A DNA stretch of 64,000 nt. It comes from a virus. The DNA lies in the IMG/VR virus record IMGVR_UViG_3300011258_000777, positions 1 through 64,000 of that record; one strand, 5' to 3'. Shown one piece after another: positions 1-64,000 of the stretch; the first letter of the stretch is position 1, and each line of letters begins with the position of its first letter. The notes beneath the pieces were generated by a model. That model made no database searches, was not told where the DNA came from, and saw only the letters and a program-made list of their open reading frames with translations. Position numbers and translations under genes: made by a program.

Positions 1-33
1 TGTTCGCGCTTCATCATTGCGGGGGTGAGCCCC
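1..33. repeat. Copy 1 of a short imperfect repeat (other copy 534-567)
   Basis: This stretch is nearly identical to 534-567, including a small GC-rich inverted repeat. Read on the minus strand both copies start a short frame coding for M-K-R-E. The left copy could be the first codons of a gene that continues beyond the window edge, or a remnant. No gene can be confirmed here. Confidence 0.5.
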
Positions 34-64
34 CTACAAAGCCGGGGGCGGGGCTTTCACTCCA

Positions 65-271
65 TCAGGAGCCGGTGCTAAACTTACCACGAATGTTGGA
101 GCCGAAGAAGCGGCTGGAACTATCGGCGTTAATTAGTCCCTGGAAAATAGTCTGGTCAACATTCTGATAAGAATAGGTGCGACCATTGGCGAACACGACG
201 GTGAGGGTGCGGCTGCCGGTGTCGTAGGATGCTTCCTTGAGGAAGGTGCTGTTTAGTGGAGTAGTAGTCAT
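65..271 (-). CDS. KTSC-domain protein
   Basis: A 68-residue protein that is almost entirely a KTSC domain. It shows the family pattern: an N-terminal Ser-x-x-Phe-Leu-Lys strand, the segment RTLTVVFANGRTYSYQNV, then FFGSNIRGKF near residues 55-63. KTSC domains occur alone in many phages and at the C-terminus of lysyl-tRNA synthetases; a role in RNA binding has been suggested but not shown. The gene is the last one before the window edge and follows the tRNA gene. Its ATG has only a weak Shine-Dalgarno sequence. The family assignment is good; the function is unknown. Confidence 0.8.
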   Translation of the reverse strand: MTTTPLNSTFLKEASYDTGSRTLTVVFANGRTYSYQNVDQTIFQGLINADSSSRFFGSNIRGKFSTGS

Positions 272-325
272 GTTGTTGCCTTTTGTTAGATTGATGCTCC
301 TTTTAAGGTAGAAGCGACACCTGAG

Positions 326-402
326 TGGTAGGGAGACTGGGACTTGAACCCAGAACCCTCAGTTTATGAGACTGATGCTCTAACCAATTGAGCTATCTCC
401 CC
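326..402 (-). tRNA. tRNA with anticodon CAT (Met or Ile2)
   Basis: A 77-nt cloverleaf with encoded CCA. The acceptor stem pairs GGGGAGA with TCTCCCT (first pair G-U), the D arm is GCTC/GAGC, the anticodon stem is TCAGT/ACTGA around the loop CTCATAA, and the T arm is CTGGG/CCCAG with TTCAAGT. The anticodon is CAT. It lacks the initiator features (C1-A72 mismatch, three G-C pairs below the anticodon), so it is elongator tRNA-Met or, after lysidine modification of C34, tRNA-Ile2 reading AUA. The phage also encodes a TilS-like enzyme (1103-1699), which favours Ile2. A consensus sigma-70 promoter lies immediately upstream. Confidence 0.93.
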
Positions 403-415
403 TTGTGTCCCTCTT

Positions 416-444
416 ATTATAACCGAGAGGGCGCGGCTTGTCAA
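416..444 (-). promoter_or_regulatory. Sigma-70 promoter for the tRNA
   Basis: Perfect consensus: -35 TTGACA (439-444), 17-nt spacer, -10 TATAAT (416-421). The predicted start is only a few bases before the tRNA 5' end at 402. Confidence 0.85.
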
Positions 445-491
445 GCGTTTTTTTTGCGTCGGGAGGTTGCTGTGTTCCTCCTTACCCCTGT

Positions 492-520
492 AATGTAACC
501 GACTGGGGAGCGGCTGTCAA
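492..520 (-). promoter_or_regulatory. Sigma-70 promoter
   Basis: TTGACA (515-520), 17-nt spacer, TACATT (492-497), in tandem upstream of the tRNA promoter. It is followed by AAGGAGG but no obvious start codon. Confidence 0.75.
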
Positions 521-533
521 GCATTTTTTTTGA

Positions 534-567
534 TGTTCTCGCTTCATCGTTGTGAGGGGTGCTCCCC
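534..567. repeat. Copy 2 of the repeat at 1-33
   Basis: Nearly identical to 1-33 with one extra base. On the minus strand it contains a GAGGGG/CCCCTC inverted repeat and starts a 21-codon frame (M-K-R-E...) that runs through the next promoter. It is probably a remnant. Confidence 0.5.
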
Positions 568-579
568 TCTCTCCCTCTT

Positions 580-608
580 AATGTAACCGGGTGATCGTCT
601 GCTGTCAA
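580..608 (-). promoter_or_regulatory. Sigma-70 promoter
   Basis: TTGACA (603-608), 17-nt spacer, TACATT (580-585). The 30 bases 584-613 recur exactly at 815-844. Confidence 0.8.
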
Positions 609-613
609 GGATT
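584..613. repeat. 30-nt perfect direct repeat (partner 815-844)
   Basis: The core of two early promoters, including the whole spacer with GATCACCC, is identical over 30 nt at 584-613 and 815-844. The copies are 231 bp apart and flank the 57-residue gene. This suggests duplication of a promoter-gene unit. Confidence 0.85.
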
Positions 614-614
614 T

Positions 615-788
615 TTATTCAGGAATCGCAGTTCCGTACTCGACCGCCGAGAAGAACTCGATCGCATCCTGAAGGGCGAGAATGATCGCATCGCGGTGAT
701 GGACATCCAGGGAGCTTCCCTCGGCACTATCCATCACGAGAGCGATGAAGGCATCGGCATAGTTGTGTCGCAGTTCGTCAGTGGTCAT
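615..788 (-). CDS. Small hypothetical protein (57 aa)
   Basis: A 57-residue protein starting M-T-T-D-E-L-R-H at an ATG preceded by GGAGAGAGACAC, 23 nt below the -10 box of the promoter at 811-839. It is mainly predicted helix, acidic, and ends E-Y-G-T-A-I-P-E. I recognise no family. The strong promoter, good ribosome binding site and compact fit between two promoter units support it as a real early gene. Such small early proteins often alter host functions, but nothing in the sequence says which. Confidence 0.7.
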   Translation of the reverse strand: MTTDELRHNYADAFIALVMDSAEGSSLDVHHRDAIILALQDAIEFFSAVEYGTAIPE

Positions 789-810
789 GTGTCTCTCTCC
801 TTACTCTTGT

Positions 811-839
811 AATTTAACCGGGTGATCGTCTGCTGTCAA
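811..839 (-). promoter_or_regulatory. Sigma-70 promoter of the 57-aa gene
   Basis: TTGACA (834-839), 17-nt spacer, TAAATT (811-816), directly before the ribosome binding site of the gene starting at 788. Confidence 0.85.
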
Positions 840-842
840 GGA

Positions 843-1067
843 TTATTTCGATGAAAAAACGAGAGCGCCGTCCTTGTCGATCTTGCCGAGTTCAACGCCA
901 TCGTGTGCGCCGTTGCTGGAAAACGCAATAACAACCAACTCACCATTTTTGTGCTCGACTTGAATCCAAGCAATTTGATCGGCAAGGGTGCCAGAAGTAG
1001 CGACAACGAATACCTCGTCCATCCCATTGGACTGGAGGCGGAAGTCTCTGTGTTCAACGTCTTGCAT
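843..1067 (-). CDS. Hypothetical early protein (74 aa)
   Basis: A 74-residue protein starting MQDVEHRDF. The start at 1067 is chosen because AAGGAGAGACAC stands just before it and the promoter at 1088-1116 ends only about 20 nt upstream; a longer frame starting at 1106 would begin upstream of the transcript. The sequence is predicted mostly beta (IAWIQVEHKNGELVVIAF). I recognise no family. Its stop codon abuts the next promoter. Confidence 0.7.
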   Translation of the reverse strand: MQDVEHRDFRLQSNGMDEVFVVATSGTLADQIAWIQVEHKNGELVVIAFSSNGAHDGVELGKIDKDGALVFSSK

Positions 1068-1087
1068 GTGTCTCTCCTTACTCTTGT

Positions 1088-1116
1088 AATGTAACCGGGT
1101 GATCACAGGCTGTCAA
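1088..1116 (-). promoter_or_regulatory. Sigma-70 promoter of the 74-aa gene
   Basis: TTGACA (1111-1116), 17-nt spacer containing GATCACCCGGT, TACATT (1088-1093). It overlaps the last codons of the tilS-like gene. Confidence 0.85.
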
Positions 1117-1699
1117 AGACTTTCTTTTTGATAACTTTCTTGATGCCGGGATTGATGTGTGTAATGTGCGGCATCATTACATTGCGAATGTAATTGCGCC
1201 TGTAGCGATAGTCACCATTACTGGGATCGTTGATGGTTGGCACTTCTTTGCGAATACACCACATCGTAAAGTCTCGCTTCTCTGTGGTCAAGAAAGGTCG
1301 GATGAATTGATCGCGCTTGTGCGGGATCAAGAATGGGTTGCCATTCAGACTTGTGAAGATCCAGTTCTCAACCTGATCGTCAAGGTGGTGTGCCGTGATA
1401 ATCGGGGAACTTGTTGCTTCTGTGAAAAACTTGTAACGCTTATCGCGCCACCACGCTTCCGGGGAAACACCAGCAGGCATCTCTTCCTCGCATCTTCCGA
1501 TGACGATGGTCAGTTTGTGCTCAATACAATAAGCACGAACAAGCGCCTCTGCCTTTGGAGCATAAGGTGTGCCGTGGTTGTAATGTAGCACGACAACATC
1601 GTGGGCTCTGCGAAGAAAGTCAAGAGCCGCCATAGAGTCAATCCCGCCGCTTACAGCGACAGCAACTCTTCTTGGAATCTTGCCTGTAATGTGAATCAC
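1103..1699 (-). CDS. tilS: tRNA(Ile)-lysidine synthetase-like PP-loop enzyme
   Basis: TilS uses ATP and lysine to convert C34 of tRNA-Ile(CAU) to lysidine, changing both codon reading (AUG to AUA) and charging (Met to Ile). This 198-residue protein has the PP-loop SGGIDS at residues 17-22, the TilS-type E-x3-R-x2-RY element (about residues 81-89), HHLDDQVE at 104-111 and a C-terminal RRNYIRN segment. That is the catalytic domain without the extra C-terminal domains of E. coli TilS, a length also seen in short bacterial TilS proteins. It starts with GTG at 1699, has GGAG upstream, and overlaps the preceding gene by 4 nt. A substrate candidate, the CAT-anticodon tRNA, lies 700 bp downstream. 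Confidence 0.85.
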   Translation of the reverse strand: MIHITGKIPRRVAVAVSGGIDSMAALDFLRRAHDVVVLHYNHGTPYAPKAEALVRAYCIEHKLTIVIGRCEEEMPAGVSPEAWWRDKRYKFFTEATSSPIITAHHLDDQVENWIFTSLNGNPFLIPHKRDQFIRPFLTTEKRDFTMWCIRKEVPTINDPSNGDYRYRRNYIRNVMMPHITHINPGIKKVIKKKVFDSL

Positions 1700-1890
1700 T
1701 CTTCGTTCTCCAATACAATTGATGTTTCGTAGCTGTAAGGATAAGACTTGATCTTCATCTTGTTCATCTTCAAAAGAATGGCGAAGATCTCATCAAGACA
1801 ATCAATAGCAGAATCTTTATCAAGAGTTTCACAGTTTCTTAGGTGGTTTATACTGTTTTGTATACTCTGCAAATCATTTGTTTTAATCAT
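1696..1890 (-). CDS. Hypothetical protein (64 aa)
   Basis: A 64-residue protein with a good ribosome binding site (AGGAGAAAGAAG) below the promoter at 1913-1941. It is predicted helical in the first 45 residues and ends L-E-N-E-E. Its stop overlaps the GTG start of the tilS-like gene, so the two are translationally coupled. No family recognised. Confidence 0.7.
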   Translation of the reverse strand: MIKTNDLQSIQNSINHLRNCETLDKDSAIDCLDEIFAILLKMNKMKIKSYPYSYETSIVLENEE

Positions 1891-1912
1891 TCTTCTTTCT
1901 CCTTACTCTTGT

Positions 1913-1941
1913 AATGTAACACAGGAGGGCAAGGTCGTCAA
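1913..1941 (-). promoter_or_regulatory. Sigma-70 promoter of the 64-aa/tilS operon
   Basis: TTGACG (1936-1941), 17-nt spacer ending TGTGT, TACATT (1913-1918), giving a TGn extended -10. Confidence 0.8.
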
Positions 1942-1952
1942 GTCGCGGAATG

Positions 1953-2309
1953 TCACGATCGAGGCTCGCACGACTGCGCCTTGAGCTTCTTGCGCTGGTT
2001 ACAATGAGAACACTCGCCATCTTCCATCCACCAAGTAAAATGACCACATTCCATAACGGTAGGACCAAGTTCTACATCTTCGGGGGTAGGCTTGTAAGGG
2101 CAGTTCTTTGCGGTGTGGTCATCTTTCTCACCACAAGAGCGACAGATCATCACTCTCTTCTTGGTTGTGATCGGATTCCAATTGCTGTCGCAACGAACCT
2201 CGGCAGTGCTGATCTCTTCTTCTACAGTTGTTGTTTCTTTTTTCTTGCTGGCAGTTGGGCAGGTGCGTCGGTTATGACCGGTCTCACCACAATTTCCGCA
2301 TTTACGCAT
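1953..2309 (-). CDS. Zinc-knuckle (CCHC) protein
   Basis: A 118-residue protein with two zinc-knuckle-like motifs: CGNCGETGHNRRTC at residues 4-17 (C-x2-C-x4-H-x4-C) and CRSCGEKDDHTAKNC in the middle. A third Cys/His cluster, C-G-H ... C-S-H-C, lies near the C-terminus. CCHC knuckles normally bind single-stranded nucleic acid and are common in retroviral and eukaryotic proteins but unusual in bacterial viruses. The ATG at 2309 overlaps the stop of the deaminase gene (TAATG). Function unknown; single-stranded RNA or DNA binding is an inference. Confidence 0.75.
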   Translation of the reverse strand: MRKCGNCGETGHNRRTCPTASKKKETTTVEEEISTAEVRCDSNWNPITTKKRVMICRSCGEKDDHTAKNCPYKPTPEDVELGPTVMECGHFTWWMEDGECSHCNQRKKLKAQSCEPRS

Positions 2310-2755
2310 TATAGTTTCCCCATCGCACAATTATGATCATCAATGGTCCAATAGACGCGCTTGATGCCGACGTGCTGCATTGCTGCGTGACACATCGCAC
2401 AAGGCTTTGAAAGCCGAAAGCCACCATCTTTGCCTACGCGCGCAACATAAACGGTTGCGCCCTCTGTGACAGTGCGATCAAGCCCAAGAATTGCGCCCAA
2501 CTCTGCGTGGAGTGTTGCGATGCCATCGTGGTCTTTACAAAAACGAGAACCAAATGAAACCAATCGGTTCTTGTTGCAGCTTGTGTTGATAACAGAACCT
2601 CCCTTTACAAGAACAGCGCCGTGCTTGTAGTCGGTCTGCTCGGAGCAGAGCGCAGACTTGCGGGCGATGTTGAAGTAGCGGGAGTTCCTTCCTCTGTAAG
2701 ACATAAGCCGCTCGGTGAGCGGTCCAGTGGAGTATTCGCAAGGTGGGTTGGACAT
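2309..2755 (-). CDS. Deoxycytidylate/cytidine deaminase-family protein
   Basis: A zinc-dependent deaminase of 148 residues with HAE at 83-85 and PCAMC at 118-122, the zinc ligands and catalytic glutamate of the family. In T4-type phages dCMP deaminase makes dUMP for thymidylate synthesis, and this phage has ThyX and dUTPase, so that role fits. Other deaminases on nucleosides or nucleic acid share the motifs and cannot be excluded. The start at 2755 (MSNPP) is preceded by AGGAGAGAGA; a longer frame from 2773 would begin at the -10 box. Confidence 0.78.
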   Translation of the reverse strand: MSNPPCEYSTGPLTERLMSYRGRNSRYFNIARKSALCSEQTDYKHGAVLVKGGSVINTSCNKNRLVSFGSRFCKDHDGIATLHAELGAILGLDRTVTEGATVYVARVGKDGGFRLSKPCAMCHAAMQHVGIKRVYWTIDDHNCAMGKL

Positions 2756-2773
2756 TCTCTCTCCTACACCCAT

Positions 2774-2802
2774 AATCTAACGGAGTGATCGCCTGTTGTC
2801 AA
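2774..2802 (-). promoter_or_regulatory. Sigma-70 promoter of the deaminase/zinc-knuckle operon
   Basis: TTGACA (2797-2802), 17-nt spacer with GATCACTCCGT, TAGATT (2774-2779). Confidence 0.8.
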
Positions 2803-2811
2803 GCGGTAATC

Positions 2812-3273
2812 TTAGAGATTTTTGAGCAAACCTGAGCAAGTCCAGATAGTCTTGTCCTTGTAAAACTTCGCTGGCTCTGTAGAGTAGTCAGAAGGGCTCT
2901 TCCACCACTTCACAAGACAGAAATCTATGTTTGGATCAAGAACCTTCTTTCCTTCCTTGAGGCAACGATAGGCAGCATTCCAACTGAAAAACTCACTAAT
3001 GAGTTGCTTATTCAAGCTGGCGTGATCTTCATAAATTGCTTGTTTGATAGAACACTTTGCATCATCACGCAGAGCCCATAAGGAACTATAAGCCCCCACA
3101 TCCCTGAAATGGTAGTCCTCGCGGGACTTATCATAAAGTTGTAGCCACGCGGTCGATAGATCGAATTCGGTATACTCATTGATGTCTTTGACCCTTTCCA
3201 GCACCAAACCTTGTCCGCCGACCTTCCTGTTCTTCATACAAACAAGTGAGCCTGCTTTGATTTTGTTTGTCAT
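2812..3273 (-). CDS. Hypothetical protein (153 aa)
   Basis: A 153-residue protein rich in aromatic residues (WWKSPSDY, FFSWNAAYRC). The start MTNKIKAG at 3273 follows GGAGATTAGA, which includes the stop of the preceding gene. The first 40 residues (GSLVCMKNRKVGGQGLVLERV) resemble the SH3-like beta-barrel opening found in many small phage proteins, and the next gene upstream begins similarly. No function assigned. Confidence 0.7.
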   Translation of the reverse strand: MTNKIKAGSLVCMKNRKVGGQGLVLERVKDINEYTEFDLSTAWLQLYDKSREDYHFRDVGAYSSLWALRDDAKCSIKQAIYEDHASLNKQLISEFFSWNAAYRCLKEGKKVLDPNIDFCLVKWWKSPSDYSTEPAKFYKDKTIWTCSGLLKNL

Positions 3274-3274
3274 T

Positions 3275-3514
3275 CTAATCTCCGTTGGCTTTGCTGACGA
3301 GTTCAAACCCGTCGTGAATCATGTGTAGAATCTGGTGAGTGTTTGTGTCCAGTCTCACCAGCACGACTGAAAGGGGATCTGTTCCCGACACCTCAATGAT
3401 TATTCCGTATGCCCACACGGCGTCTATGGGGAACACCTCTCCATCATTCTTGGCTTCAAAGACTCTGTAATCTGTAATCCATCTTACAAGGTCGCCGGGG
3501 GAGAGGTGTTCCAC
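3275..3514 (-). CDS. Hypothetical SH3-like protein (79 aa)
   Basis: A 79-residue protein that begins at a GTG (no ATG in frame nearby) and reads E-H-L-S-P-G-D-L-V-R-W, a pattern common in small beta-barrel phage proteins. The ribosome binding site is weak (GAAGAG, far upstream), so the start is uncertain. It sits between the glutaredoxin gene and a possibly related 153-residue protein. Confidence 0.6.
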   Translation of the reverse strand: MEHLSPGDLVRWITDYRVFEAKNDGEVFPIDAVWAYGIIIEVSGTDPLSVVLVRLDTNTHQILHMIHDGFELVSKANGD

Positions 3515-3526
3515 ATAGTAAGTATG

Positions 3527-3775
3527 CTACTCTTCGGCTGAAAGCAGCATTACTTGTAGTTCGTCAAAGCCGCCAACGAGTTGTTCGTCACCACTTTGAT
3601 AATCTAACTTGGTGATGATTGGATAAGTTGTCCAATTGAATGTCCCTTTGATCAGTTCTCGATATTCTTTTGACCAATCCATCATCACCCAAGTGTAGTC
3701 AGCATCCTTCTCCATACATAATGCTTGGGCGTGTAGGCAATAGGGGCAATCGCTCACCCCGTAAATTATAAACAT
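3527..3775 (-). CDS. grx: Glutaredoxin
   Basis: An 82-residue thioredoxin-fold protein with the redox motif CPYC at residues 10-13, a TYP-I cis-proline segment (WTTYPIIT), and a C-terminal GGFDEL as in glutaredoxins. It probably reduces disulfides, for example in ribonucleotide reductase, using glutathione or a host reductase. The ATG at 3775 overlaps the stop of the 43-residue gene (TGATG), so the short frame upstream (MGV) is not the start. Confidence 0.85.
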   Translation of the reverse strand: MFIIYGVSDCPYCLHAQALCMEKDADYTWVMMDWSKEYRELIKGTFNWTTYPIITKLDYQSGDEQLVGGFDELQVMLLSAEE

Positions 3776-3906
3776 CACACCCACCAGTAACGGGAGTGCT
3801 CTTCATCTTCCCAATCGTCCCACTCAAACATTACCTCGTCAAATGGGTTCTCGCAATCAATCTCTCCGTGCATAGAGAGGAAGGCGTTGTGGTCGTTGTC
3901 AGTCAT
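3775..3906 (-). CDS. Small acidic protein (43 aa)
   Basis: A 43-residue acidic, tryptophan-rich protein (FEWDDWEDEEHSRYWWV). Its start at 3906 has GGAG and lies about 30 nt below the promoter at 3938-3966. A longer frame to 4005 would run back through the promoter and is rejected. It overlaps the glutaredoxin start. Confidence 0.65.
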   Translation of the reverse strand: MTDNDHNAFLSMHGEIDCENPFDEVMFEWDDWEDEEHSRYWWV

Positions 3907-3937
3907 GGGTTCTCCGTGTTGTGTTTGTGACGTACAT

Positions 3938-3966
3938 AAGATAACCGGGGGAGCGCCTGCTGTCAA
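3938..3966 (-). promoter_or_regulatory. Sigma-70 promoter of the 43-aa/glutaredoxin operon
   Basis: TTGACA (3961-3966), 17-nt spacer ending CCGGT, TATCTT (3938-3943). It may serve all genes down to 2812. Confidence 0.8.
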
Positions 3967-3988
3967 GCAGAAAAAGTTAGTATCAAAT

Positions 3989-4927
3989 TTAACTTGGCAA
4001 CCCAAAGTAACTATTCAATTCATAATTGATTTCTTGCAGCGAAAGAGCTTGAACATATGCAACATTGTTGAAGTGGACTGAGAAGTCAATAGCTCTCATT
4101 GCATCCTTAACATCTTGCCTTGCAATCTCATAGTACATGGTGGTTGTCTTCGCTTCGTATTCTTGGTTTGGATCTAAGTCTTCGCACTTACCGCATGAGT
4201 GACCAAAGACAACCATCTGGAAGTTAGCGCCTATAATTTTATCTGGGCGCTTCTGGATAGAGACCCCGTTTTCTCTTTGGACTTCTACTTCTTTCTTAGA
4301 TGGCTTCAATTTTTGAACCAAGCCGTGATCGGCAATCTTTATCTTTTGTCTCTTTTCGTCTTCTCGCTTCCAAATCTGAAACACAGTATTCAGGACACCC
4401 TTCTTTGACTCCTGCTCTTCATCTGGTCTGTAAAAACAGTTCTTTGGCAACTCAATGTCAGATACAAGATGAAAGCTCTTGTTCAAACTGTTTTGGGTTG
4501 ACCATTTCCTCCAAGACTTGGGGATTAAATAGCAAATGTATTCACAATGACCCGATGCGTGCTGAAAGAACTTTTTTGCCAATGAACTTGCCCTACCAAA
4601 CGGAGGGTTTGTTATCGAAATCAAGTCAGTCCTGTCAAATTGAGTTTCAAGATAGTTTGCTTCTTTTACAAGAGGGTGCCTTGGTTCAATATCAAAAGAT
4701 AAAATGTTCTTGTCTTCAATGCCAATACGACGGAAGCCTTCGATAAACTCTCCGGTACCACCGCAAGGCTCAAGAATAGCGCGATCGGCAAGGTCGATGT
4801 GTTTACGAACCTCATCTAAACAAATGTCAACAACTTCAGGAGTAGTGTAATACTGCTCCTTACCAGTTGTTCTTGTATTCGCATAGGACTGTTTTTCTTT
4901 GTGACCTGCTTTAACATTGTTTGACAT
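3989..4927 (-). CDS. DNA adenine methyltransferase (class I, NPPF)
   Basis: A 312-residue SAM-dependent methyltransferase. Motif I is EPCGGTGEF at residues 53-61 and the catalytic motif is NPPF at 107-110, the gamma-type order (TaqI-like) of N6-adenine or N4-cytosine enzymes. The C-terminal half (200-312) has no recognisable motif and may be the target-recognition region. Its ATG at 4927 overlaps the stop of the nuclease-like gene at 4927-5418 (TAATG), and the ribosome binding site is GAGGA. The pair has the arrangement of a type II restriction-modification unit, though the sequence alone does not show restriction activity. Confidence 0.82.
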   Translation of the reverse strand: MSNNVKAGHKEKQSYANTRTTGKEQYYTTPEVVDICLDEVRKHIDLADRAILEPCGGTGEFIEGFRRIGIEDKNILSFDIEPRHPLVKEANYLETQFDRTDLISITNPPFGRASSLAKKFFQHASGHCEYICYLIPKSWRKWSTQNSLNKSFHLVSDIELPKNCFYRPDEEQESKKGVLNTVFQIWKREDEKRQKIKIADHGLVQKLKPSKKEVEVQRENGVSIQKRPDKIIGANFQMVVFGHSCGKCEDLDPNQEYEAKTTTMYYEIARQDVKDAMRAIDFSVHFNNVAYVQALSLQEINYELNSYFGLPS

Positions 4928-5418
4928 TATACGTCCTCTGAGTAGATACATTTCCAAATGTTTTCAAGTTTGTGAGAACTGTTCTTATTCCAAGCCCAAC
5001 CGTTATTCTTCGTAAAGTGGAGGCTAGGATTATCAGGTCGCTTACATTCCCAAATCTCAATACGATTGGGAGAAACAAACACAAAAGCAAGATGGTCCCA
5101 ATCCTTTACGGCAGAAGTCTCTTGGTGCTCATAGTAGATTTGATTGAAGAAGTAGGAGCCGCCTTTGTTTTGAAAAGCAGTCTTTACCTCAATCTTCTTT
5201 GAGCCAGCGACAACATCATGTCCTTTTTTGATAATCTGCGACTCAACACCGATAGAATCATAAAAGTTTCTAACACAATGTTCGCCAAAGTCTCCTACGG
5301 CATTTTTGCCAGCCATTTTGACCGCATTTAGGGGACTGCTCGACCAATCTATCTTGGAGGCTCTCCGATTAGTCAAGGTATGCTTGATACTTTCTTGCAG
5401 AATTGTTGGCATCTTCAT
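4927..5418 (-). CDS. Putative PD-(D/E)XK nuclease paired with the methylase
   Basis: A 163-residue protein with a plausible PD-(D/E)XK active site: E47 in GDFGEH, D68 in GHDVV, and E77-x-K79 in KKIEVKT. The layout (helix with Glu, then two strands with D and ExK) is usual for type II restriction enzymes and related repair nucleases. The start ATG overlaps the stop of the upstream gene (ATGA). Because it immediately precedes and overlaps an adenine methylase, restriction is the first hypothesis. A non-cutting DNA-binding relative is possible. I cannot name a specific restriction enzyme homologue. Confidence 0.6.
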   Translation of the reverse strand: MKMPTILQESIKHTLTNRRASKIDWSSSPLNAVKMAGKNAVGDFGEHCVRNFYDSIGVESQIIKKGHDVVAGSKKIEVKTAFQNKGGSYFFNQIYYEHQETSAVKDWDHLAFVFVSPNRIEIWECKRPDNPSLHFTKNNGWAWNKNSSHKLENIWKCIYSEDV

Positions 5419-5678
5419 TCTTTAAGCCTTGTTTTGAGAATCTTTGCTCTGTGGCGTCCGCCTTGCAACACAACCACCACATCACACTTAGAATATAACA
5501 CGTTGCGGAGCTTTGTCAAGTCAGGATCGACCCATCCATCTTCAGTCTGGAGCATAACCTTGCTTTGACCTCGGTTTGCGAGTTTGATCGCATCACGATA
5601 GGCTGCGGAGAGTGAAGAGTAGACCCCGTGGAAGGTGTCGTCAGTGTCGAACAGGCAGTAGGTATAAATCTTGGTCAT
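5415..5678 (-). CDS. Hypothetical protein (87 aa)
   Basis: An 87-residue protein (MTKIYTYCLFDTDDTFHGVYSS...) coupled by ATGA overlaps to both neighbours. It is predicted alpha/beta and contains a conserved-looking GWVDPDLT segment. No family recognised. A weak promoter-like site lies inside it (5492-5519) and could feed the nuclease/methylase pair. Confidence 0.65.
   Translation of the reverse strand: MTKIYTYCLFDTDDTFHGVYSSLSAAYRDAIKLANRGQSKVMLQTEDGWVDPDLTKLRNVLYSKCDVVVVLQGGRHRAKILKTRLKE
5492..5519 (-). promoter_or_regulatory. Possible internal sigma-70 promoter before the nuclease/methylase pair
   Basis: TTGACA (5514-5519), 16-nt spacer ending TGTGT, TATATT (5492-5497). It lies inside a coding region, so it is less certain than the intergenic sites. 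Confidence 0.5.
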
Positions 5679-5905
5679 TTACCACACGCTTTACATTTGG
5701 AAACAAACTTGGCTTTTCTCTCCTTCATGCCAATTTTAATCTTCTTGAAGTTCTCGACACGATCCTTTAGCACCTTTCCATTATGGAGTGCCTTGATGTG
5801 TGTGCCCGTGTAAGCACCACATAACACGATAGCCTGCGAGGGGACATAGAGGATGTATTCGCCAGGGTGAGGATAAGCATCCTCAGTAATGTCGTAGAAC
5901 TCCAT
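5675..5905 (-). CDS. Hypothetical protein (76 aa)
   Basis: A 76-residue protein, acidic at the N-terminus (MEFYDITEDAYPHPGEYILYV) and basic at the C-terminus, where C-K-A-C could bind metal. The start overlaps the previous stop (TGATG) and the stop overlaps the next start (ATGA). No family recognised. Confidence 0.65.
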   Translation of the reverse strand: MEFYDITEDAYPHPGEYILYVPSQAIVLCGAYTGTHIKALHNGKVLKDRVENFKKIKIGMKERKAKFVSKCKACGK

Positions 5906-6825
5906 CAGTCGTCCAGGGTCATAGATTGGTCGTAGGCTTTGTATTTCAACTTGGTTAATGTATCAAGGAGATCGTTGCGGCGCAACAACTTAAATGCGAT
6001 GTTCTCGGGGCTAAACTCCATAGCCTCCGTGTCGAGCCCTGCTTGCCTCATAGTGCGAATCTTTTTCTTCAAGCGGTCAACGTGCCTAATCACTTTTTCA
6101 AACTGACCACGGTCAAACATAGCGTCTATAGAGGCAATCTGTTGTTCTATGTCTGAGGCTTTCTTCTTGGCTGTGTCGAGATCGACCGAGCGGTCTATTT
6201 GTTCGGGATGGTTTATCCACTCATCATCCATAACAGAGTAGACGCCAGAGGATGAATGCTCCTCGCCAACATCCTCAACATAAAGTTCTACTTCATAGCC
6301 TTTGATAGTTATGTCGTGATGTTCATTCCAACGCAGGCGCTTGGCATCAAACATTTCCTTCACCAACTCTTTGTTGTCGTCCAACTCTTCAAAGTCTATA
6401 ACGATGTGGAGGTCTATGTCGGAATACTTTGACCAATTGTAGTTTGCGAGGGAGCCTGTGAACCTGAGATCTTGGATTGTTACGTTAAAAGGTAAGCCAT
6501 CAATGAAATCATTTGCGATCTCTGTTAGCTTCTTTCCGATGAATGCGCGTAGCTTCTCATCTTTCCAAAGACGGGGCTCCAACTGATCATTGATTTGGAA
6601 TCCCTCGGGATCAACCTCAAGAACCTCCTCAAAACGATACTTATCAGTCCCAAATGAAACCTTGCCTTTGTAGGGATCGCTGGCTATCTGACCTTTGATA
6701 CCCTTAGCTTGGGTATACATTTTGCCATTCTTCTTACGTTGATTCTTTAGTGCTCGCTGAGCGTCGTTCCCCATTATCTGTGAGGGGGGTGGCTGTTTAC
6801 GCTGGTCTACTTTCTTCTGGCTCAT
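5905..6825 (-). CDS. Nucleotidyltransferase-fold protein
   Basis: A 306-residue protein with the Pol-beta-type nucleotidyltransferase signature: GS at 124-125 (RFTGSLANYNWS) followed by DID at 136-138, and a third carboxylate in the GYEVELYVED strand. Similar proteins occur in many T4-like phages; their substrates (RNA, protein or small molecule) are unknown. The first 60 residues are basic. The C-terminal part is a long helical region with many Lys/Arg and possible coiled coil. The ACTATTTAT motif sits 25 nt before the ATG. Confidence 0.78.
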   Translation of the reverse strand: MSQKKVDQRKQPPPSQIMGNDAQRALKNQRKKNGKMYTQAKGIKGQIASDPYKGKVSFGTDKYRFEEVLEVDPEGFQINDQLEPRLWKDEKLRAFIGKKLTEIANDFIDGLPFNVTIQDLRFTGSLANYNWSKYSDIDLHIVIDFEELDDNKELVKEMFDAKRLRWNEHHDITIKGYEVELYVEDVGEEHSSSGVYSVMDDEWINHPEQIDRSVDLDTAKKKASDIEQQIASIDAMFDRGQFEKVIRHVDRLKKKIRTMRQAGLDTEAMEFSPENIAFKLLRRNDLLDTLTKLKYKAYDQSMTLDD

Positions 6826-7168
6826 TATTCTTTACCTCGCCTGTTGCTGTATAAATAGTCTGTCGCCCATCATCATAGGTGATAATTGTGCCGTTGGTTG
6901 GGTGAGAACTAACGTGAATCTTGATGAAGTCATCAAAATTATCAAAGAATGCGATGCTTCCTCTTGGGGCTGGCGTCAGCCAATGGATGACGGTGTGTCC
7001 TGTAGCAAACACACAACCCTCTATAACAACCCCCTCTCCCGAAATCCCTGTCTCGTCACTTTGACGACACACAGTGAAGGTGGTCATTCCCTGTTGGGCT
7101 TTGTTGGTTAGCTTTTTGGGCTTGAGATCTTCGATCTCCGTGCTAACTACCGCTGTAACTTCGGACAT
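6797..7168 (-). CDS. Hypothetical protein (123 aa)
   Basis: A 123-residue, mostly beta protein. The ATG at 7168 overlaps the stop of the preceding gene (TGATG); the frame opens 3 nt earlier with TTG, which is not used here. The C-terminus overlaps the nucleotidyltransferase start by 29 nt. No family recognised. Confidence 0.62.
   Translation of the reverse strand: MSEVTAVVSTEIEDLKPKKLTNKAQQGMTTFTVCRQSDETGISGEGVVIEGCVFATGHTVIHWLTPAPRGSIAFFDNFDDFIKIHVSSHPTNGTIITYDDGRQTIYTATGEVKNNEPEESRPA
6850..6858 (-). promoter_or_regulatory. Candidate late-type motif CTATTTATA
   Basis: The minus strand reads GACTATTTATAC, 25 nt before the ATG of the nucleotidyltransferase gene. It is one of about nine similar sites (see findings). 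Confidence 0.45.
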
Positions 7169-7401
7169 CAAGCGTCTCCTATTGGTTTTTGCTTTAATAA
7201 ATCGTTTATGAAAAAGTTGTCGAGGGCATCCTGTATTGCCTTGTCGCCGTCTTGTTCGTCAGGACAAACTTCAGGTGATTCTTTCATCCTCCTGACCAGT
7301 TCTGCTATTTCTTTTTGTGCGTTGTGTAGGCACAAATCAATAGTGTCCAATTTGCCCTCTACTTGCTCGTAGGGGCTTTCCTTCTTATCTTCTTTTGACA
7401 T
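7168..7401 (-). CDS. Hypothetical protein (77 aa)
   Basis: A 77-residue acidic, helical protein with a good ribosome binding site (GGAGTAAAA). It contains one C-P-D-E segment and ends next to the start of the 123-residue gene. It begins right after the protease gene and is probably in the same operon. No family recognised. Confidence 0.65.
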   Translation of the reverse strand: MSKEDKKESPYEQVEGKLDTIDLCLHNAQKEIAELVRRMKESPEVCPDEQDGDKAIQDALDNFFINDLLKQKPIGDA

Positions 7402-7403
7402 TT

Positions 7404-8138
7404 TTACTCCGTTAAAGAACCGAAATCAATCTGCCAGATGGGGACTACGATTACAAAGTTGTTTAAAACCTGATAGCCGTACTCATTTGCTCCCACATCC
7501 AGCGCCATAATTATTCCGATTAGTTCTCCTCTTTCGTCAAACACGCCAGAGCCGGATGCTCCAGACCAAGCGTAAGTTTGCACCACTAAGTAGTCTCCAG
7601 TGAAGCCAGAGATGTTTCCAGTCCAAGTGGTAGGTCCTATACTATTAGGATAACCCGTGTAGTAAGTCTTGTCAAGGAGGTTGTAGCTCTTTTTCCAAGA
7701 ACCAAGTGCTCGTGGAACTTTGATTGCCGTTCTTGTCGGCAGTTCCTCAACTTCAAAGATAGCATAATCTGAATCGCGATCAATCTTTACGACTCTTTTG
7801 CAAATCTTGTAGTCCTTTATATGAAATATCATTAGGGTTTCGCATTCACTAATGATCCCGTGAGCAGAGGTTAAAACATAATACTTGTCCTCGAAAACAA
7901 AGTAGGTTCCGCTCAAAGAGGACACACTACCACTCTTCACATCCATAGAGACTACACGGACAGCAGAATTGACCGATCTTCTGATTGCCTGCTTCTGATT
8001 TATGTCGTAATGTTTTGAGACAGTTTGGTAACTATGGGGACTCTGTGGTTGTGGATGCAAAGAGAGCAAGGTTATAAGAAATAATCCAAAGATGGCACCC
8101 AAGATTATGGTTCCTAAGCTACGGATTAATTTCTTCAT
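7404..8138 (-). CDS. Membrane-anchored trypsin-like serine protease
   Basis: A 244-residue protein with a basic N-terminus and one hydrophobic segment at residues 8-27, so it should be exported or anchored in the inner membrane facing the periplasm. The following domain is a chymotrypsin/DegP-type protease: His in TSAHG (H93), Asp in DSDYAIFEV (about D124), Ser in GASGSG (S195). No PDZ domain follows. The ribosome binding site is AGGAGAGC. A periplasmic protease is unusual in a T4-like phage; it might act on superinfecting phage, envelope proteins or lysis. That role is inference. Confidence 0.75.
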   Translation of the reverse strand: MKKLIRSLGTIILGAIFGLFLITLLSLHPQPQSPHSYQTVSKHYDINQKQAIRRSVNSAVRVVSMDVKSGSVSSLSGTYFVFEDKYYVLTSAHGIISECETLMIFHIKDYKICKRVVKIDRDSDYAIFEVEELPTRTAIKVPRALGSWKKSYNLLDKTYYTGYPNSIGPTTWTGNISGFTGDYLVVQTYAWSGASGSGVFDERGELIGIIMALDVGANEYGYQVLNNFVIVVPIWQIDFGSLTE

Positions 8139-8146
8139 CTGCTCTC

Positions 8147-11100
8147 CTAGACCTGCCTTTGATAAGAGATGAAAACTGGGACCTCTTCTACTCCTGCCTT
8201 GATTGCGTAACGCAAATCATCTTCATTTCCAGTTATCTTTGCTCTCCCGTTCTTGCCGATCGCTAAGTAAATAGGGTCGCGAGTACCATTCTGAATAAAA
8301 TTCTGGTATCCTGCATCAAAATGATGTCCGTGCTTTCGGGGCTCTCTGCCGCAGAGATGTTTCAAGTCCTCAACAGGCATCATTACGCTGTATCGCGTTA
8401 GGTTGTGGTTTGTTGGCTGATCATACATAACCCCACCCTCAACCCAGTCATCTATCAGATTTTGAATAGATGGGAGCGGAGTTGTTCTGCCGGGGGACTG
8501 CCTCATCGTTGAGTTGTAGTAAGACTCTTCAAGTGACTGCCTGCTTGAAGAAATCAATTCGGCTCGGTCTACCTTGTGGATACGAATTTTTGGACTAATC
8601 TTATGTATTTGTGGTAGAAGCACTTGTCTGACCCACTCTAATCTGTTCTTTTGCCCACGGAGAGCAAACTTTAGGCGCTGGAGTGATAGTGTTCTGTTGC
8701 CTTGTGATCTTTTTGCGTTACCAACGGTTCTAACAGTCGTTACATCAGGGATCGCACGGATAATGTTGTGAATGTCGGTAATTTCAAAGCCTTGACCAAG
8801 AGGATAAGACATAACATAGTCAATCTCGTAGAGTCTCACATCAAGCGGATTGCCTGCTTCTTGTAGCGACTCTCCTTGATCTTCAGCATCCCACTTGGCT
8901 AGCTGATCTTTGATTGGTCCTGCGACTGCTTTTTTCATAGTTTCGATCAACATACCCAAGCGTTGTAGGAAATTAGCGTAGCCTTCTGCGCTTTCACGAG
9001 AAACCTCTGGGTTGAGAATTGCTGCTGAATTTATAAAGTCAACAAATGAGGGATTCAATCCATCCACTATCATCCAGAACCTTGAATCTGCCTTCTTGGC
9101 AGAGTCGATCCTCGCGCTTCGTCCGGCACCGAGGACGCGGATAGCTCTACTAGCATCGCCGGCTGCGACAAAGGAGATGCCCAAATTAGGATTTTTAGTT
9201 GATAGTAGTTCAGACGAGTCTGTTATTTTTATCAATTCCAGAATGACCTGCGTGTCGGAGTCGTTCTGATTGGAGCCGGACCAGATCAGTTGTTCCTTAC
9301 TTGGCTTAAATGGCAATTCTATTGCAATTATATCAGTCTCCTGTTGCCAGAAGACTCTGGGCTGATGCCCCACCATCTCACCACCTACCAGCAAGCGGTT
9401 GGTTGGAGTGTTTTCTCCATAAACTTCATTGAATTTCTGTAGTTTCTCATTACAAGCAACTCGTAATTCTTCTTTTGCTTCTGGTAAACTATCATCTTCA
9501 AGATCGCTGGTGATCCCCGTCTCTTGAGTGAGGTATCTTGCTAACTTCTCGAAAGATTCTTTCGAGTTGCCGTATTTCCCAAGTTCATCATTATGAACGG
9601 CTCCAGTTAGATTCACAAACTCTGCGATGTGTTTCCAAAACTGCTCTAGTGGAGCGTCGTTGCCGCGTCCTTTGATTTGGTAGATTGTTTTTTTAATACC
9701 TGGATTGTAAGAAATTGTTACATAAGACCTAGATTCTTTTTTGCCCTCGTCTTTCTTTCGGAGTGAGTAGAGGCTCCCCCACATACCCATACCGCAGTGC
9801 CCCATCCTCTCGCCCTCGTTTTTACATCTTGAAGTCTTGAGATCATACCAGTAAGATCCATCATCAAATCTGTGGATAATCTGGTCTGGGTTTTCGATTT
9901 TTGCTTGGTATTCCTCCATTGCCTCGTTCGCCGCAGACCAATCCCAGTCGGGGAAGTCTTTTATCATTTCGTAGTTGTTGGGGTTTTGATTTAGAGTAGT
10001 GACCACGCTGTTTATTCTTTCTTTGAGAAAGTATTTCAAAGTCCCTTGTAGTCCTCTATCAACTAATCGTAGAATCTTATCTGTTATTGTCTGATCAGCA
10101 CCGAGCTTGCTCGCTGCTTTTACGAAAGACTTGCGAGCCTTAATAACTTGTTTTATGTTTCCCGTGCGAAGGGCACGATCAAGATTCAAAAAAGGATTCG
10201 CTTCGGGATTGTCCCCAAACTGAAAGAGTTTGTAGTGCTCATCAACAAGAGTAATAAGTTCTGCTAGCATCCGATCTCTGGCAGGACCTAAGATGGCGTA
10301 TTTTTTAAAAGCATTACCGACCCAAACGCGACCTTTCTCGCTTGCTTCGGGCAGAAACTCCGTAATCAGACCAACCAAGTCATCAGGCAGTCCGATGTCG
10401 GCTAAGCCTTCTGTGATCAATCCCTCTTCAACAGGTAGACTTGTGTCTGAGCCTGTTCTCTGTTGGTAAACTTCTTCTGCTTTCTTCACTTCTGCTCTGA
10501 CGCCCTTCTGGAAACCCTTGATCATCACATCAAAGTGATTATCGTAGTATTCGATGTAAGGTCCGAGAACAGGGAAAGTGTTCTTGTCCATAATAATTGT
10601 AATCTTGTAATTAATAGAGGGTGGCGTTCCCTTGCCTGCTGGGGTTGTGGTGATACCAATGAAGGCACCTTGTTCTATGATCTCAAATGCCTTATCAAAA
10701 GTATCTTCAGGAATTTGTTCGTATTTCTCTCCAAAGTTCAGTTTCATCTGGTTTTTGGCGAAAGCCTTGGCTCGGCTGTCGTGTGTAAACACGGTGTCCA
10801 AGAACTCGTGTCTTAGAGCATGACCCCAGTAAGATCCGTTTTCTTGTCTAAAGAGCGATTGATTGAATCCAACCTGCTTGAGTGCCTGCATTTGCTCTTC
10901 GGTCGCCTTAAACAAAACACCAGAAGCAAACAATTCTATCACATCTCTTTTTGCTTTGGTTGAAGTTGCGACCGTAAAGTTGTTGAATTCTTCCTCAACC
11001 TTGTCGATGTATCCCTTGTAATCGGGGCGCTTTGTGAGGTTCTTTGAGATTAGGAGATCTTCGATTGCATCAAGTGAGTCGTCAAGATCGTCAACCAATT

Positions 11101-12619
11101 CGTTGACGACTTCATACCATTCTTCGAATGCATCTGCGTCGGTGATGTCGAAGTTGTCAGCAGCGTATTCTGCTAATGCTTGACTAATGTCCCAAAGAAC
11201 AACGTAAGTATCAGAACCTTTTGTCAATTGCTCTCGGTCTTCTCTCATTAGTCTCGACATGTTGTCGGCTTTAAGGAATGCCTGTGCGTAGTTGTCTGCC
11301 TTGACCAAGTAAGCATAAGCCTGACTGTAGTGGTGTGCGTCTCTTATAATGTCGTTTCTATCTTCTTCTTGGACGATCTTCATTATTGCTTCTTCTATTT
11401 CGTCGCCAAGAGCAAGGTCTTGGGGGTCTTCGGAGCCAACAGCGAAAAAAGTACGCATCTTTTCTTCAGACAAATCAAATGGTAGCTTGGAAGCAATGGA
11501 ACTTACACTAGCACCCCACACAGGGGTGTCGCCATCAAATCCATCTAGTACATCAGTCGAAACACCATCAAAGTCTACCTGCTGGAAATAATCTGTACCT
11601 CTCCAGCTATTCTCAAGGCGTTCTACTTGTTCTCTGAACTCCTCCAACCTTTTCTCGAATGAACCCTCGAAAGAAATGCTGGTGTTATTATTAAGCCATT
11701 GTCCCATTTCTTCAAAGCCCTCTACGTCATTAGAATACTCGCCAGTTTCTTCTAATTTCTCTGCGCCTGTAATCTCAATGAACTTTGCAACGTGATTCCA
11801 TAGTTCTGATGGCGGTGCTGAGTTCTGGCGACCCTTGATTTGGTAGATGGTTTCGTTTTGGGTGTTGTAGGCAATAGTGATGTAAGACTTAGAGGCTTTC
11901 TTGCCCTCTTCTTTTTTGCGTAGTGAGTAAAGCGTGCCCCGTTCATCTCCGCCGCAGTGACCCATTCTATCACCTTCCATGCTGCACTGGTAACTGTCGA
12001 GGTCATACCAGTATGAGCCATCCTTGAATACGTGCATAATTTTATCAGGGTCTTCCTGTGTTTTCTGGAAATCAAAACACTCTTTTTCAGCTTGTTGATA
12101 ATCGCTGGGAGGAATGTCTTTGATTAACTGATAATTGTTTGGGTTCTGGTTGAGAGTAACGATAACATTCTCAATGCGACTGATAAACCAATTCCAAGTT
12201 CTCTTTTCAAGAACTTTAAAATCAATCAGCACTTGTCTGGCTGCGTCATCGGGAAAATTAAATTTCAGCACATTTTTGGCGAACTTGCGCTTTGCCTTTG
12301 GCCACTTACCAGCAGGCTGTGTTGTGTAGGTGCTTATCAGGTCAAGCAAGATGTTGTTATCTCCGCGATGGAATGCGTCCAGGGTGGCTCCCGCCGTCGC
12401 GTTTCTGAGATAACCCTCAAACCAGCCATAGTTGGAAATTCTCTTTCCATCAAGAGACTTCCAAGCAGCACCAACCCACATACGACCTTTCTCGCTTGCT
12501 TCGGGCAGCGCAGCCTCTATCTCTTTTTGGATCATCTCATCCAATCCAATGTCGGCTAAGCCTTCGGTGAGTACCTCTCCTCTTATGTGTTTAAACCATT
12601 TATCAGTCGCAAAAGACAT
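8147..12619 (-). CDS. Giant duplicated protein (1490 aa), possible packaged polyprotein
   Basis: A 1490-residue protein with two related halves. Unit 1 (residues 20-736) and unit 2 (738-1253) share GLADIGL, LPEASEKGR-x-WVG, NQNPNNY, SYWYDL, a RMGHCG...SLYSLRK block and Y-Q-I-K-G-R. The HCG/SLR block resembles the PcfJ-type element of plasmid and phage proteins, but that link is tentative. The C-terminal 90 residues (about 1400-1490) look like a ParB/sulfiredoxin-like domain (PIYLAIGKNGRAKI, EVPVFI). LxE followed by Gly or Ala occurs at E19, E737 and E1254, at the domain boundaries, as expected for sites of a T4 gp21-type prohead protease. The start at 12619 has GGAG 6 nt upstream; an in-frame TTG at 12631 is rejected. 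Confidence 0.75.
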   Translation of the reverse strand: MSFATDKWFKHIRGEVLTEGLADIGLDEMIQKEIEAALPEASEKGRMWVGAAWKSLDGKRISNYGWFEGYLRNATAGATLDAFHRGDNNILLDLISTYTTQPAGKWPKAKRKFAKNVLKFNFPDDAARQVLIDFKVLEKRTWNWFISRIENVIVTLNQNPNNYQLIKDIPPSDYQQAEKECFDFQKTQEDPDKIMHVFKDGSYWYDLDSYQCSMEGDRMGHCGGDERGTLYSLRKKEEGKKASKSYITIAYNTQNETIYQIKGRQNSAPPSELWNHVAKFIEITGAEKLEETGEYSNDVEGFEEMGQWLNNNTSISFEGSFEKRLEEFREQVERLENSWRGTDYFQQVDFDGVSTDVLDGFDGDTPVWGASVSSIASKLPFDLSEEKMRTFFAVGSEDPQDLALGDEIEEAIMKIVQEEDRNDIIRDAHHYSQAYAYLVKADNYAQAFLKADNMSRLMREDREQLTKGSDTYVVLWDISQALAEYAADNFDITDADAFEEWYEVVNELVDDLDDSLDAIEDLLISKNLTKRPDYKGYIDKVEEEFNNFTVATSTKAKRDVIELFASGVLFKATEEQMQALKQVGFNQSLFRQENGSYWGHALRHEFLDTVFTHDSRAKAFAKNQMKLNFGEKYEQIPEDTFDKAFEIIEQGAFIGITTTPAGKGTPPSINYKITIIMDKNTFPVLGPYIEYYDNHFDVMIKGFQKGVRAEVKKAEEVYQQRTGSDTSLPVEEGLITEGLADIGLPDDLVGLITEFLPEASEKGRVWVGNAFKKYAILGPARDRMLAELITLVDEHYKLFQFGDNPEANPFLNLDRALRTGNIKQVIKARKSFVKAASKLGADQTITDKILRLVDRGLQGTLKYFLKERINSVVTTLNQNPNNYEMIKDFPDWDWSAANEAMEEYQAKIENPDQIIHRFDDGSYWYDLKTSRCKNEGERMGHCGMGMWGSLYSLRKKDEGKKESRSYVTISYNPGIKKTIYQIKGRGNDAPLEQFWKHIAEFVNLTGAVHNDELGKYGNSKESFEKLARYLTQETGITSDLEDDSLPEAKEELRVACNEKLQKFNEVYGENTPTNRLLVGGEMVGHQPRVFWQQETDIIAIELPFKPSKEQLIWSGSNQNDSDTQVILELIKITDSSELLSTKNPNLGISFVAAGDASRAIRVLGAGRSARIDSAKKADSRFWMIVDGLNPSFVDFINSAAILNPEVSRESAEGYANFLQRLGMLIETMKKAVAGPIKDQLAKWDAEDQGESLQEAGNPLDVRLYEIDYVMSYPLGQGFEITDIHNIIRAIPDVTTVRTVGNAKRSQGNRTLSLQRLKFALRGQKNRLEWVRQVLLPQIHKISPKIRIHKVDRAELISSSRQSLEESYYNSTMRQSPGRTTPLPSIQNLIDDWVEGGVMYDQPTNHNLTRYSVMMPVEDLKHLCGREPRKHGHHFDAGYQNFIQNGTRDPIYLAIGKNGRAKITGNEDDLRYAIKAGVEEVPVFISYQRQV
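8861..12619. repeat. Intragenic tandem duplication in the 1490-aa gene
   Basis: Two diverged copies, about 10412-12562 and 8861-10408, encode related units. A 26-nt stretch is identical at 12483-12508 and 10329-10354, and the LTE-GLADIGL region is also nearly identical at DNA level. The rest has diverged strongly. Confidence 0.8.
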
Positions 12620-12637
12620 TATTTTCTCCAATAACGC

Positions 12638-12646
12638 TATAAATAG
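12638..12646 (-). promoter_or_regulatory. Candidate late-type motif CTATTTATA
   Basis: AACTATTTATAGCG stands just before GGAG and the ATG of the 1490-residue gene. Confidence 0.5.
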
Positions 12647-12657
12647 TTTTGTTTTTT

Positions 12658-12990
12658 CTATTTCCTACCATAGTCATCTTCTAATCTCACAACATCATCA
12701 AGGTGCGGGGTGCTAACTTCCATAATCTCAACATCGCTCTCGTTTGCTCCAAAACGATGGACCTGTAGAGGAATTACGTGAAAGCTCTGACCAGGGGACA
12801 ACTTGGTTATCCCACCTTTTCCATCATAAACGTAAAGAGTCCCAGAGAGCACATAAACAGTCTCTTCTTTTATCTCGTGGTATTGAAGGGATAGTCGGTG
12901 ACCGGCGTTGATGTGTAGCAACTTACCAACATAATCATCAGTTTCTGCCCAGATCAACTCGTGACCCCATTTCTTTTCTACTTTTCTCAT
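12658..12990 (-). CDS. Cupin protein related to mannose-6-phosphate isomerase
   Basis: A single-domain cupin of 110 residues, related to the C-terminal domain of type II phosphomannose isomerase/GDP-mannose pyrophosphorylase. It shows W-G-H-E-L at the start, the metal-binding H-R-L-S-L-Q-Y-H-x3-K-E-E segment near residues 31-43, and the second cupin motif P-G-Q-S-F-H-V-I-P with a following H-R-F-G. It may isomerise a sugar phosphate for surface glycan or nucleotide-sugar metabolism, or be a non-catalytic cupin. The start overlaps the preceding stop (ATGA). Confidence 0.78.
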   Translation of the reverse strand: MRKVEKKWGHELIWAETDDYVGKLLHINAGHRLSLQYHEIKEETVYVLSGTLYVYDGKGGITKLSPGQSFHVIPLQVHRFGANESDVEIMEVSTPHLDDVVRLEDDYGRK

Positions 12991-13334
12991 TTGAACCTCA
13001 TTTGGATGTATACAATAGCAAACGCCAGTAGTGTGGATGCGATGTTCTTGAATGTAAAGAACGATTCATTCATAAAATAATAGAACAAAATCGGCATCAC
13101 AAAGAACGAAAGAGAGAAGATGTAGAACCTTGGTCCCCATCCTGACTCAAAGAACTCGTAAGCATACTTGATTCCGTAAATAAAACATAATGCTGCCGGT
13201 ATTGCTGTTATGAGTGCTATAGCGACAGGGTGTTGTGCTGCCCACTCCCATACAAACTGTGAATATGAACTAAACCAAGTTATGGTCTGTCCAAAAACAA
13301 ACAGAATTGTTGCAAATATTAGTTTATCATACAT
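12987..13334 (-). CDS. Conserved inner-membrane protein (115 aa)
   Basis: A 115-residue protein with about four hydrophobic segments (residues 5-25, 35-55, 70-88 and 95-113). The pattern M-Y-D-K-L-I-F-A-T-I-L-F ... F-V-W-E-W is one I associate with a conserved membrane protein of T4-like cyanophages and related marine phages. Its function there is unknown. It overlaps both neighbours. Confidence 0.7.
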   Translation of the reverse strand: MYDKLIFATILFVFGQTITWFSSYSQFVWEWAAQHPVAIALITAIPAALCFIYGIKYAYEFFESGWGPRFYIFSLSFFVMPILFYYFMNESFFTFKNIASTLLAFAIVYIQMRFK

Positions 13335-14085
13335 TGTGTAAAATTATTTCCTTTGCTTTGTCTTCAGTTGTTATCTTACCTGATTCATCCAAGAAAGTCA
13401 AATTGAATTTGTTTTTATAGGTTTTGAGTCTCGGATGAAAATCATAAACAACCATAGTGGTCTTGTCGCTTATAGATAGGGTTTCAAGTAGTTTATTATG
13501 GTTAAATTTTGTTTCTTCCAAACACTCTGTCGCTCCGTGCTCAAACAAGTTGAAAGAGAACTTACCAGCGTGAAGAAAGATGTGTGTTGCCTCCTCTACA
13601 ACACCCACAGTTTCCTCCATTTTTTTAGTTGGACTACCGATTAGGTGAAAGTTTTTTGGAGCAAACTGGCGCAAGTCATTGGTTGCAAACGGATTGTAAT
13701 TCTTGGTGTCGAACTCTCCGTGTGTGATCATCCCAAGAGCACTGCATCTGTTAAGAAGAAAGAAGAACGCAGACCGAACATAAGGATCTTTGTAACGTGC
13801 CCAGTCTTTCTGTAGAATGTCGAAAGTTTGTTCACTCAAAGAAGGGAACAGGTGGTTTGCTATTTCGGCTATTCTCTTTGGATTTTCCATCGCACACGCC
13901 CAAAACTCGTAAACGACGTATTTCGAGGCGTTAGCGACAACAAACCTGTCGTCTTCCGCAAGATTAAACTCAAGAGAACCATCATAGAACAAATGACTCT
14001 CTACAATCGAGCCCTTGGGGATAATCTGCTTAACTGCCGAGAGACTATTCGTTGTCTTCTTCAGGTTTTTGATTGGACTGCGCAT
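13327..14085 (-). CDS. Degenerate Dam-like (D12 class) protein
   Basis: A 252-residue protein that reads like the Dam methylase at 16526-17287 with its catalytic motifs lost. Shared landmarks are M-R-S-P-I (versus MKSPL), SLEFNLAEDDRFVVANA (SLELVLAEDRKVYAYDA), E-F-W-A-C (N-F-W-N-C) and RSAFFFLLNRCSALG (AGAYFAINRSSFSG). The SAM loop FLGGGS is F-Y-D-G-S here (residues 33-37), and the region of DPPY reads I-F-L-H-A-G-K. It is unlikely to methylate DNA; it may bind DNA or act as a regulator. It starts at an ATG with AAGGAG and overlaps the upstream gene by 41 nt. Confidence 0.7.
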   Translation of the reverse strand: MRSPIKNLKKTTNSLSAVKQIIPKGSIVESHLFYDGSLEFNLAEDDRFVVANASKYVVYEFWACAMENPKRIAEIANHLFPSLSEQTFDILQKDWARYKDPYVRSAFFFLLNRCSALGMITHGEFDTKNYNPFATNDLRQFAPKNFHLIGSPTKKMEETVGVVEEATHIFLHAGKFSFNLFEHGATECLEETKFNHNKLLETLSISDKTTMVVYDFHPRLKTYKNKFNLTFLDESGKITTEDKAKEIILHNV

Positions 14086-14431
14086 CGAGCAACTCCTTAA
14101 ACTTGGCTATCTTGTCTTCCAGATGTTCTACTTCCACCTCTTCCGCCTCGCTCGGAGAATCAGGTTGCTCTTGTTGCGGTGGTGACGACTTATAGTGAAC
14201 GTAGCCCTGGACAATGTTTTGCACGTCTGCGAGAGACGTGTCTACCTGGGCAAGATTTTGTCGAAGTTCATCAACCATTCGTAACCCTTCGAGATCTAAG
14301 GGGACGTAGCCACTCCCCCAACCGGAACCAATGTCTTCAAGTTGTGTGACTGCTTTTTTAAAGAGTCTCGCGACCTCTTCATCAAGCTCGTCAATCTCAA
14401 CAGAATACTGAATGTTTACTCTTTGTCCCAT
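14045..14431 (-). CDS. Hypothetical coiled-coil protein (128 aa)
   Basis: A 128-residue protein with a good ribosome binding site (AAGGGG). Residues 15-75 are helical; a proline/glutamine/serine linker follows (SSPPQQEQPDSPSE); the C-terminus (95-120) is an acidic helix likely to coil. No family recognised. Confidence 0.68.
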   Translation of the reverse strand: MGQRVNIQYSVEIDELDEEVARLFKKAVTQLEDIGSGWGSGYVPLDLEGLRMVDELRQNLAQVDTSLADVQNIVQGYVHYKSSPPQQEQPDSPSEAEEVEVEHLEDKIAKFKELLDAQSNQKPEEDNE

Positions 14432-14433
14432 TA

Positions 14434-14724
14434 TTACCCCTTAAGGATGTAATTGCGCTTGTTTAGTGCTGATTCAACTGCGTCGGGGTCGCCGATGACC
14501 GTGATCTCAGTACCAGTTGTTCCCTTGTCGATTGTAATCTTTGAGAAGCGGTGCTCTTTGTCGAGACCTTCTGTGAGCAATCCGTTCTCATTTAGATTGC
14601 GAAGACCATGTTCCTCTCTCACCATTACAACGTGCTCTGGGTTTACAAACACTTCTCGCAGTGAATAACGGCGACCAGTTGTTACGGCACCTGTTCCACA
14701 AATCTCAGTTAGTCTAACTAGCAT
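14434..14724 (-). CDS. Hypothetical FlbD-like small protein (96 aa)
   Basis: A 96-residue protein starting MLVRLTEICGTG at an ATG preceded by AGGAG; the frame opens 6 nt earlier with TTG. The segment REVFVNPEHVVMVREE resembles small FlbD-type proteins, which are short beta proteins of unclear function in many phages. It contains the sequence LLTE-GL, matching the LxE sites found in other proteins of this window. Confidence 0.62.
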   Translation of the reverse strand: MLVRLTEICGTGAVTTGRRYSLREVFVNPEHVVMVREEHGLRNLNENGLLTEGLDKEHRFSKITIDKGTTGTEITVIGDPDAVESALNKRNYILKG

Positions 14725-14947
14725 TTTCAAACTCCTGTGTAATTGGATAAATCTCTTTCATTCTAACACTCCACACCTTCTGTCTATAATAGATATATCC
14801 CCAGCGTGGTTCCTTCGAGTCTTCCTCCCAGAATAAGGCACGGATAGGTTTTGGGCATCTTAGGTAGCCATCTCCGCTCTCTATTTTATTCTTATTTCCT
14901 AAGAGTAAGACTCCTTGCGGAATGTGAACTAAATCGCCTCTAGTCAT
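14714..14947 (-). CDS. Conserved small phage protein (77 aa)
   Basis: A 77-residue protein beginning MTRGDLVHIPQGV, a start typical of a small protein I recall from T4-like cyanophages. It is tryptophan and tyrosine rich (RWGYIYYRQKVWSVRM), probably a small beta-barrel. Its ATG overlaps the groEL stop (ATGA); a longer frame from 14998 lies inside groEL and is rejected. Confidence 0.68.
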   Translation of the reverse strand: MTRGDLVHIPQGVLLLGNKNKIESGDGYLRCPKPIRALFWEEDSKEPRWGYIYYRQKVWSVRMKEIYPITQEFENAS

Positions 14948-16524
14948 TGTGGCACCTGTATAATTCCATAGTTGGTTGTGATAAGAGTTCCAGCACAAGA
15001 CGCTGCGTTCTTCAGTGCTGACTTTGTAACCCTCACTGGATCTAATATACCACGCTCATAGAGGTTTGTCAAGGTTCCTGTGCGGAAGTCATAACCCATT
15101 TCATCAGGCTGGTCGAGAACATGCGCTAGTAGCAAATCTTCACTCTTTGCTCCGTTTCTACACATCTGTCGGAATGGCGCTTGGCACGCTCTCTTAACTA
15201 TGGTCATACCAATTGCCTGTTCATCGTGGTCGGTCACAATTGAGATTGAGTTGCTGGCTCGCAATAGAGCAGTGCCTCCACCACCAATCACACCTTCTTC
15301 TTGTGCTGAGCGGACTGCCTCAAGGGCATCTTCGATGCGATGCTTCTTTTCTGTCATCTCGACTTGAGTTGCGCCGCCGACGTGAATAACAGCAACACCT
15401 GACGATAGGCGAACAATGCGTCCTTGGATGCGCTCGCATTCTGCGAAGTCGTCTGTGCTTGCGATCTCGTTCTTTAGACTCTCGATGCGATTCTCCACAC
15501 CTTCATAGTCGCAGTTGCCGCCTACAAGGATTGTTCCAACCTTTGTGCTCTCAACTGACTTAGCTGTGCCAAGTTGGTCGAGAGTCGTGGTCTGTAGCTT
15601 CTGTCCTGACTCTCTGGTGATAAATGTAGCGCCCGTGGACATAGCAAGATCTGATAGTAGGTTACGGCGCTCCTCTCCATAGAATGGGGCTTTGATTCCC
15701 GCAATCTTTAGAGACCCGCGCATAGCATTCATAATCATAGCAGCGAGGGCTTGCCCCTCAATGTCCTCTGCTACGATAACAAGCGGGCGAGCCTCTCGTG
15801 CTACCAATTCAAGGATGGGTAGGATCTGCTCGACCTGTGTAATCTTGTAGTCTGTGACCATCACAAGCGGCTCTTCATAATGCATTACATTGCGGCGCTC
15901 GTCATTAACAAAAGCAGAGGCGCAATAGCCAGCGGAGAATCGGAAACCCTCAGTAACATCAATCGAGGTGTCCATAGATCGAGACTCTTCGATTGTTATA
16001 GACCCGTCCTGCCCAACTTTATCAACAGCCAAAGCGATGAGATCGCCAATAGTAGAATCATTGTTGGCAGAAATGGTAGCGATGTGCTTGACATCATCAA
16101 TGCTTGTAACCGGTCGTGCCATCTCCGTAAGGTTGTTACAGATTTCTGAGACTGTCGCATCTATTCCCCTTTGTAGTTCAATTGGAGAAACACCAGCTAC
16201 GATGTGGCGCTGGGCTTCGTTCAGGATTGCTCTCGCAAGGACGGTGGCTGTAGTAGTTCCATCACCTGCGCTTGTGTTGGTTTCATTTGCTGCTTGGCGG
16301 ATAATCTGTGCGCCTGCGTTCTCAAACTCGTCTTCAAGGTTGACGAATTGGGCTACAGTTACTCCGTCCTTGGTCGCAAACGCTGTCTTGTCTTGCTCCT
16401 TTAGGAGCACGGTTCGACCCTTTGGTCCGAGAGTGGAGGAAACATAGTCTGCGAGAGTGTTTGCTCCATTTAGAATCTTCTGTCGCAACTCTTCGTTGTT
16501 TGCGAACACCATTTTGTTTGTCAT
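14944..16524 (-). CDS. groEL: GroEL chaperonin
   Basis: A full-length type I chaperonin of 526 residues. The ATPase elements are intact: TLGPKGR, TKDGVTVA (the Asp52 equivalent), GDGTTTATVLA (Asp87) and RIEDALEAVRSAQEEG (Asp398), with GILDPVRVTKSAL near the C-terminus. It lacks the Gly-Gly-Met tail of bacterial GroEL. It probably forms a folding chamber for phage proteins, perhaps the capsid protein, which in T4 needs host GroEL with phage gp31. A GroES/gp31-like partner is encoded at 37769-38041. The ribosome binding site is GAGG, and a TATTTAT motif lies 16 nt before the ATG. Confidence 0.95.
   Translation of the reverse strand: MTNKMVFANNEELRQKILNGANTLADYVSSTLGPKGRTVLLKEQDKTAFATKDGVTVAQFVNLEDEFENAGAQIIRQAANETNTSAGDGTTTATVLARAILNEAQRHIVAGVSPIELQRGIDATVSEICNNLTEMARPVTSIDDVKHIATISANNDSTIGDLIALAVDKVGQDGSITIEESRSMDTSIDVTEGFRFSAGYCASAFVNDERRNVMHYEEPLVMVTDYKITQVEQILPILELVAREARPLVIVAEDIEGQALAAMIMNAMRGSLKIAGIKAPFYGEERRNLLSDLAMSTGATFITRESGQKLQTTTLDQLGTAKSVESTKVGTILVGGNCDYEGVENRIESLKNEIASTDDFAECERIQGRIVRLSSGVAVIHVGGATQVEMTEKKHRIEDALEAVRSAQEEGVIGGGGTALLRASNSISIVTDHDEQAIGMTIVKRACQAPFRQMCRNGAKSEDLLLAHVLDQPDEMGYDFRTGTLTNLYERGILDPVRVTKSALKNAASCAGTLITTNYGIIQVPQ
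15044..15072 (-). promoter_or_regulatory. Possible sigma-70 promoter inside the 3' end of groEL
   Basis: TTGACA (15067-15072), 17-nt spacer, TATATT (15044-15049). It could supply the small genes from 14947 downward independently of groEL. Confidence 0.55.
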
Positions 16525-16525
16525 T

Positions 16526-17287
16526 TTAACCTCGTGAAATGATAAATACTTCGTTTGACTTCTTGCTTTTGTTCATTCCGTAAGCCCACTCGGCTGGGAC
16601 TATTTCATAGTCAGAGTAGTGCTTGCGAATAAACTCACAATCATTATAACATAATAACCAGTTCTGGCGATTTGTCAAGAGGAAATGTAACATTTCGTGA
16701 TCAAAACCTTCATGCATGTCGCCGTTCTTTCCATAGAGCTTGCTCTTGGATTCCAAAAAGTAAGGGGGGTCAAGATACAGGAACTCATTTTTGTGCTGCT
16801 CTATCGACTCCTCAAAGCCTAGAAACCCTACTTTTAGATTGGGTGCGTCAAAATTCTCAAGCCTTTTGATGCTATTCTCGTTGAATCGACCTTCGGCTGC
16901 TTGCCTGGAGTATCCACCCGATAGTGTTGCGCCTGAGAACGATGAGCGATTGATCGCAAAGTAGGCACCCGCAGCCACATAAGAAGGTCCGTGGTTGCTG
17001 CTGTATGCCTTTAGAAGCTCTCGTAGTGCCTTGAACCCAGGTTTATCTAGTGGGTGTAGCTTGCGGACCTCTGCGACCAACTGGTCGCGATCTGTGAGCA
17101 GGCAGTTCCAAAAGTTGTAGAGAGGATAGAACGCATCGTAAGCGTATACCTTTCTATCTTCAGCGAGCACCAACTCCAGAGAGCCACCGCCTAAGAACGG
17201 GGAACAAATGTCTCCCTCTGGAATGTGAGGGAGTAGGTGCTTTATTGCGCGTGTTTTGCCACCGGGATAACGTAGTGGTGATTTCAA
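16526..17287 (-). CDS. dam: Dam-type DNA adenine methyltransferase
   Basis: A D12-class N6-adenine methyltransferase of 253 residues. It has the N-terminal KSPLRYPGGK (residues 2-11), PFLGGGS (30-36) and DPPY (173-176), all needed for catalysis; T4 Dam is similar in size. The expected target is GATC or a related short site. The frame starts with TTG at 17287, 4 nt after GGAGGG, and the start overlaps the previous stop (TTGA). No ATG is close, so TTG is taken as the start. Confidence 0.9.
   Translation of the reverse strand: MKSPLRYPGGKTRAIKHLLPHIPEGDICSPFLGGGSLELVLAEDRKVYAYDAFYPLYNFWNCLLTDRDQLVAEVRKLHPLDKPGFKALRELLKAYSSNHGPSYVAAGAYFAINRSSFSGATLSGGYSRQAAEGRFNENSIKRLENFDAPNLKVGFLGFEESIEQHKNEFLYLDPPYFLESKSKLYGKNGDMHEGFDHEMLHFLLTNRQNWLLCYNDCEFIRKHYSDYEIVPAEWAYGMNKSKKSNEVFIISRG
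16540..16548 (-). promoter_or_regulatory. Candidate late-type motif before groEL
   Basis: The minus strand reads AGTATTTATCA, 16 nt before the groEL ATG. It is the weakest of the CTATTTA set (G instead of C). Confidence 0.35.
16651..16678 (-). promoter_or_regulatory. Possible internal sigma-70 promoter before groEL
   Basis: TTGACA (16673-16678), 16-nt spacer ending CTGGT, TATTAT (16651-16656), inside dam and 127 nt before the groEL start. Confidence 0.45.
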
Positions 17288-18594
17288 GTTCCCTCCGAAA
17301 TTGTTTTGCTTAGATTTTGCCGAATAGTAAAATCAAAAGATGAATAGTCCACTTCGTCAATCCCTACTGCGTCCAACAGGCTCAAAAACTTGTCTTCTTC
17401 CAACTCAGCAAAAAATTGTTCAATCGCTGCGACCATAACTTCTGTTGGGATTTCTTTTGGAATAGGTGGGGTTGGCGGCAATGAAGCAATGTCTTGGGCG
17501 GCGCGAGCTATTTGCATCTCTCTTTCATTCACAAACCCGTCTTCGCCTGATTTTGCTGCAAATTCTTTTACATAAGGTTCCAGTCTTGCAGCCAATCCCC
17601 TGCCCTTACCTCTACTTCTTACACCATACTTTACATTTGAATAGTTGTTGCTTACCCAATTTCCTATTGCTGGCTCAAAATGTGCATTGCCAGCAAGATT
17701 CCAAATAAGTAGTGAATTTGCTATTGGTAGTGGTTCTGTAAATCTCTCATTGCCAGTCATAGCCTCTATCAGAAATCTTTCTTTAAATTCATCTCTAGAA
17801 AACAAAACTTGTGCTATTTGTCTTCCCAAGTCTCCTCTCTCCGAGGGCTCTAGAACGTCAATGGCAACTTTATCTCCCATCAACTCAATTTGCTCAATTA
17901 AGAGCCTCTTAAAGATCTCGGTGTAATTTAGTTGATTTGCTACAACACTCGTGATCGACATAACCTCATCAGCCTGTCCAGATAGCAATTGGGCACCATC
18001 TTTTTTAACAGAAATTCTATAGTCTTTTTCTACTTTATTAGAAATGTCGGTTTTTGGTGTCGGGTTTGGGTTTCTTGTTTTGCCATTTGCAAGTTTTTTA
18101 TACTTATCAGTCACAACTCCGTTGCCCGGTTTGAACCAGTTTTCGCGCGCTTTGATGCCTGATTTATTGGCAACTTCATTAGCTATTTCTTGAATCCCTT
18201 CGTATTCCTCTGAAGAAACTGGATTATCGACTTCTGAATCATCTCCATTATTCAAAGCAATTATTATATTTTCTTCAAACCTCTCACTAAGATTTCTTAC
18301 ACCGCCGCGAGCGCCTGCTTTAAGCTCTATCTTTGTTCCAGAAGGCAGAATTCCAAATTTATCTGCTCTTTCCTTAGCTGGGTCTGGGGCTGCTCCAAGA
18401 AGGTCCATAATTTGTGATCGCTTACCTCCAGTGTTATCGATTATAACTCTTTTGGTATTTGATCTATCAATTACTTCAAGTTCTGGAAAATTTGCTTTTA
18501 TTGTAGCAATAATCTCGTCGGCTTCGGAATGCTTACTCTGCTCTTCCAAAACTTCCTCGATCATTTCGAGAAGCATTAACAAATTATCAGACAT
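17284..18594 (-). CDS. Hypothetical protein (436 aa), possible nuclease-like core
   Basis: A 436-residue protein. The N-terminus (M-L-L-E-M-I-E-E-V-L-E-E-Q) is an acidic helix like those of presumed capsid-targeted phage proteins. Around residues 175-205 the segment PKTDIS...YRISVKKDGAQLLSGQ has the spacing D...SVK seen in PD-(D/E)XK nucleases, and similar SVKKxGxxQL segments occur in other marine phage proteins. The remainder is helical. The nuclease idea is weak because the first acidic residue and the other motifs are not clear. Ribosome binding site AAGGAGC. Confidence 0.6.
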   Translation of the reverse strand: MSDNLLMLLEMIEEVLEEQSKHSEADEIIATIKANFPELEVIDRSNTKRVIIDNTGGKRSQIMDLLGAAPDPAKERADKFGILPSGTKIELKAGARGGVRNLSERFEENIIIALNNGDDSEVDNPVSSEEYEGIQEIANEVANKSGIKARENWFKPGNGVVTDKYKKLANGKTRNPNPTPKTDISNKVEKDYRISVKKDGAQLLSGQADEVMSITSVVANQLNYTEIFKRLLIEQIELMGDKVAIDVLEPSERGDLGRQIAQVLFSRDEFKERFLIEAMTGNERFTEPLPIANSLLIWNLAGNAHFEPAIGNWVSNNYSNVKYGVRSRGKGRGLAARLEPYVKEFAAKSGEDGFVNEREMQIARAAQDIASLPPTPPIPKEIPTEVMVAAIEQFFAELEEDKFLSLLDAVGIDEVDYSSFDFTIRQNLSKTISEGT

Positions 18595-18603
18595 AACTGC
18601 TCC

Positions 18604-19293
18604 TTACATTATCTCGTCGGCAAGACCATACTTAACAGCTTCTTCGGCAGAGAGATAGATGTTTACCTTTTCATTAAGTAGTTTCTCCAACTTCTTACGG
18701 GTGAACTTGGTGTTCTCAACCATAGCGGTGATGTAATCTTCCTGTAGTGTCTGGATAGCTTCCAACTCATTTGTTAGGTTAGGGAGCGTTCCAAAGTTGC
18801 CTGCGGCGACATTGTGAATCATAACTCGGCAGTTCTTGCCGATCTTGCGCTTGCCCTTTGTTCCTGCTGCGAGGAGTAGGGTTCCAGCGGACATAACCTT
18901 GCCGACGCCGATGGTGTGAATTTCGGTCTCTTCCATTACAACCTGCATCACATCGTAGAGAGCGAACATATCGTCTGCGCTGCCGCCGTAGGTGTTGATG
19001 TAGAACTCAACGGGCTTCTTTTCTTTGCCCTCTGGGGCTATGCGGTTCATTTCGTTTAGGTAAAGTAGGGCTTGGGTAAGCTCTGCGATCTTTTCATCTT
19101 CGACGCTAGAGTAGAGTCCAATAACGCGAAGCTCTGGCTCTTTAGCCATATCGCCACCAAGTAGTTGCTCAAGACTGATAGTCTTGACTTCAGGCTCGGA
19201 GCCACCAGTAGAGGCTGCCTCTTTGGTTGCTGCTTCTTTCTTTACCGGGGGGAGCACCGTATCAAGAATCTTTCCAATAATTTTACGCATCAT
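18604..19293 (-). CDS. clpP: ClpP-like protease (Asp to Asn in triad)
   Basis: A 229-residue ClpP-family serine protease with a roughly 45-residue N-terminal extension rich in Lys/Ala. The catalytic Ser lies in KVMSAGTLLLAAG and the His in CRVMIHNV. The third residue, Asp171 in E. coli (D-R-F-L-S-A), is Asn here (V-N-I-Y-L-S-A). Asn at this place is known from Listeria ClpP1, so activity is still possible. It might degrade host or phage proteins with a host Clp ATPase, or work in head maturation. The start overlaps the upstream stop (ATGATG). Confidence 0.88.
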   Translation of the reverse strand: MMRKIIGKILDTVLPPVKKEAATKEAASTGGSEPEVKTISLEQLLGGDMAKEPELRVIGLYSSVEDEKIAELTQALLYLNEMNRIAPEGKEKKPVEFYINTYGGSADDMFALYDVMQVVMEETEIHTIGVGKVMSAGTLLLAAGTKGKRKIGKNCRVMIHNVAAGNFGTLPNLTNELEAIQTLQEDYITAMVENTKFTRKKLEKLLNEKVNIYLSAEEAVKYGLADEIM

Positions 19294-19712
19294 TTGTTTA
19301 TCTCCTTTGAAAACATAATAGCTGTTTTTTTGTTGTTATTTAGGAATCTCTGCGACCCTCTCCAATCATCAAATTCAATAAAGCCTTTAAACATCTCAGG
19401 GTGCGCCTGAAGTAAATAGGCTATCGAGTTATCTTTGTAGTGTTGAGTAACTTTATCATTGTCTCTTTTAAGAGATTCATACTCTTTGTCTCCATAAGAC
19501 TTACCATTCTTGCGAAGGGCGTCCAGTCTGTTTATGTGTGCATAGTGTAAGTATTCTAACCCCTTATTAACAATTGTCAAGTAGAAAACATAAGCCATCC
19601 TTAAAATAACTAATGAGAGTTTAGTAGACTTGAAGAAGTATAAACCTCCGCAGGTTAGCCACCCAAGCAAGAAAGAGGACCCTGCTATCACTATGCTGAT
19701 GACTAGTTCCAT
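19290..19712 (-). CDS. Hypothetical membrane-anchored protein (140 aa)
   Basis: A 140-residue protein with an N-terminal hydrophobic segment (about residues 4-28, including G-W-L-T-C-G-G-L) and possibly a second at 33-48, then a soluble charged part (RLDALRKNGKSYGDKEYESL). Similar short anchored proteins occur in marine T4-like phages. The ribosome binding site GGAGA lies directly after the terminator-like hairpin at 19722-19762. It overlaps clpP. Confidence 0.66.
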   Translation of the reverse strand: MELVISIVIAGSSFLLGWLTCGGLYFFKSTKLSLVILRMAYVFYLTIVNKGLEYLHYAHINRLDALRKNGKSYGDKEYESLKRDNDKVTQHYKDNSIAYLLQAHPEMFKGFIEFDDWRGSQRFLNNNKKTAIMFSKEINK

Positions 19713-19721
19713 TGTATCTCC

Positions 19722-19762
19722 AAAAAAATAACCACCTAGGTATGGTTGCCTAGATGGTTATT
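19722..19762 (-). terminator. Rho-independent terminator overlapping a promoter -10 box
   Basis: On the minus strand a 14-bp stem (one mismatch) with an 8-nt loop is followed by seven T. Its 5' arm ends inside the -10 box of the promoter at 19760-19788, so transcripts started there begin within the stem and should not fold it. It would stop only read-through transcripts from the acidic protein gene. Confidence 0.75.
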
Positions 19763-19788
19763 ATAACGGCTCAGGAGATTTCTGTCAA
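19760..19788 (-). promoter_or_regulatory. Sigma-70 promoter of the membrane protein/clpP operon
   Basis: Perfect consensus TTGACA (19783-19788), 17-nt spacer, TATAAT (19760-19765). Confidence 0.85.
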
Positions 19789-19792
19789 GCTA

Positions 19793-20461
19793 TTATTTTG
19801 AAGCGAGTCTACGATAAATGCGCTCGGCTAGCTTGTTCGCCATAGCATCTTTCTTCTTCTCACGAATGAGTCGAGCAGAGACTCGGCGGGCGACTTCTTG
19901 TACTATTTCTTCTTCGCCCATTTCCTCGTCATCTTCCATCTCGATTCCCATATCGTTATCTTCGCCTTCGGGAGCGGCATCGACCTCTAGTTCACCACCT
20001 TCTACGTCTTCAGCTTCACCCCCCATTTCCATCTCATCTTCACCGACCTCTACATCGGCGTCGAGACCGAGTAGATCTGCGAGCTTGTCTACGATGTCCG
20101 CAAACTGCTCTTCTTTTCCACCTTCCATGTCGCCCATGGCTCCCATGTCCATGTCGTCGCCCATGTCCATTTCCATGTCGCCTGCGGGCTCTTCACCCAT
20201 ATCGGCATCCATTTCCATGTCCATTTCTTCGCCGCCCTCGGGGGCTGGGGCTTCTTCGGCGTCCATCTCCATCTCTTCTTCTTCACGCATATCGCGCATA
20301 CCGGGAGCATCACGCATACCGGGTTCGTCCTCTTCTTCCTCGTCGTCACGCATACCGGGTGGCATACCGTAACTTCCGCCCATCTCTTGGAGGGGCTGAA
20401 TGTTCGCTAGCTTCATGAACTGGCGAATCTCTGATTCTGATAATAGTGTCTTGCGAGCCAT
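19793..20461 (-). CDS. Very acidic Asp/Glu/Met-rich protein (222 aa)
   Basis: A 222-residue protein whose centre (about residues 37-190) is made almost only of Glu, Asp, Met, Gly, Ala and Pro, with short repeats such as GMRD and MEMD. The N-terminus KTLLSESEIRQFMKLANIQPLQE and the basic C-terminus (EVARRVSARLIREKKK) are amphipathic helices. Such a composition is seen in scaffold or prohead-core proteins and in DNA-mimic proteins. The PLQE-M sequence at residue 26 matches the LxE cleavage pattern noted elsewhere. Role uncertain. Ribosome binding site AAGGAG, with a CTATTTA motif 28 nt before the ATG. Confidence 0.7.
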   Translation of the reverse strand: MARKTLLSESEIRQFMKLANIQPLQEMGGSYGMPPGMRDDEEEEDEPGMRDAPGMRDMREEEEMEMDAEEAPAPEGGEEMDMEMDADMGEEPAGDMEMDMGDDMDMGAMGDMEGGKEEQFADIVDKLADLLGLDADVEVGEDEMEMGGEAEDVEGGELEVDAAPEGEDNDMGIEMEDDEEMGEEEIVQEVARRVSARLIREKKKDAMANKLAERIYRRLASK

Positions 20462-20475
20462 AGTTTTAAATCTCC

Positions 20476-20775
20476 TTAAAAACTTAATGTTAAATAGTCT
20501 ACATCACCAGAAGAAGCCAATAATTCTTCGCCATCCGGCAAACGTTTCTTTAATTTAATTAGTGCCTTAGTTTCTATTTGCTTTATTCGAGCAAAAGATA
20601 GTCCTTCACGCTTTGCTATCTCGCGAAGAGAAAGAGAGCCGTTCTGGTGAATTGCAATCATCGTACAATTGTAGTCATCTTCATAATCAATGTGGTATCT
20701 GCACCCTGCTGCTTCGCAGCTTTCTCTTTCTTTCAAGCATTGCTGGGCACATATCATTAAATGTTTAGTATTCAT
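20476..20775 (-). CDS. Sigma-70 region 4-like protein (99 aa)
   Basis: A 99-residue protein. Residues 46-78 (S-L-R-E-I-A-K-R-E-G-L-S-F-A-R-I-K-Q-I-E) match the helix-turn-helix of sigma-70 region 4, which contacts the -35 element. Regions 2 and 3 are missing. The first 40 residues hold five cysteines (C9, C13, C20, C25, C37) that could bind metal. It may redirect host RNA polymerase at a subset of promoters, as small region-4-like phage proteins can, but T4 gp55 is not its obvious relative. The start overlaps the preceding stop (ATGA). Confidence 0.78.
   Translation of the reverse strand: MNTKHLMICAQQCLKERESCEAAGCRYHIDYEDDYNCTMIAIHQNGSLSLREIAKREGLSFARIKQIETKALIKLKKRLPDGEELLASSGDVDYLTLSF
20489..20497 (-). 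promoter_or_regulatory. Candidate late-type motif CTATTTAAC
   Basis: GACTATTTAACA lies 28 nt before the ATG of the acidic protein, inside the end of the sigma-like gene. Confidence 0.45.
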
Positions 20776-21113
20776 AGATCTGGGAACTCCTCTGCGATTA
20801 AGTCAAATAGGTTTTCTTTCTCGGCGTCATCAAGGAGCCCCCAATCTTCCAGCTTTTCTTTTCCTTTTCGTTTTAGCTTGAGAGACTTTGCGAATCTCTT
20901 TCGACTCAAGAGCTTATGTTCTAAAACATAATCTTCCATAAAAGCCATAAGATTTGGATCTTCCTGAACAACGCCATCAATCACTGCACGAAAAAACTGA
21001 GATGCATTTAATTTATTGTGTCTCAGTTTTATTATAAGCCGTGCGTGATCATCATCGGCAACCCAAAAGCGGATCGACTTTATGTCTTCTCCGTAGTTTG
21101 GTTTATCAGTCAT
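20772..21113 (-). CDS. Hypothetical protein, possibly ribbon-helix-helix (113 aa)
   Basis: A 113-residue protein starting MTDKPNYGEDIK. The segment SIRFWVADDDHARLIIKLRHNKLNASQFFRAVIDG has a strand-helix-helix order that fits a ribbon-helix-helix DNA-binding fold. The C-terminus is acidic. The ATG overlaps the stop of the IMP dehydrogenase gene (TGATG). The position next to a sigma-like gene is compatible with a regulatory role, but this is inference. Confidence 0.6.
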   Translation of the reverse strand: MTDKPNYGEDIKSIRFWVADDDHARLIIKLRHNKLNASQFFRAVIDGVVQEDPNLMAFMEDYVLEHKLLSRKRFAKSLKLKRKGKEKLEDWGLLDDAEKENLFDLIAEEFPDL

Positions 21114-22135
21114 CACCACTGCCGGTTGATGATGTGTGTCTTGCTCTCGCCCAATCCGGCAGAAGTCTGCCGAACAAACTCGACCCTGTATTGCATCTCG
21201 TCAATCGAACGGACACCAGAGTAGGAAAGCCCGGATCGAATGCCTTGCTCAAGGTCTGAGAGGATGTTGCGAACCTTGCCGCGATAAGGAACAGTAGAGG
21301 ACACACCTTCAAATGATGAGTATCTTCCCCGCCACTCTACCTGTGCTTCCTTGGAAGCCATCCCTCGGTAGGTCTTGTATTTGCGTCCCTGAGCGTCTGT
21401 AAAAACTTCTCCGGGTGTTTCCCTTGTGCCAGAAAGTAGAGAGCCTAGCATAACCGCGTCGGCTCCTGCTGCGAGAGCTTTCACGATGTCTCCAGAGTTG
21501 CGAATGCCGCCGTCTGCTATGATTGTTACATCGCGGTCGGTCATAGCGCAATCCATGATCGTTTGTAGCCCAGGGTGTCCGTGACCTGTCTGGACACGGG
21601 TAGAACAGATAGAGCCTCCCCCGATGTTACAACGAACAGAGTTTGCTCCCCAGTCTGCGAGATCATTGATTCCCTGGAGAGTTGCTACATTACCAGCCAT
21701 AATGTGTAGATCATCGCCAATAGCCCCTCTAATTGTGTGTAGTGCTTCTTTCATCATAATGTGATGCCCGTGGGCTACATCAACACAAACAAAGGTTGCG
21801 CCTGCGGCAAGGCACTCACGCACTCTAGATTGCATATCATCGCCAACACCAACAGCGAAGCCAATGTTTTCTGCTCCGTTGGTTTTTGCTATGCGAACCA
21901 ACTGGGCTTGCTCTTCTGGCGTGTTGTATCTGTGGATGATTGCCGAACCACCCTGCTCTGACATTGCGAACGCCATAAGGTCTTCCGAGATTGTGTCCAT
22001 AGGGGACGCAAAGATCGGTAGGTCAAGCTTTAGTCCGTTCCCCAAATTAGAATGGATATCCACTTCAGATCGACTGCGGATATCGGAATACTGCGGAAGG
22101 ATGAGAATGTCGTCATAAGTTAATGCCTCTTTCAT
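21113..22135 (-). CDS. guaB: IMP dehydrogenase-like protein without CBS domains
   Basis: A 340-residue TIM-barrel enzyme of the IMP dehydrogenase/GMP reductase family. Landmarks are LTYDDILILP at residues 5-14, ASPMDTIS (43-50), the catalytic Cys177 in GGGSICSTR, and ADGGIRNSGDIVKAL. The flap keeps the Arg-Tyr pair of IMP dehydrogenase (GRYSSFEG), and the C-terminus SAGLGES also resembles IMP dehydrogenase, but the regulatory CBS domains are absent. It likely makes XMP for guanine nucleotides; GMP reductase is the alternative. The start at 22135 follows AGGAAC. Confidence 0.85.
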   Translation of the reverse strand: MKEALTYDDILILPQYSDIRSRSEVDIHSNLGNGLKLDLPIFASPMDTISEDLMAFAMSEQGGSAIIHRYNTPEEQAQLVRIAKTNGAENIGFAVGVGDDMQSRVRECLAAGATFVCVDVAHGHHIMMKEALHTIRGAIGDDLHIMAGNVATLQGINDLADWGANSVRCNIGGGSICSTRVQTGHGHPGLQTIMDCAMTDRDVTIIADGGIRNSGDIVKALAAGADAVMLGSLLSGTRETPGEVFTDAQGRKYKTYRGMASKEAQVEWRGRYSSFEGVSSTVPYRGKVRNILSDLEQGIRSGLSYSGVRSIDEMQYRVEFVRQTSAGLGESKTHIINRQW

Positions 22136-22136
22136 G

Positions 22137-22499
22137 TTAGTTCCTGTTCTTGTCAATAAAGATTCGGATTCCGGTTGGGTCAAACCAAGTTTCCTTGTTG
22201 GGATTCTCGGGGTCTTCCATAAAATCAACCTTGGGTCTCATACCTCCGGTCTTAACATAACAGATAGACGGAACACCTTGAAAGCCGTATTTTTTCTCAA
22301 GTCCATCTCCATCCTCCATGTTAAAAGCATAGAAGTGGACACCGTCGTAGTCTTCAGAGAGGTCTACGAAGCGAGGCTTCAAGGCGTGGCATAAGTGGCA
22401 ATTAGAGCCATAGAACTTAATTACGACTTCATGTTCGCCGTCAACTTTTCCGCCTAGAATTTGCTCTAGGTTCTTTCTGTTTATCCTAGCTATTGTCAT
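22137..22499 (-). CDS. Thioredoxin-fold protein (CHLC)
   Basis: A 120-residue thioredoxin-like protein with the active-site motif CHLC at residues 34-37 and a cis-proline in GVPSICYV. It may reduce the class II ribonucleotide reductase encoded at 38270-40231. The start at 22499 is preferred because GAAGG lies 8 nt upstream; the ATG at 22505 is too close to it. Confidence 0.8.
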   Translation of the reverse strand: MTIARINRKNLEQILGGKVDGEHEVVIKFYGSNCHLCHALKPRFVDLSEDYDGVHFYAFNMEDGDGLEKKYGFQGVPSICYVKTGGMRPKVDFMEDPENPNKETWFDPTGIRIFIDKNRN

Positions 22500-22818
22500 T
22501 TTCATATCCTTCTATGATGCGGTCGAGATACCAGCGTGCTTTCTTGAGGTCCTCAAGAGCTTTTGCCTTGTGCCGGTGTCTCGCTACATACTTTACCACG
22601 TTGCCTGCGTTGAAGTCAAGCCCCCAATCCTCGATGGCATCAATTACTTCTATGCTGCCTTGGTTGTAGTGCGTGGGGTTATTGACTGCTTCGCGTCGTG
22701 CTAGACCTTCTAATCCCTCTAGCTGCTGCAAGTAGCTTGCTGCTACTTCTTCGGTGGGAGGAGGGTCGTCCATCCCTTGTGAATCAAATAGGTCAATCTT
22801 TTGTGTTGGCGTGGGCAT
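22486..22818 (-). CDS. DUF3310 (SaV-like) protein
   Basis: A 110-residue protein whose C-terminal 65 residues form a DUF3310 domain: NPTHYNQGSIEVIDAIEDWG, then N-V-V-K-Y-V-A-R-H-R-H-K and LKKARWYLDRI. The family includes T7 gp1.7, a nucleotide kinase, so a role in dNTP metabolism is possible. The first 40 residues are variable and acidic. Ribosome binding site AAGGAGC. Confidence 0.85.
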   Translation of the reverse strand: MPTPTQKIDLFDSQGMDDPPPTEEVAASYLQQLEGLEGLARREAVNNPTHYNQGSIEVIDAIEDWGLDFNAGNVVKYVARHRHKAKALEDLKKARWYLDRIIEGYENDNS

Positions 22819-23050
22819 TGAGTGCTCCTTGGGTTATCTCGATGCATTGGGGGCAAAATAGTGAGACGTGAGAGGGATTCTCGCGCACAACTACTCGCCA
22901 AGTTAGTGCGTGTTCTTTTGATTTTTTATCAAATGGGGCGTCGCACGTTGAACATGCGTCTGGTCTGTGGCTAAAGCTGGAAATTTTTTGGGCGAGTTTC
23001 TCGTTGCCTTTGTTCTTCTTCTTGAGCCGCCGCCGTTGTGCTCTATTCAT
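22793..23050 (-). CDS. Small zinc-binding protein (85 aa)
   Basis: An 85-residue protein with a strongly basic N-terminus (N-R-A-Q-R-R-R-L-K-K-K-N-K) and two cysteine pairs, CSTC and CPQC, spaced like a zinc ribbon. Similar N-R-A-Q-R-R proteins occur in T4-like marine phages. It might bind nucleic acid. It overlaps the nuclease gene (ATGA) upstream and the DUF3310 gene downstream. Confidence 0.68.
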   Translation of the reverse strand: MNRAQRRRLKKKNKGNEKLAQKISSFSHRPDACSTCDAPFDKKSKEHALTWRVVVRENPSHVSLFCPQCIEITQGALNAHANTKD

Positions 23051-23547
23051 AGGAGCCCCATTTTTTGGAAAAATGTTTTTAGTTCAAACTTTGAGTGTTC
23101 GGGATTTTGGAACTTTTCCCTGATAAGACACAGAGCGTCGTAGTCATCGAGAAATTCTTCAAAACTTTGTTCCCAACGCTTTGAGACCTTTTTTCCATAC
23201 TCGCTTTCTTCATGATCTAGAATCATCAAATAACCACGCCTTGCTGAAGGATGTACTTTTTTATTCATGGCGGCGTTCCCAACGGCTTCTTCAAGTCGAT
23301 TATTGAAGTTTTTATTGCCACTATTAGACTTTGCTTCTATAACCGCGAAAAGAGCATGAGTAGATTTATCATAAATTGGATAATCCCACCGCTTAGTTCG
23401 ATTTACACCTTCAGCGACGCCGCCCTTTTTTAGATAATAGCTTGAACCTTCAAGCAGTTCTTCTATAACCTTTGTTAGTCCAGCAAAGTGCTTATCTTTT
23501 GTTTTAACTGGGCTGTCTCTATAGAAATGAAGAATTTGCTTTATCAC
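23047..23547 (-). CDS. XhoI/PaeR7I-like restriction endonuclease
   Basis: A 166-residue protein with the hallmark of the XhoI/PaeR7I family: D55 in R-W-D, E71-A-K73 in FAVIEAKSNSGNKNFNNR, then LEEAVGNAA (residues 85-93). This is a PD-(D/E)XK active site followed by the N-N-R-x-E-E-A-x-G signature. XhoI and PaeR7I cut CTCGAG; the specificity here is unknown. It is shorter than those enzymes (around 250 residues). It starts with GTG at 23547, overlapping the methylase stop, with GGAG upstream, so nuclease and methylase are translationally coupled. Confidence 0.78.
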   Translation of the reverse strand: MIKQILHFYRDSPVKTKDKHFAGLTKVIEELLEGSSYYLKKGGVAEGVNRTKRWDYPIYDKSTHALFAVIEAKSNSGNKNFNNRLEEAVGNAAMNKKVHPSARRGYLMILDHEESEYGKKVSKRWEQSFEEFLDDYDALCLIREKFQNPEHSKFELKTFFQKMGLL

Positions 23548-24023
23548 GGTCGCTCCATTCCGGTGATGCGTGGTCCGTTAAATGATGACTGCCGGAACAC
23601 CACCACTGCTGATGGGAATGGGGCACTATTCGTCTCGTCACCAAATTTGATGCGTCCTCGGACGAAGCGAATCTCATCTGCTTTCATCACGTAGTCGTGC
23701 CAATACTTGGTGTCGGTGCGGGCGGGAATAAGCATTACAACTGTTGTGTCGTCGTTCTGCCCCTCTTCGTAAGCCTTCTTGATCCAATCCTTGAGGTTAC
23801 GACCATAAGGTGGGTTTAGGAAGACACGATTACCAGACCAGTCCTGAGCAAGTGAATCATCTGCTTCGGTGTAGTGGTTGGCGACCTTGTAGTTATCAGC
23901 CGATGCTGCGGCATCTAGGGTGAATGGTCCAAAGATGCTGTCGAGCTTGTCGAAGAACGATTGTGGTGTAGCCCAATCGTTCGACTTTGAGCTAAACATT
24001 ACCTGCGTTGTGTTCTTGTCCAT
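23544..24023 (-). CDS. Phage-type N6-adenine methyltransferase
   Basis: A 159-residue methyltransferase of the small phage Dam family (as in prophage DNA N-6-adenine methylases), with LDAAAS at residues 36-41, the catalytic FLNPPYG at 68-74, and a C-terminal FVRGRIKF/APFPSAVVVF core. It follows the GHKL ATPase directly (TAA-ATG, GGAGG) and precedes the XhoI-like nuclease with overlap. As M.XhoI also modifies adenine, it is the natural protecting methylase for that nuclease; this pairing is inferred from position. Confidence 0.85.
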   Translation of the reverse strand: MDKNTTQVMFSSKSNDWATPQSFFDKLDSIFGPFTLDAAASADNYKVANHYTEADDSLAQDWSGNRVFLNPPYGRNLKDWIKKAYEEGQNDDTTVVMLIPARTDTKYWHDYVMKADEIRFVRGRIKFGDETNSAPFPSAVVVFRQSSFNGPRITGMERP

Positions 24024-25544
24024 TTATCCTCCAAAAATTTGTGTTTTGATTCGCGAGATGTTGCGGTATGTATTCTTGTAACCGCTATGAATCGTGTTGT
24101 CAAGGTGAATCTTGGAATAAACTATCTGGGCGATAGCATCGTTGATGAAGTCCTTGGCTACATCGTTCCGAGGTCCTGAAATGATGCCGCGAACAAATGC
24201 AATGTCGTAGTTGAAAACTGCAACGATTTGCAGTTTGTTATTGATTAGGCGCTCCTCTACGTCCCACATAAAATTGTTTGGTCCAAGCGGCTTTAGGTCG
24301 ATGTTAAACAGACCTTGTGTAAAGTTTACCGATGTCGTTGTGACTTTTGTTTGTGGGTTGGGTGGAAATTTTGGCGCGGAAACGATGCTGATAACTTTGT
24401 CTATTTCCTTGAGGATTGCCGGGGGTGGTGGCTTTTGTTCAAAATCCGCTTCCCTTGTGGTAACATAGGATGAGAATTTTTGCGGCAGATTCTCGCGGAG
24501 ACTCTCCAATCCTGTAAGCAATCGGGTGTGCTGTGAGAGGGGCACGAAAACTTCACTTGCCTGTGGAGTTGATTCAATAATCTTCTTTATCTCGGCAACA
24601 AGCCCGGAATTGAAAAAGAAGGCGCGTCTGAATCCCCTATCAATAGCCTGATTGGGGCTAATCGTCTTCATCGGGGTCATCTTTAAGCAATCATCAAGCT
24701 TATCGTTCCCCCATAAGACAATCTGGTATTCAGCCATGGCTGGGTCTGAAATGCCTGGGATTCCAAGTGTGTAGCCGCTGGCGATAATCCTGTCGTTTCT
24801 AACGATGGTCAAGCCAGAAAGCATACTGTCGTTGTCGCGGAGGAGGATTGAGATCCCGAATTCAATGTCGTTGAACTTTACGGTCTTTTTATCAAACTCT
24901 GGAATTATGGGCTTGCCGAACAACTTTGTGAATTTGATGTCGCCGCCATTCAACTCTACTCTTATGTTTTTCTGCTTGAAGTTGATAGCGTAGGTTCTTG
25001 AGATGAATGTCTGAAGAGTAGCAGTATCAACATCGCTAAACTGCTCTTTCAGTTTTGGAATTACGATAATTGTCCCACTTGTAGAATTGGCTGCTTTATC
25101 GGCGTTCCAGATAGACTGGTAATGCCCGAACTCGGGATCAGTCTGCGGGATTGACTTGATTTCATATTGCCAATTATTGTTTGGCTCTGCTTTACCCCAA
25201 GTAAAGGTTCCTCTCTGAAGTGATAGAACTGTTGTTCCGTCTCCAAGAAAACTGGTGGCTGACTTGAACCCATAGCCAAATTTTCCTGTTTCGCCCTCGG
25301 AATGTTCACTTCTCTTAATGCGAAACATAGATACCATGGTTTCTGGGTTCAAGCCAGCACCATCATCACTGATGATGATTCGATCTGGCTTACAGACAAT
25401 CTTAATGGTAGTAGTGTTCCCGTATTCTCCAGAGTTATCAATTAACTCTGCAAGTGCAGTGTTCTTGTCTGGATAAACACCCAAAGCGCCATATAGGGCT
25501 TCTTTCTCGGGTGGTGCTGCTTCTGTCAAAATTGTCTGTGCCAT
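24024..25544 (-). CDS. GHKL ATPase (MORC/MutL/Hsp90-like)
   Basis: A 506-residue protein with an N-terminal GHKL ATPase domain: N-box ALAELIDNS at residues 30-38, D60-D-G-A-G64 and GKFGYGFKSAT at 87-97. The ELIDNS form and the following S5-like region match MORC- and MutL-type ATPases more than histidine kinases. MORC-like ATPases are known in bacterial restriction-modification operons, where they may act as ATP-driven DNA clamps or loaders. This gene stands upstream of an adenine methylase and an XhoI-like nuclease in one operon. Residues about 300-506 have no recognised motif. Ribosome binding site AGGAGC. Confidence 0.82.
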   Translation of the reverse strand: MAQTILTEAAPPEKEALYGALGVYPDKNTALAELIDNSGEYGNTTTIKIVCKPDRIIISDDGAGLNPETMVSMFRIKRSEHSEGETGKFGYGFKSATSFLGDGTTVLSLQRGTFTWGKAEPNNNWQYEIKSIPQTDPEFGHYQSIWNADKAANSTSGTIIVIPKLKEQFSDVDTATLQTFISRTYAINFKQKNIRVELNGGDIKFTKLFGKPIIPEFDKKTVKFNDIEFGISILLRDNDSMLSGLTIVRNDRIIASGYTLGIPGISDPAMAEYQIVLWGNDKLDDCLKMTPMKTISPNQAIDRGFRRAFFFNSGLVAEIKKIIESTPQASEVFVPLSQHTRLLTGLESLRENLPQKFSSYVTTREADFEQKPPPPAILKEIDKVISIVSAPKFPPNPQTKVTTTSVNFTQGLFNIDLKPLGPNNFMWDVEERLINNKLQIVAVFNYDIAFVRGIISGPRNDVAKDFINDAIAQIVYSKIHLDNTIHSGYKNTYRNISRIKTQIFGG

Positions 25545-25545
25545 T

Positions 25546-26001
25546 TTATGCTCCTGTGCTACCTAGTGCTCCCTCTCCGCGGTCTGAAATAGTGATTGGT
25601 TGGCGATCATCATAGATCAGCCCATCAACTTCTTCTAGTGCTCGGAAATGAACAACTGGGATCATAACTAGTTGGGCAATCTTCTGACCGAACTTGACTT
25701 GCTGTAACTCTGTCCCAACATTGTGTAGATTGATGAAAACCTCTCCATCATAGCCAGAGTCCACAACGTGTGCTCCAACAATCAAGCTACGCTTTGCTGC
25801 TACACTAGAGCGATTCATTACCTGTAGCATGTAACCGTGCGGAATACCAAAACGAAGTCCGGTGGGAATGATTGCAGATCCACCGGGTTCGATCACCATA
25901 GGATCACGAAGGTTGGCATATACATCCAGCCCAGCATCAGATGGGTTAGAACGTGTGGGAACCTTGACATACTCATCAAGTCGCTGATACTGAATAATCA
26001 T
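25546..26001 (-). CDS. dut: dUTP diphosphatase
   Basis: A trimeric-type dUTPase of 151 residues with all five motifs: SDAGLDVYA, NRSSVAAKR, VVDSGYDGEV, GQKIAQLVM and the C-terminal RGEGALGSTG. It hydrolyses dUTP to dUMP, keeping uracil out of DNA and supplying ThyX (36186-36836). The start overlaps the previous stop (ATGA) and has GGAGG. Confidence 0.95.
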   Translation of the reverse strand: MIIQYQRLDEYVKVPTRSNPSDAGLDVYANLRDPMVIEPGGSAIIPTGLRFGIPHGYMLQVMNRSSVAAKRSLIVGAHVVDSGYDGEVFINLHNVGTELQQVKFGQKIAQLVMIPVVHFRALEEVDGLIYDDRQPITISDRGEGALGSTGA

Positions 26002-26258
26002 GAATCCTCCGGTGTGCCCTCACCAGAGAGCATCTTGAAGTTGTCGTAAACATCCTCGATGTCTACCTTGCCCTTGAACAGACGGTAAGCCTTCACAGCC
26101 GCACGGATCTCGTCGGTGTTAAGCCAGCCCTGCTCTCGGTACTCGGTGCGTAGCTCTCGCTTCTGCTCCTTGTAAGGCTCGATAGCCTCTTCGATTGCCA
26201 CGAGTGACCGGATGTACTCCAGAACGTAGCGCTTCTTCTCTTCGGTTGATGTAGACAT
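25998..26258 (-). CDS. Hypothetical helical protein (86 aa)
   Basis: An 86-residue, highly charged, helical protein (E-E-K-K-R-Y-V-L-E-Y-I-R-S-L ... EIRAAVKAYRLFKGKVD). The helix arrangement recalls small GapR-like coiled-coil DNA-binding proteins, but the match is too weak to name. It is the first gene after the promoter at 26282-26310 and is coupled to the dUTPase. Confidence 0.65.
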   Translation of the reverse strand: MSTSTEEKKRYVLEYIRSLVAIEEAIEPYKEQKRELRTEYREQGWLNTDEIRAAVKAYRLFKGKVDIEDVYDNFKMLSGEGTPEDS

Positions 26259-26281
26259 TTAGTCCTCCTTGTTATGTATGT

Positions 26282-26310
26282 AATGTAACCGGTCACGCTG
26301 CTGCTGTCAA
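26282..26310 (-). promoter_or_regulatory. Sigma-70 promoter of the 86-aa/dut operon
   Basis: TTGACA (26305-26310), 17-nt spacer ending CCGGT, TACATT (26282-26287). It probably also feeds the ATPase-methylase-nuclease cassette downstream. Confidence 0.85.
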
Positions 26311-27249
26311 GCGCTCAGCGTCGTTTTTCTTGAGATTGAACAGGGCAAGCTCCTTAGCCTTCGCCTCGATCATCACGTCGAGGTCGTAGCCGTAGTCGTC
26401 AACAGGTCCGTTGACGTAATCTGAGTGTGCGTGGGGACGAATCTTAGCGTCCTTCTTCTCTTCTGCTCTCGACTCAGAGTAGTGGACTACCGGCTTGATG
26501 TCTCCCCACGTCGAAATAGCCAGTTCCAAAGCCTGCTTCTCCGTAAGGTCGCCTGTGCAGAAGCCATGATGATGATAGTCAAAAACAATAGGAATGCCAG
26601 TGCGAGTAAATACCCCGTCATATAGCTCTTGAGTCGAGTATAGGCTTTGTCGATCATCGTTCTCCACCGTGAGTCTTGAAGTTACTGACACCGGCAGGCG
26701 CTCAAAGTTCCGTGCAAAAGTATCTAGTGCGACCGGCTTGTTGTTGTAAGCTGCGCCGACGTGAATGTTGATCTTTGCGTAGTGATTTCGGGGCAATCCC
26801 AGCATGTCGAAGAACTCGCCGTGAATCTCCAAGTCGCGCTTGGTGTTCTCAAACACACGCTCTTTGGGGGAAGCGAGCTTGTTGAACGGACCAGGGTGAG
26901 AGGTGATGCGAATGCCGTGCTGGCGAATGTAGTTGCCAGAACGCTCGCACGCTTCGTAGATTGCCTCGTAGTCGGGCATGTCGTGAAGTTGGTATTCTGA
27001 CGCCCAAGGGAAGACGTTGGAGGACAAACGGAAGAAATTGATCCCATGCTGGACATTCCACTCAAGGACTTTCTGAAGGTCCAAGATGTTCAAGAGGGCG
27101 AGGGATGAAGCGTATTCAATGCCCTTTTCTTGGAAGGTCCTCTTGATCATCGTGCGGTTGGTGGTGATTCTATCATTCTTGTGACCACCGAAGTCTTGTG
27201 GGTTAGAAAGCTGCATGTTGATGCAGGCGTATCCATAATTCTTGCTCAT
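26293..27249 (-). CDS. uvsE: UV damage endonuclease (UvsE/UVDE)
   Basis: A 318-residue TIM-barrel endonuclease of the UVDE family. Matching landmarks are GYACINM near residue 6, F-F-R-L-S-S-N-V-F-P, T-S-H-P-G-P-F, I-N-I-H-V-G, L-T-V-E-N-D-D and V-F-D-Y-H-H-H, which hold the metal ligands. The enzyme nicks DNA 5' of UV photoproducts. T4 uses a different enzyme (DenV), so this is an alternative repair route, useful for phage exposed to sunlight. It has its own promoter (27271-27299). Confidence 0.92.
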   Translation of the reverse strand: MSKNYGYACINMQLSNPQDFGGHKNDRITTNRTMIKRTFQEKGIEYASSLALLNILDLQKVLEWNVQHGINFFRLSSNVFPWASEYQLHDMPDYEAIYEACERSGNYIRQHGIRITSHPGPFNKLASPKERVFENTKRDLEIHGEFFDMLGLPRNHYAKINIHVGAAYNNKPVALDTFARNFERLPVSVTSRLTVENDDRQSLYSTQELYDGVFTRTGIPIVFDYHHHGFCTGDLTEKQALELAISTWGDIKPVVHYSESRAEEKKDAKIRPHAHSDYVNGPVDDYGYDLDVMIEAKAKELALFNLKKNDAERLTAAA

Positions 27250-27270
27250 GTGTCCTCCAACGACACCTAT

Positions 27271-27299
27271 AATATAGCCCGTCAGGCGGCTTCTGTCAA
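27271..27299 (-). promoter_or_regulatory. Sigma-70 promoter of uvsE
   Basis: TTGACA (27294-27299), 17-nt spacer, TATATT (27271-27276), overlapping the last codons of purA. Confidence 0.85.
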
Positions 27300-28289
27300 G
27301 CCCTTTTCGTCCGAGATCGTGCGGGGGTTGTCAGAGAAATAAATCTTATCTATTCCTAGTCTCGCACTAAACTGTTCTTGCAAGAATGACCGAAATGATG
27401 ATTCATTCTCAACATAAGCCTCAGTTGTTCCCCAAGAGCCGACCTCTCGCAAAATGTCCACTTTGTTTATAACAAGGCGGTTGACTCCGTTCATGCTAAT
27501 GGCACGCTGGACCTCCTTCACGTTTATCCAATTACACTGCCTCACACGCCCTGTGGTGGCTCCAAATTCCTGCCCGACCTCTTGGATGCGGTTGAAGATT
27601 TCAGAGGCTGGCTGGAAGCTACGGGCTCCTACATAGGTCTCGTAAGCTTTGATGATGCCCCAGACATTGCGAATAGAGCGGGGGCTGATGCCGTTCTGGA
27701 TGGCGGCAGCCGTGCCTGTGTGTGAAGACGTTACAAACGGGTAATCGCCCCAGTCAGGGTCAAGCCAGAAGCCTTGTGCCCCTTCCATCAAGACCACTGT
27801 GTCGCCTGATAGCTCTTCGTAAATGTCTACTAGATAAGGTTTGAAGTTAAGTACGTCGCAGGCGCGAATGCCAGTCCGACCATACTTATCACGATAAGCA
27901 GGTCCATTACCAGTTCTAGTTGTTCCAATCTTCTCGTCAGCGCCGTCTTCGATTTTGTGGTCTTCGGTGATAACATGAGCATTTTTTGCGATCCTTAGAT
28001 GTTGCCGCACGGGGATTCCGTGGGATTCTAAGTAGTCTATCTCTTCTTCTAACTTCATCGGATCAATCACGCAACCGTTGCCGATTACTGATGTAACTCC
28101 GAAAAAGACGCCTGCTGGGATGTGATGGGTGACAAACTTTTTTCCATTATGGAAGATCGTGTGTCCCGCATTACAACCCCCATTGAATCTAACGCAATGG
28201 GTGTATTCTCCACTCTTGAGCAAGTGGTGGGTAACCTTTCCTTTACCCTCGTCTCCGTGTTGGAGACCAATAACAACGTCGGTAATCAA
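27282..28289 (-). CDS. purA: Adenylosuccinate synthetase (short, archaeal-like)
   Basis: A 335-residue PurA-family enzyme, much shorter than bacterial PurA (about 430) and close in size to archaeal PurA and phage PurZ. GLQHGDEGKGK at residues 8-18 keeps the catalytic Asp13, followed by GGCNAGHTI, G-T-T-R-T-G-N-G-P-A-Y and EGAQGFWLDPDWG. Retained Asp13 speaks for normal PurA (IMP + Asp + GTP) rather than PurZ, which I recall lacks it. It may start with TTG at 28289, five bases after AAGGAGG; the longer frame from 28319 has no ribosome binding site. With the IMP dehydrogenase it controls both branches of purine synthesis. Confidence 0.88.
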   Translation of the reverse strand: MITDVVIGLQHGDEGKGKVTHHLLKSGEYTHCVRFNGGCNAGHTIFHNGKKFVTHHIPAGVFFGVTSVIGNGCVIDPMKLEEEIDYLESHGIPVRQHLRIAKNAHVITEDHKIEDGADEKIGTTRTGNGPAYRDKYGRTGIRACDVLNFKPYLVDIYEELSGDTVVLMEGAQGFWLDPDWGDYPFVTSSHTGTAAAIQNGISPRSIRNVWGIIKAYETYVGARSFQPASEIFNRIQEVGQEFGATTGRVRQCNWINVKEVQRAISMNGVNRLVINKVDILREVGSWGTTEAYVENESSFRSFLQEQFSARLGIDKIYFSDNPRTISDEKGLTEAA

Positions 28290-28394
28290 GTTTCCTCCTT
28301 GTTTCTGAACTTGTACCAATAACTTAACATAGGGAGCGAACTAATGCAAGCGAAAAGTGCTGCCCACTCTCCGTGGCAATTCACTAAGTGTTCC

Positions 28395-28423
28395 ATTATA
28401 ACCTCTAAATCTGGAAAATTTGG
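28395..28423 (-). promoter_or_regulatory. Weak promoter candidate before purA
   Basis: A perfect TATAAT (28395-28400) lies 106 nt before the purA start, in the 163-nt gap after the J-domain gene. The sequence 17 nt upstream (CCAAAT) is not a -35 box, and TTGAGC is 22 nt away. Otherwise nothing is seen in this gap. Confidence 0.35.
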
Positions 28424-28452
28424 CTCAAAAAATTTTTAACGATTTGCGATTT

Positions 28453-29133
28453 CTAGATTCCGTATACCTGATTCAAAAACATCGCAACGAGTTTATCTCT
28501 CGCCTCATCTGTATCACAGTCCGCGTAAGAATAGTTGAAACTTGATTTCATTGAAGCTATTTCGGACTCCAACTCTATTGATCTTGCTTTCATCCACCTT
28601 GTCTGTTGTTTGTAGTTATTAGGCAAGGTGATGTTAAAGCGATCTGAGAGATCTAAAAGAAAGAAGTAGCGCTCGTCATCCAAGGCTTGCTTGGCGTCCT
28701 TGAACATCTCTAATCTATCATGTCTTTGTTCATCTGTCAAGCCCATCACTTTGTCTGGGTGCAAGTGAACTGCAAGTTTTTTAAAGAGTTTTTTGAAAAT
28801 GTCGTGCATCTCGTGCTGTTCAACTTTTTGAGGGGTCGTGGGCTGCTCTTCAGCTACATCTTCGGAAACTTCTGTTCCGACTTCGCCGTCTTCAAGAAGT
28901 TTGGCTTGTTCTTCTTCGTGGTTTTGTTTTCCTTTCTTGACTGTGGCTGATAGTCCTGCTCTTTTCTTTGCTTGTTCTATGTCGATCCCATTCTTCTCGC
29001 AAAACTCTCGCACATGTGCATTAAACACGGGGTTGTATTCGTCCGCCATTTCTTTAAGCAATTCTAGTTCGGTGTGCCTGTAGCGGATCTCATTTACTGC
29101 CCTGTGCCATTTAACCAAGTCTTTTGTTCGCAA
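28453..29133 (-). CDS. J-domain protein
   Basis: A 226-residue protein with a J domain in its centre: FKKLAVHLHPDKV with the essential HPD at 125-127, then FKDAKQALDDERYFFLL. J domains stimulate DnaK-type ATPases, so this protein may recruit host DnaK to phage clients; similar proteins occur in marine T4-like phages. The N-terminal 100 residues are helical and charged. The frame starts with TTG at 29133, right after a strong hairpin, and no clear ribosome binding site is visible, so the start is uncertain. Confidence 0.78.
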   Translation of the reverse strand: MRTKDLVKWHRAVNEIRYRHTELELLKEMADEYNPVFNAHVREFCEKNGIDIEQAKKRAGLSATVKKGKQNHEEEQAKLLEDGEVGTEVSEDVAEEQPTTPQKVEQHEMHDIFKKLFKKLAVHLHPDKVMGLTDEQRHDRLEMFKDAKQALDDERYFFLLDLSDRFNITLPNNYKQQTRWMKARSIELESEIASMKSSFNYSYADCDTDEARDKLVAMFLNQVYGI

Positions 29134-29140
29134 AACATAG

Positions 29141-29168
29141 AACCCCCACTCTAAATAGAGTGGGGGTT
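29141..29168 (-). terminator. Hairpin/terminator between the 46-aa gene and the J-domain gene
   Basis: A stem of about 11-13 bp (C5ACTC paired with GAGTG5), followed on the minus strand by TTCTATGTTTT. It lies 8 nt upstream of the J-domain start and could both terminate transcription and hide a GTGGGGG that might serve as ribosome binding site. Confidence 0.6.
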
Positions 29169-29175
29169 CATCATT

Positions 29176-29316
29176 TCACTTGCCCTGACCGCGATAACGC
29201 TTCTTGTAGCCCTTGTTTCCGCCGTGCGGACCCGGTTGCTTACGCTTTGTTAATGGGCTCTTCCCAATAGTAGTCTTTTTCTTGGTTGCCTTGTTGTGTG
29301 TCTTCTTCGTAGCCAT
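29176..29316 (-). CDS. Very basic small protein (46 aa)
   Basis: A 46-residue protein starting M-A-T-K-K-T-H-N-K and ending Y-K-K-R-Y-R-G-Q-G-K; over a third of its residues are Lys or Arg. The ribosome binding site AAGGAG is ideal. The composition resembles ribosomal-protein tails and nucleic acid-binding peptides. It follows the DnaE-type polymerase gene and ends before a hairpin. Function unknown. Confidence 0.72.
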   Translation of the reverse strand: MATKKTHNKATKKKTTIGKSPLTKRKQPGPHGGNKGYKKRYRGQGK

Positions 29317-29333
29317 TGTTTGTCTCCTTATTG

Positions 29334-32300
29334 TTAACCTAGTAGTCTAAAGTTTCTGTAAACTGACCTAGTGGAGAAACCCCACTTCGGATCATAACTC
29401 AGCCGTGATAGATAGGGGCGATTGATGTGAATTCTGTCCTTCTTTACATCAACTCCCCAACATCTAATCTTCTCTGTCTCGTTATTGGAATCAATCACTT
29501 CTAGAATCCAATAGTCTTTGCCCTTCTTCGTCTTCTTGGACACAACCTTGCGTGGAATAAACCAGCAAATCTGTAGTTCCTCATCGAACTCTGAAATTGG
29601 CGGGATGTACTTGTCTCTTAGATCCTGAATCATTTCTGGATTCACAACCAGGGACATTGGGAACACCCCTGTGAGGTCTGTCTTGAACTGGATAATCTCT
29701 TCTTCGCTAAAGTCCCCCTCGCCTCTGTATAGATCGATGTTGACGTGAAACTTCTTCTTGGTCTTCGGTCGATCGACAACAGCAGCAGACCAGAAGTGTT
29801 TGCGACCTGTGAATCTATCGTCCATCAAACTATCCATAGCACCCGCGCGGCAGAGGGCATCCAAAGCCTTCTTGTTCAGCTTCGCATACTTAATCTCATC
29901 TCGGAACAAAAGGTCTTCGATGTCGGCGAATGGGCGATTATCTAGAATCTGATCCATAGCGGCATCACCAAAGCCCTTGATGCTGGTTAGAGGCTGAATG
30001 AGGGTCTTTCCATCAGCACCAATCCCCCAGACGCGACCAGAAGTGTTGACCTCAACTGGCTGGATGTCGTAGCCAAGAGACTTGGCGATGTTAATCGCAT
30101 TCTCCTTCTTCTTCTCTGGCTCTTTATCGAGGAAGGCAGCAGTCCACTCTGCCTCAAAGTGAGTTAGAAGCCAAGCACACTGATAAGAAATGATAGAGTA
30201 GGCAACAGCGTGGGACTTGTTGAAGCCATAGCCAGAGAAGTATTCAAACTTTTCCCACAGACTCTGTGCTTCAGACCTAGCGATGTTCTTCTCCAGACAT
30301 CCATCAATGAACTTCTTGTGAATCGCATCCTTGACTTCAAAACCCTTGCCCGTCCCCTTCTTAGTTAGAAGCTTACGAAGCAAGTTGCCCTCGTCAAGAG
30401 ACAGATCCTTGCCGAGTGCGTGGGCAATCTTAGCGATTTGTTCCTGAAAGATCAAGAAACCGAATGTTTCTTCAGTGATCTCTTGGACCTCGGGTGTAAG
30501 ATACTTAATGTATTGTGGACTCTCCTTTGCCTCAATGTAATCCTCGTGAACATTTGCGGACAGAGGACCGGGACGATAGATGGAGGTGATAGCCGAGACA
30601 TCAATGATGTTGTTAGGCTTTACTCTCTCTGCGAAGTTCTGAGCCCCATCCTCAGTGAACTGGAAAGTCCCTACAAAGTTACCCTTGTGGAAAACATTCT
30701 TGTAAACCTTCTCGTCATCAAGGTTGATAACATCGGGGTGGAGCTTTGTGTCGTAGAAGTCCTTGACCTGCTTGAAGGTTGGCTCTGCGATGCCGTGGTG
30801 GCGCTTGAGGATTAGCTCAATCGCAGTCTCCATCATAGCAAGGGTCGAGAGACCAAGAAGATCGAACTTGATAAAGCCCATCGGCTCAAGGTGACGGACG
30901 TTCTGACCCTCTGACCAAGGAGTCTGGCGCACACCCTTGGAGTTGATTAGAGGCATGTTCTTGTCGAGATCCTCGGCAATCACAACACCACCAGCGTGGC
31001 GGGACGCAGAGCGAACCTGACCAACAAGAGCGCGAACGTGCGTCTTTACATTGGGATACTTGCTCAGGAAATTCTTGAGAGAACTAGAGAACTCAAGCAC
31101 CTCTTCCCAGGTTGGAGTATACATTCCAGCCTTGATGCCGTGCTTCTGCTTGGCGAGAGGTGTTGCCTCCTTAAGCATCGCATTCGTAACCAAGTTGACC
31201 TCACCAAACTCAATACCATAGAGCTTGGAAATGTCCTTGATAAGAGACTTCAACTGAAGAGTGTTCCAGTTGGAGATAGGCGCAACGCAATCCTCGCCCC
31301 ACAACTCAATCAACTTATCCTTCAGTTCCATAGGACGACTAACATCATAGTCGATGTCTGGGTAATCCTTGGCGTCGGAACGCAAGAAGCGAGAGAATAG
31401 GAGGTCATACTTGATAGGATCAACCTGCGTAATGCCGAGAGAATACGCAACAAGTGAGCCAGCAGCGGAACCTCGACCGGGACCAGCGAGCATCATTGTG
31501 TCAGTAACATCAACGATTGCCTTCATAGTCAAGAAGTACTTTGAGAACCCTCGGTCGTCAATGACGTGGAGTTCTTCCTTTAGTCTCGCAAGGTACTGCT
31601 GGTTGTCGGCAAGACCCAACTTACGCAGACCTTCAAGCGAGAAGTTGATTAGCGCCTCGGTTGCGGTGTGTCCAGCAGGCACAACGAATGAAGGGAGCCG
31701 AACAGTGTTGTCTGGAAGGAAGTTCTCGATGCGATCAAACGCAATCTTATGAGTCTCCTCAATAGAACGCAGAACAAGGTCATCATCATAAGTCGCACCA
31801 CACATCTGCGAGTAGCTCTTGTAGCTTTCCCACATCTCGTCCCCGTTCTTGGGGTAGAGTTCATAACCAATCTCGTCAACAGAGATAGGCAGTTCACTCT
31901 CGGTGTCTGCCCACTGCGGGCGACCCTTACCAAGCCAACCAAGGCGCTTGTAGAGTTCGCGATCCTTCCAAGCATCACGATTAGGATAGTGTGAGTCTGC
32001 GGTGGAGATGACCTTCACACCAAACTCATCACAAACCTGAATAACAAACTTGTTGAGTTCGTGCTGCTCTGGGACATTGTTCCACTGAATCTCGCCGTGC
32101 CAGCGATCACCGAACACATCAATCATGTTGCGTGTAGTTTCCCGCATAGCCTCAAGAACTGCTTCTGAACCTTCTTCTCGGTTCTCCCAGTAGTTTCCAG
32201 CATAGACGCCACCAAGACAAGCAGACGAAGCGATGATGCCTTCGCCGTGCTCCTTCAGCATCTTGTAGTCCATGCGAGGATAGCGATAGAAATTCTCATC

Positions 32301-32777
32301 TTTGTAGCTCTCAGACACAAGCTTGAATAGGTTGTTCAGCCCGGTCTGGTTCTGTGCGAGGAGCACAAGATGGCGACGGCGGCGTAGAACATTGCTGCTC
32401 TTACCCTTGCTCGCACCTTCATCCTCGACAGAAGCAGCAGACGCACCAGCCTTCTTGGCTGCCCGTGCCTTCTTCTTATCAAGCATAGTCTGTTCGTATT
32501 CCTCCTTCCACTCTTCAATAGAAGGGATGAAGTAAGCCTCGCAACCAAAGATCGGCTTGAAGTCCTTGCCTTCTGCCTTCATCTTCTTTGCGTGTAGCAC
32601 CTGATAGGCTAGACCATTCTGGTTGCCGTGGTCGGTTAGTGCGAGGGCATCCATTCCATTCTGGTAGGCGAAGTCCATGTGGTCTTGCGGGAAGCCGAGA
32701 CCATCAAAGATGGAACCCGCTACGCTGTGGGCGTGTAGCCCAACAAACTTGATCTTGCTCTGTGTTCTCTCAGTCAT
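29334..32777 (-). CDS. dnaE: DNA polymerase III alpha subunit (DnaE-type)
   Basis: A 1147-residue C-family DNA polymerase. The N-terminal PHP domain keeps metal-ligand motifs (HAHS, LTDHGN, GCEAYF, SACLGG, ADSHY), so proofreading activity is possible. The palm has GPGRGSAAGS and YPDIDYD with the catalytic aspartates, and IKFDLLGLS with the third. Helix-hairpin-helix and OB-fold regions follow, and the C-terminal tau-binding part is short. It may act as a replicase of the phage, which also encodes a PolA-type enzyme. The ATG at 32777 has AAGGA and a promoter at 32827-32855. Confidence 0.95.
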   Translation of the reverse strand: MTERTQSKIKFVGLHAHSVAGSIFDGLGFPQDHMDFAYQNGMDALALTDHGNQNGLAYQVLHAKKMKAEGKDFKPIFGCEAYFIPSIEEWKEEYEQTMLDKKKARAAKKAGASAASVEDEGASKGKSSNVLRRRRHLVLLAQNQTGLNNLFKLVSESYKDENFYRYPRMDYKMLKEHGEGIIASSACLGGVYAGNYWENREEGSEAVLEAMRETTRNMIDVFGDRWHGEIQWNNVPEQHELNKFVIQVCDEFGVKVISTADSHYPNRDAWKDRELYKRLGWLGKGRPQWADTESELPISVDEIGYELYPKNGDEMWESYKSYSQMCGATYDDDLVLRSIEETHKIAFDRIENFLPDNTVRLPSFVVPAGHTATEALINFSLEGLRKLGLADNQQYLARLKEELHVIDDRGFSKYFLTMKAIVDVTDTMMLAGPGRGSAAGSLVAYSLGITQVDPIKYDLLFSRFLRSDAKDYPDIDYDVSRPMELKDKLIELWGEDCVAPISNWNTLQLKSLIKDISKLYGIEFGEVNLVTNAMLKEATPLAKQKHGIKAGMYTPTWEEVLEFSSSLKNFLSKYPNVKTHVRALVGQVRSASRHAGGVVIAEDLDKNMPLINSKGVRQTPWSEGQNVRHLEPMGFIKFDLLGLSTLAMMETAIELILKRHHGIAEPTFKQVKDFYDTKLHPDVINLDDEKVYKNVFHKGNFVGTFQFTEDGAQNFAERVKPNNIIDVSAITSIYRPGPLSANVHEDYIEAKESPQYIKYLTPEVQEITEETFGFLIFQEQIAKIAHALGKDLSLDEGNLLRKLLTKKGTGKGFEVKDAIHKKFIDGCLEKNIARSEAQSLWEKFEYFSGYGFNKSHAVAYSIISYQCAWLLTHFEAEWTAAFLDKEPEKKKENAINIAKSLGYDIQPVEVNTSGRVWGIGADGKTLIQPLTSIKGFGDAAMDQILDNRPFADIEDLLFRDEIKYAKLNKKALDALCRAGAMDSLMDDRFTGRKHFWSAAVVDRPKTKKKFHVNIDLYRGEGDFSEEEIIQFKTDLTGVFPMSLVVNPEMIQDLRDKYIPPISEFDEELQICWFIPRKVVSKKTKKGKDYWILEVIDSNNETEKIRCWGVDVKKDRIHINRPYLSRLSYDPKWGFSTRSVYRNFRLLG

Positions 32778-32826
32778 TCTGTGTCCTTCGTCGGTGGGGG
32801 GCGTCAGTGCCGCTGCTTACATTCAT

Positions 32827-32855
32827 AATGTAACACGGCAGGGCGGTGGGCGCAA
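32827..32855 (-). promoter_or_regulatory. Sigma-70 promoter of dnaE
   Basis: TTGCGC (32850-32855), 17-nt spacer ending TGTGT (extended -10), TACATT (32827-32832). Confidence 0.7.
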
Positions 32856-32872
32856 GCACTTTCTTGTGGTCA

Positions 32873-33070
32873 TTATGCCTCCGAAACAAGTTCCATTCTG
32901 TGATGAACGATCCGGCACAGAGAATGATTGATAAAAGAATCTTTGAGACGCACACAGGTGTAGGTCATAGTAGCAGGAGGTTGTCCCCACACTTTCTTGG
33001 TGATCTCTGCGATCATCCAAAGGTCGCCGTAACGACCTCTCAGTAATGTGCCTTCGCGATAGAGTTTCAT
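32873..33070 (-). CDS. Hypothetical protein (65 aa)
   Basis: A 65-residue protein starting MKLYREGTLLRGRYGDLWMI, likely a small beta-barrel. The start overlaps the previous stop (ATGA) and is preceded by GAGGAAGAGGA. Other frames cross this region, but this one fits the operon. Confidence 0.6.
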   Translation of the reverse strand: MKLYREGTLLRGRYGDLWMIAEITKKVWGQPPATMTYTCVRLKDSFINHSLCRIVHHRMELVSEA

Positions 33071-33951
33071 TCCTCTTCCTCCACACATAATCTATTCAGT
33101 TGATGCGGCTTAGTCAAGCGCCAGTTGGGCGATCCCACGACATTATCTGACGCGAGGTAGGCTCGGTAGCCATCCCACTCTCTGAGATCGTAGAACCAGT
33201 CTAACTCTTTGCGGAAGCATTCTTCTTCGCTCACCTTGTCAAAGATTGTCGCGAGGTCAAAATGCTGTGCTGTCCAGCGTTCTTCCTTCGGCATTTTCTT
33301 TAAGTCGCGCCAAGTCTCGTTAGGACCCAGCGGATAATGGTCGCGGGTTGTAAGTTTGTTGACTTCTCTGCGGCACTGGATAAAGTCTTCGCCTCTCATA
33401 GTGAAGGGGATTGGTAAATTATCCTTTACTGTCTTACCCTCGCTAGTAAAGAAAAAGTTCTTTGTGGTGTTGGAAAGTTTCTTTCTTTGTTCTCGCAACG
33501 ACCAGTAATCATAGGCATTATTTGGAAACGACACAAAGTATTTCTTTGGGACGACCCATTTTGAGATCCTGTAAGAAGTATACCAAGCAGAATGCATCCC
33601 AAATAGAGCAGACCAGCCATAACTATCACGCTTGTCTCTATCTTTTGGTAGGATAGGAACATAATAGATGGGGATGTGGGTTCTTCTCTGGACAACGTAA
33701 TTGTTTATGTAGTCGTCCCAAAAGTAAACAGGATCATAGACCCACTCGCCTATGTGCTTCTTGACCAGCGGGGCTAGATCGTCGTTGGCTACGATCCAGA
33801 TCGTAGAACAACCAGCCAGGGCGCACTCAAACACAGACTTCTGGATGAGAGTGAAGTCGTTTTCAATAGGAAGCATAAACGAATCATAAGGCAACTTGTA
33901 GTTGTCGTCAAAGTTCGCTAATGGGATGATGCCTGCTAGGTGTTTAGCCAT
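33067..33951 (-). CDS. Conserved marine-phage protein, nucleotide-sugar transferase-like N-terminus
   Basis: A 294-residue protein beginning LAGIIPLANFDDNYKLPYDS, followed by F-T-L-I-Q-K-S-V-F-E-C-A-L-A-G-C and I-W-I-V-A-N-D-D. This resembles the start of nucleotidyltransferases that make sugar nucleotides, and very similar proteins occur in cyanophages. The rest (KDRDKRDSYGW, I-S-K-W-V-V-P-K-K-Y) is conserved there but has no known function. It overlaps both neighbours. Confidence 0.68.
   Translation of the reverse strand: MAKHLAGIIPLANFDDNYKLPYDSFMLPIENDFTLIQKSVFECALAGCSTIWIVANDDLAPLVKKHIGEWVYDPVYFWDDYINNYVVQRRTHIPIYYVPILPKDRDKRDSYGWSALFGMHSAWYTSYRISKWVVPKKYFVSFPNNAYDYWSLREQRKKLSNTTKNFFFTSEGKTVKDNLPIPFTMRGEDFIQCRREVNKLTTRDHYPLGPNETWRDLKKMPKEERWTAQHFDLATIFDKVSEEECFRKELDWFYDLREWDGYRAYLASDNVVGSPNWRLTKPHQLNRLCVEEEE
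33090..33118 (-). promoter_or_regulatory. Sigma-70 promoter of the 65-aa gene
   Basis: TTGACT (33113-33118), 17-nt spacer, TAGATT (33090-33095), inside the 3' end of the upstream gene. Confidence 0.65.
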
Positions 33952-34826
33952 AATCTTTCCAGAATTCTTTTTTGTGCTCTCGCTATGTCGGGGAGTCGTA
34001 GTAGAAGTGCTTCTTCAGTAATCTTCGGAACTTTGATCGAATCTGTCTCCAACCAAACTGGAGGAGATGATAGGAATTTATCACGATTGATCGCTTCAAC
34101 CTTGAAACTTCTGTATCTTCTTTTTCCATCTGCTTGCCATCCATTCTTTGTTCCTCTCAGTCCTAATTCCCTCATTTTACTGACGGTTGTGAGCCTCACT
34201 ATGGTCTCTGAAAAATCAAAGTCATCTATCTGCTCTTCAGTTAAAATTGAAAGCACGCAGGCATCCTTCACGGGCAGCCTGCCATCGATTCTAGGTGATA
34301 AATAAAACCAAACCTTGTTGCAAAATGAATCTTCAGTCTCTATCAGATCAAGGTGATGTTTCCCTCCTCTTGAGAATGCCAAAGTGTCATAAACTTGATA
34401 GGTTTTTGGCTTATCCTCGCAAGATAAAAGGTTATAGGTTGCGTGCTCATCAAAGTAGTGGCACACGCCAAATCTTACTGTCCTCAACTTAGCATAGTCG
34501 GAGTGACCTGTCAATTCATTTTCGTAAATTCGTAATGAACTACATAGATCAGAGAACGGAGCAAGTCCTTTAAGTCCGAGAACAAAAAGAAGATGCTCCC
34601 ATAATGCTGTCTTAGGCTGCCCTGTTGATCTCTCGCCAATTGGAGTCGTCCAAAGTTGTGACTCATTATGGAGACCCCAACTAGACAAGTCAACAGAAGG
34701 CGAGAAGTGATCAAATTGGTGGGGCTTCTCTGGTGTTGTAAAAAACACCGGGAAATCGTTAAGAGAAGCAAACAGGAGAGCGCGAAGCGAAGAACCAACT
34801 ACAATTTCATCGTAGTAAGGATTCAA
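33936..34826 (-). CDS. Hypothetical protein with FAD/NAD-binding-like start (296 aa)
   Basis: A 296-residue protein whose start (YDEIVVGSSLRALLFASL) resembles the first strand and glycine loop of FAD-dependent oxidoreductases, as in related cyanophage proteins. Later dinucleotide-binding motifs are not evident. The frame starts with TTG at 34826, overlapping the upstream stop (TTGA), with GGGGG upstream. Its product and the 294-residue neighbour probably work together, as they do as a pair in related phages; function unknown. Confidence 0.62.
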   Translation of the reverse strand: MNPYYDEIVVGSSLRALLFASLNDFPVFFTTPEKPHQFDHFSPSVDLSSWGLHNESQLWTTPIGERSTGQPKTALWEHLLFVLGLKGLAPFSDLCSSLRIYENELTGHSDYAKLRTVRFGVCHYFDEHATYNLLSCEDKPKTYQVYDTLAFSRGGKHHLDLIETEDSFCNKVWFYLSPRIDGRLPVKDACVLSILTEEQIDDFDFSETIVRLTTVSKMRELGLRGTKNGWQADGKRRYRSFKVEAINRDKFLSSPPVWLETDSIKVPKITEEALLLRLPDIARAQKRILERLWLNT

Positions 34827-35455
34827 CTATCCCCCTTCATCTCCTGTAGGACCTGCTTTGCGAGTCGTGAGATAAGAAACTTGGTGTTGTTTTGCATTCT
34901 TGCTTTAGTTTCAAGACCCTCGGCAAACTGAATTGGTCTCTTTGACTTACCAACGCGAGTCATAAACTCACCTTCTTTGCCGCCTAGGAACTCGCCTGTC
35001 TCTTCTTCGTTGCCGTAGCCAGGAAAGTCAGCGTCGTTTGTTCCAATAAGGTAAGATTGTTCGCCGCCGCGAGGAACAAACAAGACAGAATCCTGACAGA
35101 AGTGCTCGCCGAGACCAGTTATTGTGTCCTTGAAATTTGGATCATCTTTAAGATTCACAACAAAGAAAGAGTCTTCCTTGACCTCTTTGGCTGCGTCTGT
35201 TCCAAAATACTCAACGTAGGTTCCATCAACATCTGTGACGCCATAGCCCTTGTTGAGCAGAACAGCTTTTAGCTGGCGGTTGCGCTCATAGTTCTCCATA
35301 GTGTTGCTATGATCAGGCATACACTTTGTTCTATCTTTATTGTTGTCGCGAAACGCTGTCATAAACCCGGTGTCGTGGTTAAGAATGTGTTCATAGGTGC
35401 GACTGATTGAACTCTCTGTTAAGAATTCCTTCCACTCTGTTATAACTTTTTTCAT
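34823..35455 (-). CDS. DUF3293-like protein with possible head-targeting leader (210 aa)
   Basis: A 210-residue protein. Residues 60-150 (YERNRQLKAVLLNKGYGV, SFFVVNL, EHFCQDSVLFV) match the order of DUF3293-type proteins. The N-terminus is MKKVITEWKEFLTE followed by Ser, a short leader ending in LxE as in T4 internal proteins. Ribosome binding site TGGAG; a CTATTTATAG motif lies directly before it. Function unknown; packaging in the head is inference. Confidence 0.65.
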   Translation of the reverse strand: MKKVITEWKEFLTESSISRTYEHILNHDTGFMTAFRDNNKDRTKCMPDHSNTMENYERNRQLKAVLLNKGYGVTDVDGTYVEYFGTDAAKEVKEDSFFVVNLKDDPNFKDTITGLGEHFCQDSVLFVPRGGEQSYLIGTNDADFPGYGNEEETGEFLGGKEGEFMTRVGKSKRPIQFAEGLETKARMQNNTKFLISRLAKQVLQEMKGDS

Positions 35456-35468
35456 TTTGTTCTCCAGC

Positions 35469-35477
35469 TATAAATAG
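35469..35477 (-). promoter_or_regulatory. Candidate late-type motif CTATTTATA
   Basis: AACTATTTATAGC abuts the ribosome binding site of the DUF3293-like gene, 14 nt before the ATG. Confidence 0.45.
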
Positions 35478-35639
35478 TTAGCCTTTTTTCGTGATCACTA
35501 TTGTTGTAGCATTTAATTCAAAGTCTCTTCCCACCTCAATCTTCAAAGTGGTTTCTTCTTTCCAGCCAAGCATTTTGATAACCTCTTTGGGGATAGTAAT
35601 CAAATGCTCATCATCATTTTTTATCATTTTAACTTTCAT
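35478..35639 (-). CDS. AbrB/MazE-like DNA-binding protein (53 aa)
   Basis: A 53-residue protein with the swapped-hairpin AbrB pattern: HLITIPKEVIKMLGWKEETTLKIEV. Such proteins are dimeric DNA-binding regulators or antitoxins. The start at 35639 overlaps the previous stop (ATGA). No toxin gene is evident next to it. Confidence 0.72.
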   Translation of the reverse strand: MKVKMIKNDDEHLITIPKEVIKMLGWKEETTLKIEVGRDFELNATTIVITKKG

Positions 35640-35830
35640 TTGCTTTCCTCTAGTAGTCTTACTTTGTGAGAGTTTGTCCAAAACTGCTGGACTATCTTCT
35701 TATCGTAGGGATGGAAAAACTCAACAATGATCCCATCTTCCTTGACTTCTATGATTGTTGCCTCTATCCCATCTATTCTGGTAGTTGATGTCTGTGGGAT
35801 AACTTGGATTATCTTATCGCCGACTTTCAT
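35636..35830 (-). CDS. Hypothetical small beta protein (64 aa)
   Basis: A 64-residue protein (M-K-V-G-D-K-I-I-Q-V ... IEATIIEVKEDGIIVEFF) with the alternating pattern of an SH3-like barrel. It overlaps both neighbours by ATGA. No function assigned. Confidence 0.62.
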   Translation of the reverse strand: MKVGDKIIQVIPQTSTTRIDGIEATIIEVKEDGIIVEFFHPYDKKIVQQFWTNSHKVRLLEESK

Positions 35831-36189
35831 TTCTTTCTCTCCACAACAATAGGAACAAGGTTATCGTCTTCAAGAGACCAATGACGCCTAGCGACTACTG
35901 TGTCTTCTCCAAACACCTTCAGCGCTGCTATGCTTTTCTGTAAATAGTCTGGGATTGTTGCCCAGCGAGTAGTAGCGATGGTGGTGAAAAGAGAGCTTGG
36001 GTCTTTGTCGCCCATTGTCTCTACATCATTTGGCGTCAGCATAGCACTCATAACCTTTGCTGTGTGATGAGGATTTTCATAGTCTATCTCTTTGTCACTA
36101 AAAGAGATAAACTGAATGTAAATTGTGCTGCCGCTGAATTCGCCCTCTTCGGGCTTGGATTCAATCCAAAGTGGTCCTTCGATTTTCAT
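35827..36189 (-). CDS. Hypothetical protein (120 aa)
   Basis: A 120-residue protein between ThyX and the 64-residue protein, coupled to both by ATGA overlaps. It holds W-A-T-I-P-D-Y-L-Q-K-S-I-A-A-L and a basic C-terminus. No family recognised. Confidence 0.62.
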   Translation of the reverse strand: MKIEGPLWIESKPEEGEFSGSTIYIQFISFSDKEIDYENPHHTAKVMSAMLTPNDVETMGDKDPSSLFTTIATTRWATIPDYLQKSIAALKVFGEDTVVARRHWSLEDDNLVPIVVERKK

Positions 36190-36836
36190 TCTTCGTTCTC
36201 CTTGACTGGAAGCATTCCTGCTGCGGTCATAGCCTCAATCGTCTTGGGGAAGTCGCCTTGCTCTTCTACAAGTCGTAGCATTTCTGCTGCGACCTCGCGA
36301 ACCTCCAACTGGGCGTGTTCGTCATTGCGTAGCTTCTGGAAGTGGGCGAAAGAACGCCAGTTGAACATAATGTCGCAAGTGATTTGAATGCCGTAGGGTA
36401 GGTAAAGGCGAGCACTTTCCTTCGCACGCTTTCGCGTGTAACCCTTGTCTTCTAGACGAGCAATGCACTTGTGATAGCGGTCGTAGGCGTCCTTGATAAA
36501 GGCTTCTAGTTCGCCCTGCTCTTCTTCGTCCCAGTCAACGGGAAGGTGATACTTATCAACTTTGAATTCCTTGTAGCGTGCCGACTCTGCGTTGATGTTT
36601 ACACCAATCCTGTGTTTGAGTAGGTGGATGTGCGTAGCGATGTCGGTTGTTACGAGAAAGTGTAGAGATGACTTCTCAAACGGAGTGTGATGTCCTTCGG
36701 TTGCTAGCATCTTGAGAAGCTTTCCGATGCGGGCTCGCTTCTTTGGACCTAACTGGCGGCTAGTGCTAGTCCAAGCCGAGAGTGCGTGCGTTTCGTCACT
36801 CCCGTAGGTTCCCATTAGTTCAACTTCGTTATTCAT
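36186..36836 (-). CDS. thyX: Flavin-dependent thymidylate synthase
   Basis: A 216-residue ThyX. The signature (RHR-x7-S in most members) appears as KHRIGVNINAESARY, with Lys for the first Arg and one extra residue, a form I associate with phage ThyX. Other features are HHTPFEKSSLHFLV near residue 50 and RLYLPYGIQITCDIMFNWRSFAHF. It makes dTMP from dUMP with FAD, NADPH and methylene-tetrahydrofolate. Ribosome binding site CGGAGAG; promoter at 36857-36885. Confidence 0.94.
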   Translation of the reverse strand: MNNEVELMGTYGSDETHALSAWTSTSRQLGPKKRARIGKLLKMLATEGHHTPFEKSSLHFLVTTDIATHIHLLKHRIGVNINAESARYKEFKVDKYHLPVDWDEEEQGELEAFIKDAYDRYHKCIARLEDKGYTRKRAKESARLYLPYGIQITCDIMFNWRSFAHFQKLRNDEHAQLEVREVAAEMLRLVEEQGDFPKTIEAMTAAGMLPVKENEE

Positions 36837-36856
36837 TTGCTCTCCGTTATGTCTAT

Positions 36857-36885
36857 AACATAACAGGTCGCAGGTCAGTCGTCAA
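36857..36885 (-). promoter_or_regulatory. Sigma-70 promoter of thyX
   Basis: TTGACG (36880-36885), 17-nt spacer, TATGTT (36857-36862), overlapping the end of the endolysin gene. Confidence 0.75.
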
Positions 36886-37768
36886 GATCTTCAAGCAAAG
36901 TTTTTATGTCTAGCCCTGCGCAGTCAATCTTCTTCTTGTTGACGTGGTAGTGGCTGACGAAGCCGCGTTCCTTGCCGTAAGTCCAAGCCTGCTCGTAACC
37001 TGTGGAGGTTTTACCGAATTGGTTCGTTGGGGTGTCCAATGGAACATCGCAAGCGTTATGAATAGCCTTCCATAGTGCTTGGAGTGCTTGGATCTGGACT
37101 GGGTAGAAATCAAGGAACGGATCTAATTTGCTGTTATGAACCCAAGCATCTTCTACCACGGGTCTTTCGCCAAAGCCCTTGCGAACATAGGTGCTCTGAT
37201 ACTTTGGGTAGTAAGCGTTTGTGATCTCAACGCCAACGGACTTGCGGTTTACATTACCTGCGTGGAATGCTGCGTGTTGGAGGTCTAGGGTCTGGTAAAT
37301 TGTGCCGTCATTGTCGATCAAGAAGTGGACGGAAATGCCGCGTTTATCTAGAACCTTCTGGCATTGTGTTGAGGACAAACAGACATCCCAATGGTTGATG
37401 AACAACTTAACGTCGCGCTTTGGTCTGCCTGTGTAATCATAGTAGGTGCCGGAGCGGGCGGCAAGACCACCACGCTCCGACCATAGAACTAATTTGTCCC
37501 ACTTAATAGGGGTAAACTCGCCATTGTAAACAATGTAGTTTGAATAGTGTGGATCTTCAGGTTTGTGATCGTCAATGTTTTCTTGTCTCTCAACCCAAAG
37601 GCGGCGGAAGGTAGATGGACCGCAAAGCCCATCAGCCTTCAACCCATAGCGCTTTTGAAATCGCTTTACTGCTCTTACAAGTTTATCATCAAAATACTTC
37701 TCACCAAACCAAGTTGGATCCCAGCCAAGGTTGGATGCTGATGACTGGTTGTAAAAGTCTTTATTCAT
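36875..37768 (-). CDS. Endolysin: N-acetylmuramoyl-L-alanine amidase
   Basis: A 297-residue modular lysin. Residues 15-60 are a peptidoglycan-binding domain (VRAVKRFQKRYGLKADGLCG). Residues 115-290 form an amidase_2 (T7-lysozyme/PGRP-like) domain with zinc-ligand candidates in INHWD, HAAFHAG, VGVEI and SHYHVNKKKIDC. It cuts the amide between MurNAc and L-Ala. There is no signal peptide, so a holin is needed, and none was recognised nearby. The N-terminal binding domain is common in lysins of phages of Gram-negative hosts. The ATG directly follows the GroES-like stop. Confidence 0.9.
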   Translation of the reverse strand: MNKDFYNQSSASNLGWDPTWFGEKYFDDKLVRAVKRFQKRYGLKADGLCGPSTFRRLWVERQENIDDHKPEDPHYSNYIVYNGEFTPIKWDKLVLWSERGGLAARSGTYYDYTGRPKRDVKLFINHWDVCLSSTQCQKVLDKRGISVHFLIDNDGTIYQTLDLQHAAFHAGNVNRKSVGVEITNAYYPKYQSTYVRKGFGERPVVEDAWVHNSKLDPFLDFYPVQIQALQALWKAIHNACDVPLDTPTNQFGKTSTGYEQAWTYGKERGFVSHYHVNKKKIDCAGLDIKTLLEDLDD

Positions 37769-38041
37769 TTAATCGATTACTCCTATTACATAGTTCTCTA
37801 AAATCGTGTAATAAGTAGAATGTTCAATAACTAAATCGCTCAACATCTTCTTATTGATGACGATTTTATCACCCTTCTCACATTCAAATGACACATCGTC
37901 AGCCACGCCAAGAACTTTTACTATGATGTGGTTTTCTTCTGGAGCCTTGTAATCATCTGGCAACAAGATCCCAGAGTCTGATTTCTCCTGTGGGGGATTG
38001 TAATCAACTAGGATGTGTCTGTTTACTGGTCTAATCATCAT
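37769..38041 (-). CDS. groES: GroES/gp31-like co-chaperonin
   Basis: A 90-residue protein beginning M-I-R-P-V-N-R-H-I-L-V, like GroES (M-x-I-R-P-L-x-D-R-V-x-V). The mobile loop is EKSDSGILLPDD, with the hydrophobic G-I-L-L (residues 24-27) that docks on GroEL, and GDKIVINK follows as in GroES. T4 gp31 is the functional analogue. Its natural partner is the phage GroEL 21 kb downstream, or host GroEL. The start may be the first or second ATG (38041 or 38038); GAGG fits the second better. Confidence 0.85.
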   Translation of the reverse strand: MMIRPVNRHILVDYNPPQEKSDSGILLPDDYKAPEENHIIVKVLGVADDVSFECEKGDKIVINKKMLSDLVIEHSTYYTILENYVIGVID

Positions 38042-38261
38042 TTACCTCTTTTAAAATAACTTTTTCGTGTGTTTTGTAGTCTTCAGAGTGTAGGAACTTT
38101 TCAGTTCTTGCTCCACACTCATCGCATAGCATACTTACGCAAACATTGTTGCCTGCGGTTGCCTGTCCTTCAGAGACAGGCTTCCATTTACAAACAACAA
38201 GGTTTCTATTTTTACAAAATTGTAATCGCTCTTTTTCATTGAGCAAGTGATTGAACTTCAT
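38031..38261 (-). CDS. Hypothetical Cys-rich protein (76 aa)
   Basis: A 76-residue protein with cysteines at C16, C24, C41 and in M-L-C-D-E-C-G, possibly binding zinc. Ribosome binding site GGAGG; its end overlaps the co-chaperonin start. No family recognised. Confidence 0.62.
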   Translation of the reverse strand: MKFNHLLNEKERLQFCKNRNLVVCKWKPVSEGQATAGNNVCVSMLCDECGARTEKFLHSEDYKTHEKVILKEVNDD

Positions 38262-38269
38262 TTTTCCTC

Positions 38270-40231
38270 CTAGAGTTCGCAGTGGTCGGAATCGCAGAAC
38301 TTCGTGCCTGCGCCGCCTTCGTCAGTCATAAATCGATGAACAGGAGTAATACCCCTTGACATCTCCTCATACTTTTCCTTATCAATGGGCTCATAAGGAG
38401 CCTGGACATAACCAGTCTCTTCATAGCGAAGGAAAGAAACAGCCTTCAATCTCGTCTCATACATCTCAAGGGCAGTCTTTATGTCTGCCGCTTCTTCTGG
38501 CTTGAAGGTGACTGTGATAGAAACAGAGTTGTCAGCCCAGTAGTGTTGGTATTGTGCTGCTATCTCTAGTTGCTCCCACATTGTGATCTCTCTCTTGCCC
38601 TTAACAAAGTGCTCTTCGTGGACAGGGAACTCAACACACATAGTGTTCGGAGAGTAGTGGTCAGGCTCAATCTTGTATCCTGCTTCTTTGAGGGCAGGGA
38701 GCATGTCACTATCAGCCGCAAAGCGAATGCGACGAATGTAGTATTCATCTTCGGGGTAGTGGATGCCGGGGGTTGAGCCATTGAGAAGAGAGACCGTGCC
38801 AGAAGGCTTGATGCTGGTCATTCGGACAGACTTTGGAATACAAAGCCAATCAGAATACTTTGCGTCAAGACCCTTAACGTGCTCATAAGCATTGTCGCAC
38901 CATTCCATCAACTTACGGCGACCAAACTTATTGAATGCCTGAACAACGCCGGACTGGGAGAGTCCAATGCGGCGGTTCTTTAGCATCTTTGCGTTGGTCT
39001 CAGCCCAATGTGTGTTGGCGAGGGTAACGGTCTTGCCGTAAAGGTAGGCAATCTTGAGGGTAGCGAGGTAATCCTCGTAAGTCTCGTGCTTAGCCGGGAA
39101 TGTCTCTACAAGACAACAAAGCTCGGCATCCTCAAGCTGCTGCTCGACGCACGGGTTGAAGCCCATAACATTCTTATCGTCGTCTCTCGGAGGATCAGCA
39201 AAACGACCGCGAGTTCTTGCGTTGTCTAGCCAGATGTAGCCGGGCTCGCCGTTCTTCTGTGACTGCTCTGCGTGCCAAGTGTAATCCTGACCGACGATGG
39301 CGTGGAAAGAGTTGTTAGAACCCCAGCGATGGTGAGCCAGCTTCTCTGGATCGTTCTTCATCTGTAGGTAATCACGATCTTCGTGATTTCCGAGAGCCAA
39401 CGCCGCAGAACGACGAACATTACCGGCGACAACACAACGACCGATGAGGTTCTCTGTGTCTACGATGTCAACAGATGTGATTTCCTGACCGATGCGACCA
39501 GTGTAAAGCTCTACCAAGCTAGCGTGTAGTTCTTCAAGAGGTCCAGAGCCGCTTGATGTTCCACCAAAGCCGTGAATTGGTGCGCCGTAGGGGCGAATGG
39601 CTGAATAGTCAAACTTTGGAACTTTAGCGCCGTGGAAGAATCCATTTAGCAGAATCTTCACTGAATCGACCCAGCCTTCGCGAGAATCTGGAACGGTGTG
39701 AATGTCTTCTGTTAGGTCGGGCTTTTGAATAGTCAGCGTGCCAGCACCTAGTGTGTCGAAACCGACACCAATGCCCAACATAAGAGCGTCCATCATCCAA
39801 GAGAACAAGTAGCCACCCTTGGTGCCTACCTCTCTGGTGGAACGGAAAGCGCAGTTAAATAAGCCAGCGGCTGTGCGCTCGTTTACAAACTTGGTGCCCA
39901 TCATCCACAGTCCACGACCGGGTGGTGTCCACTTTAGAGTGAATAGTCTGTCATAGGCATCTTTAGCGGTCTTCTGTGACTTTGCGTCATTCCACTCAAG
40001 ACCGAGTTTGTAGACGTGCTGCTTCTGCATGTCAAACATTCCCTCGATGACTCGCCTACAAGTCTGGAACCACTCCTCAGTTCCAGTAGCCTCCTCGTTG
40101 AACTCACTTAGGCGGCGTGCATAGGTGCGTTTAAAAGTTACATAACCGAGAGGACCCCACGGGACTTCACGATCTTTGTATTGCTCTATAAATGTATCTG
40201 ATAGTTTAAATCTACGAATGTGTGTTCTCAT
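38270..40231 (-). CDS. nrdJ: Class II (B12-dependent) ribonucleotide reductase
   Basis: A 653-residue monomeric ribonucleoside-triphosphate reductase like that of Lactobacillus leichmannii. The radical site N-P-C-V-E is present (FNPCVEQQLEDAEL), as is a first redox Cys in GLFNCAFR, a C-terminal shuttle pair in K-F-C-D-S-D-H-C-E-L, and P-S-G-T-V-S-L-L-N-G-S. It uses adenosylcobalamin and works with or without oxygen, needing B12 from the host. Reducing power may come from the phage thioredoxin or glutaredoxin. Ribosome binding site AAGGAG. It overlaps the helicase gene by ATGA. Confidence 0.94.
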   Translation of the reverse strand: MRTHIRRFKLSDTFIEQYKDREVPWGPLGYVTFKRTYARRLSEFNEEATGTEEWFQTCRRVIEGMFDMQKQHVYKLGLEWNDAKSQKTAKDAYDRLFTLKWTPPGRGLWMMGTKFVNERTAAGLFNCAFRSTREVGTKGGYLFSWMMDALMLGIGVGFDTLGAGTLTIQKPDLTEDIHTVPDSREGWVDSVKILLNGFFHGAKVPKFDYSAIRPYGAPIHGFGGTSSGSGPLEELHASLVELYTGRIGQEITSVDIVDTENLIGRCVVAGNVRRSAALALGNHEDRDYLQMKNDPEKLAHHRWGSNNSFHAIVGQDYTWHAEQSQKNGEPGYIWLDNARTRGRFADPPRDDDKNVMGFNPCVEQQLEDAELCCLVETFPAKHETYEDYLATLKIAYLYGKTVTLANTHWAETNAKMLKNRRIGLSQSGVVQAFNKFGRRKLMEWCDNAYEHVKGLDAKYSDWLCIPKSVRMTSIKPSGTVSLLNGSTPGIHYPEDEYYIRRIRFAADSDMLPALKEAGYKIEPDHYSPNTMCVEFPVHEEHFVKGKREITMWEQLEIAAQYQHYWADNSVSITVTFKPEEAADIKTALEMYETRLKAVSFLRYEETGYVQAPYEPIDKEKYEEMSRGITPVHRFMTDEGGAGTKFCDSDHCEL

Positions 40232-41625
40232 TTGCTGTTACTCCTTAGCTTTCTGAACTTGTCATACTTGTTTTTTAAGATTTCTTTTTGTTCCTTCGCG
40301 CCAATTGCAACGGGATTCATTGCAACTTGTGGTCCAGCACCAGCAGGAACAGCCGGCTTAGGCAACATTTTGATGTTTACACTTGATGTGTCCATGAACA
40401 AGTCATAGATGATCCCATCAGGTCCATTGCGATTCTTTGCAATAAACATCTTTGCTTTGTTGTTTTGCTTGTCTTCGATGGTGCGAGACAAAGTGCAGAT
40501 GAAGTCAGCCACGAAGCATTTGTTGAATGCCTCAGAGATCTGCTCCATAGTAACAACTTCAGCATTTAGACCAGAGCGATTGGTCTGTGAGGCGGTCCAG
40601 ACAGGACAATTCATTTCATTGGATAGTCCTCGTAGCTCCTCGTAGATTGACTCCAGTTCTGTTCTTTTTTCTTTCCGCACTACGACGGGTCTCAACAAAT
40701 CTGCGTAGTCTACGATGATTAGACCGGGCGTTATGCCCCTCTTTACTAGACGGGCGAGGTGTGATTTGATGGTGTTCGTTGAGGCAGACTTGGTTGGGTA
40801 TTCCTTGACGATTAGAGTTCCGTCAAGATTGCTGATCTCTTCAAAGATCTCGTCTTTGAAGTTTGTGAGATCGGACAAAGGATACTGTGTGATACAAGAG
40901 TCATAGCGACAAGCAACAACCGTATCCTGCAACTCCAGAGTGTAGTGAACAACAGTCTTGCCCTCTTTAATAGCTTGAGATCCAAGGTGAACAAGAGCCA
41001 TAGACTTACCTGCGCCAGTAGGGGCAATAACGACGCCAAGCTCATTTCTACCAAGTCCGCCACTTGTGATAGTGTCAATTTCTTTCCATCCTGTTGTGAC
41101 CGGAAGTCTAAACTTCGGCTTGTAGCGCTCTTCAAAGTCTGCGATGAAATCGTGACCGAAGTTGTTCTCAGAGCCTAGCTTTAGAGCATCGTTGATGACC
41201 TTTGAGATCTCGTCAAAAGAGCAGGTCTGTAGAAGATTGACCGACTTCATCATAGCTTCCTTTAGCTTCTGCTTGCGGCAGAAGTCCAAGGAGGTCTCTT
41301 TGATGTAATCTATGTCGTCTGCTATCTCATTTGTATGGACTCTCGCAAAGTAATCACGAACCTGCTGCTGTGTTACTTCGCTCTCGCGGTCAAGTTCTGT
41401 CCGCAAGATAGAGATCATCGCATTCGTTGATGGATGCTTCCCATACTTTGTCCTGTAATGGACTATCTTCGCAACAAATGTGCGAAGGTATTCAAGTTCT
41501 AGAAACTCAACATCTAGAACTTCGGTTATTTGATCTGCGAAGGGTCGGTCCTCAAAAATGAGTTGAACCAACCCCTCTTGGAAGGACTTTCCGTACCTTC
41601 CAAAGTCTGCCTTGTGTGCAAGCAT
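40228..41625 (-). CDS. Replicative DNA helicase (DnaB/gp41-like)
   Basis: A 465-residue RecA-fold helicase with Walker A APTGAGKS at 201-208, Walker B LIIVDYADLL and the motif H3/H4 segment T-A-S-Q-T-N-R. The N-terminal 150 residues form the helical domain that binds primase in DnaB and T4 gp41. It unwinds DNA at the fork. No primase gene was recognised in the window. Ribosome binding site AAGGAG, promoter at 41651-41678. Confidence 0.92.
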   Translation of the reverse strand: MLAHKADFGRYGKSFQEGLVQLIFEDRPFADQITEVLDVEFLELEYLRTFVAKIVHYRTKYGKHPSTNAMISILRTELDRESEVTQQQVRDYFARVHTNEIADDIDYIKETSLDFCRKQKLKEAMMKSVNLLQTCSFDEISKVINDALKLGSENNFGHDFIADFEERYKPKFRLPVTTGWKEIDTITSGGLGRNELGVVIAPTGAGKSMALVHLGSQAIKEGKTVVHYTLELQDTVVACRYDSCITQYPLSDLTNFKDEIFEEISNLDGTLIVKEYPTKSASTNTIKSHLARLVKRGITPGLIIVDYADLLRPVVVRKEKRTELESIYEELRGLSNEMNCPVWTASQTNRSGLNAEVVTMEQISEAFNKCFVADFICTLSRTIEDKQNNKAKMFIAKNRNGPDGIIYDLFMDTSSVNIKMLPKPAVPAGAGPQVAMNPVAIGAKEQKEILKNKYDKFRKLRSNSK

Positions 41626-41650
41626 AACACTCCTTGGTCTCGCACTTATA

Positions 41651-41678
41651 AATATAACACACCTAGATAAAAAGTCAA
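41651..41678 (-). promoter_or_regulatory. Sigma-70 promoter of the helicase/nrdJ operon
   Basis: TTGACT (41673-41678), 16-nt spacer ending TGTGT, TATATT (41651-41656). Confidence 0.7.
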
Positions 41679-41718
41679 GGCGAGTTACACTTTATTTTTA
41701 CTCTTGACGCTGCCTAAC

Positions 41719-42030
41719 TTATTTCATAGACTTAGAACCGCGACACTTCCACTTCTTTCGTGATAGTGCGTTGGCGCAGGGTGGATTCTTACATTTCTTG
41801 ATCTTTGCGGATCGTGCGCAGTAAGCATCGCCCTTGGCTGTGCCTGGGCGAATGCGATCACCGCCGCCCTTGGCTTGACCTGATTGTCCGTATGAGCGGC
41901 ACTTACCATTTACGCGCTTAGCAAAGCGTTTGCCCTTGGCAGGCTTACAGGCTTTCTTCTTTTTCTCAGCCATAAGAGCTTCGTACTCTTCTCTGATAAC
42001 CTGTTTAATATATGATTCTGTTAGTTTCAT
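41719..42030 (-). CDS. Basic Cys-rich protein with MKLTES leader (103 aa)
   Basis: A 103-residue protein starting MKLTESYIKQVIREEYEALMAE, followed by a Lys/Gly/Cys-rich basic part with cysteine pairs (C-K-N-P-P-C). The helical leader with Leu/Ile and REE, ending in LxxE, is a pattern I know from many marine T4-like phage proteins. It and the next gene product look like paired, packaged, DNA-binding proteins; this is inference. Confidence 0.65.
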   Translation of the reverse strand: MKLTESYIKQVIREEYEALMAEKKKKACKPAKGKRFAKRVNGKCRSYGQSGQAKGGGDRIRPGTAKGDAYCARSAKIKKCKNPPCANALSRKKWKCRGSKSMK

Positions 42031-42572
42031 CCCTTCTTGCCTCCCTTAGACTTTTTGCCCCAGCTTCCTTTCTTACCACATGCGCCAGGGGTGGGTCTAC
42101 ATGAAGGGTATTTTGATCTCTTTTCATCGCCTGAGCGTCCACATGGTGAGCACTTCTTCTTTCCTGTCTTTTTGTCCTTGCGGCAAGTGTTGCAATCAAC
42201 CCAGCCGCCCTTCTTACCGGGAGCACCTTTGCGACCGAACCAGTCTTTAAGGCTACTCTCGGAAGAAGGTTTAGCCGTTAACTTTTTTTTTTCGGAGAGG
42301 ACTGCTTGATACTCTTCCTTGATGATCTGTAGCAAGTGGTCATCAAACTCTATGCCTTCTTTCTTCTTGGACTTGTTACCCCAATTCGCTGCCCCAACCT
42401 TGCGGCACTTAACGAGAGCACCGCTTGCATAAGCAGATGGCCACACATCATAACGAGCGCGAACCTTGTGATAACAGGCATCTTTCTTGCCTTTAGATTT
42501 CTTTTTCTTTTCGTCTAGTTCGACTTCCTCTTCATTGAGAGAGTCTTCATCAAATTCATAGAGTTCTTCCAT
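42027..42572 (-). CDS. DUF5872-like basic protein (181 aa)
   Basis: A 181-residue protein with the element DACYHKVRARYDVWPSAYAS followed by GALVKCRKVGAANWG (residues about 31-65), which is widespread in large marine viruses and phages. The middle carries a second leader-like helix (LLQIIKEEYQAVLSEKKK), and the C-terminal part is Cys-, Gly- and Lys-rich. It may condense DNA or be an internal head protein. Ribosome binding site GAGG; a CTATTTAC motif lies 16 nt upstream of the ATG. Confidence 0.7.
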   Translation of the reverse strand: MEELYEFDEDSLNEEEVELDEKKKKSKGKKDACYHKVRARYDVWPSAYASGALVKCRKVGAANWGNKSKKKEGIEFDDHLLQIIKEEYQAVLSEKKKLTAKPSSESSLKDWFGRKGAPGKKGGWVDCNTCRKDKKTGKKKCSPCGRSGDEKRSKYPSCRPTPGACGKKGSWGKKSKGGKKG

Positions 42573-42587
42573 TTACCATACCTCGGT

Positions 42588-42596
42588 AGTAAATAG
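42588..42596 (-). promoter_or_regulatory. Candidate late-type motif CTATTTACT
   Basis: TACTATTTACTACC is 16 nt before the ATG of the DUF5872-like gene. Confidence 0.45.
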
Positions 42597-42598
42597 TA

Positions 42599-43564
42599 TC
42601 AATTCTCTTTACATTGCCTAGAAATTCCGTTAAGGAATCCCTTTAGTTCTTCCCAGTTCAGTTCTCCAAAACCATCATTCATCATAAGCCGTAGAAGTTC
42701 GGTCTTGTTGAACTCGCACTCAAAGTTCTCAAGTGCATAGTCGATAGTCTGTTTGCCCTGGATAGAAATCAGCGGGGCATACAACTGCATCATCTGGTAG
42801 TTGTGCTCGATCAGTTCCTTTGACTCTGAAATGTTCTTGTAGACTTTCAGCTTTGAATCGATGTTCTCGCAGTAATTCAATAGCTCGTCAATCGTCACAG
42901 TTCGCTCTTCTTTCATAAACGGCAACTTGGTGGCGATCGTCTTCATCCCAACACGATTGACGCCTGGAAGGTTGTCGCTGGAGTCTCCATCCATAGCACG
43001 AGCGAGCGCCATGTTCGTGGGGTGAACACCCATAGACTCAATCACGGTCTTCTTGGTTTCAATCTTGTCTGTGGTTGGGCGATAAACCACGGTCTCTTCG
43101 TCACAAAGCTGTAAGAAGTCTTTGTCGTTTGAGACGATTACTTTCTGCCAACCCTTATAGTGTGTTGAATTACAGACATAAGAGATGATGTCATCAGCCT
43201 CAACTCTCTCAAGAATAAGCTGGATGATGGGCATCTGGTTTAGATACTCTATAATCTGCATTTGCTGCCAGACTTTGTTCTGTAACTCTTCATTCTCTGT
43301 TAAGTTGTGGACAGAACGATTCAGGCGCAGAGGCTTTCGACCTTCTTTATAAGACGAATTCATAGCCTTACGCTTTTGAGATCCGTTTGGTCCGTCCCAA
43401 CAAATCACAATCTCATTTGGATTTGTCATTCTAACCAGTTTCTGTAGGATCTTGATAGATCCTTTAATCCCGCCAATAGGCTGCCCGTGGTTAGACAGGC
43501 TGGGATCAACAATAAACGCCCTCAAAAACATATTGAGGGCGTCGATTACGAGTACGCGCTTCAT
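42599..43564 (-). CDS. 5'-3' exonuclease / flap endonuclease
   Basis: A 321-residue FEN-family nuclease like T4 RNase H and the 5' nuclease of DNA polymerase I. It has DALNMFLRA at the start, the metal cluster in VEADDII and SNDKDFLQL, and the helix-3-turn-helix GDSSDNLPGVNRVGMKTI. It removes RNA primers and flaps. It complements the PolA-type polymerase of this phage, which has no such domain. Confidence 0.92.
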   Translation of the reverse strand: MKRVLVIDALNMFLRAFIVDPSLSNHGQPIGGIKGSIKILQKLVRMTNPNEIVICWDGPNGSQKRKAMNSSYKEGRKPLRLNRSVHNLTENEELQNKVWQQMQIIEYLNQMPIIQLILERVEADDIISYVCNSTHYKGWQKVIVSNDKDFLQLCDEETVVYRPTTDKIETKKTVIESMGVHPTNMALARAMDGDSSDNLPGVNRVGMKTIATKLPFMKEERTVTIDELLNYCENIDSKLKVYKNISESKELIEHNYQMMQLYAPLISIQGKQTIDYALENFECEFNKTELLRLMMNDGFGELNWEELKGFLNGISRQCKEN

Positions 43565-43582
43565 AGATTACCTCCAGCCCAT

Positions 43583-43611
43583 AATATAACGGGCTGGAGG
43601 CTGTCTGTCAA
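43583..43611 (-). promoter_or_regulatory. Sigma-70 promoter of the 5' nuclease
   Basis: TTGACA (43606-43611), 17-nt spacer, TATATT (43583-43588). Confidence 0.85.
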
Positions 43612-44738
43612 GAGGCTTTGTCTGCCTCGGCATCTACTTCATAGAAGTCTGATGCTTCACCTTCGCGTTTATCAAACTTCTGAACTACTACTTCGTCCAT
43701 AAAGTCCATAACGTGCTGTTTAAACTCTGGATCATTCTGTAGAATCTCGACCCATTTGCTGGGTTGGAACTTCTTAGAGTATTCTCCGCGTGTTAAAGTA
43801 TACCAAGAGCCTGCAACAGTCATAAAACCCTTCAGAGCCTCAAACCAAGACTCTTCATCCTGCACACCAATTGATTCTGTTCCCCATAAGATTCGGAATG
43901 TGCAAGTCCTACCCTGTGTTCCAAAGCGAGACTTTTCAAGCTTGACTTTGACCTCTGAACCAATGCGGAAGCCATTATCGTCAAGCACGTAAGCTGCCTT
44001 GCTCTTGCGACCTGTAAGCCAGATGCGAAGAGAGTAAGCATAGTGCATAGCCTTTCCACCGGGGGTGATGTAAGGCGTCGTCATTGCAATCTGTCTTGCC
44101 ATTGGTCCGTGGGGGATGTTAGTCTTCAACTGATTGAGAACAAGGAACGTAGCTTTCTTGTCTGCTAGAGGAATAACCAACTTTGACATCGCCTTCGCAA
44201 GAATGCGAGCCTTGGTTGCCACCGATGACTGAGGATTGAAGTCACCTGCTACATCTGAAACTGACGGAGTGAATGCTAGAGAGTCCCAGATAAATAGTAA
44301 TTGCTCGTCTGCTGCTCCTAATAATTCTTCAATAGTCTCAAGCACAAACTCTACAGATTGAGCTTGAACATACATCATAGCTCCAATATCACACCCAGCC
44401 TTCTCCAAGAAGGTTGGATCAATCGCAGACTCGGAATCAAAGTAGATTACTCCAATTCCCATCTTTTGTGCATTTGCGGCACACTGGGCTGCTAAGAACG
44501 ACTTACCTGTCGCTTCTAAGCCAGCTAACTCTGTTACCTTACCGACAGGAATTCCAGCGTATTTTCCCTTACAAACGATAGAATCAAGCCATCGGGATCC
44601 TGTTGGAATCCACTGCTTTACTTCTGTGGGATTATCTTCTCGTAGGTCGTGAGCGACATTGCGACCTGCTTTTTTGTTTATCATCGCTCTAAGATCGGAC
44701 ATAGATACACGTCCAGCCTTAGCTTTTGCTTTAGCCAT
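43608..44738 (-). CDS. uvsX: RecA/UvsX-like recombinase
   Basis: A 376-residue RecA-fold recombinase with Walker A GLEATGKS at 73-80, Walker B LLFIWDSLAFTPS, and NQLKTNIPHGP matching the DNA-binding loop region. The C-terminus is acidic. It drives strand exchange for repair and recombination-dependent replication. It has its own promoter with a terminator just upstream (44808-44867). Confidence 0.93.
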   Translation of the reverse strand: MAKAKAKAGRVSMSDLRAMINKKAGRNVAHDLREDNPTEVKQWIPTGSRWLDSIVCKGKYAGIPVGKVTELAGLEATGKSFLAAQCAANAQKMGIGVIYFDSESAIDPTFLEKAGCDIGAMMYVQAQSVEFVLETIEELLGAADEQLLFIWDSLAFTPSVSDVAGDFNPQSSVATKARILAKAMSKLVIPLADKKATFLVLNQLKTNIPHGPMARQIAMTTPYITPGGKAMHYAYSLRIWLTGRKSKAAYVLDDNGFRIGSEVKVKLEKSRFGTQGRTCTFRILWGTESIGVQDEESWFEALKGFMTVAGSWYTLTRGEYSKKFQPSKWVEILQNDPEFKQHVMDFMDEVVVQKFDKREGEASDFYEVDAEADKAS

Positions 44739-44807
44739 TAAGTTCTCCTTATTTTTAACTTTTCTTTTCTTTATTTTTATTTATTTTTGAGCCGAAGCCC
44801 AGTAGTA

Positions 44808-44836
44808 ATTATAACACAGATTTACTAAAAGCGCAA
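44808..44836 (-). promoter_or_regulatory. Sigma-70 promoter of uvsX
   Basis: TTGCGC (44831-44836), 17-nt spacer ending TGTGT, TATAAT (44808-44813). Confidence 0.72.
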
Positions 44837-44837
44837 C

Positions 44838-44867
44838 AGAAAACCCCCACCTTTTTAGGGGTGGGGG
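44838..44867 (-). terminator. Rho-independent terminator after the SSB gene
   Basis: An 8-bp stem of C5ACC paired with GGTG5, followed on the minus strand by TTTTCTGTT. It separates the abundant SSB transcript from uvsX. Confidence 0.8.
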
Positions 44868-44890
44868 CAGACTGGAGCTTGAAGCTTTTA

Positions 44891-45658
44891 CTAGCCAGCC
44901 ATTAGATCGTTGAATGCCTTATCAACACTGGACTTGCCGCCCTGGTTGTACTGTGTTGTCTCTCTTGACCGACTCTCTGCTGACTTATCGCCAGAGAGCA
45001 TACTATCAAGAATGGCTGATACCTCGGCGGGGGTGTGACGAGTGAACAGTCCATCAATGTCGGGCATGTTCTGGAGCAGACCGGGGATAGCATCTGCGTC
45101 TGGTAGAAGCGAACTGGTGTTACGTCGCATCTTCATGTTTGTCTTCGGGTAAGCACCCGGAGCAGTCGGCTTCGTGTAGGTGATGGTGATGTCAGTGCCG
45201 CCCTGCGGGTCGGTGATGTCTCCATACTCGGGGTCTAGGATGTAGCCCAGCAGAAGCTCATAAGCCTGCTTGCCGTAGCCATAAACCTTCACGCCCTCGC
45301 TCTCAAGCCCTCGCACCACTACTGGTGAGAAGTAACGATTGCGAACGAAGAGAGACTTAGCAAGCTTCTTGGTCTCCTCGTCGTTGTTTTCGGTGCCGTC
45401 CTTCCATAGCTGTGAAGCGAAATCACAGATTGGGCACGCCTCACCAAAGTTACGCTTAGGGCACATAACCCCGCCGCGGTGTCCTTCGATGTTGTAGTGG
45501 AAAAAGACCTCCTTAAGCGGATCTCCATCTGAGGCGGGGACGATTCGCACATCGGTGTCGCCCTCTTCCGGCTTAAACCAGACGCTTGTCCTGTCGCTCT
45601 TTCCATTTCCTCGTAGTGCGGCGAGCTTCTTCCGCATTAGCTCCATGTTGATTCCCAT
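44891..45658 (-). CDS. Single-stranded DNA-binding protein (gp32-like)
   Basis: A 255-residue relative of T4 gp32. Cys66, Cys75 and Cys78 (C-P-K-R-N-F-G-E-A-C-P-I-C) with a nearby His (H54 or H60) form the zinc site. The N-terminal region (MELMRKKLAALRG) is the cooperativity element, and the C-terminus ends in V-D-K-A-F-N-D-L-M. It coats ssDNA and organises the replisome. The start at 45658 is chosen from the gp32-like N-terminus; the frame reaching 45784 crosses the promoter at 45710-45738 and is rejected. Confidence 0.9.
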   Translation of the reverse strand: MGINMELMRKKLAALRGNGKSDRTSVWFKPEEGDTDVRIVPASDGDPLKEVFFHYNIEGHRGGVMCPKRNFGEACPICDFASQLWKDGTENNDEETKKLAKSLFVRNRYFSPVVVRGLESEGVKVYGYGKQAYELLLGYILDPEYGDITDPQGGTDITITYTKPTAPGAYPKTNMKMRRNTSSLLPDADAIPGLLQNMPDIDGLFTRHTPAEVSAILDSMLSGDKSAESRSRETTQYNQGGKSSVDKAFNDLMAG

Positions 45659-45709
45659 TGTAGTCTCCTTGTTGTTGGGTATAGTATAGTAAGCGTTCCT
45701 TACCATCTT

Positions 45710-45738
45710 AATGTAACACGCTGTCCAAGTCCTGTCAA
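45710..45738 (-). promoter_or_regulatory. Sigma-70 promoter of the SSB gene
   Basis: TTGACA (45733-45738), 17-nt spacer ending TGTGT, TACATT (45710-45715). A second promoter stands 78 nt upstream. Confidence 0.85.
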
Positions 45739-45787
45739 GCGTATTTGTTTTGGGAGGATGTCTGTGAGCTTCTCCCTTGCTCATCTA

Positions 45788-45816
45788 TAAAGTAACTCGA
45801 CTAGCCTATGCTGTCA
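45788..45816 (-). promoter_or_regulatory. Second sigma-70 promoter of the SSB gene
   Basis: TTGACA (45811-45816), 17-nt spacer, TACTTT (45788-45793), at the very end of the tubulin-like gene. It is the last such site before the structural block. Confidence 0.65.
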
Positions 45817-46664
45817 AGTAGTTTTTGTCCTTGAACGAAATTTGTGTGAGCCACACAGAATCCGAAGTCGGTTTCGTAAGGCGACTCATAGATTCCATAA
45901 GTCACATTTTTGAATGCGTTTCGGGGTTTGTTTTTTAGGCTCTCGACCACTCGGGAGTGGAGTTTTCCGTCCGTCTCCAAGCGCTCATTTGCTATACATA
46001 AGTAGTATGCTACATCACGATCTTCCTCTAGTTTGTAGTACCAATTCTCAGTTAGTTTATCAACTGAGACTATGCCTACAGAGCGGATTCTCTGAACATC
46101 TGAGGGCTTGGAAAGATTACCTACAAGCGCCGTGGTGTGATCAAAAACATTTAAGTAATGAACCGCATAATAGATACTTTTGTTGATTGTGTCAAAGTAT
46201 TTTTTTATTGGAATCTCGCCTATTGTCTTCTCGATTGAAGGGTTGGACAAGATCGTGAAGCTCTTGAATAAACCAGACCGGGCATACTCCTGTAGAATAC
46301 CAAAGATTGCTCTCTCTTGTAACTTCACATCTCCAATCAGGAGATCTACATCTGGTTTGATGTAGAAAATTTCTATCTTTTTTTCTTTTATCTGCTCTAG
46401 TATTGCTAATGTATAGTTCGCAGAGAACGATGAACCACACAGGAACACCTGAACCCTGTCTTGTATTGCCTCTTCCGTCTTGTATGAGGATAGTTTGGGT
46501 GCTTTTCCTTCACAATCCTCTGCTTTTTCTACTTTTGGTAATTTCCGTGTGTATTTGGTGTTCTCCTGTCCTTCCGAGAACAAAAAACAATTATACTCTT
46601 TGTGATTCTCGAATAGAGAGACCACATTACAACCAGCATCGCCAATGCCTATTAGCGAAATCAT
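45801..46664 (-). CDS. Divergent tubulin/FtsZ-like protein
   Basis: A 287-residue protein with tubulin/FtsZ features: LIGIGDAGCNVV at residues 4-15 (FtsZ I-G-V-G-G-A-G-C-N), and VFLCGSSFSANYTLAILEQI at 73-92 aligned with the FtsZ tubulin-signature strand and helix. In FtsZ the loop is GGGTGTG; here it is CGSSFSA, so GTP binding is doubtful. The following strand (I-E-I-F-Y-I-K-P) and helices keep the family order. It overlaps the family-A polymerase gene (ATGA). It could be a filament or scaffold protein, or one that has lost polymerisation. Confidence 0.65.
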   Translation of the reverse strand: MISLIGIGDAGCNVVSLFENHKEYNCFLFSEGQENTKYTRKLPKVEKAEDCEGKAPKLSSYKTEEAIQDRVQVFLCGSSFSANYTLAILEQIKEKKIEIFYIKPDVDLLIGDVKLQERAIFGILQEYARSGLFKSFTILSNPSIEKTIGEIPIKKYFDTINKSIYYAVHYLNVFDHTTALVGNLSKPSDVQRIRSVGIVSVDKLTENWYYKLEEDRDVAYYLCIANERLETDGKLHSRVVESLKNKPRNAFKNVTYGIYESPYETDFGFCVAHTNFVQGQKLLDSIG

Positions 46665-47851
46665 AGCTTCAACTCTTTCAGGCTTCCATAGTCCTTACCT
46701 GCCTTGATGTTAGCCATAAAGTTGCCTAGTTTGTTGTTCTCGAAGGTTGCCTTGAGTTCTGGAATCTTCTCTTTATCCTCATCTGCTATGTCTAGCACCA
46801 CCTCGTCGTGAACAATAAAAGCAACCTTCGATTTTGTGCCTTCAAGAGCTTTATCGAGTGCTACGGCGCGGTCAAGAGTCAAGTCCGAGGTCGTGCTTTG
46901 AATCAAGTAGCTCAGTGCCTTACGCTGCTCTACTTTAATTTGTCTGCCGGTCGGTGTGTTAATCTTTCCGTCTCTGTAGAACTCTGAGAGCACTCCTTCT
47001 CGGCTGTAAACAGAGCCGTTGAGCGACATGTCGTTCACATTGTAGAGGGTGGAGAAGAATCTCACCTTTGCCTCATCACGATCTACTGGAGAACCTCCAT
47101 AGAGGTGTCTCATGTTCCAGCTATGAATGTCTTCCTGTGGTTGTTCGTGTCCTGAGAGAGACAAGAAGGTCCTTACCTCCGCGCCGTTATAATCCAGAGA
47201 CACAAGCCAGTCATTCGTTGGCTTAATGAGTTCTCGGAACTTCGCCTTCATAGTTAGGATCGGATTGCTGTCTCTTTGGGTTGTGAGTCGCCCAGTGACC
47301 GTCCCAAAAAGGTTGTAGCTCACATAGTGCGACTTATTTTTTACAAGGTTCTTGATGTCTTCTCGGTCGTTTGTGGAGGTCATCAGGTGACGGCAGCCAT
47401 CTACATTGATGTTGAGCTTCTGGTAGCTTATCTTGTGGATTAGCTTGTAGATCTTGTCTAGCTGATCATAATTGACTGGCTGTTCGTAAGTGTCGAAAAC
47501 GTGCTCAGTGATCTTGTTGCGAACCTCGCAGAACTGCATTAAGAAGTCCGAAGGAACGAGATCGAAGAAGCAATTCTGTCGTAGGTCGATGCGAGCTATC
47601 TTAAACGAAAGCAAATAAGCCTTGAAGGTTTTCTGAACCTCGTTCAATTCTTCTTTTAGGCTTTCGGGGCAAGCTTCCTGAAGATTCTTGCCTCCGGTGT
47701 AAAGCCAAGCATACTCTACATCAGGATCCTGAATGGATCCAGTGTACTTCCAAGTCTTGGTCAGCCCATCAGGGATACCATCAAAATGAAGGGCTCCGTT
47801 GGTGTAGATGCCGACACACTCTGACTTGTCGTCAAGTGTCTGGAAAATCAT
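46661..47851 (-). CDS. polA: Family A DNA polymerase without exonuclease domain
   Basis: A 396-residue polymerase with the palm and fingers of family A: T-V-T-G-R-L-T-T (residues 184-191), motif A SLDYNGAEVRTF with D220 and E225, motif B R-D-E-A-K-V-R-F-F-S-T-L-Y-N (258-271) with the nucleotide-binding Lys and Tyr, and motif C VHDEVV (347-352). The final Gly of motif B is Asn. The 3'-5' exonuclease domain of Klenow-type enzymes is missing and the fingers are short. It could fill gaps with the phage flap nuclease, perform repair, or act as replicase. The start overlaps the previous stop (ATGA). Confidence 0.88.
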   Translation of the reverse strand: MIFQTLDDKSECVGIYTNGALHFDGIPDGLTKTWKYTGSIQDPDVEYAWLYTGGKNLQEACPESLKEELNEVQKTFKAYLLSFKIARIDLRQNCFFDLVPSDFLMQFCEVRNKITEHVFDTYEQPVNYDQLDKIYKLIHKISYQKLNINVDGCRHLMTSTNDREDIKNLVKNKSHYVSYNLFGTVTGRLTTQRDSNPILTMKAKFRELIKPTNDWLVSLDYNGAEVRTFLSLSGHEQPQEDIHSWNMRHLYGGSPVDRDEAKVRFFSTLYNVNDMSLNGSVYSREGVLSEFYRDGKINTPTGRQIKVEQRKALSYLIQSTTSDLTLDRAVALDKALEGTKSKVAFIVHDEVVLDIADEDKEKIPELKATFENNKLGNFMANIKAGKDYGSLKELKL

Positions 47852-49026
47852 GTGTCCTCTCTGAGTCTCTGTGCTTCTATAAGATAACTCAAGGATCCTC
47901 TGTAGTCAAACGGTTGATTGACGTAACGCTCGAAAGTTCCCAGAGCAGTGCGATTATCAGATGATCTCGAAAGCTGTAAACAATCCTTGATGATCCTCTG
48001 CTTCTCAGCATTACTGAACCTATTTTCTTCTTCTGAGAGCCTAAGATCAAAATAAAACTTCATAAAGAAATCATTTGAGAACTTTTGTTGTAGTGATTGA
48101 AGAGTGTAGCGTTCTGTGGTTATGATCTTGGAACCACATTCATCAAATGTTGGAATGTGTGTCGGAACCATCTCGTTGTAGAGCCTCAATAGTTGCTGTG
48201 GTATTTGATTGTAAAATCTATTGTGAGTTGTTGAGAAACCCAAAGCTAAGATTTCATCAGTGCTTCTAAATCCATAAGCACTAGCATAACCCATCATAGC
48301 TTCAGAGTCAATGTCGGCGATCAATCTCCAGGGAGCATTGATGTCGATCATAAAGCCATAGGAGTTGCAAGCATTTACATAGAACTCCCAGTTCTTGCTG
48401 TTTACAAAATCATTTATTTTTTGATCATCGTTGTCGTAGGGTGCATCGGCAATCTCAAGAGCAAGTCCACTATTGGTCAGGCTATTTAGTTTACTTTTTG
48501 TGTAAGCAGGCATTGACAACGGGTAAGTTCTTGTTACAATACTAACAGTAGCTAGGAGTTCTTTTATGAATGTTTGAAAATTATGAATATTATTAATATT
48601 CATATTTGTCTTTAAAGCTTTAATGAAATTAATTTGATATTCTTCATAACTAATATTATTTGATTTATAACTTTTATAAACTTTTAGATTAGTAAGATTG
48701 AGATCGTTAGAATAAATTTTGCCTGATTGTTCTGCTTTCTTAAACTGTTGAGCTAATGCTTCAAAGGCATCCACAACAAAAGCTATTGCCTGTAGATTTT
48801 GTCTTGGGTTTCCTGAACTTTTAAAATCTTTAAACCCAACTAAGCTTGAATTAGCAGCTATTGGAATATAGGTCCTGCCTACTTTTCCATAAAGAGCTTT
48901 TTCTGCAAAATTGAAGTCTACAAGGTTTGAATAACCTGTCTTTAAGACATCAAATTTGTAGATAAGTTTCTTGTTAAATAACTCCAGGGATGTTTCATTA
49001 TTGTTTTCTTTATAAAATGTTGACAC
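47848..49026 (-). CDS. Hypothetical protein of the structural block (392 aa)
   Basis: A 392-residue AT-rich gene product with segments such as NAPWRLIADIDSEAMMGYAS that I associate with structural or virion-linked proteins of T4-like marine phages, but I cannot give a function. It is not a 3'-5' exonuclease for the neighbouring polymerase: no DxE motif is seen. It starts 1 nt after the stop of the 1134-residue gene. Confidence 0.6.
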   Translation of the reverse strand: MSTFYKENNNETSLELFNKKLIYKFDVLKTGYSNLVDFNFAEKALYGKVGRTYIPIAANSSLVGFKDFKSSGNPRQNLQAIAFVVDAFEALAQQFKKAEQSGKIYSNDLNLTNLKVYKSYKSNNISYEEYQINFIKALKTNMNINNIHNFQTFIKELLATVSIVTRTYPLSMPAYTKSKLNSLTNSGLALEIADAPYDNDDQKINDFVNSKNWEFYVNACNSYGFMIDINAPWRLIADIDSEAMMGYASAYGFRSTDEILALGFSTTHNRFYNQIPQQLLRLYNEMVPTHIPTFDECGSKIITTERYTLQSLQQKFSNDFFMKFYFDLRLSEEENRFSNAEKQRIIKDCLQLSRSSDNRTALGTFERYVNQPFDYRGSLSYLIEAQRLREDT

Positions 49027-49027
49027 A

Positions 49028-52000
49028 TTAATCTCCTATAAAAAAACCATTATCGTGTGATGCTTTAGCCCAAAAATCAAGTACAGTATCACTCATCATT
49101 AGGTGATTATCATCTTTTAATGAGCCTTTTCGTCTTGAGGCGGTGCATTTCTTTGGCTTGTCTTGTTCTTCGCTTGTGGCTGGTTTTTTATTATTATTCA
49201 CACCATTTCCACCACCAGTGTCGGCAACCCATTTAGCAGTGATTTTTGTGTCTGCTTTGCCGGGACCTATTGAGTGTTCTGATCTGGTAATCATATAATA
49301 GCCACCAATACCAAACTGTGTAAAATCGTTTCCATTCTCGTCTTTTCTCATCTCGGGTGAAAACCCTCTAGGATCTACATAAATATAAGTTCCAGGGAAT
49401 GTGTGCATATTTAATAGACAGTCGATATTGGCGTTGTAGACTTCTCGCAATTGTGTTAGACCATCAAAGCCTTCTTGCTCAAAACGAAGTTCCTTTAGTC
49501 CAGTCATGTCTGTTCTGTCAAGAGAGATGTTCTTTACAATCCCTCGATCCTTACCTAAGATGTAATGAAAGATTCCATCTTTTGCATCTTGCTCTTCATT
49601 TCCCTGCATTTTTTCTACTGGATAGGCTCGACCGGCATAAAATACATAATAATTAATCTCTCTGTCTGGCTGTGCCAGATCAACTGGGAGGCGTGATGGT
49701 CCTGAGATATTTATTACTGGCTTTATTCTTCTAGCCTTGGGATCACTTAAATTGAATACGTTGCCAGGACCATAGGTTGTTGGATTACTTTTAATAAAGT
49801 AGGTGATGTCGTCAGTGCCCATTGAATTTTCTGTTCTGTTAAAGCCAGTTATCACAGAACTATTGAGCCTAACTCTTTGTTTAGTATTAAAAGAGAAACA
49901 ACTATCATTGTTTATAAAATTACGAATTAATTCATTTGTGATGTCTTTTATGAAATTTGTTATGGGGTAATAAGCCTGTTCTTTGCTTAAAACTTTTTCG
50001 GTCAAGAATTCTGTAAAATAGTTAAGAGAAATTGGTATGTCTCCAATTGAACAGAAGCTTGTCTTGTTTTCGTTAAATGGATCTTTAACTTCCATTGGTC
50101 CAAGAATGATTCTCAATTTTTTAAATTGTTCTTTAGCTTTCATGAGCTTTTCAATTTCTTTGGCTATCGAAGTCTTTTTTATTATGGTGGCTGATGAACC
50201 GTCATTATATTCTACAACTTCCGAAGAAGTCACTTGGTCTAAGAATTTTTCGTATTCTTTTTTAATTTTTATAAAATCCTGATCGGTTTTTGATATTTTG
50301 TCATAATAATTGAAAGCACTTTTGTCTCCACCATTTAGATCGCTTGTGAGTTTTTCTAATGATTCTTCGATGTTTTGCATAATCACATCAATTAAATCAG
50401 AGATATAGAAAAAGGAAATCTTATTTGATTCTCTTGAAGTAGAAACCAGAGAAACTTGTAAGCCTTCTATGATATTGTCGCCTTCAGTACCCGCATGATT
50501 AATTGCAGTTTTGAAAGCATCTCTTAGTTTTTGAACATTCGGTCCACTATCATTGGTGGGTTTTGGAATTCCTCCAGCTAGCCTACCAGTTTGCAGAAAA
50601 GTAGAGATTTGTTTGTAGTCAAGATTATAATAAAGAATCTTTTTTTGATTATTTAACTGCATCATAATTTTTGCGAAACTTTGTGCCTTTTCTTGTTGGA
50701 TAAAACCTACATCTACTTCTTTTGCTTTTGAAATCTCATCAGCCTCGCATTTCTCATTGGTGAGAAATTCATAAAACAGTTTTCTACCTATTCTGTTGCC
50801 TTCAATCCCCTTGGAACTAAAAATATTGAACATCGAGTTGTTGAAATAATCTTCTATGTAGGCAAGGTAGTTAATGTCAAAACCAACCCCACCCATCTCA
50901 TCAAAAGAAAATTCATGGGTTGTTGGAGTTAGGTTTATGTTTATAAAAGAATCATTTACCGCTTCTCTTTCTTGTTTGGTAAAAGTTGAGAGATAATTTT
51001 GAGGAATTGCCCAACCCATAACAACCTTTAGTCTAAAATTTAGCTTATCAAGGTTATCTTTTTGAATAGCAGCCATTTTTGTCTTCAAATCATCGGGTGT
51101 TCGACCGGTCTTGAGAGCAAGATCGGCGAACTTATAGTTTGCTAATGGGGCGGTGGTGCTAAACTCTTGTGCCAGCGCTGTGTAGTCACCTCTTCTATCT
51201 TGAATTAGGTCTCCGAAGCTTGTGGCAAAGATGCTTAGTTTTGCTTCAATTGCCTTCTTGGCTGCGAATGGGTCTGACCCGTGAAAAGTAAAATTAAAAT
51301 CTTTGAGTCCAACACCCACGCCGCGCTTTTTGCTGTTTCTAAATAAATCAAGGGCGCTTTTTTCGCCGGCATAAGATTTGACAGCAGGATTGGTGTCAAA
51401 CTTTATTTCAATATAGCCAACATCCTTGCCGGTCCCTGGATCAGTTTGAACTTTATAGAGTTTTATCGTCGGAACAAGGGAAGACAGCTTATCTGTTGTG
51501 AGATTAAACAACTCTCTGGAGTAGGGTGCCTGCGTTAATCTATTGATAAAGCCAAATGGCTCATCGTAGATTAGAATTGGTGCGTTTCTATTAATCGTTT
51601 CAGTTTTTTGTTCAGTCTTCTCTTTCTCTGATTTACCTCTAACGGCAGATACTGCCTTAATGTAAGGAAGTCGCGGGCGATGATTTGTTCTTTTCAATTT
51701 AATCAAAGTTGTTAATTGCGAAAGGAGAAAGCATTGTTCTTGGTAGATTGCTTTGTTGGCAAAAATTTGAGTATTTATATTTTCAGATTTTCTTTTAGTT
51801 CTATCTTGTTCTGACTCTAATGTTTTTTTAGCGCCCTCATCTGATAGTAGTAATTGCTCTTTTTCGCTAACTGAAAGCCACGGCGGTACAAGCGCATCTT
51901 CTAGATTTTCAAATTCTTTTGATACTATTCCTTGTATGTCTAATTTTAGGATAGAATCAGAATCATATGGCATTTCTTGTTTGCACAATTCCGACAATAA

Positions 52001-52432
52001 CTGAGTAACTGTTAAGGTGCCCGGAAAGTCTGCTTTTCCATACTGAGAGATCTCAAGATCTACTAAATCAGAAACTTTTAATTCTGAAAGTTTTGGTGCC
52101 GGAGCAGTGCGCCCATCAGATGTAGAATTTACATAAGTTATATATTCTTTTGAAATACTTTGAAAATCTGTTAAATTTTCAATTGTCCTTAAGATAACAA
52201 AAGCTTTTGGATTTTGATTTCTCCAAGAACTGGCAACAATTGGAGAAGGAGGTAAACTACTAATAACAGACGTTGGGCTCTGTATTAGCCTTTCAATTGC
52301 TTCTTTCTTATCTTCATCTGAAATAATTTCGGCATAAAAAGAATCATAATTTCTTAAAATTTTGTTGTTTAAGTCAACAAACTCTTCTATTGAATACGAA
52401 AGTAATTCTTCTGAATCTTTACACAAAGCCAT
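49028..52432 (-). CDS. Large hypothetical virion protein, probably baseplate/tail (1134 aa)
   Basis: An 1134-residue protein, AT-rich, mixed alpha/beta, without motifs I can name. It follows the LysM protein in the tail gene cluster, separated only by TGATAG, and has GGGAGCG before its ATG. The location after hub and gp53-like genes suggests a baseplate or tail-fibre-connecting role. The C-terminus contains FDGLTQLREVYN and DPRGFSPEM. Base composition from here to about 46 kb is lower in G+C than the neighbouring genes. Confidence 0.62.
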   Translation of the reverse strand: MALCKDSEELLSYSIEEFVDLNNKILRNYDSFYAEIISDEDKKEAIERLIQSPTSVISSLPPSPIVASSWRNQNPKAFVILRTIENLTDFQSISKEYITYVNSTSDGRTAPAPKLSELKVSDLVDLEISQYGKADFPGTLTVTQLLSELCKQEMPYDSDSILKLDIQGIVSKEFENLEDALVPPWLSVSEKEQLLLSDEGAKKTLESEQDRTKRKSENINTQIFANKAIYQEQCFLLSQLTTLIKLKRTNHRPRLPYIKAVSAVRGKSEKEKTEQKTETINRNAPILIYDEPFGFINRLTQAPYSRELFNLTTDKLSSLVPTIKLYKVQTDPGTGKDVGYIEIKFDTNPAVKSYAGEKSALDLFRNSKKRGVGVGLKDFNFTFHGSDPFAAKKAIEAKLSIFATSFGDLIQDRRGDYTALAQEFSTTAPLANYKFADLALKTGRTPDDLKTKMAAIQKDNLDKLNFRLKVVMGWAIPQNYLSTFTKQEREAVNDSFININLTPTTHEFSFDEMGGVGFDINYLAYIEDYFNNSMFNIFSSKGIEGNRIGRKLFYEFLTNEKCEADEISKAKEVDVGFIQQEKAQSFAKIMMQLNNQKKILYYNLDYKQISTFLQTGRLAGGIPKPTNDSGPNVQKLRDAFKTAINHAGTEGDNIIEGLQVSLVSTSRESNKISFFYISDLIDVIMQNIEESLEKLTSDLNGGDKSAFNYYDKISKTDQDFIKIKKEYEKFLDQVTSSEVVEYNDGSSATIIKKTSIAKEIEKLMKAKEQFKKLRIILGPMEVKDPFNENKTSFCSIGDIPISLNYFTEFLTEKVLSKEQAYYPITNFIKDITNELIRNFINNDSCFSFNTKQRVRLNSSVITGFNRTENSMGTDDITYFIKSNPTTYGPGNVFNLSDPKARRIKPVINISGPSRLPVDLAQPDREINYYVFYAGRAYPVEKMQGNEEQDAKDGIFHYILGKDRGIVKNISLDRTDMTGLKELRFEQEGFDGLTQLREVYNANIDCLLNMHTFPGTYIYVDPRGFSPEMRKDENGNDFTQFGIGGYYMITRSEHSIGPGKADTKITAKWVADTGGGNGVNNNKKPATSEEQDKPKKCTASRRKGSLKDDNHLMMSDTVLDFWAKASHDNGFFIGD

Positions 52433-52435
52433 CTA

Positions 52436-52777
52436 TCACGCTCCCAAGACCAGCAAAGCTTCGCTGATGTTTAATGGAATCTCAAGCACATCGCCCGTGT
52501 TTGCTTCGGCTTCTGTGGGAATGCCGTTAAACCATGCAATAACCCACCAATAGCGGGCATCGCCATAGTATTGATGTGCGAGATTATAAAATCTATCTCC
52601 GTATTTCCAGATGTGTGTGGAAGTCTTTAGTCTCATTCTGTCGGAGACTGTTGGTTGTCTTAAGCGTGGTGTTGTAAATTGTTCTATTTGCTTTACACCT
52701 CTGCGCTCACGCAACTCTCTGTAGAAGTCTGTGTCGTTTATGATTGTTTGTGATGTAAAGTTTTTGATGTCGCTCAT
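52436..52777 (-). CDS. Baseplate wedge-like LysM protein (gp53-like)
   Basis: A 113-residue protein whose C-terminal half is a LysM-type domain: W-K-Y-G-D-R-F-Y-N-L-A-H-Q-Y-Y-G-D, then Y-W-W-V-I-A-W-F-N-G, and G-D-V-L-E-I-P. T4 gp53 of the baseplate wedge has the same arrangement, and small LysM proteins of this kind sit in the baseplate of many contractile systems. The start overlaps the previous stop (ATGA-type). Confidence 0.78.
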   Translation of the reverse strand: MSDIKNFTSQTIINDTDFYRELRERRGVKQIEQFTTPRLRQPTVSDRMRLKTSTHIWKYGDRFYNLAHQYYGDARYWWVIAWFNGIPTEAEANTGDVLEIPLNISEALLVLGA

Positions 52778-53805
52778 TCTATGAATTCCTCAATGTATCC
52801 TTCTATTCCTTCTTTAAGCGCCGAATCGGCACCTTCAATATCAGCCATTGAACCTTCAGACAATCTAACCAAAGCCTTATCGTTACCTCTCCCTGCTCTG
52901 CGAACATCTGCGTTCATTCTCATATTTCCTAAGACGCCACCATAGCGTGCTTTTGCATTATCAATGTGCTGCTGTCTTACTTTTCTTGCTTGCTCTTCCG
53001 CTTTCTCTTTTTCAACTTGTTCTTTGTAAGCTGGTAGGGCGTTAGCCGGAGAGCCAAGTAGAATGTTCTCGTTTGTTTTGACTCCGTAAGGAAATAGATT
53101 ATTTGTTTGTTGATTATTATCTCCCCAGCCTATAGTTGTTTCGTGAATAGGAGAGAACCCAAGGCTTAGTTCAATGTTTTTAGGAAGAATCGTGTTGATT
53201 CCTTTATGAAAAACGCCATCATCACCAGTAATGTTGTGATTAACTGAAAGGTTATCAATAATTCCGAGTAGTCCTCGATCTGATTCCGAAGTTGATTGAT
53301 ATTGAATAAAGAATTCTTTTTCATTATCAACATCGTCGGTTGCTATAAGGTCATCAATACTATCTGAAAATGAAGTAGAACTTTTCTGCAACAAGTTCAT
53401 GACCTTCATTCTTATGAGAGGTGATTGAGTCATGTTTAGGGCATTATTAGAATCTCCGGTGTAAGAAGCATAGAGCATTTGCTCAAGGGCTGAGACTCTT
53501 CCAAGATTTTCGTAAGCTTCGCCCTCACTCGCGGCGGGGACTTCAATAGTCAACGAGATTTTTCTTGTTGTGTTCTTGTACTGATAGATTGGATCTGTTC
53601 TGCCAAATGCCTCTGTTGGGGTAAAGTTGGAATTGTAAGTTTCAGTAAAAGCCATTATAAAAGCCTTGAAAAACACACTCCTGCCTGAAGGGACGTGATA
53701 GAAAGAGATGACCATTTCTCTTTGGTTTGCGAGTGAATCGGAACCATCTACGAGTGTTGGTGATTCATCTTGGTATTTTCTTACATCAAATAGTTTTTGT
53801 GCCAT
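52774..53805 (-). CDS. Tail/baseplate structural protein (343 aa)
   Basis: A 343-residue protein with a beta-rich first half (V-F-F-K-A-F-I-M-A-F-T-E-T-Y) that resembles tube- and hub-related proteins lying next to LysM proteins in myovirus tail clusters. A charged helix (KEQVEKEKAEEQARKVRQQ) and a flexible C-terminus follow. It lies between tape measure and LysM genes. Probable baseplate or hub component; not assigned to a T4 gene. Confidence 0.66.
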   Translation of the reverse strand: MAQKLFDVRKYQDESPTLVDGSDSLANQREMVISFYHVPSGRSVFFKAFIMAFTETYNSNFTPTEAFGRTDPIYQYKNTTRKISLTIEVPAASEGEAYENLGRVSALEQMLYASYTGDSNNALNMTQSPLIRMKVMNLLQKSSTSFSDSIDDLIATDDVDNEKEFFIQYQSTSESDRGLLGIIDNLSVNHNITGDDGVFHKGINTILPKNIELSLGFSPIHETTIGWGDNNQQTNNLFPYGVKTNENILLGSPANALPAYKEQVEKEKAEEQARKVRQQHIDNAKARYGGVLGNMRMNADVRRAGRGNDKALVRLSEGSMADIEGADSALKEGIEGYIEEFIE

Positions 53806-53816
53806 CTTATAGTCTC

Positions 53817-55913
53817 CTACACCATCGCCGCGCTTCTAGCAAATTTACCCATCACGCCTTCGCCGACCTTCTTGCCGTCGAGTTCTACGATGATGTTCTG
53901 GTTGCTTTGTTGACCATAGTTATTTGTCGTGTTGTTCACTGCATTATCGACTGCGCTCGACATTACATTGCTATTAGCAATTGTTTGAGCCCCTGCCCTA
54001 CCGGCTGCCGCTTTGTTCATTGAACCTCTCATTTTTCCAACAGAGGTTGTTGTATCTTCTGTTTCTACACCGAACTTTTTGGTAGCTCCGGTTAGTTTAT
54101 CAAATCTACCTGCTGTTTCGAGCAATCCATCAAACAGTGTTGGAGAACTATGGTCAACAAAAAAAGCTAACCTCAAGCCAGTAACTATAGAAATCAACCC
54201 TGCTATAGCGCTTATGACCGCCATAATAGGTCCAAGAGTTGCTACTGCTGCAATTGCCATCGCGCCAAGTGAAATTAACACCAGACCAAGGAACATCCTT
54301 ATCTCATCTCCATAGGTAGTAACAAAATCAGCAAATACGGTAGCAAACTCCCCTATTGATTCAACAAGCGGAGTGATAACAGGCAGCAGTGAATAAAGAG
54401 CATTTTTTAATTGTTCTTGGACTGACTGAAAATCTGCCGCCATCTTGGCTGCATTTTCGTAATCAGCAGATGTCTTGCCTATTTCTCCGTTTAGTGAACC
54501 CATGTTACCTGACATTACTAGAGCCAATTCGCTTACGTCTTGTAGCCCCATTGCATCTTTGTAGAAATTCTTCTGATAGTAAGACATATCATCAAATGCC
54601 AAGCCAGCATCAAGAACAGAGTCTCTAATCATTTCAAAGCGCTCAACTGGATCGGTTGCCGTCATTAATTCCATAGCATTCACAAAGTTGCCACCTAAAG
54701 CAGCGTTTAGTTTGCCTGCTTGTGTAGCTGCACCCTCAAAGGTGTCGAATTTTTCGGTAATAGCGAGAAGCCTGCTGACTTCAAGACCTGTAATCTTGGA
54801 GGCGATAGCCAAGTCTTTAAACGCCTTGGTGCCATCACGACCTAATTTCGCAAGCTGGGGACCTGCGGCAGCAAAACTTGCAGCCATCTTTGATGGTTCA
54901 ACTCCGATGTCTCTTGCTAAGGCATTTAACTCAAGCTGTGTTTGTGCTGCGCCTGTTGCGGTCTCGCTGAGAGCTTTTGTCGAAAGCTGTAATCCTTTAG
55001 CAACATCTGCGCCTGCAATACCCAGAGCGCTTAAGACGGTGGTGGTATTTTGGATTTCACCCCTCTCATTCTTATTGATCATTGTAAAATCAGTAAAGCC
55101 AGATCTTAGAGCCTTGGAAGCTTCAAATGCTTTCTTCATTTCTCTATCAAAAGCCCTAGTGGCTTCCCCGGCTTCTATAATAGACATTGAAAATTCTTTC
55201 GTAGCGCCAGTAGTCTTCATAAACTCCCTGCGTACATTTTCTATCTCAAGGGCAAGATCGAACTCTGCTTTCAAAAGCTTTATTGAGGCAGCCGCTCCGA
55301 CCATTCCTGCTGCAAAACCGCCAACAGCCAAGCTTCCTTTGCTGCCCATTTTAGCCATTTCGCCCTCAAAGTTACCTATTTGTTTTTGAATAAATTTGTT
55401 ATTCTTTACAAAGTCTTTTCCTACACCAGATAGAACACTCTTTAGATCGCCTTTAAGGGCGCTCTTGAGCATACCTGAATACTTCTCTATACTCTTGGTA
55501 CCCTCTTCGGTCTCTTTGTTTAGATTCTTTTGAGCATTTTTAGCTTCTTTTAAATCTTCTACAAGTTCTCCAATCTCATCGCCATTTCTTTTTCTTAGTG
55601 AGATTTCTTCTTGCAAATTCTCAATTGTTTGAGAATAATAATCGTTAAGCAGTTTTTGTTTTTCGGCGTATCTTCCCGCTTCTTCTGCTTGCTTTTTAGT
55701 TTCTGCGGTTTGGGCTTTCTGCGATTCTAAAATCAGTTTTCTTTTAGCTATTTCTTGTTCTAAATTTTCATTTGACTGATTTTGTGAGGCGGCAACTCTT
55801 TCATTAGCGACAACAGTATCGTTAAGTAATTTATTGTTGACCTCAGTCAAAGCTTCGATCTGTTTCGTCAAAGCCTCAAAGGCAATTCTTAACTGTTGCG
55901 GATCGTCTGGCAT
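53817..55913 (-). CDS. Tail tape measure protein
   Basis: A 698-residue protein with a long N-terminal coiled coil (residues 10-150), a Gly/Ala-rich hydrophobic stretch near 205-225, helical central repeats, and strongly hydrophobic segments near 550-600 (LVLISLGAMAIAAVATLGPI). This is the usual composition of tape measure proteins, which set tail length and help DNA entry. It directly follows the tail chaperone pair, the standard position. A terminator-like hairpin and a CTATTTATAG motif lie in the short gap before its ATG. Confidence 0.85.
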   Translation of the reverse strand: MPDDPQQLRIAFEALTKQIEALTEVNNKLLNDTVVANERVAASQNQSNENLEQEIAKRKLILESQKAQTAETKKQAEEAGRYAEKQKLLNDYYSQTIENLQEEISLRKRNGDEIGELVEDLKEAKNAQKNLNKETEEGTKSIEKYSGMLKSALKGDLKSVLSGVGKDFVKNNKFIQKQIGNFEGEMAKMGSKGSLAVGGFAAGMVGAAASIKLLKAEFDLALEIENVRREFMKTTGATKEFSMSIIEAGEATRAFDREMKKAFEASKALRSGFTDFTMINKNERGEIQNTTTVLSALGIAGADVAKGLQLSTKALSETATGAAQTQLELNALARDIGVEPSKMAASFAAAGPQLAKLGRDGTKAFKDLAIASKITGLEVSRLLAITEKFDTFEGAATQAGKLNAALGGNFVNAMELMTATDPVERFEMIRDSVLDAGLAFDDMSYYQKNFYKDAMGLQDVSELALVMSGNMGSLNGEIGKTSADYENAAKMAADFQSVQEQLKNALYSLLPVITPLVESIGEFATVFADFVTTYGDEIRMFLGLVLISLGAMAIAAVATLGPIMAVISAIAGLISIVTGLRLAFFVDHSSPTLFDGLLETAGRFDKLTGATKKFGVETEDTTTSVGKMRGSMNKAAAGRAGAQTIANSNVMSSAVDNAVNNTTNNYGQQSNQNIIVELDGKKVGEGVMGKFARSAAMV

Positions 55914-55930
55914 CTAATGTTACCTCTCCC

Positions 55931-55939
55931 TATAAATAG
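55931..55939 (-). promoter_or_regulatory. Candidate late-type motif CTATTTATA
   Basis: GGCTATTTATAGGG is 18 nt before the ATG of the tape measure gene. Confidence 0.5.
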
Positions 55940-55949
55940 CCATCTATGC

Positions 55950-55976
55950 AAAAAGCAAGGGCTCCCGAAGGAGCCC
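55950..55976 (-). terminator. Rho-independent terminator before the tape measure gene
   Basis: A 7-bp stem GGGCTCC/GGAGCCC with a TTCG tetraloop, then TTGCTTTTTG on the minus strand. Confidence 0.75.
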
Positions 55977-55980
55977 AAAT

Positions 55981-56235
55981 CTATCTAGCATATTCTTTTG
56001 GAATAGATGGTTGGTTGGAGGGGGTCAACTCTTGATAAGAAGAATTTGAATTACCCTTAGAAGCTTTCTTGATCGCTTCTGATTCCATCTCAAGCTGCTT
56101 GATGGTCCGCTGAACGAACCACCTTCTCAGCCCTAGAGGTAAGCTATAAGCCTCCGAAAAACTCCAACCGCCGTTATACTTGAGGAAGAAAATTTCTTCA
56201 TAAACCCCCTCGTTATACTCGTCGGTCAGGCCAAA
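55981..56235 (-). CDS. Frameshift extension of the tail assembly chaperone
   Basis: About 84 residues in the -1 frame relative to the gp26-like gene, beginning at a run of seven T (56233-56239) and reading F-G-L-T-D-E-Y-N, then KYNGGWSFSEAYSLPLGLRRW. It has no ATG and no ribosome binding site of its own; the open frame begins with GTG at 56280 inside the upstream gene. Its position between tube and tape measure is that of the lambda G/GT-type chaperone pair. I interpret it as the T part of a fusion made by -1 frameshifting. A gp51-like independent protein is the alternative. Confidence 0.65.
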   Translation of the reverse strand, partial: FGLTDEYNEGVYEEIFFLKYNGGWSFSEAYSLPLGLRRWFVQRTIKQLEMESEAIKKASKGNSNSSYQELTPSNQPSIPKEYAR

Positions 56236-57043
56236 AAAAGTCCGCAGTGAGCGGCACCTCCATATCTTGTGTGTGCCCACAAGCAGAACAAGAGAAGTGC
56301 TGTGTTAGATCAACATTGGGAGTAGCCATCTTGATAATCATTCTTAGATGACGAGAATCAAATGATGGCAAGTTGTTGGCAACATAGTCAATAGCTTGTG
56401 CAGAGGCATCTCCATTAGCACTTACAATAATAGATTGAAGTTGTGTTGAAATTAAGCCCCTATTGTTGTCTAAATTAAGTAGAGTCTTTTCTTCTCGACC
56501 TGTCAATAATCTGGCGACAACCGTAATCTGTGTCTTGGGCAAAATGCAGGTGATCGTTCCATCACCATTATCTGTGACTTCTAGTTCTCTTTTGGTCTCG
56601 CCGTAGACAATGTTAGCAGAGTTTAAGTCAAACCCATAATCCTGTTTTGTTTCACAAGAAGGACATTGAACACTGGTTTTGTAATCATTGCCGTAACCAG
56701 AAACTCTAGCAGCGATAATGATTGCGTTGCGATCACCAATGAGTAATGTAGAAGGGTTGATCGCCTTGTTCACGATAAGGCTTTCGATTAATTTATCAAG
56801 TGCTACGCCTTTCTTTAGGAGTGTTCTCGAAGTGAGAATGTCCTCTTCTTTAGCAGTCATTTGTTTGATTTCGATAGAGTCTTGTCCGTGTAACGGATGT
56901 CCCTGTGCATAGAAGCGCCCTTGTGAGGGCAGATCCACAAACTCTGTGGGGACTACAAACGAGAAACCCCCACCACCTTGTTGGGGTGGAGGGCTCGTAT
57001 CAGGCTGTTGAGCGCCGCCTAGGCGATCCTGATTTCTTGACAA
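56213..57043 (-). CDS. gp26-like protein (tail/baseplate chaperone)
   Basis: A 276-residue protein of the T4 gp26-like (T4 baseplate) family: I-E-I-K-Q-M-T-A-K-E-E-D-I-L-T, then LLKKGVALDKLIESLIV and D-R-N-A-I-I-I-A-A-R. Two Cys pairs, C-P-S-C and C-S-A-C, could bind zinc. It lies between tail tube and tape measure, where tail assembly chaperones are normally found. Near its end GAC-TTT-TTT-TGG provides a slippery T7 for entry into the frame of 55981-56235. Confidence 0.78.
   Translation of the reverse strand: MSRNQDRLGGAQQPDTSPPPQQGGGGFSFVVPTEFVDLPSQGRFYAQGHPLHGQDSIEIKQMTAKEEDILTSRTLLKKGVALDKLIESLIVNKAINPSTLLIGDRNAIIIAARVSGYGNDYKTSVQCPSCETKQDYGFDLNSANIVYGETKRELEVTDNGDGTITCILPKTQITVVARLLTGREEKTLLNLDNNRGLISTQLQSIIVSANGDASAQAIDYVANNLPSFDSRHLRMIIKMATPNVDLTQHFSCSACGHTQDMEVPLTADFFWPDRRV
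56233..56239 (-). other. Probable -1 frameshift site (T7)
   Basis: Seven T on the coding strand, read TTT-TTT-T in the zero frame. A -1 shift leads into an 84-codon open frame without its own start. It is not a perfect X-XXY-YYZ site, because the base before the run is C. Confidence 0.6.
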
Positions 57044-57072
57044 TTTACACCTCGCGTTTAGTTATTGTCTTA

Positions 57073-57660
57073 TTAGGCTTTGAAGAATTCGTTGCCACCG
57101 GAACCGTTGACAGCAGAAGAATTGTTGAGTGTCTCAACTCTTGCCCAGTCAAAGCGAAGTTCTACGGTTGTTGTAGATAGTTCGTCACTTGTGTAGTCAA
57201 GGTCATCTTGCTTTAGGCTTGTCATGAATGCATTCCATAGGGTCCAAGACTCTACTGGGTTGCCGTCTCCATCAAGCTGGGTGATTAGAACGGTTCCAAG
57301 AGCGCCTGTAGCCTTTGCCTTAGAGACAGTGCCTAGGGAGTTAGCATCGGTCGGTGGGGTGTAGCCAGAAGCAACCATAATGTCGGCAAAAGTGGCAGTA
57401 ACATCTGGGTCAACTGGATCCACTAGGGTGACTGTTACTTGGTCCCAGGTTACATTTCCTGGGTAGTAGAAGGTGTGACCAAGGTATTTGTGCTCAGCAG
57501 CATTTACGCTGAAGCTGGGCTTTTGGGCTGTTTTAGCGTACCAAAGGAGCGCGCCACCCTGGGCTGCGTTGATTCCTTGGAACTCCACAGTAAAGCGATG
57601 TTTACGCTTTGGATCTTTTAGTGTTGTATCTTGACCGAAGTTGGTTGACCAGAATGGCAT
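57073..57660 (-). CDS. Tail tube protein (gp19-like)
   Basis: A 195-residue protein of the T4 gp19 tail tube family, with H-R-F-T-V-E-F near the start and V-T-V-T-L-V-D-P-V-D-P-D-V in the middle. It forms the inner tube through which DNA passes. It follows the sheath gene across a hairpin (57699-57714). Confidence 0.88.
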   Translation of the reverse strand: MPFWSTNFGQDTTLKDPKRKHRFTVEFQGINAAQGGALLWYAKTAQKPSFSVNAAEHKYLGHTFYYPGNVTWDQVTVTLVDPVDPDVTATFADIMVASGYTPPTDANSLGTVSKAKATGALGTVLITQLDGDGNPVESWTLWNAFMTSLKQDDLDYTSDELSTTTVELRFDWARVETLNNSSAVNGSGGNEFFKA

Positions 57661-57698
57661 TTGTTAAGTTCTCCTATGTTCACAAATAAGTAGTTGGT

Positions 57699-57714
57699 GG
57701 GGGCAAAAGCCCCC
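57699..57714 (-). terminator. Hairpin between sheath and tube genes
   Basis: A 6-bp stem GGGGGC/GCCCCC with a four-base loop. On the minus strand it is followed by ACCAACTACTTATTTG, not a T-run, so it may be an attenuator or RNA-end stabiliser rather than a full terminator. Confidence 0.5.
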
Positions 57715-57719
57715 GTTTA

Positions 57720-60494
57720 TCAATCGTCGAATGATGCGCCGGTAGAAGCTACCACAAAATCAATTGCGATGTATTCAATGGCGCGTGCTGGCTTGACCAT
57801 GATCTTGGCATACATGATGTTCTGATCAACTAGGTCAGGGGTTGTTGTGCTCTCGTCGAGGATGAGGCGGTAATCAGAGATACCGAACTGAACCTTGACG
57901 TTGGCTAGGAATGGCTCGACTAGACCCTTGAAGCGGTTCCAAGTTGCCTGCACATTCTGCTCGAAGAGAATCTGTGTAGATAGGATGGAAATTTGCTTCT
58001 TGAGATAGATGACTAGACGACGCACGTTGATGCGGTCTAGAGCAGATGGGCGCTCTTGTAGGGTCTTCTGACCGAACACTACGATGCCGGAGCTTGGGAA
58101 GCTAGCAATCGGGTTGATGCGAGCATCGTAGAGGGTGTCGCGGTCGCGAGAAGATAGACGCTCAGTTACGTTTGTAACAGGAATTCCAGCAGCACCGTCG
58201 GATAGACCACCGCGGTTAAAGCCTGCGGGAGCGAACCAGACCTGTGATGATCTCTCAGAGCTTGCTAGGACGCCCATCATAGCGATAGAGGGCGGAATCC
58301 ATAGAAGCTGACCAGTCGGCTCGTCTTGAGTCTGAACCCAGGGGTAGAATGTAGCACCGTAAGAAGAGTCAATCTGACGTGTTCTTAGGGCGTTAGCAGC
58401 ACCTTGTGGGGTTCCAACGACTCTATCTTGCTTAGAATCAGAGATCCCTTCAGCGGCGGGCTTGTAGACGTTAGGTAGGTCGATGATAGCCATAGCGTCA
58501 GCGCGCTCTTCACAGACATCAACCATTCTGGTTGTTAGTCCTGTGTTGGTGAGACCGGGGACGGCAAGGAGGTTCATGTCGATGAACTCTGGATCCGCTA
58601 CTGTGTCGATTGCTCTCTTCATAGAGTTGTAGGCGTAGTTATCTAGATCGCTACCTCCATCCATTCCAGCGTTGTACATTGGGTCTGGCTTGGTGATGTC
58701 GAATCCATCAAAGCCACCCCAGATTGGAGCAGTGAAGCGGTTGTAACCAGCATCGAGTAGGGCTGAACTGTTCTGCTCGGCTGTGTAGCTTGTTCCTGCT
58801 ACGCGAGAACCAGAAGAGTAGTAAACATTGCTTCCGCTGACTATGATGTCGTCCATTGTGAAAATGTAAGCATAGTCATTACCACCTGTGATTCCTGGCC
58901 ACTGCCTGTGAGGGTCGGAAACACTCATGTCTGGGATAGTGCTTGCGGCAGTTCTTGTTGTCTGCATTCCAAAGTAAGCGTTGCGTCTATCAGCGATTCC
59001 GCCATCTGAAGCAGAGTGGCGCAGTCTGACTGATGGCCAAACAAATGTTCCAGAGAACTGAGTTGTTCCAGATAGCATCCCTTGTGAACCATAGACAGAA
59101 GATGTTAAGACCATTACATTAGATAGGTCTTCAGTTCCAGTGAAGGCAAGACCACTTACACCGCCGTAGCGGGGAGCACCGTAGTAACCGAACGGGAGTA
59201 GAGCAGCATCAGTTGCGCCAGCCTCTACGTCAGAGTTCATAACAACATAGACGAATTTAGATAGGTTACCGTAGTCTCCGTATTGCTTTAGCTCACGATC
59301 GGTCTCACTCCACTCGTAGTAAGAGTCACCAATCTTTCTAGCAATAAAGTTGGGAGATGTAGGATCGAGTGTTAGGTTGTCGAATCTTTCGAGAACAGAC
59401 ACTCTTGCGTCTGTGTCTCTTAGGTTTCTTAGGACAACAGAGAAAGTTCCGTATTCAGAGGTCTTCGTGTTAGAGGGGCGAACCTGCTCGATAGAGATCT
59501 TAACATTTTTGTTTAGCCACTCGTTGTGTCCGCGATCCTTCAAGTAGAAGAGTTTCTGAGCGTTGGCGGGATTGTAAGAACCCGGTAGACCTAGGTCTTG
59601 ACCGATGAACCAACCAGTTTGAGCCTTGAGTTCTGTTCTACCTGTCATGTCTGAAGGAGATGCGTCCGCGTTCTTTAGAGGAGCAATCATAGCAAATTTA
59701 GCGCCACTGAAGGTGTCTCTTATTTCTTGCTCGAATGTCTCTCCAAGCCAGTAAGCCTTTCTTGAGCCGCTTGGGTAGAAGCCAGTAGCCCCGATGTTAC
59801 CAACCTGCGGGTTAGTGTTGAAGACTTTGCGGACAAACTTATCAGAACTGTCATCAAAATTGAAAGTAATCTTCTCATCAGAGACACCCGCAACATTAGA
59901 AGTAACAAAGGCGGTAAAGTCGCCGGATGAATCTTGTGTGTAGACACCGCCAACTGAAGCACTAGTGTCTGTGCTCTGTGCTAAGGTTCCAGATAGAAGG
60001 ACAGCAGAACCAGAGTCTATGTACCAAGCGGCTGCTAATGTTCCTGTGCCCAATGTTGCAGCAGAAGAAGAGCCGAAAATCCATAGACCGTAAGCGCCGC
60101 CATTAGATGCGAGCGCAGCGGCTGGAATGTTTGTTGTCTTCCAGCCGTTCTTACCAGTAGTAGCATTAATGTTCTGCTCGCCGGCAAGACGAACATAGGT
60201 AAGGGGCGCAACATTTGACTTAAGGAAAGCCTTAGCAGCGTAGGTGCCGTACATTGGGGACTGGTAGTTACCATCGCGGTAAACATCACCGCCACCGTTT
60301 CCTGGGACTGTGTCTCCAAAGATTTCAACGAAATCGGAGTATGATTCGACCTTGATAGGTTGCATGGCGGGACCTCTTGCGGCACGACCAATAACTACTG
60401 GACCGATGGCGTCTGGTCTACGTGGACGGAAAGAGTTATCAATCTCGTTGATAAACACGCCGGGAGACACAAACTTAAAGCTTTTAACTGACAT
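57720..60494 (-). CDS. Tail sheath protein (gp18-like)
   Basis: A 924-residue contractile sheath protein, longer than T4 gp18 (659). It opens with F-V-S-P-G-V-F-I-N-E-I-D and ends with a conserved sheath core including R-I-N-V-R-R-L-V-I-Y-L-K-K and A-R-A-I-E-Y-I. The extra length lies in the middle (about residues 120-560), where inserted surface domains are usual. Ribosome binding site GAGAGG; CTATTTAA motif 54 nt upstream. Confidence 0.93.
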   Translation of the reverse strand: MSVKSFKFVSPGVFINEIDNSFRPRRPDAIGPVVIGRAARGPAMQPIKVESYSDFVEIFGDTVPGNGGGDVYRDGNYQSPMYGTYAAKAFLKSNVAPLTYVRLAGEQNINATTGKNGWKTTNIPAAALASNGGAYGLWIFGSSSAATLGTGTLAAAWYIDSGSAVLLSGTLAQSTDTSASVGGVYTQDSSGDFTAFVTSNVAGVSDEKITFNFDDSSDKFVRKVFNTNPQVGNIGATGFYPSGSRKAYWLGETFEQEIRDTFSGAKFAMIAPLKNADASPSDMTGRTELKAQTGWFIGQDLGLPGSYNPANAQKLFYLKDRGHNEWLNKNVKISIEQVRPSNTKTSEYGTFSVVLRNLRDTDARVSVLERFDNLTLDPTSPNFIARKIGDSYYEWSETDRELKQYGDYGNLSKFVYVVMNSDVEAGATDAALLPFGYYGAPRYGGVSGLAFTGTEDLSNVMVLTSSVYGSQGMLSGTTQFSGTFVWPSVRLRHSASDGGIADRRNAYFGMQTTRTAASTIPDMSVSDPHRQWPGITGGNDYAYIFTMDDIIVSGSNVYYSSGSRVAGTSYTAEQNSSALLDAGYNRFTAPIWGGFDGFDITKPDPMYNAGMDGGSDLDNYAYNSMKRAIDTVADPEFIDMNLLAVPGLTNTGLTTRMVDVCEERADAMAIIDLPNVYKPAAEGISDSKQDRVVGTPQGAANALRTRQIDSSYGATFYPWVQTQDEPTGQLLWIPPSIAMMGVLASSERSSQVWFAPAGFNRGGLSDGAAGIPVTNVTERLSSRDRDTLYDARINPIASFPSSGIVVFGQKTLQERPSALDRINVRRLVIYLKKQISILSTQILFEQNVQATWNRFKGLVEPFLANVKVQFGISDYRLILDESTTTPDLVDQNIMYAKIMVKPARAIEYIAIDFVVASTGASFDD

Positions 60495-60547
60495 TCTAGA
60501 AACCTCTCTTTTGTAAAAATAATGCTAGATAGCATCGCTAATCATAG

Positions 60548-60556
60548 TTTAAATAG
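60548..60556 (-). promoter_or_regulatory. Candidate late-type motif CTATTTAAA
   Basis: TACTATTTAAACTA lies in the 95-nt gap before the sheath gene, 54 nt from its ATG. Confidence 0.45.
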
Positions 60557-60589
60557 TAGTGTTGAAACCCAAAACACTTCAGGATGTGT

Positions 60590-61477
60590 CTAGTCCATTA
60601 AAAAGTTATCACTACCTGCTGGGACAACTGTTTCTCGCGGATAGGTTATTTCTACTACGCTTTCTTCTTTGGTAACAATAGGTCTGTCGTCGCTATTACC
60701 TTCGCCGATTAAATAGCCGAGAACCTTGATGCTCACCTCACTTGTAAATTGCCTTTCGTCCTCTCCTAGATTAGCTACGTTGTTGCTTTGGCTAAACCCT
60801 TGGTCGATGAAAGCCTCGTAAAGATGACCATTTCTACGCATTATGAAAGAGTTTATTTGACCTGTTCTCGTCATAAAAGGCTGTGTAAGATCATTCATTT
60901 GCTGTTGGTATTCGGTTTTGACTATTATCTTGTAATCAAGATTGACGTAGATAGGAATAGGAATAGATAAAGTTTCAACAACAACCTTCTTATTTACTCT
61001 CGGGAAGTATTTCTGCCTATCCCCTGATGTGTTTGTGCGTGTGTTTCCGACTACTGCGAAGTTGCGAGTCTTATCTTGCTTTATTCTCTTGGCTATAGTC
61101 ATTCGACCTGTTCTGCCATTTCGTTTATTAGAGAAAATCTGTGCCTGATAGCCACCCTTTCTTGAAGGATCTTTTGTTATTGCTGTTCTCTCGACTGTAA
61201 CCACGGGAAGAGTGATGGCACCAGAGCTATGATCGTCGGGCTCTCTAAGATCTCTGTTGTTTTTGATTTGAAATGCTCGCTCGGGGGTCTGCCACAAAAC
61301 AGGCACACGCTTGTAGCCTTCGTTTGTTGTTGTGGTGAGATCCAGATCTTCTTTGATCCAAGACATCATCGCATAGTCTATGTCCTCTATGCGAGAACCT
61401 AGCATTCCTATCTCTTGTAGAGTGAAGTCTTTCTTGTCTTCTGGTAGTTGTGCAAAATCAAAGTTATCAGGTAGCAT
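60590..61477 (-). CDS. Neck/tail-completion protein (295 aa), gp15-like by position
   Basis: A 295-residue protein starting MLPDNFDFAQL at 61477, chosen because AAGGGA lies upstream; the start overlaps the previous gene by 11 nt. It contains a central basic region (S-N-K-R-N-G-R-T-G-R-M-T-I-A-K-R) and a beta-rich second half. It stands between a putative gp14-like gene and the sheath, the place of gp15 (tail terminator) in T4-like genomes. The assignment rests on position more than on sequence. Confidence 0.62.
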   Translation of the reverse strand: MLPDNFDFAQLPEDKKDFTLQEIGMLGSRIEDIDYAMMSWIKEDLDLTTTTNEGYKRVPVLWQTPERAFQIKNNRDLREPDDHSSGAITLPVVTVERTAITKDPSRKGGYQAQIFSNKRNGRTGRMTIAKRIKQDKTRNFAVVGNTRTNTSGDRQKYFPRVNKKVVVETLSIPIPIYVNLDYKIIVKTEYQQQMNDLTQPFMTRTGQINSFIMRRNGHLYEAFIDQGFSQSNNVANLGEDERQFTSEVSIKVLGYLIGEGNSDDRPIVTKEESVVEITYPRETVVPAGSDNFLMD

Positions 61478-61958
61478 CGAATAGTCCCTTGCGTGCTCTC
61501 TTGCATGTAGCAGAGATTTCAAATGTTTGGTTTACTTGACCGAACAATCTTCTTGCAGAAGATAAGCCCATAATCTCATAGTAGAGATCTCCATAGAGAA
61601 CAAAGTCTCCCTCGCGGACAAATAGATTTTGGTCTTCTGTAAGTCTGCGCTTGTGGAAGTGGACGGTGATCTTTGAGACATTATCCACTCCCACTGAATC
61701 TAGATAAGAGGTGTTGTCCTCATCAAACTTAACCAGGGCATAAACCCTTACAGGTGGTAAATAGGTTTTCTCTACTGCCTCACCATAAAGTTCGTGAAAG
61801 TTTGTTGCTTCAAGATCGATAGGGTAGTAAAGGATCTGTTGTCCAATAACTTTCTCTACCAGTTCATCGTTGACTTGCTTTACAAGATCTCGTTCCTTCT
61901 TACCAAGAAAGAGTGGAGGAGGAGGTGATGCTGGTCTGGACCATTCGTTATCTGACAT
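61467..61958 (-). CDS. Neck/head-completion protein (163 aa), gp14-like by position
   Basis: A 163-residue protein with LFLGKKERDLVKQVNDELVE at the start, then beta strands (F-V-L-Y-G-D-L-Y-Y-E-I-M-G-L). It lies four bases after the 425-residue gene with AGGAT as ribosome binding site. By order it corresponds to gp13/gp14 neck proteins of T4-like phages. Confidence 0.6.
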   Translation of the reverse strand: MSDNEWSRPASPPPPLFLGKKERDLVKQVNDELVEKVIGQQILYYPIDLEATNFHELYGEAVEKTYLPPVRVYALVKFDEDNTSYLDSVGVDNVSKITVHFHKRRLTEDQNLFVREGDFVLYGDLYYEIMGLSSARRLFGQVNQTFEISATCKRARKGLFDAT

Positions 61959-61962
61959 TTAA

Positions 61963-63240
61963 TTATCCTACAAAGATGGGTAGCGGAGAGCGACGAAGAG
62001 TTTCTTCTGCTGCCGTGACCTTCTCTTGCTCTTTCTTGGAGAGTTCTGTGTATTCGATCTCTTTCAACATGTCTGTTAGTTTCTGTCGGAGATCATCTTT
62101 TTCTTTTTGTGCCTCGGATAGAAGTGCAGAGTAGTTTAGGGTGACGGACTCGCCTGGAATTGGAACTGTCTGGAACTTACCACGAATCTGTCCTAGCATC
62201 TCCTTACAGAGAGCGAGAGCATAGTTGCGAATCCATTGCTTACCCATAGAGTTGATGTTCTCGTAGGGGATGTTGTCGAATGGTAATGTGTTGATGTTGT
62301 TAACGCCTTCGACGCCAGTGTTTACATCACCAGTCTCGCCCCAAGAGTTATCGGCTACGCGGAAGCGGACCCAGATACGGTCGAGGTAGCCAGCAAAGTT
62401 ATCGTGTCCGCGCGGCGTTGGGTAAAGTCTAAGTTTGTTGTCGAGAATCTCAAATGAGTAATGAGAGGTTCTTGTGTAAAGAGCATCTTCATACATTATT
62501 GCTTGTAGTTTGTTCTGCCAAGTTGGAATAATCTCAAAAGATGAGTCGTCAGCATACTGTCCGTAGGTGGAGGCATTGCCTGCGACACCGATGCCCCCGT
62601 AGTAGCCATAGAAGCGCCACATAGCGAGTGGAGAGCGATAAAAAACTTTATCGATTATGACTCTGGAGTCTCCAACTTTTCCAGCATAAGGCACAGCATT
62701 GCCGTCATCGTCTAGTCCTGTTGCGGACGCACCAGAGATGATAGATTGAAGATCGTAATCCTGTTGGTTTTTGACCGTTGTGAATGAGGCGGAATAGATC
62801 GGGGTTGTTCCACCGAATCCAGCCATTGTTGCTACAGCGTCTCCTATCTTGTTTGCGTAAGATAGAGTAATTTTGGAATACTGTAGGTTAGTTCCGGCTG
62901 GACCAGACAAGGAATCACCTTTGTGATCGAATGTGCCTGTGGTCTTGCCGAGAGCATCGGGCAGAATGTTTTTGCCTTGATGCATGTTGAGGATGTAAGA
63001 ATACTCTAGAACTGCTTCTTCGTAGGCAGCATAGACGTTTGAGTCTGTTAGTTCAATGTCTACAACATCGCCACCTAATCTTTTGTAAACAAAGTCTACT
63101 TGTTTTGCTGCGCCGCTTAAGAAGTAATCTGAACTATTGTAGACTCCAAAAGGGACGGCGGCTGCTACATCACCGGCTGTTCCGGTCTGTGAGAGAATGA
63201 TAGCGCTTGTTTGTGAGATGGGTTGTAAGTTTGTAGGCAT
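61963..63240 (-). CDS. Head-tail connector/neck protein (425 aa)
   Basis: A 425-residue protein coded right after the capsid gene and its terminator. It contains Y-F-L-S-G-A-A-K-Q-V-D-F-V-Y-K-R, P-T-W-Q-N-K-L-Q-A-I-M-Y-E-D and a C-terminal helical coiled coil (EAQKEKDDLRQKLTDML). I read it as a structural neck or connector protein, based on position and composition; no T4 gene can be named with certainty. A CTATTTAC motif lies 21 nt before the ATG. Confidence 0.62.
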   Translation of the reverse strand: MPTNLQPISQTSAIILSQTGTAGDVAAAVPFGVYNSSDYFLSGAAKQVDFVYKRLGGDVVDIELTDSNVYAAYEEAVLEYSYILNMHQGKNILPDALGKTTGTFDHKGDSLSGPAGTNLQYSKITLSYANKIGDAVATMAGFGGTTPIYSASFTTVKNQQDYDLQSIISGASATGLDDDGNAVPYAGKVGDSRVIIDKVFYRSPLAMWRFYGYYGGIGVAGNASTYGQYADDSSFEIIPTWQNKLQAIMYEDALYTRTSHYSFEILDNKLRLYPTPRGHDNFAGYLDRIWVRFRVADNSWGETGDVNTGVEGVNNINTLPFDNIPYENINSMGKQWIRNYALALCKEMLGQIRGKFQTVPIPGESVTLNYSALLSEAQKEKDDLRQKLTDMLKEIEYTELSKKEQEKVTAAEETLRRSPLPIFVG

Positions 63241-63260
63241 TCATAGAGCCTCCTGTTCGT

Positions 63261-63269
63261 AGTAAATAG
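63261..63269 (-). promoter_or_regulatory. Candidate late-type motif CTATTTACT
   Basis: CACTATTTACTACG lies between the capsid gene terminator and the ATG at 63240. Confidence 0.5.
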
Positions 63270-63283
63270 TGAGGGCATAAACA

Positions 63284-63311
63284 AAAACCCCCTGCCGAAG
63301 CAGGGGGTTTA
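63284..63311 (-). terminator. Rho-independent terminator after the capsid gene
   Basis: A 10-bp stem AACCCCCTGC/GCAGGGGGTT with a TTCG tetraloop, followed by TTTGTTT on the minus strand. It is the strongest hairpin in the window. Confidence 0.9.
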
Positions 63312-63331
63312 GGTTTTAGGTCAAGCTGCTA

Positions 63332-64000
63332 TCAAGCGCCAGACTCACCTAGGAGACCACGGACGACAACTAGACCGTACATATCTGGACGGACCATCTG
63401 CTTCGCGTAGCGGGTCATAACACCCTTACGCGGAACGAAGTCTTCCGGTCCAAAGATGGTGGGAGTGGTCTGTAGCGGCACGTAAGGTGCGTAGACATAA
63501 CCAGACTCTAGGAAGCTAGAACCACGGCGACCGATTAGAATCACGTTGCGGAGGAAGTAGGGGTCAACGATGACATCAAACTTCTTGCTTAGTGAGCCGA
63601 CCTTGAGAGCGCCGATAGAGCCCTTCTCATCGTCGTGAGTTACAGAGGCACGGAAGCCAGCGGTGAACTCAAGGATGTTGGCAACCTCGGGTCCGCAGAC
63701 CACGAAGTTAGCACCACCACGGAGAGTCTTGCGATGGATCTGAGCAGACACGTCGTTTACTGTCTCGACGAGAGTCTCGTACCACTCGCTGACGGTGCCG
63801 GTGAAGTCGGGAGCCTTAGTAGAAGCACCGATTTCGTTACCGTTAGAGTCAACGAAGAGACCCGGAGCGCGTGACCAGTAGCGAGTGCCGGCGGTGGCAC
63901 CGTTTACGAGGTCAGCGAGGATCTCACGGTCGATCTCAAGGGCAATCTGCTCAGAGAGAAGACTGGTAAGCTCAACCTCGGCGTCGAGGTTGTGGTAGGC
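63332..64000 (-). CDS. Major capsid protein (gp23-like), partial
   Basis: The C-terminal 222 residues of a T4 gp23-type capsid protein; the gene begins beyond the right edge. The frame is open to base 64000 and includes A-L-E-I-D-R-E-I-L, R-T-L-R-G-G-A-N-F-V-V, G-V-M-T-R-Y-A and a C-terminal MYGLVVVRG, as in gp23 of T4-like phages. An apparent start at 63751 is an internal GTG. The protein forms the hexamers of the head, and a strong terminator follows the gene. Confidence 0.9.
   Translation of the reverse strand, partial: AYHNLDAEVELTSLLSEQIALEIDREILADLVNGATAGTRYWSRAPGLFVDSNGNEIGASTKAPDFTGTVSEWYETLVETVNDVSAQIHRKTLRGGANFVVCGPEVANILEFTAGFRASVTHDDEKGSIGALKVGSLSKKFDVIVDPYFLRNVILIGRRGSSFLESGYVYAPYVPLQTTPTIFGPEDFVPRKGVMTRYAKQMVRPDMYGLVVVRGLLGESGA

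Follow-up and report, generated by a model that had tools for sequence, protein, structure and literature searches.

In bacteriophage T4, the prohead protease gp21 cuts after the motif L/I-x-E. The T4 internal protein IPIII carries a capsid-targeting sequence (CTS), in which residues 4 and 7 are needed for targeting and residues 8 and 10 for processing (PMC9026906). Another example of head proteins has been described in phage P1, where DdrB and DarB are very large multidomain proteins of the head, the former with a ParB/Srx domain and the latter with an N-terminal targeting signal (PMC5512222, PMC9024508).

The protein considered here, P0001, is encoded on the minus strand at 8147..12619 of the window, the whole 64,000-nucleotide stretch that was analysed (positions 1 to 64,000 of IMG/VR virus record IMGVR_UViG_3300011258_000777). 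Besides genes for replication, tail sheath and tape measure, this 69.9-kb record has one for a major capsid protein of the T4 type, which among named phages comes nearest, at 43-49% identity, to the capsid proteins of Flavobacterium phage immuto, Microcystis phage Mel-JY01 and Rhodothermus phage RM378. The open frame of P0001 begins with ATG at 12619, has an alternative upstream TTG start at 12631, and gives a protein of 1490 amino acids in which two related units are followed by a C-terminal region. The relatedness of the units, proposed in the original prediction, is borne out by an alignment of the protein with itself (residues 16-459 of unit 1 with about 734-1160 of unit 2, 35% identity, E=8e-72). 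LxE followed by G or A is likewise present where it had been claimed, as V-L-T-E19-G, L-I-T-E737-G and S-L-Q-E1254-A, and four further such sites occur (E40, E410, E758 and E1047) among 22 LxE in total. A plain LxE count was dropped as evidence for cleavage, the 22 sites not being above chance; with these boundaries making up three of 22 LxE and three of seven LxE-G/A, a motif tally is weak by itself, and position and conservation decide.

It is proposed that P0001 is a head-packaged protein on the T4 internal-protein route. The first 19 residues would bind the prohead core and serve as the capsid-targeting sequence, a gp21-type prohead protease would cut after L-T-E19 in head maturation, and the body would stay in the head and be ejected with the DNA. 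The place between leader and C-terminal domain would be a cassette slot, which in relatives is filled by a unit of the long or the short type or, in one damaged copy, left empty; in this phage, recombination would have placed a long unit directly ahead of a short one that came with its own leader end LITE|G. One leader would then load two cargo units, the same protease would probably separate them, and a third cut ahead of the ferredoxin/ParB-like region is possible. To the core of this explanation, leader-directed packaging with a probable cut at E737, we give a probability of roughly 0.64; packaging with removal of the leader is considered likely. No catalytic activity could be assigned to the parts of P0001, and the three separate effectors of the original prediction, delivered with the DNA, are hypothetical; the use that T4 and P1 make of head proteins suggests that P0001 may contribute to early take-over or anti-defence (PMC9026906, PMC5512222, PMC9024508).

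The leader (residues 1-19, MSFATDKWFKHIRGEVLTE; 12563..12619, minus strand) is similar to the T4 CTS. In 61 distinct relatives its consensus is M(S/D)(F/I)(A/S)T-x-x-W-F-x-[HYF]-[LIV]-x-E, with [LI]-x-E|G or A later on, and the spacing W8..[HYF]11-[LIV]12-x-E14 is that of Y4..F7-I8-x-E10 in T4 IPIII; all targeting positions stand at the IPIII spacing (site A) in 56 of the 61. P0001 retains W8, H11 and I12 and has G in place of E14, so that the cut is expected at E19 (predicted site 1, E19|G20; 12563..12565, minus strand). Of the 61 distinct relatives, a set that includes the window, about 60 have [LI]xE|[GA] there: a script scored 60, one of them (L112 type) having it at residue 30, possibly by chance, and the last one, L018, is read by eye as LTE|A; the leader and relative counts are overstated, because genomes and leaders are related and hence not independent. 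At this site P3 is only L or I and P1 is E, P2 takes eight different residues, and where a few residues are inserted the site is displaced but [LI]xE is retained; a fixed P3 and P1 with a free P2 agrees with the L/I-x-E motif of T4 gp21. The GL.DIGL that follows the E19 cut is also conserved, and N-terminal conservation by itself could come from folding. Two outlying relatives (L140 and L142) do not have this leader form.

The gene set can be judged in three relatives whose records are of sufficient length, G004 (191 kb), G005 (155 kb) and G006 (194 kb). In these, the leader spacing pattern is found in eight, seven and ten proteins respectively, versus about one expected in each from internal stretches, and the bodies of these proteins belong to about 17 unrelated families, which makes the leader portable. 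The same pattern in T4 matches ipII, ipIII and one other protein, and it is not enriched in the cultured immuto, which has the nearest capsid protein. A gp21-family protease (PF03420) is encoded by all three long genomes (in G004 at 149754-150353), with E about 1e-30 and scores over the curated cut-off. PF03420 was found neither in the 70-kb record of the window nor in the other short records, all of which are fragments, and the failure to find the portal family PF07230 in short records shows nothing, the search having had no positive control. Capsid proteins of the group have LLRE|S or LLRE|A (LLRE|S in the window's record) just ahead of the conserved mature part, which is the expected place; the T4 gp23 counterpart, in a correspondence read from the sequences, is FLTE|A. 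The original prediction of a head-targeting leader that is removed from the N-terminus after E19 is thus well supported, by the leader's conservation, its T4 targeting spacing, its reuse on unrelated proteins and the gp21-family protease of three near-complete relatives.

Unit 1 (residues 20-737; 10409..12562, minus strand) is of the long type, and its AlphaFold2 model has a mean pLDDT of 83.7, with the last ~10 residues disordered. The model has no fold match in the PDB (best E 0.02), and in BFVD it matches three unnamed viral proteins (E<1e-3) and, weakly, one 'PcfJ like protein'. A PcfJ-like core at residues 196-310 (11690..12034, minus strand) has the form R-M-G-H-C-G ... L-Y-S-L-R-K ... 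Y-Q-I-K-G-R-x-N; its motif residues are invariant in alignment A4, and it scores 17.5 bits against Pfam PF14284, under the 25-bit gathering threshold. Unit 2 (residues 738-1254; 8858..10408, minus strand) is of the short type and has a second PcfJ-like core. In the tree, unit 1 is sister to the L004 unit (77% identity to the L004/L013 unit, support 99/100), and unit 2 groups with the short unit of L015 and not with unit 1, in a join that lies between long branches. A recent in-place duplication was rejected on this ground, and the separate grouping of the two units indicates that unit 2 came from another allele; its identity to L014 is up to 48%, and a search of viral contigs with unit 2 as query returned no relatives.

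Predicted site 2 (E737|G738, LITEGLADIG; 10409..10411, minus strand) adjoins the disordered stretch at the end of the unit 1 model. Unit 2 begins with a retained leader end, GLITEGLADIG (the sequence from G738 on is GLADIGLPDD, that from G20 on GLADIGLDEM), in which 24 of 27 bp are identical to the gene's own leader, including a 17-bp exact run, and L015 has an identical LITEGLADIG at its own N-terminus; judged by this match at the DNA level, site 2 is a copy of site 1 that was brought in with unit 2. The E737 site is absent from every one-unit relative found, and in the nearest of these SLPVEEARANPLD leads straight into the C-terminal domain. Among the relatives found, the two-unit arrangement is seen in the window only.

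The C-terminal region (residues 1255-1490; 8150..8857, minus strand) was modelled with a pLDDT of 71.5. Foldseek places a ferredoxin-like domain (2x3d, 3bpd, 2raq), which had not been predicted, ahead of a ParB/sulfiredoxin-like part, which had; the latter matches ParB, Noc, KorB, PadC and sulfiredoxin with probability about 1.0 and E of only 1e-3 to 1e-2. The region has no match in Pfam, and the ParB/sulfiredoxin-like assignment is thus one of predicted fold. KITGNEDD is conserved where ParB has a GERR-type box, TGNEDD being present in every row of alignment A3 that reaches the end, and the usual active-site Arg (GERR or GxHR type) is not kept, with Asp (GNEDD) instead.

Just before this region lies the possible site 3 (E1254|A1255, SLQEA; 8858..8860, minus strand). 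Of 44 distinct relatives, 37 have an LxE at most 14 residues ahead of the C-terminal domain, and among control 14-mers the share is 10%; the motif is missing from seven, P3 being V, M or Q in most of these. Most of the stretches that carry it come from one clade and read EQIxRIDxLLxEKD, a probable amphipathic helix that could account for the LxE there, P1' is often Lys, and the flanks of the site vary. A cut at E1254 is regarded as possible, at less than even odds. The original prediction had gp21-type cutting at all three boundaries and named the keeping of LxE there in homologues as a test; by this test the leader site at E19 is supported, and for E737 and E1254 the picture is mixed, the former site occurring in no other relative and the latter being common with variable surroundings.

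If P0001 is packaged, a cut at E737 is reasonably probable. In its full form, the proposal would make P0001 a head-cargo polyprotein, in which a single leader serves to load two or three proteins as cargo, the prohead protease frees them in the head through copies of the leader site, and cargo units are swapped as cassettes bordered by LxE; this is put forward tentatively, at a little under even odds. The units might instead stay joined as one ~163-kDa cargo that is packaged and loses its leader, the internal LxE being a fusion scar and a helix. The second unit is found in no relative, most of the 22 LxE in P0001 are surely uncut, and the LxE ahead of the C-terminal domain lies within the probable helix EQIxRIDxLLxE, often with K next, all of which would suit a single cargo; LITE|GLADIG, however, is none other than the leader site, and the stretch ahead of it is disordered, so that if E19 is cut E737 should be too, and a joined cargo is considered unlikely.

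Relatives were found by a search with the C-terminal domain (17 loci) and with a profile of the PcfJ-like core (73 loci). They have one unit and, where complete, the C-terminal region, and the place of P0001 is taken by a relative of 766-1009 residues in near relatives and of 1132-1232 residues in distant ones. In L018 there is no unit, and the leader is joined directly to the C-terminal domain via LTE|A; this gene has a frameshift near its 3' end (L018, 8600-8624), which is either a sequencing error or a sign of a decaying copy. The leader remnant of unit 2, the one-unit relatives and the L018 join together indicate that leader, slot and C-terminal domain act as cassettes bordered by LxE or its remnant. 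No match in annotated phages was obtained by tblastn with the whole of P0001 or with the core and C-terminal domain of L022, and this lack of a homologue there would be in keeping with a cytoplasmic, unpackaged phage protein, in which the N-terminus forms a structural helix or binds a partner and the LxE are incidental. Such a protein is improbable given a leader form common to unrelated bodies, the direct join of leader to C-terminal domain in L018, and a site at which P3 and P1 are fixed and P2 is free.

The proposal that P0001 is ejected cargo has also been weighed against the possibility that it is a prohead core or assembly protein consumed in maturation, like T4 gp67/gp68. Core proteins are cut at several LxE (PMC9026906), and some of the leader-bearing proteins in the relatives flank the protease gene. 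The gene for P0001, however, lies at a distance from the head cluster and has GroEL-like, cupin and trypsin-like genes as its neighbours, and the long, confidently folded units of the protein and their cassette exchange are unlike acidic core proteins, which makes this possibility slightly more improbable still. Processing by the neighbouring trypsin-like serine protease rather than by a gp21 homologue is very improbable, even with a gene (7404-8138, minus strand; Trypsin_2 domain) directly downstream of the P0001-type gene in most relatives checked, since that protein has an N-terminal hydrophobic stretch and hence probably acts outside the cytoplasm, P0001 has no signal peptide, and L/I-x-E is the known gp21 motif.

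Several other genes of these phages were recorded. A 210-residue protein at 34823-35455 (minus strand; MKKVITEWKEFLTESS...) begins with the same CTS-like leader, has homologues in G003 and G004, and its body matches the Pfam S-adenosylmethionine lyase family PF23780 over the cut-off (7.8e-12); if delivered with the head, this predicted SAM lyase could blunt restriction when the DNA enters. A 380-residue protein of G004 (63759-64901, equivalent to L037:3759-4901) has the leader MYQKFWNQFLVEQ and weak similarity to protein kinases (PF00069, 2.4e-4), with a homologue in G005. A conserved neighbour of P0001, nucleotidyltransferase-like by eye (5905-6825, minus strand; L022:10765-11664; L019:10017-10913), starts with the leader-like MMKEWNDYLASIDEA in the distant clade, and the window copy is not leader-like. 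In L092, the linker upstream of the C-terminal domain carries ...NLKTGAPYTKKGKRAGTDRLRFEEV, like the N-terminus of the corresponding neighbour in L007, an apparent recombination between the two adjacent genes. The phage also encodes GroEL-like (14944-16524), GroES-like (37769-38041) and ClpP-like (18604-19293) proteins, all on the minus strand, the last of which also matches several PHROG head-maturation protease families, and a small protein at 14434-14730 (minus strand) whose internal LLTEG is not a leader and acts as a decoy in motif-only searches. A short adenylosuccinate synthetase of 345 residues (27282-28319, minus strand) retains HGDEGKGK and scores under the PurZ cut-off, so that a PurZ/Z-genome reading is unsupported and the protein is PurA-like; an IMP dehydrogenase-like gene is present in the same phage (21113-22228).

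If the proposed packaging route is correct, the T4 capsid-targeting system would reach a large group of uncultured phages, and a sequence rule would be at hand for recognising their head-delivered proteins, including the predicted SAM lyase. Head cargo would then evolve through cassette exchange and fusion at protease sites, and, if the polyprotein reading is also true, a phage could raise the number of its cargo proteins without a second leader. The 19-residue leader is directly testable in T4.

Among described families and systems, PcfJ-like proteins (PF14284) share the HC...SLR...QIKGxxN core with P0001, which differs in scoring under the Pfam cut-off and in having several hundred unmatched residues around the core. 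The polyvalent proteins DdrB and DarB of P1 are similarly very large and multidomain, and DdrB has a ParB/Srx domain, whereas P0001 has a T4-like leader, no Pfam match to DdrB-ParB or to a metallopeptidase domain of the kind used in DdrB-type self-processing, and no conserved active-site Arg. T4 Alt, an ADP-ribosyltransferase of 682 residues, is a large packaged protein processed by gp21, as P0001 would be, but no sequence relation between them was found, Alt has no duplication, and no ADP-ribosyltransferase domain was found in P0001. There is also a likeness to T4 IPI, IPII and IPIII (PMC9026906), which have a short N-terminal leader with aromatic/aromatic-I/L-x-E spacing, a cut at L/I-x-E such as is predicted in P0001, and the same leader on unrelated proteins. 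Their leaders have Y/F where P0001 has W, and that of P0001 has a second site five residues on; the internal proteins are of 95-193 residues with one cargo, in contrast to the 1490 residues of P0001, with its two predicted cargo units and a second copy of the site inside.
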